DNA of 30,229 nt from a virus. Shown here in pieces: positions 1 through 30,229 of the stretch. The stretch lies in IMG/VR virus record IMGVR_UViG_3300013093_000187, positions 1 to 30,229 of that record. One strand, 5' to 3'. The position numbers were made by a program, and so were the translations under genes. Numbering within the stretch: position 1 is the stretch's first letter; each line of letters begins with the position of its first letter. The notes beneath the pieces were generated by a model. It made no database searches. It was not told the DNA's origin and worked only from the letters and a program-made list of their open reading frames with translations.

Positions 1-140
1 AAGTGTGGGTTATACTGGATCACAGGGCATACAGGGATATACTGGATCAGCTGGATATAATGGAAGTCATGGATATAATGGATCAGCCGGCTATTGGGGA
101 AGTGTGGGTTATACTGGATCACAGGGCATACAGGGATATA
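1..140 (+). repeat. 41-bp perfect direct repeat in the collagen shaft
   Basis: Bases 1-41 recur exactly at 100-140 (both begin AAGTGTGGGTTATACTGG). The repeat encodes SVGYTGSQGIQGY and lies in frame, so recombination between copies would shorten the shaft by 99 bp without a frameshift. Confidence 0.85.
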
Positions 141-3100
141 GTGGCAGTGCTGGCTACAATGGGTCATTAGGGTTTACTGGCAGTGTGGGATTTACAGGTA
201 GTCAAGGAACTGCTGGCTACAACGGTTCAGTTGGCTACACAGGATCAGCTGGTTATAATGGCAGTGTTGGATATAGTGGTAGTGTTGGATATAGTGGTAG
301 TGTTGGCTACACAGGTAGTGTTGGATATAGCGGTAGTGTTGGATATAGCGGTAGTGTTGGCTACACAGGTAGTGTTGGTCCGCAAGGACCCTTGGGGTTT
401 ACTGGATATACTGGTAGCGCTGGTTATACTGGCAGTCAAGGTTATACAGGTTCATTCAGTGGATCGACACCTACTTTATCTGTAACTAGTGCTACAGCAT
501 CAACTTCAACCACAACAGGTGCCCTAATAGTCACTGGCGGTGTTGGTATTGGTGGGTATGTAAATGCACAATCAGTAGTTGCCTATGGCTGGACAAATAC
601 CAATGTATATACTGTATCATTATCACCAGTTAGTAATGGTGCTCAAGTATGGTTTGGAACTACGGTTAGTCCGGCATCATATATGATAATTGGTGCTTAT
701 GGTGGCGTCAATCATATTGAAAACGTTAACAGAAATTTCCAGATTGACTTTGGCAGCGGTTATGGCAGTAATGCCGTAAACGTAAATGCTACTACTGGAG
801 TTGTTACCGTAGGAAATACAGTAAATTCAACATCAACCACAACAGGTGCTCTAATAGTAACAGGTGGTGTGGGTATTGGTGGATCATTGTATGTTGGAAG
901 TACATCAACAATATACGGACTTGGTGGCTCTGGCACCACCAAAGGACCGTTACAATTGGACATGACTTCTTCTGGTACCTATGCCAGTGTTACATTCCTA
1001 CAAAATGGCACTTTTAAAGGTGGTATTGGCTCAGATAATAACGGTAATTTGTATTTGTACGCTGGATCTGGTGCCTCTGGTCTTGTAGAGTTTGATGCCT
1101 CCTCATTCTCTTTTAATAAGAGTAGTTTTTATTTTATTGACAGCGCAGTAACTAGATGGTTATCTTATAATAACGCAACTACACCTACTACTGGTACATT
1201 GAATATAGGTCCTAAAAATTCAATAACAACATCAACCAGTACTGGGGCTTTGACTGTGCAAGGTGGTGTGGGTATTGGTGGTGGATTATTTGTTGGTGGC
1301 ACAATTACAAGCACCAACACTATTATTACTGGAGCAACATCATCAACTTCAACTACCACAGGGGCATTGGTTGTTACGGGTGGTGTAGGCATTGGCGGTA
1401 ATTTAAATGTTGGCGGTAATATTGTTTCAACAGGAACAACTTATCATATTGGTAACGTTGGCATCAATACTCCCCCGAGCAATTATATACTTGATATACT
1501 AGATACGAGTGCCCTTGGTGTTGGTATGCGTGTCATTGGGGGCAATACTGGTGGACCAATGGCATCATTTACTCGCTATGGCACTGCCAGCACTGTTCAG
1601 ATTGCAGCAAGCAATAGTGATGCCGCAGTAACATTCCAGCATGGTAGCAGCAATTACATGAGTATTGGTACTGATGGTAGCTATTTTCGATTGGCCAATT
1701 ACAGTAGTATTGGCAGTGGTAGTGATTTGTTTCTTGTTAATCAGAGTAATGGTAATGTTGTTATAACCAGCACAACAACTAGCACCAGTACTAACACTGG
1801 TGCGCTAACCGTTACCGGCGGTGTGGGTATTGGTGGTGGATTGAATGTAGGAGGCACAATAACTGCTACAAACATTACAAACTCTAGTCTAACCGCCAAT
1901 GATATTGTTTATGCTGGCACAGGTGGGCTATTAACAGGTGCCAGCACTTTTGTTTATAGTGGCGGTAATGTTGGTATTGGTACAAGTAGTCCTACACAAT
2001 TATTGCAAGTGAATGGTGCTTATGGGTCAAATTCAAGTGCACCTGCAACTAGCGGAACGACTCAAAAAGGAATTTTGCGTTTAACGCCGAATTCTGGAAC
2101 ATATGGCGAAACTCTTGATTTTGGTATGAATATTGGCCCAAGTTATGCTTGGATACAAGCAACAAATAATGGCAATTTGTCAACAAACTATTCATTGACG
2201 TTAAATCCAAATGGTGGTAACGTTGGTATTGGTTCGTCAGCGGGTAACACCAATGGATTATTACAAGTTAATGGAAGTATTGGTCTAGCACCAAACAGTC
2301 AAATTCGTCAATGGACTAATAGTGATGGCGGAACATTACAATTTTTTGGAACGCAGTTTGTAGCCGCAGCTGGTAATAGTGGCAGTTATGGTTATTCCGG
2401 AAATGGATTAATAGCGTCTGTTAGTGCCGCCGCCAGTCAAATATTATTAGATGTCGGTGGTCAACTCACTGGCACTAGTCATAGACTACAAGTGGTCAAT
2501 GACGGATCTGGTATTACTGGGTATATGTATTATGGACAACAAGGCGGCTCAACTGCTACACTATATGCCAGTGTGGCCACTAACCGTGTAGGCATCGGTA
2601 CTAGTAACCTTGTTTCACCATTAAATGTATATGCTACTCAAGCATTGGGTAGTACTGCTAGCAACTATACTCCAGTATTGTCAACTCAAGCAAGTGGTGG
2701 TACTGGTAACAATGTGTACTTTCAAGAATGGCGTACTAGAGCCAGTGCAGGCAGTGATTGGACAACTCAAAAAATCACTCATGGGGTTTGGGTTGATGCT
2801 TCGTTCACTACTCCTGCTACCAGTAGAACTTGGCACGAAAGATATCCTAACGCAGGCACGCAGGCCTGGGGTGATGGCGCATCTACCTTTATGTTCCTTA
2901 ATAGCAGTGGGAATTTGGGTATTGGTACAACAAACCCGGATTTATACAGTTTTGGCGGACAAATATTAGCAGTAAACAATACTTCGAGTTATACAAATTT
3001 GGTATTGGGTTATACTGGATCTAGTAATAATAGTGGTATAGCATTTGGTAATCAGACATCAAGGAATGCACAAATCACCGCCGGCGTTTCTGGAAGTACT

Positions 3101-3979
3101 CCGTACTGGTTTGTTGCTGTAAATCCATCCACTAGTGGAAATAGTGTAAACCAAATATTAACTGTTACAGGAAGTGGTGTTGGTATTGGAACAGCAAGTC
3201 CTAGTTATACATTGGATGTTGCAGGGTCAGCTAGAGCAACGACCTGGTACACTCCGGTTCAGCCTGGATATACAGGGTTATATCCTATGGTAACCACTGG
3301 CATTGTATATGGATATGATTCTTTTTATCCATATGATGCTGGATCGCAACAATATACATATAGAGTTGGGTCAGGATATAGTCCTACAGGATTTACTTTT
3401 GCAGTATCGAATGCCCAAGCATATGGTCAAAATCCTACCACTGCTACTTATACCACAGTGTTGACAATGGCCACCGGCGGCAATGTATTCATTAATGGTA
3501 CATCTAATTTAACCACAGGTGGAGCACAACTTAGTATCAATCAAAGTTCATCATTTAGTTCAGCCTTAGATCTAAATGTACAAACTTCCAGTTACTATTT
3601 GACTAGATATTTAAATAGTGGTTCTGTCGTTGGTTCTGTTACAATCAGCGGAAGTAATACTGTTTACAATACAGGGTCTGATCGTAGATTGAAATCTAAT
3701 ATTGCTTCAATTACTACAGAACAAAGTGGTCCTATAATTGATGCTCTACAGCCTAGATCATTTATTTGGAATTCAGACGGCACAGCGGATATTGGTTTCA
3801 TTGCTGACGAGCTTCAACAAGTCATTCCAAAATCTGTCACCGGCCAACCTAATCAAGTCGATGAAAATGGTGACCCTGTATACCAACAAATTTCCGCTTC
3901 CACTCCAGAAATGATTGCTTATTTGGTAGCAGAAGTTCAATCACTTAGAGCAAGGTTAAAAGCCGCAGGTATTGCGTAA
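2..3979 (+). CDS. Collagen-like tail fibre with C-terminal S74 intramolecular chaperone (5' end outside window)
   Basis: The frame is open at the left edge, so the protein starts upstream; about 1325 residues are seen. The first ~150 are uninterrupted Gly-X-Y triplets (GYT GSQ GIQ GYT GSA type), i.e. a collagen-like triple-helical shaft. Next come five copies of a module with core TGALxVxGGVGIGG (near bases 533, 860, 1260, 1377 and 1813) and several GNVGIGT-type turns, as seen in trimeric beta-rich fibres. The last ~100 residues are a peptidase S74/endosialidase chaperone: GSDRRLKSNI carries the Ser-Lys pair five residues apart (about residues 1226 and 1231), followed by IGFIADELQQ and a closing coiled coil (PEMIAYLVAEVQSL). 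In this family the domain helps trimerise the fibre and then cuts itself off. Likely a long tail or side fibre; receptor unknown. Confidence 0.9.
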   Translation, partial: SVGYTGSQGIQGYTGSAGYNGSHGYNGSAGYWGSVGYTGSQGIQGYSGSAGYNGSLGFTGSVGFTGSQGTAGYNGSVGYTGSAGYNGSVGYSGSVGYSGSVGYTGSVGYSGSVGYSGSVGYTGSVGPQGPLGFTGYTGSAGYTGSQGYTGSFSGSTPTLSVTSATASTSTTTGALIVTGGVGIGGYVNAQSVVAYGWTNTNVYTVSLSPVSNGAQVWFGTTVSPASYMIIGAYGGVNHIENVNRNFQIDFGSGYGSNAVNVNATTGVVTVGNTVNSTSTTTGALIVTGGVGIGGSLYVGSTSTIYGLGGSGTTKGPLQLDMTSSGTYASVTFLQNGTFKGGIGSDNNGNLYLYAGSGASGLVEFDASSFSFNKSSFYFIDSAVTRWLSYNNATTPTTGTLNIGPKNSITTSTSTGALTVQGGVGIGGGLFVGGTITSTNTIITGATSSTSTTTGALVVTGGVGIGGNLNVGGNIVSTGTTYHIGNVGINTPPSNYILDILDTSALGVGMRVIGGNTGGPMASFTRYGTASTVQIAASNSDAAVTFQHGSSNYMSIGTDGSYFRLANYSSIGSGSDLFLVNQSNGNVVITSTTTSTSTNTGALTVTGGVGIGGGLNVGGTITATNITNSSLTANDIVYAGTGGLLTGASTFVYSGGNVGIGTSSPTQLLQVNGAYGSNSSAPATSGTTQKGILRLTPNSGTYGETLDFGMNIGPSYAWIQATNNGNLSTNYSLTLNPNGGNVGIGSSAGNTNGLLQVNGSIGLAPNSQIRQWTNSDGGTLQFFGTQFVAAAGNSGSYGYSGNGLIASVSAAASQILLDVGGQLTGTSHRLQVVNDGSGITGYMYYGQQGGSTATLYASVATNRVGIGTSNLVSPLNVYATQALGSTASNYTPVLSTQASGGTGNNVYFQEWRTRASAGSDWTTQKITHGVWVDASFTTPATSRTWHERYPNAGTQAWGDGASTFMFLNSSGNLGIGTTNPDLYSFGGQILAVNNTSSYTNLVLGYTGSSNNSGIAFGNQTSRNAQITAGVSGSTPYWFVAVNPSTSGNSVNQILTVTGSGVGIGTASPSYTLDVAGSARATTWYTPVQPGYTGLYPMVTTGIVYGYDSFYPYDAGSQQYTYRVGSGYSPTGFTFAVSNAQAYGQNPTTATYTTVLTMATGGNVFINGTSNLTTGGAQLSINQSSSFSSALDLNVQTSSYYLTRYLNSGSVVGSVTISGSNTVYNTGSDRRLKSNIASITTEQSGPIIDALQPRSFIWNSDGTADIGFIADELQQVIPKSVTGQPNQVDENGDPVYQQISASTPEMIAYLVAEVQSLRARLKAAGIA
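260..379 (+). repeat. 18-bp tandem repeat encoding GSVGYS/GSVGYT
   Basis: Units of 18 bp starting GGYAGTGTTGG run in register at 260, 278, 296, 314, 332 and 350, with a partial unit at 368. They form two 54-bp higher-order copies (260-313 and 314-367), each two GGATATAG units followed by one GGCTACACA unit, differing at only a few bases. Each unit encodes two Gly-X-Y triplets, so gain or loss of units keeps the frame and the triple helix. Confidence 0.9.
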
Positions 3980-3990
3980 TACCAAAAACC

Positions 3991-4018
3991 TTGATCTGTC
4001 CCGCAGTTAGTGTATAAT
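3991..4018 (+). promoter_or_regulatory. Sigma70-type promoter for the glycan enzyme
   Basis: TTGATC (3991-3996), a 16-bp spacer and a perfect TATAAT (4013-4018). The -10 ends only 7 bases before the ATG at 4026, so the transcript would be nearly leaderless. The sequence TATAATTAAC recurs in the same position before the nuclease gene at 16228. Confidence 0.65.
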
Positions 4019-4025
4019 TAACTGT

Positions 4026-7000
4026 ATGAAACTCGCAATCATCGATATAATTGGTATTCCTTATGACGGTACAACCGTTTTCAAACAAGGCCTAGGGGGT
4101 AGCGAAAGTGCTGTTACCCTAATGGGCAAAGAACTAGCAGATTTGGGATTTGAAGTTACAGTATTCAATAACTGTATTGATCATGCCCAACCTGGAGTTT
4201 ACGATGGCGTAACTTATCGCCACTTAAATGATCTAGCACAAGATCACTACTTTGACATTGTCATCAGCAGTAGAACAGTCATTCCATTTACTCAACCAGA
4301 ACGATATGAAGAACTGAGAGACTATCGTGCCATGCCATTCCAAAGCATGAACTTGTATGATCGTATTCTCAGCAAGGCCAAGATGCGTATCCTTTGGATG
4401 CATGACACATTTTGTTTGGGCGATAACCTAATTGAAGATCTCGCAGTAAGTGACCGTATCACTGATATTTTTACGTTGAGCGATTGGCATACTACCTATG
4501 TGCTCAACTGTGATCACGGAAAAAAACGTAACTTTGAAGTACTCAAGCGTAAAGTATTCATCACACGCAATGGTGCCTATAATTATATTCCCGAAGTGGA
4601 TATTGCTGCCAAGGACCGTAACTTATTTGTCTACAATGCGTCAGTGACCAAGGGAATGATTCCGCTGGTTAAACTAATTTGGCCACATGTCAAACGACAC
4701 ATTCCCGAAGCGCAATTAAAAATTATTGGTGGCTACTACAAGTTTAATTCAGCAGATGCTCCTGACCAACAGGAAACAGATTGGCGTGAAATGGCATTTG
4801 ACCCTGCTAATGCTGAAAAGGGTATTGAGTTCACTGGTATAATTCCACAACGAGAAATTGCCAGTATACTTGCCCAAGCTAATTTTATGATTTATCCATG
4901 TGCCTTCCCGGAGACATATGGTATCAGTACATTGGAAAGTTTGCTATACAACACGCCCAGCGTTACTTGCCGATTTGGTGGGCTAGAAGAAATTGCTATC
5001 GAGAAAGCCTGCTACTTGATTGACTATGCGGTTGAACCCAACGGATTGTTCCCACATATTAACACTCCACAGCAAGTAGAGCAGTTTGTTAAGACTATGG
5101 TAGAAGCATATCGTAATCCATATCTACATCAACAAAAACAATACTACTGTAATATCATTAAGGACATTGCTGGATGGGATAGTGTGGCTCGTCAATGGCG
5201 TCAACAGATGTTCCGTAAGTGCGGCGAATATCTAAGCCGTGAAGATTATAGAGAAGTTACCAAGATTAATCATCGTCTACACAAAATCTACAATAGACGT
5301 TTCCACAATGTTGTTGAATTGGAGGATTACAAGCCTAGCACTGAACAAGAGATCATTGTTATCAGTACATTCTACAATGCTGAAGAATACATTGGACGCT
5401 GTATCCAAAGTGTGGCACAACAAGACTATGAAAATTATCACCATATCCTAATTGATGATTGTAGTACTGATAATGGATTTGATCGTGCTGTGGAAGCAGT
5501 CTACGCATTGCCCAAGGAAGTGTTCAAACATTTCAGCGTTATTCGAAACGATGTAAACAAGGGAGCACCACGTAATCAAGTTGAAGCCATTCGTAGAATT
5601 ACCAATCCCAATGCCATTGTTATGATACTGGATGGTGATGATAGCCTAGTCAATGATAATAGTATTTTTAATTACTATAATAATATCTATGATGGATCTA
5701 CAGAATTCACCTATGGATCATGCTGGAGCATGGTTGACAATATTCCTTTGATCAGTCAACCTTATCCTGAACATATTAAAAAGAGCAAGGCCTATCGCAA
5801 GCACAAGTTCAATTGGAACATGCCCTATACGCATCTGAGAACATTTAAACGATATTTGATAAATGGCATACCAGATCGCATGTTTACTGACAGCAATGGT
5901 CAATGGTACAAGGCCGGCGGAGATGGCGCACTATTCTATGCCGCAATTGAACAAGCAAGGCCTGAAAAGGTCAAGTGCCTACAGGACATTGTATATAATT
6001 ACAACGACATTAGTCCGTTGAATGACTATAAGGTCAATGCGGATCTACAAACTCGTAATGCCAACGACATCCTGGCCAAGACCCGCATACAGAAATACAG
6101 TATCATTGTTCCTACTATGTGGAAAGTGGCTGATCAGTTTGTTAAATTTGTTGACATTCTTTGTGAACACGAAGCTGTGGGTGAAGTTATTATTATTAAC
6201 AATGACAATACCAAAACACCACCAGGGCTACAGCATCCTAAGATTCGCATGTATGACTTTGGTCGAAACATCTATGTAAATCCTGCTTGGAATTTTGGTG
6301 TTGAACAAAGTCGTTACAGCCATATCTGTGTACTCAATGATGATGTTGTGTTTGACACAGATGTGTTTTTACGCCTACAAGATTTAATGACTGAGGACGC
6401 AGGTTTATTTGGACTGTGTCCAGGTGTTGATGTGTTTGAACAACCGCCAGTGACTACCAAGACCATTGATATTTTGCCTTGGACGGGTCAACATACCTAT
6501 GGTTATGGCTGTTTATTCTTCTTTAACAAAGCAGTATGGACTCCAATTCCTCAAGGGTTAGATATTTACTTTGGCGATAATTATGCGTTTGATCTACAAT
6601 TGGCTCGAGGACGTACAAATTATATCATTGCTAACATGGACCATTACACACAGTTTGCGGCCACTACCAAGGATCAAACTATTACCAATGGTTTTTTAGA
6701 ACGCGAACGTCCAATCTATGAACAGGCCAAAATTGACATGTACAAGCCTGTGGAAACTCCTGTGGTACAGGTCAAACCCAACAAGGCCAATCCTAAACGT
6801 ATTCTAATTGGTATTCCCACTGCTAAGAATATTGAAACAGAAACATTTAAATCTATCTATGATTTGGAAATTCCTGATGGCTATATAGCAGAGTTCCAAT
6901 GTTTCTATGGATACAACATTGACCAAGTACGCAATCTAATAGCGCACTGGACTGTGGGTGGATTTGACTATTTGTTCAGCGTGGACAGTGATATTGCCTT

Positions 7001-8087
7001 TGAACGTGATACACTTAAAAAGTTGTTGGCACATGACAAGGACATGGTCAGTGGACTGTATATTCAACGCAAGCCAGACCGTCATGTGTTAGAAATTTAT
7101 GAACCTAATGCTCATGGTGGTGTAAGCAACATGCCCTATGAAAAATTAAAAGGTCGTAGCCTAGTTGAAATAGCTGGATGCGGATTTGGTTGTGTACTGG
7201 TTAAACGTGAAGTGTTTGCTGAAGTGGGCTATCCACAGTTTGAATACCACAGCGCAATTGATCACGCACATACAATCAGCGAAGACAACGATTTCTGTCG
7301 TAAGGCTCGTGATAAGGGATTTAAGATCTATGCCGATCCTAGTATCCAATGTCGACATATTGGCAGTTTCACATTCACTGTGGACAATAACATACAGGCA
7401 TTGCCCGATGAAGATCCTGTGACAGCAAGACTTCGTTATTTGGGTCAGCATAGATTGATGCCTAATACTCATGTGGATTATCTACGTAAAATCAGAGAAG
7501 AATATAACTTCGTGCCACAAGTAGTCTACGATATTGGCGCTTGCGTACTACACTGGACTGATGCGGCTCAAACAGTATGGCCTGAGCCCGAATACATTGC
7601 CTTTGAAGCCATGTCGGCTACAGAGTTTTTGTACAAAGAGCGTGACATGCGATATAATATTGGTTGTTTAACCAACGAAGATAATAAAGAATTGGAGTTC
7701 TATGAAAACGTAGAAAATCCAGGTGGCAATAGTTATTACAGAGAAAATAGTGAATTAAGCAGTGGTGCTGATATTTTGTACACAGAAGCTCATCGCCGAG
7801 TTTGTAGAGGAATGACTTTGGACACAGTGGTTAGAGAAAAACAATTCCCTCCAGCGGACTTCATTAAGATGGATGTACAAGGTGCTGAATTAGATGTATT
7901 GTTGGGTGCTGGTATTGCGTTACAGTCTGCCAAACACGTTATATTAGAACTACAGCAAGTAGAGTACAACAAAGGTGCGCCACTACGTGATACAATTATC
8001 CAATATATGGATCAATTAGGATTTGAATGTAAGGGCATATTCTGTGATAACGGTCCAGACGGGGATTATCATTTTGTGAGAAGGTAA
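4026..8087 (+). CDS. Multidomain glycosyltransferase (GT4, three GT2-like domains) with C-terminal FkbM methyltransferase
   Basis: 1353 residues containing five enzyme-like domains. Residues ~1-400: GT4-like, with the donor-site motif PETYGISTLES near 295. ~440-680: GT2 fold (VISTFYNAEEYIGRCIQSV, then LDGDD near 535 as the metal-binding DxD). ~690-900: second GT2-like domain (YSIIVPT, LNDDVVF near 770). ~920-1110: third GT2-like domain (RILIGIPT, VDSDIAF near 985). ~1160-1353: FkbM-type SAM methyltransferase (VVYDIGA near 1167, IKMDVQGAELDVLLG near 1281). Such enzymes build a short glycan and cap it by O-methylation. There is no signal peptide or membrane segment, so it should act in the cytoplasm. 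It directly follows the collagen-like fibre, so fibre glycosylation is one inferred target; host O-antigen change or virion sugars are alternatives. Domain types are secure, substrates unknown. Confidence 0.88.
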   Translation: MKLAIIDIIGIPYDGTTVFKQGLGGSESAVTLMGKELADLGFEVTVFNNCIDHAQPGVYDGVTYRHLNDLAQDHYFDIVISSRTVIPFTQPERYEELRDYRAMPFQSMNLYDRILSKAKMRILWMHDTFCLGDNLIEDLAVSDRITDIFTLSDWHTTYVLNCDHGKKRNFEVLKRKVFITRNGAYNYIPEVDIAAKDRNLFVYNASVTKGMIPLVKLIWPHVKRHIPEAQLKIIGGYYKFNSADAPDQQETDWREMAFDPANAEKGIEFTGIIPQREIASILAQANFMIYPCAFPETYGISTLESLLYNTPSVTCRFGGLEEIAIEKACYLIDYAVEPNGLFPHINTPQQVEQFVKTMVEAYRNPYLHQQKQYYCNIIKDIAGWDSVARQWRQQMFRKCGEYLSREDYREVTKINHRLHKIYNRRFHNVVELEDYKPSTEQEIIVISTFYNAEEYIGRCIQSVAQQDYENYHHILIDDCSTDNGFDRAVEAVYALPKEVFKHFSVIRNDVNKGAPRNQVEAIRRITNPNAIVMILDGDDSLVNDNSIFNYYNNIYDGSTEFTYGSCWSMVDNIPLISQPYPEHIKKSKAYRKHKFNWNMPYTHLRTFKRYLINGIPDRMFTDSNGQWYKAGGDGALFYAAIEQARPEKVKCLQDIVYNYNDISPLNDYKVNADLQTRNANDILAKTRIQKYSIIVPTMWKVADQFVKFVDILCEHEAVGEVIIINNDNTKTPPGLQHPKIRMYDFGRNIYVNPAWNFGVEQSRYSHICVLNDDVVFDTDVFLRLQDLMTEDAGLFGLCPGVDVFEQPPVTTKTIDILPWTGQHTYGYGCLFFFNKAVWTPIPQGLDIYFGDNYAFDLQLARGRTNYIIANMDHYTQFAATTKDQTITNGFLERERPIYEQAKIDMYKPVETPVVQVKPNKANPKRILIGIPTAKNIETETFKSIYDLEIPDGYIAEFQCFYGYNIDQVRNLIAHWTVGGFDYLFSVDSDIAFERDTLKKLLAHDKDMVSGLYIQRKPDRHVLEIYEPNAHGGVSNMPYEKLKGRSLVEIAGCGFGCVLVKREVFAEVGYPQFEYHSAIDHAHTISEDNDFCRKARDKGFKIYADPSIQCRHIGSFTFTVDNNIQALPDEDPVTARLRYLGQHRLMPNTHVDYLRKIREEYNFVPQVVYDIGACVLHWTDAAQTVWPEPEYIAFEAMSATEFLYKERDMRYNIGCLTNEDNKELEFYENVENPGGNSYYRENSELSSGADILYTEAHRRVCRGMTLDTVVREKQFPPADFIKMDVQGAELDVLLGAGIALQSAKHVILELQQVEYNKGAPLRDTIIQYMDQLGFECKGIFCDNGPDGDYHFVRR

Positions 8088-8093
8088 TAAATA
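8086..8093 (+). promoter_or_regulatory. Possible late promoter octamer AATAAATA
   Basis: A one-base variant of the T4 late motif TATAAATA, 29 bp before the endonuclease start and overlapping the stop codon of the preceding gene. Called by analogy with the other octamers in the window. Confidence 0.35.
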
Positions 8094-8120
8094 AAGTACC
8101 AACTTTATAAAGGTACTTTA
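8092..8120 (+). promoter_or_regulatory. Hairpin covering the ribosome-binding site of the endonuclease gene
   Basis: TAAAGTACC (8092-8100) and GGTACTTTA (8112-8120) pair perfectly over 9 bp around an 11-base loop. The only Shine-Dalgarno-like sequence for the ATG at 8123, AAAGG (8109-8113), lies partly in the 3' arm, so the fold should hinder initiation. It could also act as a weak terminator for the upstream gene, but no T tract follows. Confidence 0.5.
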
Positions 8121-8122
8121 AA

Positions 8123-8953
8123 ATGAAAAAACTATTACTTTCCCTGTTTGTAGCTCTAGTAGCATTAACAGGTACACAGGCATTTGCCTGGACTCAACGT
8201 GCTCCACAGGATCCACAAACATGTAAAGTGCATGCTCCCTATGGATTTCCACAAACAGCAGGTGTACAACCTATTTGCCGTCAAGCATATCTAGTAGGTT
8301 ATGATGCCGCTGCCAAACTTCCAAAATATGTAACTTATGAACTTCTTCCTCAAAACGCTCTTGGCTGTGTGGCTCGTACTAATGCTTTTGTTGCCGATCA
8401 GTCTGTTTCTGGTGGTGCTACACCTGCTGATTATGTTGGTACTGGGTACGATAAAGGACACATGTCACCGGATGGCGATTTATCTTGGGATACGCAAGTA
8501 GAGTTTGAAAGTTTCCTAATGACTAACATGAGTCCGCAAGCTGGTTCATTGAATCGTGGTATTTGGAAATTGTTAGAAACAAGTGTACGTGGTTGGGCAG
8601 TACAACGTAACCAAAGCTATACAGTTTATGTAGGCGGTGTATATGGTGCTGGCGATAAAACTATTGGTAAAGGTGTTGTGGTTCCACATGGTTTTTATAA
8701 GATTGTTATCAACAATCAAACTAAAGAAATTGCCGGTTGGGCATTCCCACATGTTGCTCCTTATCCAAATTTAGGCAATGACTTAACCAAATTCCGTTTG
8801 CCAATCCAACAGATTGAACAAACAGCTGGTGTACAGTTTGCTTTTCCACAAGGCGCAGTTGAACTTGCTCCCGGTAAAGAATGGCCAGTAGACTTCGGAG
8901 CGTTGACCAATGCCAAACGTCAAAAATGTGGCGCTAACGCATCAGCCGACTAA
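8123..8953 (+). CDS. Exported DNA/RNA non-specific endonuclease (NUC1/NucA family)
   Basis: 276 residues. A classic signal peptide (MKKLLLSLFVALVALTGTQAFA, split here after MKKLL only for reading; predicted cut after AFA near residue 22) sends it to the periplasm or outside. The beta-beta-alpha-metal active site is visible: DKGHM at 110-114 (general base H113; the family usually has DRGH), then TNMSPQ with N135, and LNRGIW with N144 as the expected Mg ligand. Four cysteines in the first half of the mature protein could form disulphides. Family members cut DNA and RNA without sequence preference. In a phage it may degrade extracellular or periplasmic nucleic acid, incoming rival DNA or lysate DNA. 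An RBS-covering hairpin (8092-8120) suggests restrained translation. Confidence 0.85.
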   Translation: MKKLLLSLFVALVALTGTQAFAWTQRAPQDPQTCKVHAPYGFPQTAGVQPICRQAYLVGYDAAAKLPKYVTYELLPQNALGCVARTNAFVADQSVSGGATPADYVGTGYDKGHMSPDGDLSWDTQVEFESFLMTNMSPQAGSLNRGIWKLLETSVRGWAVQRNQSYTVYVGGVYGAGDKTIGKGVVVPHGFYKIVINNQTKEIAGWAFPHVAPYPNLGNDLTKFRLPIQQIEQTAGVQFAFPQGAVELAPGKEWPVDFGALTNAKRQKCGANASAD

Positions 8954-8962
8954 TCCCAATGA

Positions 8963-9182
8963 CTATCCAGTCTATCCTGAAGACGATGGGTCGGATAGGC
9001 CTAGGAATCCTTACAGCCCTGTATGAAGGGCTGACAAGATTAGGATGCGGGCTAGCTGGTATCCCGTATCCGCATTAACCCCACCTTAGGGACCGTTGTC
9101 GTCACGGGGGCGAGCTTGCTTGCCCAGGCGTCCGCGCAATTGAACTTCCAGGCGTTACTTGGAGCCGGATAAAGTAACCGGC
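8963..9182 (+). ncRNA. Candidate structured non-coding RNA, GC-rich
   Basis: The gap between the endonuclease and the next gene has no credible gene, yet is far richer in G+C than its surroundings (101 of 180 bases for 9001-9180, against 20 of 60 for 9241-9300). It holds consecutive stems: CTATCC/GGATAG (8972-8977, 8993-8998), CAGCCCT/AGGGCTG (9014-9020, 9027-9033), GGATGCGGG/CCCGTATCC with one G-U (9043-9051, 9063-9071), CCGT/ACGG (9093-9107), GGGCGAG/CTTGCCC around CTTG (9108-9125) and GCCGG/CCGGC (9164-9168, 9178-9182). No stem is followed by a T tract, so they are not intrinsic terminators. I recognise no known RNA family. It could be a trans-acting RNA or the leader of the 9198 gene; strand is assumed from its neighbours. 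Confidence 0.5.
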
Positions 9183-9197
9183 ACTAATAAATACACT

Positions 9198-10184
9198 ATG
9201 CGAGCCAAAGAATTCAGCCAACCTAAAAAAAGTCTAGTCATATTTGATATAGACGATACTCTACTTCATACCACTGCCAAAATCAAAGTGGTTAAAGATG
9301 GGCATGTTGTTCGAGAATTAACCAATCAGCAATTTAACAACTACGAATTACAGCCAGGCGAAGAGTTTGATTTTGGTGAATTTAGAGATGCTGAAAAATT
9401 CAATAGAGAAAGTAAACCTATTGAGCCCATGGTTAAAAAATTAAAAACCATATTAAATCATTCAGCTAACAGTGAAGTTATCATGCTTACTGCCCGTGCT
9501 GATTTTGATAACAAAAATTTATTCTTAAAAACATTCAGCGATCTTGGTATTGACATGAGTCGTGTACATGTACACCGTGCTGGAAACTTGCCTGGTGATG
9601 CTATACCTGCTGAAAAGAAAGCGGTGTATGTTCGTAGATATGCCGACACTGGCAAATATGATCACATTCGTTTATATGATGACAGTCGCAGTAACTTATC
9701 AGTGTTTAAAGAATTAAAAAACGAATATCCCAATATAGACTTTAGAGCAATCTATGTAGGACCAGAAGGTAATACAGCACTTCACGAGAGTAGAATTCCA
9801 ATGAAACATCATAAAGATAACTTCATGGAAATGTTTAAAAAGTTTTTACCATTGGCTATGCGTTATATTGGATTGGATCATTTACCTCAAATAAAATTTG
9901 AAGCACACATACATGACAGTCATCAACCCACTTTTGGCAAATATGAAAATGGCGAACACGTACTTTATGTGGCTCTAATGAATCGTCACCCTAATGATAT
10001 TTTACGCACAGTAGCTCATGAGTTAGTACACTATAAACAAGATACTGAGCATGAATTAGAACATGACAGTGGACGTACAGGCAGTCCACAAGAAAATCAA
10101 GCACATGCTATTGCTGGCATCGTGATGCGGCATTTTAATAAAAATTATCCTGAATACCTAGGCAGTCATCCTATTACAGATTAA
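9198..10184 (+). CDS. HAD-superfamily phosphatase fused to an HExxH zinc metallopeptidase-like domain
   Basis: 328 residues from ATG 9198 (MRAKEF); an in-frame TTG at 9159 lies inside the structured intergenic stretch and is a poorer start. Residues ~12-195 are a HAD domain: motif I FDIDDTLL (D17, D19), motif II MLTARAD (T98), a lysine at 140-141 and motif IV LYDDS (D161, D162), an arrangement like phage polynucleotide 3'-phosphatases. Residues ~215-328 hold TVAHELVHYKQD (H274, E275, H278) with downstream E299 in QENQAHA as a likely third zinc ligand. Each half is recognisable; the join is unusual. The N terminus resembles T4 capsid-targeting peptides. A bidirectional terminator follows directly. 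Possible roles are nucleic-acid end repair plus proteolysis of a host or head protein, not proven. Confidence 0.78.
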   Translation: MRAKEFSQPKKSLVIFDIDDTLLHTTAKIKVVKDGHVVRELTNQQFNNYELQPGEEFDFGEFRDAEKFNRESKPIEPMVKKLKTILNHSANSEVIMLTARADFDNKNLFLKTFSDLGIDMSRVHVHRAGNLPGDAIPAEKKAVYVRRYADTGKYDHIRLYDDSRSNLSVFKELKNEYPNIDFRAIYVGPEGNTALHESRIPMKHHKDNFMEMFKKFLPLAMRYIGLDHLPQIKFEAHIHDSHQPTFGKYENGEHVLYVALMNRHPNDILRTVAHELVHYKQDTEHELEHDSGRTGSPQENQAHAIAGIVMRHFNKNYPEYLGSHPITD

Positions 10185-10185
10185 A

Positions 10186-10214
10186 AAAAATCCCCAGACA
10201 AGCTGGGGATTTTT
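10186..10214. terminator. Bidirectional intrinsic terminator
   Basis: AAAAATCCCCAG (10186-10197) and CTGGGGATTTTT (10203-10214) pair around ACAAG. The A run on one side and T run on the other let it end transcription both ways; it sits between convergent genes ending at 10184 (plus) and 10265 (minus). Confidence 0.9.
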
Positions 10215-10264
10215 ACGATAATGTTATAGTGGCTATGCCACTTTATATTATTTTAAAATTATAT

Positions 10265-10534
10265 TTATTTTGTTTTAGCAGTAGCGTTTACAAAGCCGTA
10301 CATTTTTTCTGCTGTTTCTAGAACCTTGTCCAAACCTGGGAATTCTGGCATACCAACTTGTGTTATAATTTGTCCAGTCTTTTCATCACGTTTAGCTGAC
10401 ATTTCCCAACCTTGAAATTTCATGCTGTATTCGCTTTGTACTAGGTCCTTAGCCATTGCTAGAATGTCTGAACGGATTTCATATCCATTTTTGTTAAATT
10501 TAACTTCTGGAAGTTTAGGTGTTTCAAATGACAT
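10265..10534 (-). CDS. Small phage protein of unknown function (89 aa)
   Basis: Reads MSFETPKLPEVKFNKNGYEI at the start, and has a strong Shine-Dalgarno AAGGAG 11-16 bases before the ATG. Mixed charge, no membrane segment, no cysteines; pattern suggests a short beta hairpin, a long helix (residues ~22-40) and a C-terminal helix. It resembles conserved small proteins of T4-like aquatic phages, from memory only. It is last on the minus strand before the bidirectional terminator and has its own late-type octamer 56 bp upstream, so it can be expressed alone. Confidence 0.75.
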   Translation of the reverse strand: MSFETPKLPEVKFNKNGYEIRSDILAMAKDLVQSEYSMKFQGWEMSAKRDEKTGQIITQVGMPEFPGLDKVLETAEKMYGFVNATAKTK

Positions 10535-10589
10535 TTTATTTCTCCTTATGTGTGTAATGTCTGTGTAAGCAGTTACTTTACTGCCTAAG

Positions 10590-10597
10590 TATTTAGT
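10590..10597 (-). promoter_or_regulatory. Late-type promoter octamer ACTAAATA (minus)
   Basis: Reads ACTAAATA on the minus strand, 56 bp before the 89-residue gene and just upstream of it in the gap to the acetyltransferase gene. The same octamer precedes genes at 11577, 28538 and 17522 (minus). Confidence 0.45.
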
Positions 10598-10606
10598 ATA
10601 TAGGCT

Positions 10607-11161
10607 TTAAGTAACTAAAGCAAGCGGATTTAAAACTCTTTTGCCCAAGTAGTCTATAACAGCAAGATTGCTGTCGGTGACTTCATTAACATAGGTAGTA
10701 ACATCAGGCTGGTCAAATTTAATTGTGGCCAATGTTTCTCCATGTTCGCTAGTCATGCTGATACCGTGTTTCTTACATAGGTGTTTGATGGCCGCATTGG
10801 AACTTAGACATACCATACAACCTTCAAGTATACCTTTGGTACGACACCACTGTATACAGCGTTTCATCAATAGGTTTCCCATACCTTGCCCTTGGTATTC
10901 TTTAAGAACAGAAAATGCTAATTCCATTTCACCAGCTAGGGAGATATGTCCCACAGCAACAAAATTTAAATTAATATCTTCTATAGCAAAGAGAATATGC
11001 TGTGAAGTATTGGCTTCAAACTTATCACAAAGTGAGTCAATGACTGTGTCGTTAGTTGGAAACCCAAAGCGTAGTATCTTAGATTCTGCGTCAAGTTGTT
11101 TAAGATGCTGACGATATTTGGGATATTCGTGTGGTAACACACGTCTAACTGTCTTAAGCAT
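10607..11161 (-). CDS. GNAT-family N-acetyltransferase
   Basis: 184 residues. The acetyl-CoA-binding motif A is clear: a beta strand LAFSVL, then EYQGQGMGNLLMKR (Q90-G-Q-G-M-G95) on the following helix. Downstream, a helix and strand CMVCLSSNAAIKHLCKKHGI match motif B and the usual end of the domain; the last ~40 residues extend beyond the core. GNAT enzymes transfer an acetyl group from acetyl-CoA to amines of small molecules, peptides or proteins; the substrate cannot be read from sequence. It is third in a minus-strand operon after two very small genes, starting 3 bases after the stop of the 30-residue gene. In a phage it could modify a host protein or toxin, which is speculation. Confidence 0.85.
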   Translation of the reverse strand: MLKTVRRVLPHEYPKYRQHLKQLDAESKILRFGFPTNDTVIDSLCDKFEANTSQHILFAIEDINLNFVAVGHISLAGEMELAFSVLKEYQGQGMGNLLMKRCIQWCRTKGILEGCMVCLSSNAAIKHLCKKHGISMTSEHGETLATIKFDQPDVTTYVNEVTDSNLAVIDYLGKRVLNPLALVT

Positions 11162-11164
11162 GAT

Positions 11165-11257
11165 TTAATACCAGTTATGACCTTTGACAATTGCTTCTGC
11201 CCGAAGTTGTTGAATAAGTTTAATAGTTTCCCATACATCTTTAAAAAACTTTTTCAT
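11165..11257 (-). CDS. 30-residue protein of unknown function
   Basis: Begins MKKFFKDVWETIKLIQQL and ends KGHNWY, predicted to be one amphipathic helix with aromatic residues at both ends. Its ATG overlaps the stop of the preceding 53-residue gene (ATGA, 11254-11257), the usual sign of translational coupling, and it ends 3 bases before the acetyltransferase start. Both small proteins end in an N-W-containing tail (HNWY here, TNWRHGL in its neighbour). No known family recognised; the tight packing is the main evidence that it is real. Confidence 0.6.
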   Translation of the reverse strand: MKKFFKDVWETIKLIQQLRAEAIVKGHNWY

Positions 11258-11415
11258 AGTCCGTGCCTCCAGTTTGTGTTACGATAACTGTATTCACGAG
11301 CATAATGATCTACTTCTGCCGCGTTGCTTGGGCGTTTACTTTCAATATATAATTCTAATCCACTTTTTGGTGGAGTTGTTAAAAACTGGATAAGTTTTTT
11401 TAATAGTTTTGACAT
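11254..11415 (-). CDS. 53-residue basic small protein
   Basis: Has an excellent Shine-Dalgarno (AAAGGAGAC) before ATG 11415 and a consensus late octamer 58 bp upstream. It starts MSKLLKKLIQFL, an amphipathic basic helix, then PPKSGLELYIESKRPSNAAE and VDHYAREYSYRN. The pattern LxxYIxSKxPxxxAEVxHxxREY is one I associate with short uncharacterised bacterial and phage proteins, but I cannot name a family. First gene of the minus-strand operon 11415-10607; overlaps the next gene by 4 bases. Confidence 0.75.
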   Translation of the reverse strand: MSKLLKKLIQFLTTPPKSGLELYIESKRPSNAAEVDHYAREYSYRNTNWRHGL

Positions 11416-11473
11416 TTTGTGTCTCCTTTACTGTGTGTCAATTAGTAGAAACCATACTAGTGTTTCTACTGAG

Positions 11474-11481
11474 TATTTATA
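11474..11481 (-). promoter_or_regulatory. Consensus T4-type late promoter TATAAATA (minus)
   Basis: Exact TATAAATA on the minus strand, 58 bp before the first gene of the minus operon (53-residue protein). T4 late promoters consist of this octamer alone, without a -35 element. Confidence 0.65.
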
Positions 11482-11538
11482 TCAGTGTATATTACAACAA
11501 GATAAAAAACAATGGTTTATTTTTCCAGATTATTGTGC

Positions 11539-11554
11539 TACAATTAACTAAATA
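11539..11554 (+). promoter_or_regulatory. Composite promoter region: TACAATTAAC and ACTAAATA
   Basis: TACAAT (11539-11544) followed by TAAC matches the -10 context of the promoters at 4013 and 16215, though no good -35 is seen. It overlaps a late-type octamer ACTAAATA (11547-11554). Both would serve the gene at 11577. The remaining gap 11416-11576 holds nothing else I can support. Confidence 0.4.
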
Positions 11555-11576
11555 TTAGAACAATAAGGAAACTGCT

Positions 11577-11876
11577 TTGAAAAGAGCCACACGTAGTTTA
11601 TTAGAAGAATTAAACTCCATATCAGAACGTAAAAACGGCGAAGCAATAGTTGAAGCCCGTGCCACACATGTTATCAACAGTGCCATTAATCTACTTGCTT
11701 TGATAAAGGAAAATTTCAACCCAGAAGAAGCCTACGAATTAGAACGTAGACTAATTAATAGTATTAGAGGCGGCGATGCTAGCAAATTTACTCGTAGCAT
11801 CCGTAAATTACGTGACAATAAGGAAACCCTTAAACATCTACACATTGTTGAGGGCGATTTAAAAGACGAAGATTAA
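11577..11876 (+). CDS. Phage protein of unknown function (99 aa), TTG start
   Basis: The frame has no ATG near its beginning; TTG at 11577 follows AAGGAA (11564-11569) at a suitable distance and gives MKRATRSLLEELNSISERKN. All-helical, charged: two or three helices with EEAYELERRLINSI and FTRSIRKLRDN. It resembles a conserved hypothetical of T4-like aquatic phages, from memory. Lies alone between a composite promoter and the promoter of the next gene. No enzymatic motif is visible; a DNA- or protein-binding helical bundle is possible. Confidence 0.75.
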   Translation: MKRATRSLLEELNSISERKNGEAIVEARATHVINSAINLLALIKENFNPEEAYELERRLINSIRGGDASKFTRSIRKLRDNKETLKHLHIVEGDLKDED

Positions 11877-11897
11877 CCTGCGTTTTTTTCCAAAGTG

Positions 11898-11905
11898 GAT
11901 AAATA
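11898..11905 (+). promoter_or_regulatory. Late-type promoter octamer GATAAATA
   Basis: One base from the T4 late consensus, 51 bp before the start of the presumed structural gene at 11957, which has a strong Shine-Dalgarno and its own terminator. Confidence 0.5.
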
Positions 11906-11956
11906 ATTGCATACGAGTTCCAGGGTGGAGCTTTAAAAAGATAAGGAGATGCTAAA

Positions 11957-12427
11957 ATGGCACAAATTTACAAAAAGAACGAAGCGGTACAAGCCCCATT
12001 TTTCAAGAATGGCGTTACACTTGACTTCTACACAATCACATTCCCAAACTTCAACTTGCAAACTAGCGACACAGCAAGTACATCTACTGTAAGCGTTGGC
12101 GGCGTAGCAACAATTTTCTACGGTGCTGATACAACACAAGGTACAGCAGTTGCCGCACGTAACCCACTAGCAGTTGCTTTAGAAAAAATCCAAGCTAAGA
12201 CAAGTATTGAAATCATCGGTACTCCAGTAGTTGGAACAACTTCTACAGTTAACGTTGCTGTTGCTGCACTAGGTGGTGCTTATGGTACTGACGACTACTC
12301 TAGCTTTGGTCTCCCAGGTAGTGGTAGCGCATTTGCTACATACTTGACAACTTTGATGGCTGCTGACAGCAACACATATCAAGGTTACACAATGGCTAAC
12401 ACCACTGTTACTAAAACAACATTCTAA
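11957..12427 (+). CDS. Probable abundant virion structural protein (156 aa)
   Basis: Starts MAQIYKKNEAVQAPFFKNG after AAGGAG (11943-11948). It is rich in Thr, Ala, Ser, Val and Gly with few charges, and alternates short beta strands with Gly/Thr turns (SVGGVATIFYGADTTQGTAV, VVGTTSTVNVAVAALGG), as in head-decoration, tail-tube or fibre-tip proteins. It has its own late-type octamer, strong ribosome-binding site and intrinsic terminator, i.e. a single-gene, highly expressed unit. Codons look more uniform (many ACA, GTA, AAC) than in neighbours, fitting high expression. No cysteine, no signal peptide. I do not recognise the family; the structural role is inferred. Confidence 0.75.
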   Translation: MAQIYKKNEAVQAPFFKNGVTLDFYTITFPNFNLQTSDTASTSTVSVGGVATIFYGADTTQGTAVAARNPLAVALEKIQAKTSIEIIGTPVVGTTSTVNVAVAALGGAYGTDDYSSFGLPGSGSAFATYLTTLMAADSNTYQGYTMANTTVTKTTF

Positions 12428-12446
12428 TTCTAAATTAGAAAACACT

Positions 12447-12474
12447 AAAGGCTCTTTTTTAAGAGCCTTTTTTT
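12447..12474 (+). terminator. Intrinsic terminator after the 156-aa gene
   Basis: AAAGGCTCTT (12447-12456) and AAGAGCCTTT (12461-12470) pair perfectly over 10 bp around TTTT and run into further Ts. Confidence 0.93.
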
Positions 12475-12479
12475 ACGGC

Positions 12480-12487
12480 CATAAATA
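12480..12487 (+). promoter_or_regulatory. Late-type promoter octamer CATAAATA
   Basis: One base from TATAAATA, directly after the terminator and 17 bp before the ATG at 12505; it would start the 12505-14343 gene run. Confidence 0.55.
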
Positions 12488-12504
12488 CATAAAATAGGTA
12501 CTTT

Positions 12505-12942
12505 ATGGGTCTCATAGAAATTAAAACATTGATAGATATTACACAAACTAAGGTATCTAGGCCTAACCAGGGCAGTCAATTAGAATTAGATCAAAATAGA
12601 AATTTTATCACATTACTTCAGTGTGTGGAAATACGCAGTATTGTAGGGTATGAATCTTCTCCCTCTGTAGAAGAAGTTGCTATTAAAGACATGGGATTTG
12701 GTACAGAGTACAAGGGTAAACACAAGGTTTGGACATTTACATTTACCCCAGATCGTGAGGGTGTATATACAGATCAAGAGGGTAATGCCTTGGCCTATCT
12801 GGTAACTGACATTAATGGTGTGCCAATTATTAAAAATTTAACAGAAACAATAAATATAGATAAGGCAATGTTTGAATGTAAAGACATTACCACCAAAAAC
12901 ACATTAATCAAGGCACACCAAGGCACAATTCAGGCTCCGTAA
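12505..12942 (+). CDS. Phage protein of unknown function (145 aa)
   Basis: Soluble, beta-rich and acidic, with segments such as HKVWTFTFTPDREGVYTDQEG and YLVTDINGVPIIKNLTETIN. Two Cys (LLQCVEI and MFECKDI) frame the central strands. No catalytic motif seen. First gene after the octamer at 12480. Its style (EYKGKHKVWTFTF) resembles tail- or baseplate-associated proteins of T4-like aquatic phages, but I cannot place it in a family. Confidence 0.75.
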   Translation: MGLIEIKTLIDITQTKVSRPNQGSQLELDQNRNFITLLQCVEIRSIVGYESSPSVEEVAIKDMGFGTEYKGKHKVWTFTFTPDREGVYTDQEGNALAYLVTDINGVPIIKNLTETINIDKAMFECKDITTKNTLIKAHQGTIQAP

Positions 12943-12965
12943 TATATAACTAAAGGAGAGACGTA

Positions 12966-13208
12966 ATGTCCACTGGTGAAATAATTGATATAGAAAAAAC
13001 TAATTTGGAAGCACACGTTGATTTATGTGCCCAACGCTACAAGAGTTTAGATGAACGCCTTACCTCTATTGAAGGTAAATTTGGTGATCTAAAAAAATTG
13101 ATTGAAGATGGCCACTCTAGCATGACTAAGGTTCTTATTGGAACAGCTGGCACAGTTATTACTGGTATCTTAGGATTGATCGTAGTAGTTTTACAAAAAA
13201 CACATTAA
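12966..13208 (+). CDS. Small membrane-anchored coiled-coil protein
   Basis: 80 residues with a very good Shine-Dalgarno (AAAGGAG, 12953-12959). An N-terminal helix or coiled coil (residues ~10-50, AQRYKSLDERLTSIEGKFGD, LKKLIED) precedes one hydrophobic segment (residues ~56-76, VLIGTAGTVITGILGLIVVV) and a short basic tail. This is a C-terminal membrane anchor topology. Similar proteins occur in T4-like aquatic phages and have been suggested as holin-like or membrane accessory proteins; that role is unproven. It starts 23 bases after the upstream gene and ends just before the next start. Confidence 0.75.
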   Translation: MSTGEIIDIEKTNLEAHVDLCAQRYKSLDERLTSIEGKFGDLKKLIEDGHSSMTKVLIGTAGTVITGILGLIVVVLQKTH

Positions 13209-13209
13209 T

Positions 13210-13689
13210 ATGAAAATACATGAATTGGTCGAGGCCATAGGAACTATTGGATCTACTACAGATCTGGTACACAGTGACGGATTACCAAAAACTGGTTCTA
13301 ATCCTGCGCCTAATAAACCCGCACAACCAAATCAACCCAACAAGCCTGGACAACCAAATCAAGAGTTTGATCCAGCACAACTAGCACAAGTTAAATCAAA
13401 TTTAAACAGTTTAAAAGATCCTATCAAAGCTGCCAATGGTGGCCAAGATTTTGATTCAAGTGTATTGGCAAAGACATTGACTGATCCAAATGCCATGTCT
13501 AACAATACTGTCAATCCCATGGCAGCTAAGGCATTGAAAGCCATGATGCCAGCATTAAGTGCCACTGAGAAAAACCCACAAACAGCCAACAATCTTAAAT
13601 CTGTGTTTAGAACAGCCGCTACTAACCAACAAAAAAATCAACAAGCCGCAGCCAATCAACAAAACGCACAGACCCCAATAAAAGTATGA
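13210..13689 (+). CDS. Low-complexity Asn/Gln/Pro-rich phage protein with capsid-targeting-like N terminus
   Basis: 159 residues. Begins MKIHELVEAIG, then a disordered stretch of repeated NKPAQPNQPNKPGQPNQ (residues ~35-56), a more ordered alpha-helical middle (PAQLAQVKSNLNSLKDPIK; NPMAAKALKAMMPALSATEK), and a Gln/Asn-rich tail (NQQKNQQAAANQQNAQ). The first nine residues resemble T4 core and internal-protein targeting peptides. Likely an internal or scaffold-associated virion protein, by inference. Its stop overlaps the next start by 4 bases (ATGA). Confidence 0.7.
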   Translation: MKIHELVEAIGTIGSTTDLVHSDGLPKTGSNPAPNKPAQPNQPNKPGQPNQEFDPAQLAQVKSNLNSLKDPIKAANGGQDFDSSVLAKTLTDPNAMSNNTVNPMAAKALKAMMPALSATEKNPQTANNLKSVFRTAATNQQKNQQAAANQQNAQTPIKV

Positions 13690-13895
13690 AAATCCATCAA
13701 TTATTATCGGGGATGGGTATAGCTATTACCAATGAAGAAAATCGCTTCATTAAAAAACACGACACCAACATTTCACTAACAGGACTAGACGACCATGACC
13801 AATGGCTTGCTCAAAGTTTAGTTCGCAAGGGCGTATATTCACTAAGTAAAGACAGTAGTCAACTGATCAAAAACTTACATGAAACCTCTAACTGA
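13686..13895 (+). CDS. Small phage protein (69 aa), unknown function
   Basis: Starts MKIHQLLSGMGIAITNEENR, sharing the MKIH opening with the upstream gene. The ATGA overlap at 13686-13689 couples it to that gene, and its 3' end overlaps the next gene by 17 bases. Pattern LTGLDDHDQWLAQSLVRKGV followed by LSKDSSQLIKNL suggests two or three helices, perhaps a winged-helix-like fold, but no family is recognised. Confidence 0.65.
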   Translation: MKIHQLLSGMGIAITNEENRFIKKHDTNISLTGLDDHDQWLAQSLVRKGVYSLSKDSSQLIKNLHETSN

Positions 13896-14343
13896 AGACC
13901 TTTATAAAAAATTAGCCACTCTAGGACGTAATGTTAAACAAGAATTACGTCAAAAGGGCTTTGTCATCCCTGTCAAAAACAACGACGGTACTGTGAGTTT
14001 TGGTCGATTCACAGTGGTACACAAACAAGATGGGTTTTATACAGTATTAGATCATAGACTTGAACCTGTAGTGGATCAAATCAATCTACCACAGACAGCA
14101 GTTATCCTAGCTAATAATCTAGCTCTAGGCAAATCCAAAGATGACCAGCTGATCAATGAAGACAGAGCATACGGGTATGCCGAGTTTGAGGAACAAGTCT
14201 ACAGACGTGCTCTAAAACGCAAAGATACATCGCTGGTTCAGTTTGATGTCAGCCAAATCAAACACGATATAGCATCAGCTAAACGCAAGATGTCTAAAAA
14301 TCACATAATGACAAGTTTTGAGAAACTAGTTAAACTCATATAA
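13879..14343 (+). CDS. Phage protein of unknown function (154 aa)
   Basis: Starts MKPLTEDLYKKLATLGRNVK inside the end of the previous gene. The middle is beta-rich (VSFGRFTVVHKQDGFYTVLD), the end helical and basic (DIASAKRKMSKNHIMTSFEK). No membrane segment, no Cys. It belongs to the co-directional block 12505-16191 of probable virion or assembly proteins and resembles conserved T4-like aquatic phage hypotheticals, from memory only. A consensus late octamer overlaps its stop codon. Confidence 0.7.
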   Translation: MKPLTEDLYKKLATLGRNVKQELRQKGFVIPVKNNDGTVSFGRFTVVHKQDGFYTVLDHRLEPVVDQINLPQTAVILANNLALGKSKDDQLINEDRAYGYAEFEEQVYRRALKRKDTSLVQFDVSQIKHDIASAKRKMSKNHIMTSFEKLVKLI

Positions 14344-14346
14344 ATA
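14339..14346 (+). promoter_or_regulatory. Consensus T4-type late promoter TATAAATA
   Basis: Exact TATAAATA, 26 bp before ATG 14372 and overlapping the stop codon of the preceding gene. Confidence 0.6.
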
Positions 14347-14371
14347 ACATTAAACTATTTTGGAACCTATC

Positions 14372-15838
14372 ATGAAAACCACAGACTTTAACAAAACTAT
14401 CACCAGTGCTAAATTGCTTGAAAATATTGAAAAACAATTTGGTAGTCGTGTTAACTTAAACAAGTATGATCGTGAACAGTTGGAAGACATCCGTAACAAA
14501 CTACGCACACGCATTTTCCAACAAGAAGGATCAGCAGGTGTTAATGATTTGCTAACCAATGAGACATACCAAAAAGACAAAGCAATGTTAGAGTTGCTCA
14601 ACACAAGGATAAAAGAAATGCTAGGCGAACAAATGAAACAACTAAAAAACAAGATTGATCAACTTAACGAAGCTAAGAAAGGATCAAAACCAGATTTCCT
14701 AGATTTGGACAAAGATGGCAATAAAAAAGAGCCAATGAAAAAAGCCGCCAAAGATGCTAAAGTAAAAGAAACTATCAAGAAAGATAAGAAAGAACTTGAA
14801 GGCAATGCTTTTGGTAAAGCAGTCCGTGATGCTAAGAAAGATGGCGTTCAACCTGGCGAAAAGATTAAAGTAGGTGGTAAAGAATATCCAGTTAAAGAAC
14901 AAATGAAGAGTCGTGTGGTCAAAGGCAAGAGCTATGGTTCACAGGCAACCAGCAGTGATCCAGATCGCGATGATGACACTCCAGATACAACCAGCAAAAA
15001 AACCGACTTTGATTCTAGTGAATTAACCAAGGCCATGGGCGGCAGTGCTCCTAAGAACCCAACTAAGGGTCGTGTACACAAAATGAAGGAAGGCATGAAG
15101 CATCCTAAAGATTGTGACTGTAAAGAATGTATGAGCATGATGGAACGCGATGAAGGCAAGCACAACAACAAGACCACAGGTTTTAAGGCCTTGGCCAAGA
15201 AAGCAGGTGGCGGTGAGAAGGGTGCAAAAATTGCCGGAGCACAACGTCAGAAGATGAAAAAAGCTGGACAGCTAGAAGAAAGTCAGTTCCGTCACAATGT
15301 TCGTTTTGTAAATGAAAGCCTAGCATTCTTGCTACAAGAAGACGAAGAAGGCAAAGCCAAGACAATTACAGCGGCCGGCGACATGGTCAATGACTTTACA
15401 GGTTGGATGCAACGTGTTGGTCAATACCAGACCAAGGCTATCATTGAACTAGCAGACAGTATCCGTGCTGACTTTGGTGCAGCAGAAGCTGAAGCTTTCA
15501 AACAAGCAGTTAGCCCAGCATTGAGTGCAACATTGGAAGTATTAACACAGCAACGTGAAACTATCAGTAATGCTGTTGCCACACTGGCTGGTGAAAGTAT
15601 GCCAGAAAATCCAATGGGTGCTGAACCCAATATGGATGTGGGCGATAACGGAGCTCTTCCAGGCAGCGAGCCAGATGCTATGAATCCAGACATGGGTGGC
15701 GGTGATGACTTTGGCGCAAGTGATGCTGCCGCGGGTGGTGATGTAACTGCTGGACGTGAAATGCGTGAAAGCCGTCAACAACGTACAGCACGTAGACTAG
15801 CCGAAGCACACAGTATCATTGCTAAACTGGCCAAATAA
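14372..15838 (+). CDS. Large Lys/Asp-rich protein, probable head-core or internal virion protein
   Basis: 488 residues from ATG 14372 (MKTTDFNKTITSAKLLENI); an in-frame TTG at 14360 is a weaker start. Residues ~1-95 are helical. FLDLDKDGNKKEP (~109-121) is an EF-hand- or dockerin-like Asp loop, followed by very Lys-rich repeats (AKDAKVKETIKKDKKELEG). Middle: DPDRDDDTPDTTSKKTDFD and a small cluster CDCKECMSM with three cysteines that could bind metal. From ~310 a helical region (RFVNESLAFLLQEDEE) and ~350-410 coiled coil; then a Gly/Asp/Met-rich linker and a basic C-terminal helix (RQQRTARRLAEAHSIIAKLA). Composition fits scaffold, core or DNA-binding internal proteins; no enzyme motif seen. 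TAATG overlap with the next gene. Confidence 0.7.
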   Translation: MKTTDFNKTITSAKLLENIEKQFGSRVNLNKYDREQLEDIRNKLRTRIFQQEGSAGVNDLLTNETYQKDKAMLELLNTRIKEMLGEQMKQLKNKIDQLNEAKKGSKPDFLDLDKDGNKKEPMKKAAKDAKVKETIKKDKKELEGNAFGKAVRDAKKDGVQPGEKIKVGGKEYPVKEQMKSRVVKGKSYGSQATSSDPDRDDDTPDTTSKKTDFDSSELTKAMGGSAPKNPTKGRVHKMKEGMKHPKDCDCKECMSMMERDEGKHNNKTTGFKALAKKAGGGEKGAKIAGAQRQKMKKAGQLEESQFRHNVRFVNESLAFLLQEDEEGKAKTITAAGDMVNDFTGWMQRVGQYQTKAIIELADSIRADFGAAEAEAFKQAVSPALSATLEVLTQQRETISNAVATLAGESMPENPMGAEPNMDVGDNGALPGSEPDAMNPDMGGGDDFGASDAAAGGDVTAGREMRESRQQRTARRLAEAHSIIAKLAK

Positions 15839-16191
15839 TGAGATTATTTGAAGTAGATTTAGGATCTGCTAGAGATGTTATGGCAGTGATGCAGGGCCTT
15901 GCCAACAAGCAAGGTCAATCCAGCGAGCTACCTTGGCCAGTGGTCCAGAATATCCTTAAGCCATTCAATTTGGGAATCAGTACACCTGATGCTTTAATAG
16001 CATTAAAGAATTCGGTTGATCCTCAAGGCGATGTTATACAGGATATAACAGATGATGGCACTGTTATTTTGAACACTCGAGTAAAAGATCCCAATGCCGA
16101 TCAAGGCGATACTGCTACTCCCAAAGCAGGCAAGGGCGGCCCCAGTTTAGATTCCATGGCATCGCACGCCGCAAAAGAAGTTACCAAATAA
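15838..16191 (+). CDS. Phage protein (117 aa) with capsid-targeting-like N terminus
   Basis: Begins MRLFEVDLGSARDVMAVMQG, overlapping the upstream stop by one base (TAATG), so translationally coupled. N-terminal helix, central DALIALKNSVDPQGDVIQDI, and a disordered Gly/Pro/Lys tail (PKAGKGGPSLDSM). L-F-E near the N terminus fits the L/I-x-E rule of T4 prohead-protease sites. Probably a partner of the 14372 protein; function unknown. Confidence 0.68.
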   Translation: MRLFEVDLGSARDVMAVMQGLANKQGQSSELPWPVVQNILKPFNLGISTPDALIALKNSVDPQGDVIQDITDDGTVILNTRVKDPNADQGDTATPKAGKGGPSLDSMASHAAKEVTK

Positions 16192-16220
16192 TTGCTTTTA
16201 TAAAGTTAAGGTAGTATAAT
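16192..16220 (+). promoter_or_regulatory. Sigma70-type promoter with almost no leader
   Basis: TTGCTT (16192-16197), 17-bp spacer, TATAAT (16215-16220), with the ATG 7 bases after the -10. The downstream TAAC matches the promoter at 4013. Confidence 0.6.
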
Positions 16221-16227
16221 TAACGTT

Positions 16228-16950
16228 ATGACTATCTACAATCCTCCACCGTTCGTTGAACGATTCCAATATAAAAACTGTAAACAGGTCAACGACCCTG
16301 TTACAAAAAAACGTGTTTATCAAACTCCCGACGGAGAAACACTGCCCAGTGTGACCACTATCCTTGGCGCTACCAAGGACATGACTGCGCTCAACGAATG
16401 GCGCAAGCGTGTGGGTGAGGCCAATGCCGCACAGATTACCAAAGAAGCCAGCGGAGTTGGCACAGCCATGCATGCCAATTTGGAACGCTTCTTAATTGGT
16501 GAACAACGACAGCCTGGCAATAATCCAGTACATGTACAGGCCAATAAAATGGCCGATATTATTATTGAAAATGGTTTAAGCAAAGTTGATGAAGTATGGG
16601 CCATGGAACAGAGCTTGTACTTTCCGGGATTATACTCTGGTACTACAGATTTGGTAGGGGTATTTGAAGGTGAGCCTGCTGTAATGGATCATAAACAAAC
16701 TAATAAACCTAAAAAGTTAGAATGGGTTGATGATTATTTTATGCAATTAGTTGCCTACATACTGGCACATAATGAAGTATATGGTACCAATATCCGTAGG
16801 GGTGTGGTGTTTATGTGTAGTAGAGATTTACAATATCAACAATTTGATCTATTACCGCAAGATTTTAACAAATGGCAAGATGCTTGGTTAAACAAGGTAG
16901 AAGAATATCACACCACTGGCCTAAAAGGCTACCGACAACTATTGAGTTAA
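16228..16950 (+). CDS. PD-(D/E)XK nuclease, RecB/Cas4-like exonuclease
   Basis: 240 residues. The motif order of RecB-like nucleases is complete: GTAMHANLE (H82), MEQSLY (E127), GTTDLVG (D141), VMDHKQT (D154-x-K156) and QLVAYILAH (Q173, Y177). These coordinate metal and cut DNA, typically as an exonuclease in replication or recombination. No cysteine cluster as in Cas4, so no Fe-S site is expected. The N-terminal LPSVTTILGAT is common in phage members. It has its own sigma70-type promoter, fitting early expression with DNA metabolism rather than with the late genes around it. Its stop overlaps the stop of the convergent gene. Confidence 0.85.
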   Translation: MTIYNPPPFVERFQYKNCKQVNDPVTKKRVYQTPDGETLPSVTTILGATKDMTALNEWRKRVGEANAAQITKEASGVGTAMHANLERFLIGEQRQPGNNPVHVQANKMADIIIENGLSKVDEVWAMEQSLYFPGLYSGTTDLVGVFEGEPAVMDHKQTNKPKKLEWVDDYFMQLVAYILAHNEVYGTNIRRGVVFMCSRDLQYQQFDLLPQDFNKWQDAWLNKVEEYHTTGLKGYRQLLS

Positions 16951-17522
16951 AGTGAAACTATATCAAGGCCTAGTGGTGGTAGACTAGGTGTTTGACGCCA
17001 ATCCTGTTGAGCCCATGGCAATATGCGTATACTGATTAATTGTGCTGGTTCAGAACCCGCATTACAAAGACTGTGCCAAGTACATATATCTGATACAAAC
17101 GGTTCATCGCATAGTTTTGATCCTACTGCTTCTGCGGCATCAAATGGAATCATGGGTACAACATTGAATCTACCCTCGGCACCCATTTGATAAATTTTAC
17201 TTTCGTCCACGCACCTGTACCAAGTCCATGTTAACTGTTCACAGTTCTTTATGGGAATAATCAAACTTCTATAAACACTGCCTGCCAGTAGGCTATGGTC
17301 CGAATGTATCGTTATTGGATCCAAACTAGGGAAATAGCCCTGTAGGACATTGTAGTTGACCACGGTGTTCATGTCAGCACCCAAATGTTCCAATATAACA
17401 TGCTGTGCTTCTCTTGGAATTCGTCCCACAAAGCCGTCTGTGGTATTGGGCGGTAACACCTGAGTTTTCAGCCATTCGCTTAAAGCGTTTAAATTGTTTA
17501 TTTTTACTGGGTAAAAGTACAT
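16947..17522 (-). CDS. Cupin-like protein, possible 2OG/Fe(II)-dependent oxygenase
   Basis: 191 residues, start MYFYPVKINNLNAL. A possible Fe(II) triad is seen: H73-S-D75 (ITIHSDHSL), H150 (CTWHSLCN) and R166 (ISIRIL) for the 2-oxoglutarate carboxylate, with beta strands YRSLIIPI and LTWTWYRC between them as in a double-stranded beta-helix. Spacing fits but the family assignment is tentative. No Shine-Dalgarno is visible. A late-type octamer lies 24 bp upstream, back to back with the promoter of the fibre gene. Its stop overlaps that of the nuclease by 3 bases. Substrate unknown. Confidence 0.65.
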   Translation of the reverse strand: MYFYPVKINNLNALSEWLKTQVLPPNTTDGFVGRIPREAQHVILEHLGADMNTVVNYNVLQGYFPSLDPITIHSDHSLLAGSVYRSLIIPIKNCEQLTWTWYRCVDESKIYQMGAEGRFNVVPMIPFDAAEAVGSKLCDEPFVSDICTWHSLCNAGSEPAQLISIRILPWAQQDWRQTPSLPPLGLDIVSL

Positions 17523-17545
17523 GTTGGCTGTTCAAATCGGCATTC

Positions 17546-17553
17546 TATTTAGT
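17546..17553 (-). promoter_or_regulatory. Late-type promoter octamer ACTAAATA (minus)
   Basis: ACTAAATA on the minus strand, 24 bp before the cupin-like gene start at 17522; divergent from the octamer at 17567. Confidence 0.5.
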
Positions 17554-17566
17554 TGTGGTCCGGATC

Positions 17567-17574
17567 GATAAATA
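17567..17574 (+). promoter_or_regulatory. Late-type promoter octamer GATAAATA
   Basis: 22 bp before the fibre gene ATG (17596); same octamer as at 11898. Confidence 0.55.
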
Positions 17575-17595
17575 ATATATCAGGGGAATTATACT

Positions 17596-19806
17596 ATGCC
17601 AGTAATTGAAATTGCTAAAGTGCAAATACGTCGAGGACAGGAAAATCAAACAGGGATGCCACAACTAGATTCAGGTGAATTTGGTTGGGCAGAGGATACA
17701 GAGCATTTATACATAGGTAAACGTATTGTTGACGGAGCAGTTGATGACAGCAATACTCGTATCTTAACAGAAAATGATCTAGTAAACATCTTTGGTTTGA
17801 TTGCTCCGGGCAGTGCCGTTGCCAGTACTAGCACCTACAAATATAGAGATAATCTACCACAGGGCTATATTAATTCCACAGTGACTAGTATAGCTACCAA
17901 ATTAGATGACATGGCCAATCTTACCGATTGGGGATTAAAGCCTAGTACCACTGCTACAGACATTTATTCATATCTTAATACTGCTATTCAAGATCTGTTT
18001 AATAATCAATATATTCCCGATGCTAACCGTCAATTACGTATACCTGCTGGTAACTACTATGTTTCTGATGTTGTATATCTTCCACCTAATACAAATTTAG
18101 TTGGTGAAGGTAAAGGATTGACCACACTGATTTTGACCAATACCAGTACTAATTTGTTTCAAACTATAGATAGTCAAGGTAACTTATATGGCACTATGCC
18201 TAACAGCAAAGTAACTCAGCCTAAAAATATTCACATTGAAGGCATGACATTAAAATTTAACACTGGCACTACTTCTACTAATAGTTTGGTAAGTTTAGAT
18301 AATGTGTACAATGCTGAAATTATTGACGTGGGATTTGGTGCTCTTACTGCCAGCGCACAGACTTATGAAACATTTGTAATTGATGCCAATGCCAGTAGTG
18401 GTGCTGGTCCTAATACCTTTGTGGTAGACACCGCGGCGTATCCGGATTTTATTGGCCTTGATCTTACCACTGGCGTTTACTATGTCACAGGTAATAATGT
18501 CTATGCCAACCGTTTTGCTCAACTGACAACTTTAACTTCAGTGGCCAGTACATTGTACACATTTGCCACAACCAGTACTTTTGGCAGCATGGATTTTTCA
18601 GTGGGTGGAGAGGGCTTCTCTCTACTACAATACAATGGCTGGGGCAAGGGTGTTGAGGCTCGTGGACAGTATGGTGGATATACATCTGATGCAGCCAAAT
18701 TGTGTGCCAACATTCAAATTAGAGATTGTGAATTTAGTAATTTGAATACCTGTGTGGAAAGCACAGGATCCACAAGTCGCATACTGATTGAAAACAATGT
18801 GATCAGCAATTCTAAAAGAGGTGTAAATTTTTATTATGACGACAGCGTTTCAGATGCTAATATTAATATTGGACCTACTAACGGAATCATTACAAGAAAT
18901 AGATTTGAAAGTATTGTTCAAGAAGCTGTCCATGTGGGTGTAAACCCTAACAACTATCCTAGCAGTCATATCAGTAGCTACAACTATTTTAATAATTGTG
19001 CTAATGATCTACATCTAACTGACAATGATATAACAACTACTACCTATGCTGTTATTAATTTCCAAAGTATTGGTAACAGAACTGACAATGATTATTTTAA
19101 TAGAAGAATGATGGCTGACGTGGCTCTAGCTGGAACCCCATTTGCCATTTACAATCCTACTTTTTATTATAATCCATTGGCTTTTGGATCTACATCTATT
19201 GTAGATAACAGTGCTATTACTGTTGGTGCCACAGCAGGTACATTGACCAATATTGTTAGTTTTCCTTTCAACAATCAAAGTCAATATATTGAAGTCAAAT
19301 ATTCTATGTCCAGCAGTGTGTTAGATAGAAAAGGCACAGTGACAGTTAACCTAACAGCCAACGGTGGTGCCAGTATATCTGATACCTATACCTATACAGA
19401 GCAACAGGAATCTTATGATAGTACCACAAACAATATGGCCATTAGTGCTGGCTGTGGTTTAGATAAATTGGTTGTGGCCAGTTCCTATACTGCTTTGAAT
19501 AACTTGGTGGGCATTAACGGTGGTACAAGTAATTACTATATCACCGGCAGTACCAAATATGCCAACATGACTGCTCTTATTGTTGGTGTATCACTAGTTG
19601 GTAGTACATTTGTTATTATCACACAAAGTAATATGCCACAATTTGATTATAGAACTCCTGGCGAAACTTGGACATTGTTAGAGGCAGATAGTCCTTTGTT
19701 CACTACCAGTATTGTTACAGCATCAAACGCAGTGACCTTGGTATGCGACACCACACAGTGTCTAAACAATGTGTCTATTGAATATCAAACTAGCTTGTTC
19801 TTTTAA
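17596..19806 (+). CDS. Beta-helix tail fibre or tailspike
   Basis: 736 residues. The N-terminal ~45 residues (IEIAKVQIRRGQEN, LDSGEFGWAEDTEHLYIGK) match the short domain that opens many phage fibre and receptor-binding proteins (major tropism determinant N-terminal type). From ~150 to ~500 is a right-handed parallel beta-helix of pectate-lyase style: LRIPAGNYYVSDVVYLPPNT, LVGEGKGLTTLIL, then coils such as IQIRDCEFSNLN, ILIENNVISNSKRGVNF and GIITRNRFESI. The last ~220 residues are beta-rich and Thr/Ser-rich. The beta-helix is the fold of polysaccharide depolymerases, so it may bind or cut host surface glycan; catalytic residues cannot be assigned. Possibly one operon with the 144-residue gene 2 bases downstream. 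Confidence 0.85.
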   Translation: MPVIEIAKVQIRRGQENQTGMPQLDSGEFGWAEDTEHLYIGKRIVDGAVDDSNTRILTENDLVNIFGLIAPGSAVASTSTYKYRDNLPQGYINSTVTSIATKLDDMANLTDWGLKPSTTATDIYSYLNTAIQDLFNNQYIPDANRQLRIPAGNYYVSDVVYLPPNTNLVGEGKGLTTLILTNTSTNLFQTIDSQGNLYGTMPNSKVTQPKNIHIEGMTLKFNTGTTSTNSLVSLDNVYNAEIIDVGFGALTASAQTYETFVIDANASSGAGPNTFVVDTAAYPDFIGLDLTTGVYYVTGNNVYANRFAQLTTLTSVASTLYTFATTSTFGSMDFSVGGEGFSLLQYNGWGKGVEARGQYGGYTSDAAKLCANIQIRDCEFSNLNTCVESTGSTSRILIENNVISNSKRGVNFYYDDSVSDANINIGPTNGIITRNRFESIVQEAVHVGVNPNNYPSSHISSYNYFNNCANDLHLTDNDITTTTYAVINFQSIGNRTDNDYFNRRMMADVALAGTPFAIYNPTFYYNPLAFGSTSIVDNSAITVGATAGTLTNIVSFPFNNQSQYIEVKYSMSSSVLDRKGTVTVNLTANGGASISDTYTYTEQQESYDSTTNNMAISAGCGLDKLVVASSYTALNNLVGINGGTSNYYITGSTKYANMTALIVGVSLVGSTFVIITQSNMPQFDYRTPGETWTLLEADSPLFTTSIVTASNAVTLVCDTTQCLNNVSIEYQTSLFF

Positions 19807-19808
19807 CA

Positions 19809-20243
19809 ATGTTTGACAAACCCTACGATGACCGTGTGTCAATCTGGTCTGGCCTACGTGCCCAGATAGAAACTAATCAAGATCCTTTAAATCTTGTTGC
19901 CGAATTTTGGCGCTCTGCGCCTTACGTGCCTTATAATCATAGAGTGGATCCTTATAATCCAAAATCTTGGCCCACACCATGGGAAATAATTTTAGAAAAC
20001 AAATATGATGATTTCACTCGTGCCTTGATGATGGCATATTCACTCAAATTTACAAATAAATTTAATAAATCTGTAATTTATGTAAAGACACTGGTAGACT
20101 CTGCTCAAAATAGATCGTACAATATAGTTTGTATTGACGAAACATGGGCGATAAACTACAACGATAATATCCCAGTTACCATGGATTCTATACCCGATTC
20201 ATTTTTGGTAGAAAATATAATCGAAGTTACGATCCCACGGTAA
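19809..20243 (+). CDS. Phage protein of unknown function (144 aa), fibre-linked
   Basis: Begins MFDKPYDDRVSIWSGLRAQI two bases after the stop of the beta-helix gene. Trp/Tyr/Pro-rich opening (RSAPYVPYNHRVDPYNPKSW, then PTPWEIILENKYDDFTRALM) and a beta-rich end (YNIVCIDETWAINYN). Gene order suggests a fibre chaperone or connector, or a late structural protein; it resembles T4-like aquatic phage hypotheticals. No catalytic motif seen. Confidence 0.7.
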   Translation: MFDKPYDDRVSIWSGLRAQIETNQDPLNLVAEFWRSAPYVPYNHRVDPYNPKSWPTPWEIILENKYDDFTRALMMAYSLKFTNKFNKSVIYVKTLVDSAQNRSYNIVCIDETWAINYNDNIPVTMDSIPDSFLVENIIEVTIPR

Positions 20244-20246
20244 ATA
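20239..20246 (+). promoter_or_regulatory. Weak octamer GGTAAATA before nrdA
   Basis: Two mismatches to TATAAATA, 31 bp before the nrdA ATG. Listed because of its position; it may be chance. Confidence 0.25.
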
Positions 20247-20277
20247 TCATCTCGATACATTAGAAAAGGTTACATAT

Positions 20278-22602
20278 ATGATCACAGTGGTCAAACGAAA
20301 CGGGGTAAAAGTCCCTTTAGATATTAGCAAAATACAGAGACAGGTAGCACATGCTTGTAATGGAATTGACGGGGTCAGTCCAAGCATGGTAGAGATTAAA
20401 GCACAAATAGAATTACATGACGGCATGACCACAGAGACAATAGATGAACTATTGCTCAAAGCCATGGTAGATTTGATAGATGAAACAGAAAACCCAGAAA
20501 TTAACAATGTAAATTATCAGTATGTTGCTGGGCGTCAGCGTGTCAGCATGTTACGTAAAGAAGTTTATGGAAGTTATACTCCACCTAAACTATATGAGAT
20601 CGTAAAGAAAAATGTCGACACGGGTATGTATACTCCAGAACTACTGGAGTGGTACACTGAAGATGAGTGGAACATCATTGATCTATTCATTGATCACAGC
20701 AAAGACGAAGAATATACCTACGCCGCTATTGCCCAGCTATCAGAAAAATATTTGGTACAAAATCGTGCTACTGGTAAAATCTACGAAACCCCACAGGTAC
20801 GTTATGCTATAGCCGCTGCCACTGCTTTCCATAACGAACCCAAGGAAACAAGACTTAAATTAGTAAAGGAATATTATGAATGTGCTTCCGATGGCCATTT
20901 TACTTTAGCTACTCCTGTACTTGCTGGCCTGGGTACTACCACTAAACAGTTTAGTAGTTGCGTACTTATTAGTAGTGATGACACTCTTGATAGTATCTTT
21001 GCTGCCGGTGAAATGATGGCGAAATATGCGTCAAAACGTGCCGGAATTGGCCTGGAAATAGGTCGAATTCGCCCGTTAGGCGCACCAATTCGCAATGGAG
21101 AAATCAAGCATACGGGTATGATACCCTTTCTTAAGAAATGGTTCGCTGATCTACGTAGTTGTAGTCAAGGTGGCATTCGAAATGCTAGCTGTACGGTCAC
21201 ATTTCCTATTTGGCACTATCAATTTGAAGACCTTATTGTGTTAAAGAACAATCAGGGCACTGAAGAAACTCGTGTACGACAAATGGACTACTCTGTAGTA
21301 GTCAACAAGATGTTTTGGAATCGTTATAAGAATAACCAAAATATTACCTTGTTTGATCCACATGAAGTTCCAGACCTATACGAAGCGTATTATCGTAATT
21401 CAGAGGAGTTTGAGGAACTGTACCTAAATTATGAAAAACATCCGACAATTAAAAAGAAGACAGTATCGGCAGATGAGATATTCAAGAACGGTATACTTAA
21501 AGAGCGTACTGACACAGGTAGAATCTATTTGGTCAATATTGACAATGTCATCAACCAAGGCCCGTTTGATACAACAGTTGATCCAATCTATCAAAGCAAT
21601 CTATGTCAAGAAATATTATTGCCCACACGACCTTTCCAAAGGATCGAAGACCCTGATGGACGTATTGCCCTATGTACACTTGGAAGTATAAATTGGGGAT
21701 CGTTTACCAATCCACAACAAATGCGTAAAGCCTGTCGTATACTTGTTCGTAGCCTAAGTAACTTACTGGGATACCAAGACTTTTTGAGTGTACAAAGTAA
21801 AATGGCCAATCAAGAGTTTGAACCTCTGGGTGTTGGTATTACCAACCTAGCCTACTGGCATGCCAAACGTAACTTTAAATATGGCACACAGGAAGCACTA
21901 GCAGAAGTTAAACGATGGATGGAACATCAAGCGTTTTATCTAACTGAAATGAGTGTTGAATTGGCTAAAGAACGTGGCGCTTGTGAACGTAGCCAAAATA
22001 CTTTTTATGGTCGAGGTATTTTTCCTTGGGAACGTCGATCAACCGGCGTTAACGAACTTACAGACTTCACCCCCACATTAGATTGGGAGACTCTACGTAT
22101 TAACATGCTACAGTATGGTATTCGTAATGCCACATTGATGGCAGTGGCTCCTGTTGAATCTAGCTCGGTTGTACTCAATAGCACAAATGGTATTGAAATG
22201 CCCATGGAATTGATCAGTGTTAAGGAATCGAAAGCAGGCAGTTTTGTGCAAGTAGTTCCTGAATATCGTAGATTAAAGAACCGCTATCAATTGATGTGGG
22301 ATCAGACTGATTGTGTTGATTATTTGAAAACCGCTGCCGTGTTGGCCGCATATATTGATCAGTCATTGAGTACAAACACCTTTTACAATCCTGCTAAATT
22401 TAAAGATGGAAAAGTGCCTGGTACATTGATTGCTAAAAATCTAATGCTGGCCTACAAGTGGGGTATAAAGACAATTTATTATAGTCTAATTAATAAAGTT
22501 GGATCTAAAAATGTTTTAAATACTCAAACAGATAGATTAATATCAGTCGAACCTGTTACAGTATATGATGATGAAGAAAATTGCGAGGCCTGCGTACTAT
22601 GA
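20278..22602 (+). CDS. nrdA: Ribonucleoside-diphosphate reductase class Ia, alpha subunit
   Basis: 774 residues, full length, colinear with E. coli NrdA. An ATP-cone occupies residues 1-~90 (ITVVKRNGVKVPLDISKIQR). Active-site residues are all there: C228 (QFSSCVLI), C443 and E445 (SNLCQEI), C466 (ALCTLGSIN), the last two 23 apart as in E. coli. The tyrosine pair of the radical path lies in TIYYSL. The C terminus EENCEACVL carries the redox cysteines C769 and C772, rereduced by glutaredoxin or thioredoxin; a glutaredoxin is encoded at 24400. It makes dNDPs for phage DNA synthesis in the cytoplasm. The ATP-cone implies allosteric dATP control. Shine-Dalgarno AAAAGG. Overlaps nrdB by 4 bases. 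Confidence 0.97.
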   Translation: MITVVKRNGVKVPLDISKIQRQVAHACNGIDGVSPSMVEIKAQIELHDGMTTETIDELLLKAMVDLIDETENPEINNVNYQYVAGRQRVSMLRKEVYGSYTPPKLYEIVKKNVDTGMYTPELLEWYTEDEWNIIDLFIDHSKDEEYTYAAIAQLSEKYLVQNRATGKIYETPQVRYAIAAATAFHNEPKETRLKLVKEYYECASDGHFTLATPVLAGLGTTTKQFSSCVLISSDDTLDSIFAAGEMMAKYASKRAGIGLEIGRIRPLGAPIRNGEIKHTGMIPFLKKWFADLRSCSQGGIRNASCTVTFPIWHYQFEDLIVLKNNQGTEETRVRQMDYSVVVNKMFWNRYKNNQNITLFDPHEVPDLYEAYYRNSEEFEELYLNYEKHPTIKKKTVSADEIFKNGILKERTDTGRIYLVNIDNVINQGPFDTTVDPIYQSNLCQEILLPTRPFQRIEDPDGRIALCTLGSINWGSFTNPQQMRKACRILVRSLSNLLGYQDFLSVQSKMANQEFEPLGVGITNLAYWHAKRNFKYGTQEALAEVKRWMEHQAFYLTEMSVELAKERGACERSQNTFYGRGIFPWERRSTGVNELTDFTPTLDWETLRINMLQYGIRNATLMAVAPVESSSVVLNSTNGIEMPMELISVKESKAGSFVQVVPEYRRLKNRYQLMWDQTDCVDYLKTAAVLAAYIDQSLSTNTFYNPAKFKDGKVPGTLIAKNLMLAYKWGIKTIYYSLINKVGSKNVLNTQTDRLISVEPVTVYDDEENCEACVL

Positions 22603-23693
22603 GTAAACAACAATATGATTTAACTGTAGCACCTAATTACCTAAAACGTAGAATGTTTTTAGATGGTGCTGTCACAGTACAACGATTTGAAGAATACCGT
22701 CATCCACGGATAGCCAAATTTGAAGAACTGGCACGTGGTTTCTTTTGGGTTCCTGAAGAGATCAGTCTTACCAAAGACAAAATGGATCACAAGGATGCCA
22801 GTGACGCAGTCAAACATATCTTTACCAGTAACCTACTAAGACAAACAGCACTAGACAGTATTCAAGGCCGTGCGCCAAGTCAAGTATTCACTCCAGTGGT
22901 CAGTATACCTGAGTTAGAGGCATTGGTTAGTAATTGGAGTTTCTTTGAAACAAATATTCATAGTAAATCATACAGTCACATTATTCGTAATGTCTATGGT
23001 GTACCTAAGGAAGAATTTAACAAGATTCATGATACCAAGGAAATTGTGGAAATGGCCGCAAACATTGGCCACTACTATGAAAAACTACATAAGTTAAACT
23101 GTGCCATAGAATCAGGCACTGCAGTAGATGAATATGAACATGTCAAAGCTATCTGGTTGGCCTTGAACGCCAGCTATGCTTTAGAAGCTTTCCGTTTTAT
23201 GGTATCATTTGCCACAAGTTTGGTCATGGTAGAAAATAAAATCTACATTGGCAATGGCAATATTATCAGTTTAATTCTTCAAGATGAAATTCTACATGCC
23301 GAGTGGACTGCGTGGATAATTAATAATGTTACCAAGGATGATGATCGTTTTGTTCGAGCCAAAGAGGAATGTGAACAAGAAGTTTATCAAATGTACATGG
23401 ATGTTGTACGTGAAGAAAAAGATTGGGCAGATTATTTGTTTAAATTGGGCCCAGTAATTGGACTAAATGCCACTATCTTAAAAGATTTTGTTGATTATAC
23501 AGCATTTACTCGTTTAAAGGATATTGGCATTAAGTATGCTGGTGAACATCCTAAATCTAGTCCTATCCCTTGGTTTAACAAACATGTTAATATTGGCAAA
23601 AAACAAAGTGCTCTACAAGAAACAGAATCAACAAACTATGTGATTGGCGTGATGAGTGATTCAGTCAGTTACGATGAATTACCGGACCTATAA
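22599..23693 (+). CDS. nrdB: Ribonucleoside-diphosphate reductase class Ia, beta subunit
   Basis: 364 residues from ATG 22599, overlapping the nrdA stop (ATGA). Di-iron ligands and radical tyrosine: D86 (ALDSIQGR), E117, H121, radical Y125 (HSKSYSHI), then E in VMVENKIYIGN and the E-x-x-H pair in LQDEILHAEW. EKDWADYLF, GLNATIL and NPIPW-like PIPWFNKH match E. coli. Odd point: D86 to E117 keeps the E. coli spacing, but E117-T-N-I-H121 has one more residue than the usual E-x-x-H, so the first helix pair is ExxxH. The acidic C terminus (SVSYDELPDL) is the docking tail for NrdA. Supplies the tyrosyl radical to NrdA. Confidence 0.96.
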   Translation: MSKQQYDLTVAPNYLKRRMFLDGAVTVQRFEEYRHPRIAKFEELARGFFWVPEEISLTKDKMDHKDASDAVKHIFTSNLLRQTALDSIQGRAPSQVFTPVVSIPELEALVSNWSFFETNIHSKSYSHIIRNVYGVPKEEFNKIHDTKEIVEMAANIGHYYEKLHKLNCAIESGTAVDEYEHVKAIWLALNASYALEAFRFMVSFATSLVMVENKIYIGNGNIISLILQDEILHAEWTAWIINNVTKDDDRFVRAKEECEQEVYQMYMDVVREEKDWADYLFKLGPVIGLNATILKDFVDYTAFTRLKDIGIKYAGEHPKSSPIPWFNKHVNIGKKQSALQETESTNYVIGVMSDSVSYDELPDL

Positions 23694-23700
23694 GGAAAAA

Positions 23701-24387
23701 ATGGCAAATGTAACAAGTATAAATTTCAGTGGCGACGAGACTTCTGAAATAGCAGTTAAAATAAAATCAGCCTTGGATAAAGCCTTGGCTAATGATCATA
23801 AATTACCTGAGGGTATTTTAACACTTATTGGTATGAGTGGTAAAAAATATCGTATGTTGATTAATAATTTGATTGCTTCAATCAGTGATGCTAGATATTT
23901 AGAAGTTGGCTCATGGGCAGGATCCACCGCCTGTAGCGCAATGTTTGGCAACACACTTCGTGCTGTGTGTATTGATAACTGGAGTCAATTTGAAGGACCC
24001 AAGGACGTATTTCACAGTAATGTAAATGCGATTTTGACACCTGCTATAAATTTTAGTTTTATTGAAAATGATTTTAGACAGGTCAATTTTGCCAGCATTG
24101 GTAAATTTAATGTATACTTGTTCGACGGCCCACATGATCATGATGATCAGTATGACGGTATTGCCATGGCCTTACCTGCGCTTGATGATCAGTTTGTTTT
24201 GGTTGTCGATGACTGGAATTGGCGACAACCAAGAGAAGGCACGATATCTGCCATCTCAAAACTTGGACTTAAGGTTTTAACCAGTTTGGAAATTAGAACT
24301 ACAGATAACGATACCGATGGTGCCGAATTTGGTCAAAATGGTGATTGGCACAACGGATACTTTATTGCTGTTGTGTCAAAAGTTTAA
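23701..24387 (+). CDS. Class I SAM-dependent methyltransferase-like protein
   Basis: 228 residues from ATG 23701, behind AAGGAAAAA; an earlier frame opening overlapping nrdB has no good start. Motif I is DARYLEVGSWAGSTAC (E68-V-G-S-W-A-G), followed by AVCIDNW with the acidic residue D92 that would bind SAM ribose, then VYLFDGPHDHDDQYD and VLVVDDWNWRQPR. This matches the family typified by glycan- or small-molecule-modifying methyltransferases of phages and polysaccharide loci. It sits between nrdB and the glutaredoxin gene, spaced 7 and 12 bases, so is probably co-transcribed; a nucleotide-related substrate is possible but not shown. Confidence 0.8.
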   Translation: MANVTSINFSGDETSEIAVKIKSALDKALANDHKLPEGILTLIGMSGKKYRMLINNLIASISDARYLEVGSWAGSTACSAMFGNTLRAVCIDNWSQFEGPKDVFHSNVNAILTPAINFSFIENDFRQVNFASIGKFNVYLFDGPHDHDDQYDGIAMALPALDDQFVLVVDDWNWRQPREGTISAISKLGLKVLTSLEIRTTDNDTDGAEFGQNGDWHNGYFIAVVSKV

Positions 24388-24399
24388 AGGAAACACAAG

Positions 24400-24720
24400 A
24401 TGTCAAAAGGCAGTAGACCTAGACCTTTCAGTGTCAGCCAAGAAGAATTTGGCAACAACTATGATGCGATTTTTGGAAAGAAGGAAAAGAATATGAGTAA
24501 AGCAATCGTTTGGAGTAAGTACAACTGTACATTTTGCGAACAGGCCAAGGCATTGTTAAAGGCCAAGGGTATTCCGTTTGAAGAAAAGAAAATTGGTGAC
24601 GGGTATACCAAGGAAGAATTATTAGAAGCTGTACCAACAGCTCGCACAGTCCCACAAATTTTCTTAGACGGCGAGTTAGTAGGTGGCTTCACTGAACTAC
24701 GGGCTCGTCTAAATGGATGA
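24400..24720 (+). CDS. Glutaredoxin with an N-terminal phage-type leader
   Basis: 106 residues. Residues ~34-106 are a complete glutaredoxin: C43-T-F-C46 in YNCTFCEQAK, cis-proline motif TVPQIF (83-88) and GGFTEL. It would reduce the disulphide of NrdA, whose gene lies in the same run. Residues 1-31 (MSKGSRPRPFSVSQEEFGNN, then YDAIFGKK) look like a separate small phage protein of unknown role. An internal ATG at 24493 (residue 32, MSKAIVW) has its own AAGGA at 24481, so a short glutaredoxin of 75 residues may also be made. Overlaps the next gene by 8 bases. Confidence 0.88.
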   Translation: MSKGSRPRPFSVSQEEFGNNYDAIFGKKEKNMSKAIVWSKYNCTFCEQAKALLKAKGIPFEEKKIGDGYTKEELLEAVPTARTVPQIFLDGELVGGFTELRARLNG

Positions 24721-25180
24721 TAAAGACATATACAGCACAGTCTATAACGGTGCCTTATGGGGGCAATCTTATGATGTTGACTTTAGTAAAATCACAGGAT
24801 CAATGACTGTGTCCTGCTCGACTGGCACAGGATCAATACTAGGTGGGGCCATGGGCGCATCTAATCCCTACAATTATGGCACAGTGACTGTGCCAAATAC
24901 CCATCAACCTGGACAGTTTTTGTATAGTACTGGCTCTAATCCGGCTTGGACTGCGCCTAATATCACCACTATTGGCGTTGGATTACATGTCACCTCTGAT
25001 GCCGAATTTGAAGGCGACATCAAATGGAAAGGCCACAATTTAGGGACCTTACTGGAAAAGATTGAAGATAGGCTGGCTATACTAGCAGAACCCAGTCCTG
25101 CTAAATTAGAAAAGTTTGCGGCCCTTAAAAAGGCATACGATAACTATAAGTTATTAGAAAAATTAATAGGTGATGAATAA
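24713..25180 (+). CDS. Phage protein of unknown function (155 aa)
   Basis: Starts MDDKDIYSTVYNGALWGQSY, overlapping the glutaredoxin end by 8 bases. The N half is Gly/Ser/Thr-rich and beta-like (CSTGTGSILGGAMGASNPYN), then GVGLHVTSDAEFEGDIKWKG and a C-terminal helical segment (GTLLEKIEDRLAIL, PAKLEKFAALKKAYDNYKLL). The part from GDIKWKG to the end is a pattern I associate with conserved T4-like aquatic phage proteins. Probably structural; unproven. Confidence 0.7.
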   Translation: MDDKDIYSTVYNGALWGQSYDVDFSKITGSMTVSCSTGTGSILGGAMGASNPYNYGTVTVPNTHQPGQFLYSTGSNPAWTAPNITTIGVGLHVTSDAEFEGDIKWKGHNLGTLLEKIEDRLAILAEPSPAKLEKFAALKKAYDNYKLLEKLIGDE

Positions 25181-25472
25181 TATGTTATTGATGAAAAAAC
25201 CCTACACACAGGGCGACGTTGTGAGTTTAAAAGTTGTTAACGGTGATGAACTAATTGCTCGTTTTGAAGAAGAAACTGACACAACAATTAAAATTAATAG
25301 ACCCTTGGCACTGACCATGGGTCCACAGGGACTGGGCATGATTCCTTGGTTTTTCCTAGCAGAGGAAGACACAGTTACTCTCCAGAAGTCACATGTATTT
25401 GCCATAGCAATCAGTAAAAAAGATGCCGCCGATCAATACATGCAGGGTACCACAGGAATCGCACTGCGATAA
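25173..25472 (+). CDS. Small beta-barrel phage protein, possibly Sm-like
   Basis: 99 residues from ATG 25173 (GTG at 25170 is an alternative; ATG 25182 a shorter one). Begins with KKPYTQGDVVSLKVVNGDEL and IARFEEETDTTIKINRPLAL, the strand pattern of a small barrel of LSm or SH3 type; ends TVTLQKSHVFAIAISKK. Similar proteins are widespread in T4-like aquatic phages. It overlaps the previous gene by 8 bases and is followed 2 bases later by the next. RNA or protein binding is possible but not shown. Confidence 0.7.
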   Translation: MNNMLLMKKPYTQGDVVSLKVVNGDELIARFEEETDTTIKINRPLALTMGPQGLGMIPWFFLAEEDTVTLQKSHVFAIAISKKDAADQYMQGTTGIALR

Positions 25473-25474
25473 TC

Positions 25475-26530
25475 ATGACTGCTATTACGACCGCCACTGA
25501 AATTCAAGTACAGGGTACCTTGGTGATTGATTTGGCCAAAGGTCTTAATATGCAAAAGATCTATACATTGGTACAAGATGCGTATCCCAACGATCCATCT
25601 TTGACTGTAACAGGTGTGTCCATTCCCTTGTTTAATATTGGTTGTAAGCATACAGGGGTTATTGATCCTATCACTGACGTCAAGGAAGCTGTCAGTAGGT
25701 TGTATGACGAGTTGATGAAAACTTATCTAGAGCCAATATTTAAGATATTACAAGAATTATTTGACATACTTAAACATTTTGGATTAGCGGCACTGGATCT
25801 CACCATACCCATATTGAATCTACATATCAGTGATTTATTTTCCAAAGATCTGTATGACAAATTAAAAGTCAGTTTGACTGATCTCTACAATAATGCCAAG
25901 GATCAATTACTTGAACTTTTGAAATTATTAGGCATACCTTATCCGTTCTTTACAGACTTTAACATACCAGAATTAGAAATTACTGAAATTATCAAAAGAG
26001 TTAAAGCCAGTCTTTGGGGTTTTTTCTATAAAATTATCAGTGAACTAGTTAGCCTTATACAAATAGGATTAGAAGCCTATGATGCTATAACCTACAAGGT
26101 ACCCACACTGAGCGAAATTTGGAAAAAAGTCAAAGATGCCATATTGGGTAAAATATTGGATATACTGATCAGCCTTCCTTCTTTTCAAGATATTGAAAAC
26201 GCTATCAAGGCCTTTATAAAAACCATATACGGAGATATTGAAGCTACCTATGAACAAATAATAGAAGCATTAAAAAATTTCCATCTTCCTATTTTTGGTA
26301 AACCATTTGATTGGTTGTTCCCTATTGATATTAAAGTCAATAGACCCAATATAGATTTTACCAAAATAGTATCAGATATCAAAATTTGGATTAACAATTT
26401 TATAGGTCAAATACTGGCTGAATTTATACAGGCTATAGATCAGATTTTAAAATTACTTAAAATTCCATCATTTGAATTTCCAAAAATTGAAATTCCTGTA
26501 CTTCTCTGTGCTGTAAAAAATCCCTCTTGA
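25475..26530 (+). CDS. Long amphipathic alpha-helical phage protein (351 aa)
   Basis: Mostly Ile/Leu-rich amphipathic helices (FKILQELFDILKHFG, LLELLKLLGIPYPFF, WINNFIGQILAEFIQAI) with short Pro-containing turns; the repeated pattern of strand-turn IPxFxFPKIEIP occurs near the end. No single segment is hydrophobic enough to be a clear membrane span. The first ~60 residues differ, being beta-like. Last gene of the run starting at nrdA; possibly a structural or membrane-associated protein. No family recognised. A late-type octamer and structured leader follow. Confidence 0.65.
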   Translation: MTAITTATEIQVQGTLVIDLAKGLNMQKIYTLVQDAYPNDPSLTVTGVSIPLFNIGCKHTGVIDPITDVKEAVSRLYDELMKTYLEPIFKILQELFDILKHFGLAALDLTIPILNLHISDLFSKDLYDKLKVSLTDLYNNAKDQLLELLKLLGIPYPFFTDFNIPELEITEIIKRVKASLWGFFYKIISELVSLIQIGLEAYDAITYKVPTLSEIWKKVKDAILGKILDILISLPSFQDIENAIKAFIKTIYGDIEATYEQIIEALKNFHLPIFGKPFDWLFPIDIKVNRPNIDFTKIVSDIKIWINNFIGQILAEFIQAIDQILKLLKIPSFEFPKIEIPVLLCAVKNPS

Positions 26531-26552
26531 CATATTAGTAATTCTACTATAA

Positions 26553-26560
26553 AATAAATA
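26553..26560 (+). promoter_or_regulatory. Late-type octamer AATAAATA before a structured leader
   Basis: One base from consensus; transcription from here would begin just before the pseudoknot-like leader and the two envelope genes. Confidence 0.45.
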
Positions 26561-26569
26561 CAGTATCTG

Positions 26570-26655
26570 GTAGGGGTAAACTAGGCATAGCCAAGTTGGC
26601 AAGGTGAAAGACCTACTGTCTAATCGGAGGACCCACACGCCCTACGGAGTCCGAT
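26570..26655 (+). ncRNA. Structured, pseudoknot-like leader RNA
   Basis: Stem ATCGGA (26623-26628) / TCCGAT (26650-26655) closes a loop containing CCCTAC (26640-26645), which is perfectly complementary to GTAGGG (26570-26575), giving a pseudoknot-like arrangement. Between them AGGT/ACCT (26602-26614) forms a GAAAG-loop hairpin, and GCC/GGC pairs near 26590-26600. It lies in a 150-bp gap before the gene at 26682. It could be a riboswitch-like leader or a small RNA; no known class is recognised. It superficially looks like a tRNA but lacks a T arm. Confidence 0.4.
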
Positions 26656-26681
26656 AATTTTGTATTACCAAGGAAATTAAA

Positions 26682-27092
26682 ATGAAAAAATTGTTAATTG
26701 TTACAGCGTTGATGGGAAATGTTGCCATGGCTCAAACTCCACCGCCAGATGTCGCAATGGTAGTTGGCATACAACCAAGATATGTCACAGTTCAACAACG
26801 ACAATGTGAAGTACGTGAAGTGGTAAGAGACAATAGCCGCGGAGATACTGCAATTGGCGCCATAGCTGGCGGAGCTATTGGTAGCACCTTAGGTCATAAC
26901 AGCAATGATAGGCTAGTCGGCGGTATTGCTGGCGCATTGATTGGTGGGGCGATTGGTAACGAAGCAGGCAAAGATTCAGCTCGAGTTGAACAACGTGAAT
27001 TTTGCCGTTTGGTGCCTGTTCAAATTCAACAAGGCCGTGTTATTACTTTTGATTATCACGGACAACAATTTACCCAAATACTAGGGTATTAA
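26682..27092 (+). CDS. Exported glycine-zipper (17-kDa antigen/SlyB-like) envelope protein
   Basis: 136 residues. Signal peptide MKKLLIVTALMGNVAMA with cut before QTPPP; no lipobox Cys at the cut, so periplasmic or outer-membrane rather than lipoprotein. The core (residues ~56-95) has two Gly-rich hydrophobic helices, AIGAIAGGAIGSTLGH and LVGGIAGALIGGAIGNEAG, the glycine-zipper 2TM pattern of Gram-negative outer-membrane proteins. Two Cys (QCEVREV and EFCRLVPV) could form a disulphide linking the flanks. Shine-Dalgarno AAGGAA. Such a protein in a phage is host-like; it could alter envelope integrity or receptor access. Co-directional with the next exported gene, 10 bases apart. Confidence 0.8.
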   Translation: MKKLLIVTALMGNVAMAQTPPPDVAMVVGIQPRYVTVQQRQCEVREVVRDNSRGDTAIGAIAGGAIGSTLGHNSNDRLVGGIAGALIGGAIGNEAGKDSARVEQREFCRLVPVQIQQGRVITFDYHGQQFTQILGY

Positions 27093-27102
27093 GGAGATTG
27101 TA

Positions 27103-27411
27103 ATGAAAAAAATTATACTAGCAAGTTTAATGACATTGGCAATGACAGCACATGCTCATGAAGGATTCCATGATCGCTGTTGCTATCGTGGCCATGGACT
27201 AGGTTGGGTAGGGCCAGCGTTTATTGGTGGAATAATTGGATATGAACTAGCTCGTCCACCAGTATATGTAGCACCACCTGTGGTTATTGAACAACCTCCT
27301 GTTTATATTAACCAACCACCATACTATCAAGCACCCCCAGCAGGGTATCATTGGCAACAGATGATTGATCCACAAACAGGTATTACCAAACTAGTTTTAG
27401 TACCAAATTAA
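27103..27411 (+). CDS. Small exported Pro/Tyr-rich protein
   Basis: 102 residues with a signal peptide (MKKIILASLMTLAMTAHA) and a strong Shine-Dalgarno AAGGAG just before. Mature part: His/Cys-rich start (HEGFHDRCCYRGHG), a short Gly-rich hydrophobic segment (WVGPAFIGGIIGYELA), a Pro/Tyr/Val-rich stretch (PPVYVAPPVVIEQPPVYINQ) and a C-terminal GYHWQQMIDPQTGITKLVLV. The build is like small bacterial envelope proteins. Probably the same operon as the glycine-zipper gene. Function unknown; an envelope role in superinfection or lysis is speculative. Confidence 0.72.
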   Translation: MKKIILASLMTLAMTAHAHEGFHDRCCYRGHGLGWVGPAFIGGIIGYELARPPVYVAPPVVIEQPPVYINQPPYYQAPPAGYHWQQMIDPQTGITKLVLVPN

Positions 27412-27440
27412 TAGACAATAACTATCAAACTTGTTATAGT
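27412..27440 (+). promoter_or_regulatory. Possible sigma70-type promoter before the oxygenase pair
   Basis: TAGACA (27412-27417), 17-bp spacer and TATAGT (27435-27440), 5 bases before ATG 27446; nearly leaderless as at 4026 and 16228. The -35 is imperfect. Confidence 0.4.
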
Positions 27441-27445
27441 TTATT

Positions 27446-27994
27446 ATGACTTCAAACCTTAAAACACACGTACTATCCAGCGGGAAGTTAATCTATGTTT
27501 ATGATGGATTACTTCCCGCTGTTCTTAGAAATCGCATTTTTGATTTTGTCCGTAAATCAGCATATTTTATAGGATGGCCTGATGCGGATCATGAAGTAGC
27601 CGCAAGACATCAGTGTCTTTATACTGCCTACAATGAACAAAATAATCAGGATGCCGGGCTACTTCCTTTTTTAAAAACCACCGAAGTAAATGATCTAATC
27701 AAAGATCTAGAAGTAAAACGTTCAGTGGTTAATTTATCAGTGCCCAGCCACACTCATTTCCCACATACACATCCAGAACAACTGGTTGCCTTATACTATG
27801 TGAATTTGGAATGGGATCATAGTTGGCACGGCGAGACTTTGTTTTATTCAGAAGATATGAATGACATTGATCTAGCGTTACCATATACACCTGGAAGATT
27901 GGTTTTATTTGATGGACGTATACCTCACAGTGTTAGACCTCAAAGCCAAATAGCTGATCATTATAGATTCACCTACGCTATTACATTCAACTAA
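27446..27994 (+). CDS. 2OG/Fe(II)-dependent oxygenase (prolyl-hydroxylase-like)
   Basis: 182 residues. The jelly-roll part holds H109-P-E111 (HTHPEQLVALYYVN) as the HxD/E pair, the strand GETLFYSED, PGRLVLFDGRIPHSV with distal H161, and YRFTYAITF with R174 for 2-oxoglutarate. HxE instead of HxD is less usual but allowed. These enzymes hydroxylate proteins, nucleic acids or small molecules using O2 and 2-oxoglutarate and are common in T4-like aquatic phages. No Shine-Dalgarno seen; a promoter lies just upstream. Its stop is 1 base from the next start. Confidence 0.8.
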   Translation: MTSNLKTHVLSSGKLIYVYDGLLPAVLRNRIFDFVRKSAYFIGWPDADHEVAARHQCLYTAYNEQNNQDAGLLPFLKTTEVNDLIKDLEVKRSVVNLSVPSHTHFPHTHPEQLVALYYVNLEWDHSWHGETLFYSEDMNDIDLALPYTPGRLVLFDGRIPHSVRPQSQIADHYRFTYAITFN

Positions 27995-27995
27995 T

Positions 27996-28493
27996 ATGTT
28001 TGTTATTATCGATAATGCGTTGACTGAAGAAGAAAGGCTGTCTATCCTGGAGGCATTTGCCAATGGTCCAGGAAAATATGATGGCACAAATTCTGGAAAG
28101 AACAAATGGATTGACGTGGAAGATTTTGATAAGCAGGATTTTCCACTTAATGCCATCATAGATGTGGCCAAATACAAATTTGATCTCACCAACATGGTGG
28201 GAGTTGAATGCTGGAGTCACTATGGAGTGGGGGTAGGCTATCACGTTGACAAAGATGAAAAAGTTTGGACTGATACTGGTGAAGTCAAAACACCTATGTG
28301 TAGCATAGTATATTATGCCCAAGTAGAAAATCTAGTAGGTGGCAGATTTTTGAGTACAGAAAAAAACATCATGGCCAAGACCAATAGATTGATCATGTTT
28401 TCCCCAGGATTGATACACGGAGTTGAACAGTTTACTGGAACTAGGAATATCGTAGCTATCAATCCTTGGTCGTATAAAATAGATTTGACATAA
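27996..28493 (+). CDS. Second 2OG/Fe(II)-dependent oxygenase
   Basis: 165 residues. The triad is canonical: H83-V-D85 (GYHVDKDE), H141 (GLIHGVEQF) and R150 (TGTRNIVAINPW), on the usual strands (MCSIVYYAQV, GGRFLST, NRLIMFSPG). Starts one base after the stop of the first oxygenase, but the two share little sequence apart from the fold, so they are distinct genes and not a recent duplication. Substrate unknown. The promoter of the tmRNA unit begins within its last codons. Confidence 0.82.
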   Translation: MFVIIDNALTEEERLSILEAFANGPGKYDGTNSGKNKWIDVEDFDKQDFPLNAIIDVAKYKFDLTNMVGVECWSHYGVGVGYHVDKDEKVWTDTGEVKTPMCSIVYYAQVENLVGGRFLSTEKNIMAKTNRLIMFSPGLIHGVEQFTGTRNIVAINPWSYKIDLT

Positions 28494-28513
28494 GCAACTA
28501 AATATCGTATAGT
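28485..28513 (+). promoter_or_regulatory. Strong sigma70 promoter for the peptide-tmRNA unit
   Basis: Perfect TTGACA (28485-28490), ideal 17-bp spacer and TATAGT (28508-28513). A late-type octamer ACTAAATA (28497-28504) lies inside the spacer, so the unit may be read by both host-type and late polymerase. Confidence 0.75.
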
Positions 28514-28537
28514 TTAACTTTAACAAGGAGTACCATT

Positions 28538-28609
28538 ATGGCAAGAGCAAGAAGTTTGAAGACAATGGCTAAACGTGCGGCTAAACGTCACGTTAGTAAA
28601 CGTCGTTAA
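28538..28609 (+). CDS. 23-residue Arg/Lys-rich basic peptide
   Basis: ATG 28538 follows AAGGAG (28525-28530) at 7 bases. The peptide is MARARSLKTM followed by AKRAAKRHVSKRR: eleven or so Arg/Lys/His of 23, no acidic residue. It resembles the tails of ribosomal or histone-H1-like proteins, suggesting RNA, DNA or ribosome binding. It sits 25 bases after the strong promoter and ends directly before the tmRNA acceptor piece, so message and pre-tmRNA share a transcript. Its size means coding status rests on the Shine-Dalgarno and the composition. Confidence 0.55.
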   Translation: MARARSLKTMAKRAAKRHVSKRR

Positions 28610-28611
28610 GA

Positions 28612-28930
28612 ATTGAGCAAGTCTCAATAGTAAGACTGTATGAAGTAGATTGAAAAGGATTCAAGACGCCGGTTCGAATCCGGCCAGGTCCACCATAAAG
28701 TATATTTCCCCTCTATGTTGAAACGCTAGAGACTTTGTTAGTATACTTTATAATGGGCCTGCTCTGGTAATCGATTGGGTCAAGAGTAATGAAATGGACA
28801 GTCCGGCAATGTAGAAGCCGTTAGGATTGGGGCGACCCGATCGAAGACACAAAAAAGTAACTGCAAACGCAGCCAATGATGAGGTATTTGCCCTAGCGGC
28901 ATAATCTCCGAGGCAGTTATGCCTTGTCAC
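28612..28930 (+). ncRNA. ssrA: Circularly permuted (two-piece type) tmRNA
   Basis: The 3' half comes first. T arm: GCCGG (28668-28672), loop TTCGAAT, CCGGC (28680-28684); acceptor strand CAGGTCC (28685-28691), discriminator A, CCA ending at 28695. An intervening segment (28696-28754) has TAAAGTATA paired with TATACTTTA (28742-28750). The 5' half then starts with GGGCCTG (28755-28761), pairing fully with CAGGTCC and placing G3-U70, the alanyl-tRNA synthetase identity pair. TCTGGTAATCGATTGGG aligns with the D-loop analogue of tmRNA (TCTGGATTCGACGGG in E. coli). After AAAAAAGTAACT, resume codon GCA (28863) opens a tag ANAANDEVFALAA ending in TAA (28902-28904), then hairpin GAGGCA/TGCCTT. Order acceptor piece, spacer, coding piece is that of permuted tmRNAs. 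Acceptor piece begins with ATTGAG/CTCAAT hairpin. It rescues stalled ribosomes with SmpB. P2 and PK1 not drawn with certainty. Confidence 0.9.
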
Positions 28931-28941
28931 CAAAAATAGCA

Positions 28942-28970
28942 GAAAGGTCCTTGACGGGACCTTTCTTTTT
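28942..28970 (+). terminator. Intrinsic terminator of the tmRNA unit
   Basis: GAAAGGTCC (28942-28950) and GGACCTTTC (28957-28965) pair perfectly over 9 bp around TTGACG, followed by TTTTT. Confidence 0.93.
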
Positions 28971-28979
28971 GTGTATAAT
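28951..28979 (+). promoter_or_regulatory. Sigma70 promoter whose -35 is the terminator loop
   Basis: TTGACG (28951-28956), exactly the six-base loop of the terminator, then 17 bp, then TATAAT (28974-28979). It would drive the metallopeptidase gene starting at 29004. Confidence 0.7.
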
Positions 28980-29003
28980 AGATACACACTTAGAAAGGAA
29001 TCC

Positions 29004-29429
29004 ATGGACATCCAGTTTAATCTTAGAAAGAGTGCCACATCGGCTTTTATCACTAACACTATTTTATTTTTTGAACAGGAACTTAAACTTAAAAAAAGCA
29101 CGTGGAGTATGGGTGTTTTTGCTAAACGTGGTATGGCCAAAGAAACCAATGCTAGGGGCTATGTTAGTAAAATTGGACCAAAACACTTGGTCATGGTTTT
29201 AGACTCCAGCTTAGACACTGAACGGTTGGTTTTAACCATAGCACACGAAATGGTTCATGCCAAACAGTATGCTCGGGGACAGCTCAAAAATATTCCCGAT
29301 AGATTACAAACCAAATATTGGATGGGCAAGAAAGTTAGCAAACGCTATCATCAACAGCCTTGGGAATTAGAAGCATTTGCCAAAGAACGCATACTGGCCA
29401 ATAAGGTTTTCCAAATCATCAACAAATAA
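29004..29429 (+). CDS. SprT-like zinc metallopeptidase
   Basis: 141 residues from ATG 29004, behind AGAAAGGAA (28992-29000); an earlier in-frame start inside the promoter is rejected. Zinc motif LTIAHEMVHAKQYARG (H81, E82, H85) and the third ligand in QPWELEAFAKE (E123), the arrangement of SprT-like and related minigluzincins. Preceded by an amphipathic strand-helix region and GYVSKIGPKHLVMVLD. SprT-like proteins are DNA-associated proteases or small metalloproteins. Has its own promoter inside the tmRNA terminator and is a separate unit. No signal peptide. Confidence 0.8.
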   Translation: MDIQFNLRKSATSAFITNTILFFEQELKLKKSTWSMGVFAKRGMAKETNARGYVSKIGPKHLVMVLDSSLDTERLVLTIAHEMVHAKQYARGQLKNIPDRLQTKYWMGKKVSKRYHQQPWELEAFAKERILANKVFQIINK

Positions 29430-29578
29430 TGTTGTTATTGATTTTTTCTATTACAGTCATTGAAACAATTATTGTTAAAAGCTATTAAAACGCTTGATCT
29501 AAGTGTTAAATACTATTACAATATTATATCAGTATAAACACTGAGTACAAGTTTTTCATTATACACACAGGAGGAAAT
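29430..29578 (+). promoter_or_regulatory. AT-rich leader/promoter region of ahpC
   Basis: No gene. Contains GTTAAATA (29505-29512), two mismatches from the late octamer; TTGATC (29494) without a clear -10 at 17 bp; and a very strong Shine-Dalgarno AGGAGG (29569-29574) for the ATG at 29579. The actual start site cannot be fixed by eye. Confidence 0.4.
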
Positions 29579-30118
29579 ATGAAAACAATCGGCGATAAAC
29601 TAGAACATTTCGTAGTTACAGGCGTTAAGCCAGGACAACCAGAAGATGCTTTCTTCACAATTAATGAAACAAGTTTCCCAGGCAAGTGGAAGATCATTGC
29701 TTTCTATCCAAAAGATTTCACATTTGTTTGCCCAACTGAAATCGTAGCCTATGACAAGTTGAATCAGGACTTTGAAGATCGTGATGCTGTATTGTTGACA
29801 GGTTCAACAGACAACGAGTTCTGTAAGATTGCTTGGCAAAAGAGCCACCCAGATTTGATCAATATCAAACACAATCAATTCGCTGATACACAACGCGGTG
29901 AGTTGAGCTTGGCTGAACAACTTGGCGTATTCTTTGGTCCAGCAGGTGCGGCACTTCGCGCAACATTCATCGTTGATCCAGACAACACAATCCAACACGT
30001 TACCGTCAACAACTTGGATGTTGGTCGTAGCCCAGAAGAAACCCTGCGTATTTTGGACGCATTACAAACTGGCGAACTATGTGCATGTAACCGTACCATT
30101 GGTGGGGAGACTTTATAA
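29579..30118 (+). CDS. ahpC: AhpC-type 2-Cys peroxiredoxin
   Basis: 179 residues, full length. Peroxidatic Cys C51 in FYPKDFTFVCPTEI, the conserved TGSTDNEFCKIAW region, and the C-terminal GELCACNRTIGGETL with C168 and C170 as resolving cysteines, the three-Cys arrangement of actinobacterial-type AhpC rather than the E. coli form. It reduces peroxides and peroxynitrite in the cytoplasm. It is followed with a one-base TAATG overlap by ahpD, its usual reductant partner, so the pair forms a complete module. Host-like in a phage setting; strong ribosome-binding site suggests high yield. Confidence 0.95.
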   Translation: MKTIGDKLEHFVVTGVKPGQPEDAFFTINETSFPGKWKIIAFYPKDFTFVCPTEIVAYDKLNQDFEDRDAVLLTGSTDNEFCKIAWQKSHPDLINIKHNQFADTQRGELSLAEQLGVFFGPAGAALRATFIVDPDNTIQHVTVNNLDVGRSPEETLRILDALQTGELCACNRTIGGETL

Positions 30119-30229
30119 TGACTGCCTGGGTAGATCAACTTAAAGAAGGTCTGCCTGAGTACGCCAAGGACACTAAGTTGAACTTGGACGCTGTTATTAA
30201 GCGTAGTACTCTAGCAGTTGAGGAAGCAG
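30118..30229 (+). CDS. ahpD: AhpD-like alkylhydroperoxidase (3' truncated by window)
   Basis: Starts in the AhpC stop (TAATG) and runs to the window edge: MTAWVDQLKEGLPEYAKDTK then LNLDAVIKRSTLAVEEA. This matches the first ~37 residues of AhpD (L-x-x-x-LPEYAKDxKLNL and RS). AhpD is a small all-helical protein with a CxxC site that reduces AhpC; that site lies beyond the window. Identity rests on N-terminal similarity plus the neighbour. Confidence 0.85.
   Translation, partial: MTAWVDQLKEGLPEYAKDTKLNLDAVIKRSTLAVEEA

Follow-up and report, generated by a model that had tools for sequence, protein, structure and literature searches.

The window analysed here, the whole 30,229-nt stretch of an IMG/VR virus record with genes for tail fibre, ribonucleotide reductase and tmRNA, contains a structured RNA of about 110 bases at 9076-9184 on the plus strand. 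Comparison with its relatives suggests that this RNA is probably a class-1 member of a phage-specific family of structured noncoding RNAs, which is found about once per large T4-like phage genome and would act in trans on a conserved partner of late infection. An earlier note on this DNA had proposed a conserved structured RNA with at least five consecutive stems in about 220 bp without a gene, at 8963-9182. The structured RNA is supported by homologues with abundant compensatory changes and consecutive hairpins do exist, but their number and the coordinates shrink to 9076-9184 because the 5' half of that interval consists of two small frames. The features are as follows.

8910-9026, plus strand: ORFa, a small protein with start ATG 8910 or GTG 8928, overlapping the 3' end of the nuclease gene; 78 distinct relatives
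8959-9078, plus strand: ORFb, a 39-aa frame (MTIQSILKTMGRIGLGILTALYEGLTRLGCGLAGIPYPH*) over the 5' half of the interval first reported; frame kept in several relatives
9076-9184, plus strand: class-1 structured RNA, whole element, with covariation in alignments A1 (50 sequences) and A3 (100 sequences); 99.8 bits and E 9.5e-21 with covariance model R1, partly by construction, as the window's identical sequence (L001) is among the 50 sequences of R1
9080-9091, plus strand: P1 hairpin, 9080-9082 with 9089-9091, around the invariant CCUUAGG (9084-9090); 97.6% of cells paired, as CG, UA, AU or UG
9093-9107, plus strand: P2 hairpin, CCGU (9093-9096) with ACGG (9104-9107); 80.6% of cells paired, compensatory types among them, in an imperfect part of the alignment
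9108-9125, plus strand: optional hairpin GGGCGAG-CUUG-CUUGCCC, with a few A/U instead in many relatives
9127-9146, plus strand: conserved segment GGCGUCCG...AAUUGAACU, with a predicted pseudoknot of 9133-9135 with 9152-9154
9147-9163, plus strand: P5 hairpin, whose loop bases 9152-9154 are in the pseudoknot; 99.4% of cells paired, compensatory changes in all five pairs
9164-9182, plus strand: P6 hairpin GCCGG-AUAAAGUAA-CCGGC with a conserved loop; 99.4% of cells paired, compensatory changes in 5/5 pairs
9186-9193, plus strand: AATAAATA, a T4-late-promoter-like site directly 5' of the HAD-peptidase ATG (9198); a putative promoter by its sequence

Fold, covariation and surroundings of the RNA

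Class 1 was defined by a match to R1 with P1, P2, the pseudoknot, P5 and P6 and by the conserved CCUUAGG, GGCGUCCG and AUAAAGU, and all of these are present at 9076-9184 of the window. At least 200 relatives, and well over that number, are present in IMG/VR and form two linked classes with chimeras between them; the exact 20-mer of 9127-9146 occurs in 65 IMG/VR viral stretches. In A1, which has 50 distinct copies, compensatory changes were found in 11 of the 16 predicted pairs, 96.2% of the cells pair on the stated structure, and the covariation score of 0.477 (0.134 for shuffled alignments) was reached by none of 500 shuffles and was destroyed by sliding the pair partners. A3, which consists of 100 copies from 100 loci obtained by a wider pattern search and R1, showed 94.5% paired cells, a covariation of 0.647 against 0.170 for shuffled alignments and 505 cells with both sides changed against 154, in an alignment fitted to R1, whose structure is without the pseudoknot. 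The pseudoknot position at columns 113-135 of A3 is occupied by UA (32), CG (24), AU (19) and GC (8). A GCG/CGC helix proposed by RNAalifold at 68-77 of A1 was dropped in favor of this pseudoknot.

P1, P2, P5 and P6 together contain 116 G-U cells against 5 A-C cells, and the terminator T tracts downstream of relatives are on the plus strand; therefore, the RNA is the plus strand. Fold energy was rejected as evidence: z was -2.1 on the plus strand and -0.95 on the minus strand for the whole 256 nt, and an uninformative -0.41 for the RNA alone. Judged from the alignments, the class-1 covariation is decisive, and it is on this covariation in relatives that the case for the RNA rests, as energy alone would not suffice.

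The 5' end of the RNA lies at or in the stop codon of ORFb. Thus, the DNA described as gene-free is not so at 8963-9078, which is inside the overlapping ORFa and ORFb, and a reading frame through the region, which the earlier note had named as a finding against an RNA, is present in the 5' half only. The two halves recur separately among relatives of the nuclease and HAD genes. ORFa ends in ...NPNDYPVYPEDDGSDRPRNPYSPV*, its relatives finish in YPVYPEDDGxDRxRNPYSPV or a close variant, and the RNA is situated within 250 nt downstream in 31 of the 78 distinct relatives. ORFb relatives share LTALYEGLxRFGxGxxGIPYP as read by eye, and neither frame matches Pfam or PHROGs. The tiny YPVYPEDDGxDRxRNPYSPV protein is conserved across many of these phages (window 8910-9026 and many other loci).

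The raised G+C content was confirmed: it reaches 0.55 per 200 nt at 8950-9149 and 0.60 in the RNA itself, whereas the flanks have 0.33-0.45. The stems of this window are also, as noted before, not followed by T tracts: no terminator-like site was reported at 9076-9200, where no G+C-rich hairpin with a T run was found. The 3' end of the RNA is just upstream of AATAAATA, which adjoins the HAD-peptidase ATG. TAAATAC sites that resemble late promoters were seen by eye only 3-8 nt 5' of start codons without a Shine-Dalgarno sequence, at window 9186-9200 and in related loci, an arrangement that suggests leaderless late mRNAs. Elsewhere in the window, a tmRNA gene is located at 28603-28995 on the plus strand (tag ANAANDEVFALAA) and matches the permuted and betaproteobacterial tmRNA models of Rfam.

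Classes, carriers and novelty

In some related phages, the slots of class 1 are occupied by another RNA (class 2), whose first hairpin contains CCUUAGGAC and whose 3' end carries AAAGUGAGC. A hairpin loop of this RNA pairs with the 3' tail, and changed variants of the pair occur as GCCAC/GUGGC, GUUAC/GUAGC and GCCCC/GGGGC. In the class-2 alignment A4 (model R2, 100 copies), 75.7% of the cells pair, and the score of 0.423 against 0.144 was reached in 0 of 500 shuffles. A likeness of the class-2 GGCUGCU loop to the 530 loop of 16S rRNA was rejected, as rare loop variants change jointly with the 3' tail. The two classes were never found at separate sites within one record, though the model of one class matches weakly at the site of the other in three records, and L418 and L421 are chimeras of a class-1 5' half and a class-2 3' half. 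As far as these records tell, classes 1 and 2 are one family, mutually exclusive and linked by chimeras. L463, L466 and L480, which have CCUUAGG(A/G)CCGUUA...ACGG with an intrinsic terminator close behind, represent a possible third class.

With regard to copy number, 30 of the 34 records with a length of 95 kb or more have exactly one RNA of class 1 or 2. Two copies occur in G012, where the sites lie on opposite strands, and in G067, and two records are without a copy. This count is partly ascertained, as many of the records were fetched for holding the RNA and may be fragments, and for one record (L483) it comes from separate scans. Among the records first reached only by homology of the nuclease or HAD proteins, 11 of 13 carry the RNA. 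Records of 350-370 kb mostly have one copy, and a dispersed repeat was ruled out by the copy number. In 16 of the 27 records tested, T4-like gp23 exceeded the curated cut-off. The carriers thus appear to be large bacterial viruses of the T4-like kind, sampled from the environment, and almost all have exactly one copy. T4 and ten other selected phage genomes (cyanophages, Xanthomonas and Stenotrophomonas phages and others) gave no R1 or R2 match, so the RNA is not a general T4 feature. In cellular genomes, a pattern search gave at least 119 loci, and R1 matched none of the 93 that were examined.

That the RNA belongs to no recognised class was upheld. Rfam 15 gave no family over the window RNA or related loci at the gathering threshold or at E 10 beyond chance matches; in a further scan tRNAs were the only matches, and none of the ribozyme models matched the window RNA. 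BLAST against INPHARED (50,697 phage records) returned chance matches only, and our literature searches of open papers found no description of the RNA. The manA and wcaG RNAs of T4-like cyanophages probably regulate particular metabolic genes (Weinberg 2010, PMC2864571). They resemble the window RNA in being structured and in having been found by comparative genomics in T4-like phages and in metagenomes of aquatic origin, whereas the window RNA has no Rfam model match, is single-copy and has varying neighbors. The packaging RNA of phi29 is a phage noncoding RNA present once per genome. It is similar to the window RNA in size and copy number, but no Rfam model matches the window RNA. T4 rnaC and rnaD, which are stable RNAs, are likewise small RNAs of a T4-like phage; they were rejected as homologues, as their sequences are without the CCUUAGG motif and R1 and R2 match nothing in the T4 genome. 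Noncoding RNAs of phages are nothing new in general; this class appears to be new as an RNA family, not as a mechanism.

Transcription and possible function

The genes around the RNA vary widely: at about 215 loci, the upstream proteins fall into 62 clusters and the downstream ones into 65. The largest group consists of 51 class-1 loci with regA (PF01818) upstream and Hsp20 (PF00011) downstream. In this lineage, the RNA often has a late promoter resembling those of T4 upstream, together with an additional 5' domain that looks like a pseudoknot. Exact TATAAATA was found within 45 nt upstream in 11 of 58 hsp20 loci against 10 of 3000 random windows, and an intrinsic terminator is directly 3' of the RNA in 45 of the 58. 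The RNA of the regA-hsp20 lineage is thus apparently a free-standing late noncoding RNA gene, a complete transcription unit as predicted from its signals. The second domain, 5' of the class-1 RNA, consists of GGGAUGGGAAC followed by two interleaved stems (L233:3563, L311:1708, L315:2865 and 26 more); its mean pseudoknot length is 4.0 against 3.27 (at most 3.72) with shuffled partners, and 21 of the 29 have TATAAATA, GATAAATA or AATAAATA at most 40 nt upstream. The window lineage has the order coding genes, RNA and late-type promoter, and a promoter of the RNA's own was not recognised there.

We favor trans action because the RNA stays single-copy while its neighbor genes change. In the regA-hsp20 lineage the RNA would have a late promoter of its own and stop at the intrinsic terminator, and in the window lineage it would be made as the 3' tail of the transcript of the preceding genes. 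The invariant loops CCUUAGG and AUAAAGU may then bind a conserved late-infection partner, either a protein or the ribosome, and this binding could lead to control of late expression or host takeover. A bolder version, which we put forward tentatively, is that a large group of uncultivated T4-like phages shares this RNA as a core noncoding RNA, single-copy, late and trans-acting, whose two-domain form (5' pseudoknot and class-1 domain) has its own late promoter, and that it reprograms late infection via a conserved machine, possibly the ribosome.

The position of the RNA also fits a cis-acting 3'-UTR element, which would end the upstream mRNA or protect it and would shield it from the promoter that follows. 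For 43 of 96 class-1 and 66 of 97 class-2 elements, the start of the RNA falls within -8 to +10 nt of a stop codon, whereas random positions do so in 51 of 600 and 45 of 600 cases, respectively, and a late-type promoter or terminator often follows the RNA. However, any intergenic element of a compact genome falls near a stop codon, a generic role at 3' ends predicts many copies where the records of 350-370 kb mostly hold one, the window lineage is without a T tract, and the invariant loops are left unexplained. We therefore regard this explanation as unlikely, though the best of the alternatives.

If the RNA were a leader of the gene that follows it, for example a riboswitch or attenuator of hsp20, this would account for the order of RNA, terminator and hsp20 at the 58 class-1 loci and for the downstream genes that lie on the same strand as the RNA (190 of 213). 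The other 23 are on the opposite strand, and the diversity of the downstream clusters also speaks against it. Moreover, a late-type promoter stands between the RNA and the gene in the window, where AATAAATA precedes the HAD-peptidase ATG but read-through from upstream is possible, and in other class-1 loci: outside the hsp20 lineage, 45 of 76 class-1 elements have TAAATA within 75 nt downstream, as do about 20 of 600 random windows. A leader function is thus improbable.

Slightly less probable still is an antisense RNA to helices 69-71 of 23S rRNA. Many class-2 elements are exactly complementary to H69/H70 over 10-15 nt (up to ACCUUAGGACCGUUA), often together with the adjacent complement UUCGCUACC, and the matches of 14-15 nt in L489 and L478 are reached by 0-0.3% of shuffles, L489 surpassing 300 of 300. 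The complementarity was noticed post hoc, though, and the 11-nt match of L333 is reached by 4% of shuffles; the window and class 1 match 8-9 nt, the 9 nt of the window being reached by 78% of shuffles, and no rRNA match exists for the class-2 loop variants GAGUCGUGCC. Complementarity conserved beyond chance was not found for the window RNA, and partial antisense pairing of class-2 loops with these helices is a weak lead.

PeSLs, the mobile regulatory cassettes of T4-type phages, were reportedly described by Arbiol in 2010 as intergenic stem-loop elements beside promoters. Such cassettes are expected in several copies per genome, each as a promoter with a simple stem-loop. They resemble the window RNA in being intergenic stem-loops beside promoters in T4-type phages, and a recombination cassette with gene shuffling as its main role would suit the many different neighbors and the chimeras L418 and L421, but it is very improbable for a family of pseudoknotted RNAs of about 95-110 nt with a complex fold, strong covariation and, as a rule, one copy per record.

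Finally, with this RNA, T4-like phages that are known almost only from environmental sequence gain a structured RNA class that is strongly supported by comparison. The covariance models, the predicted pseudoknot and the invariant loops are now open to testing. A single-copy RNA with changing neighbors suggests a trans function that has been missed by phage annotation centered on proteins and tRNAs.
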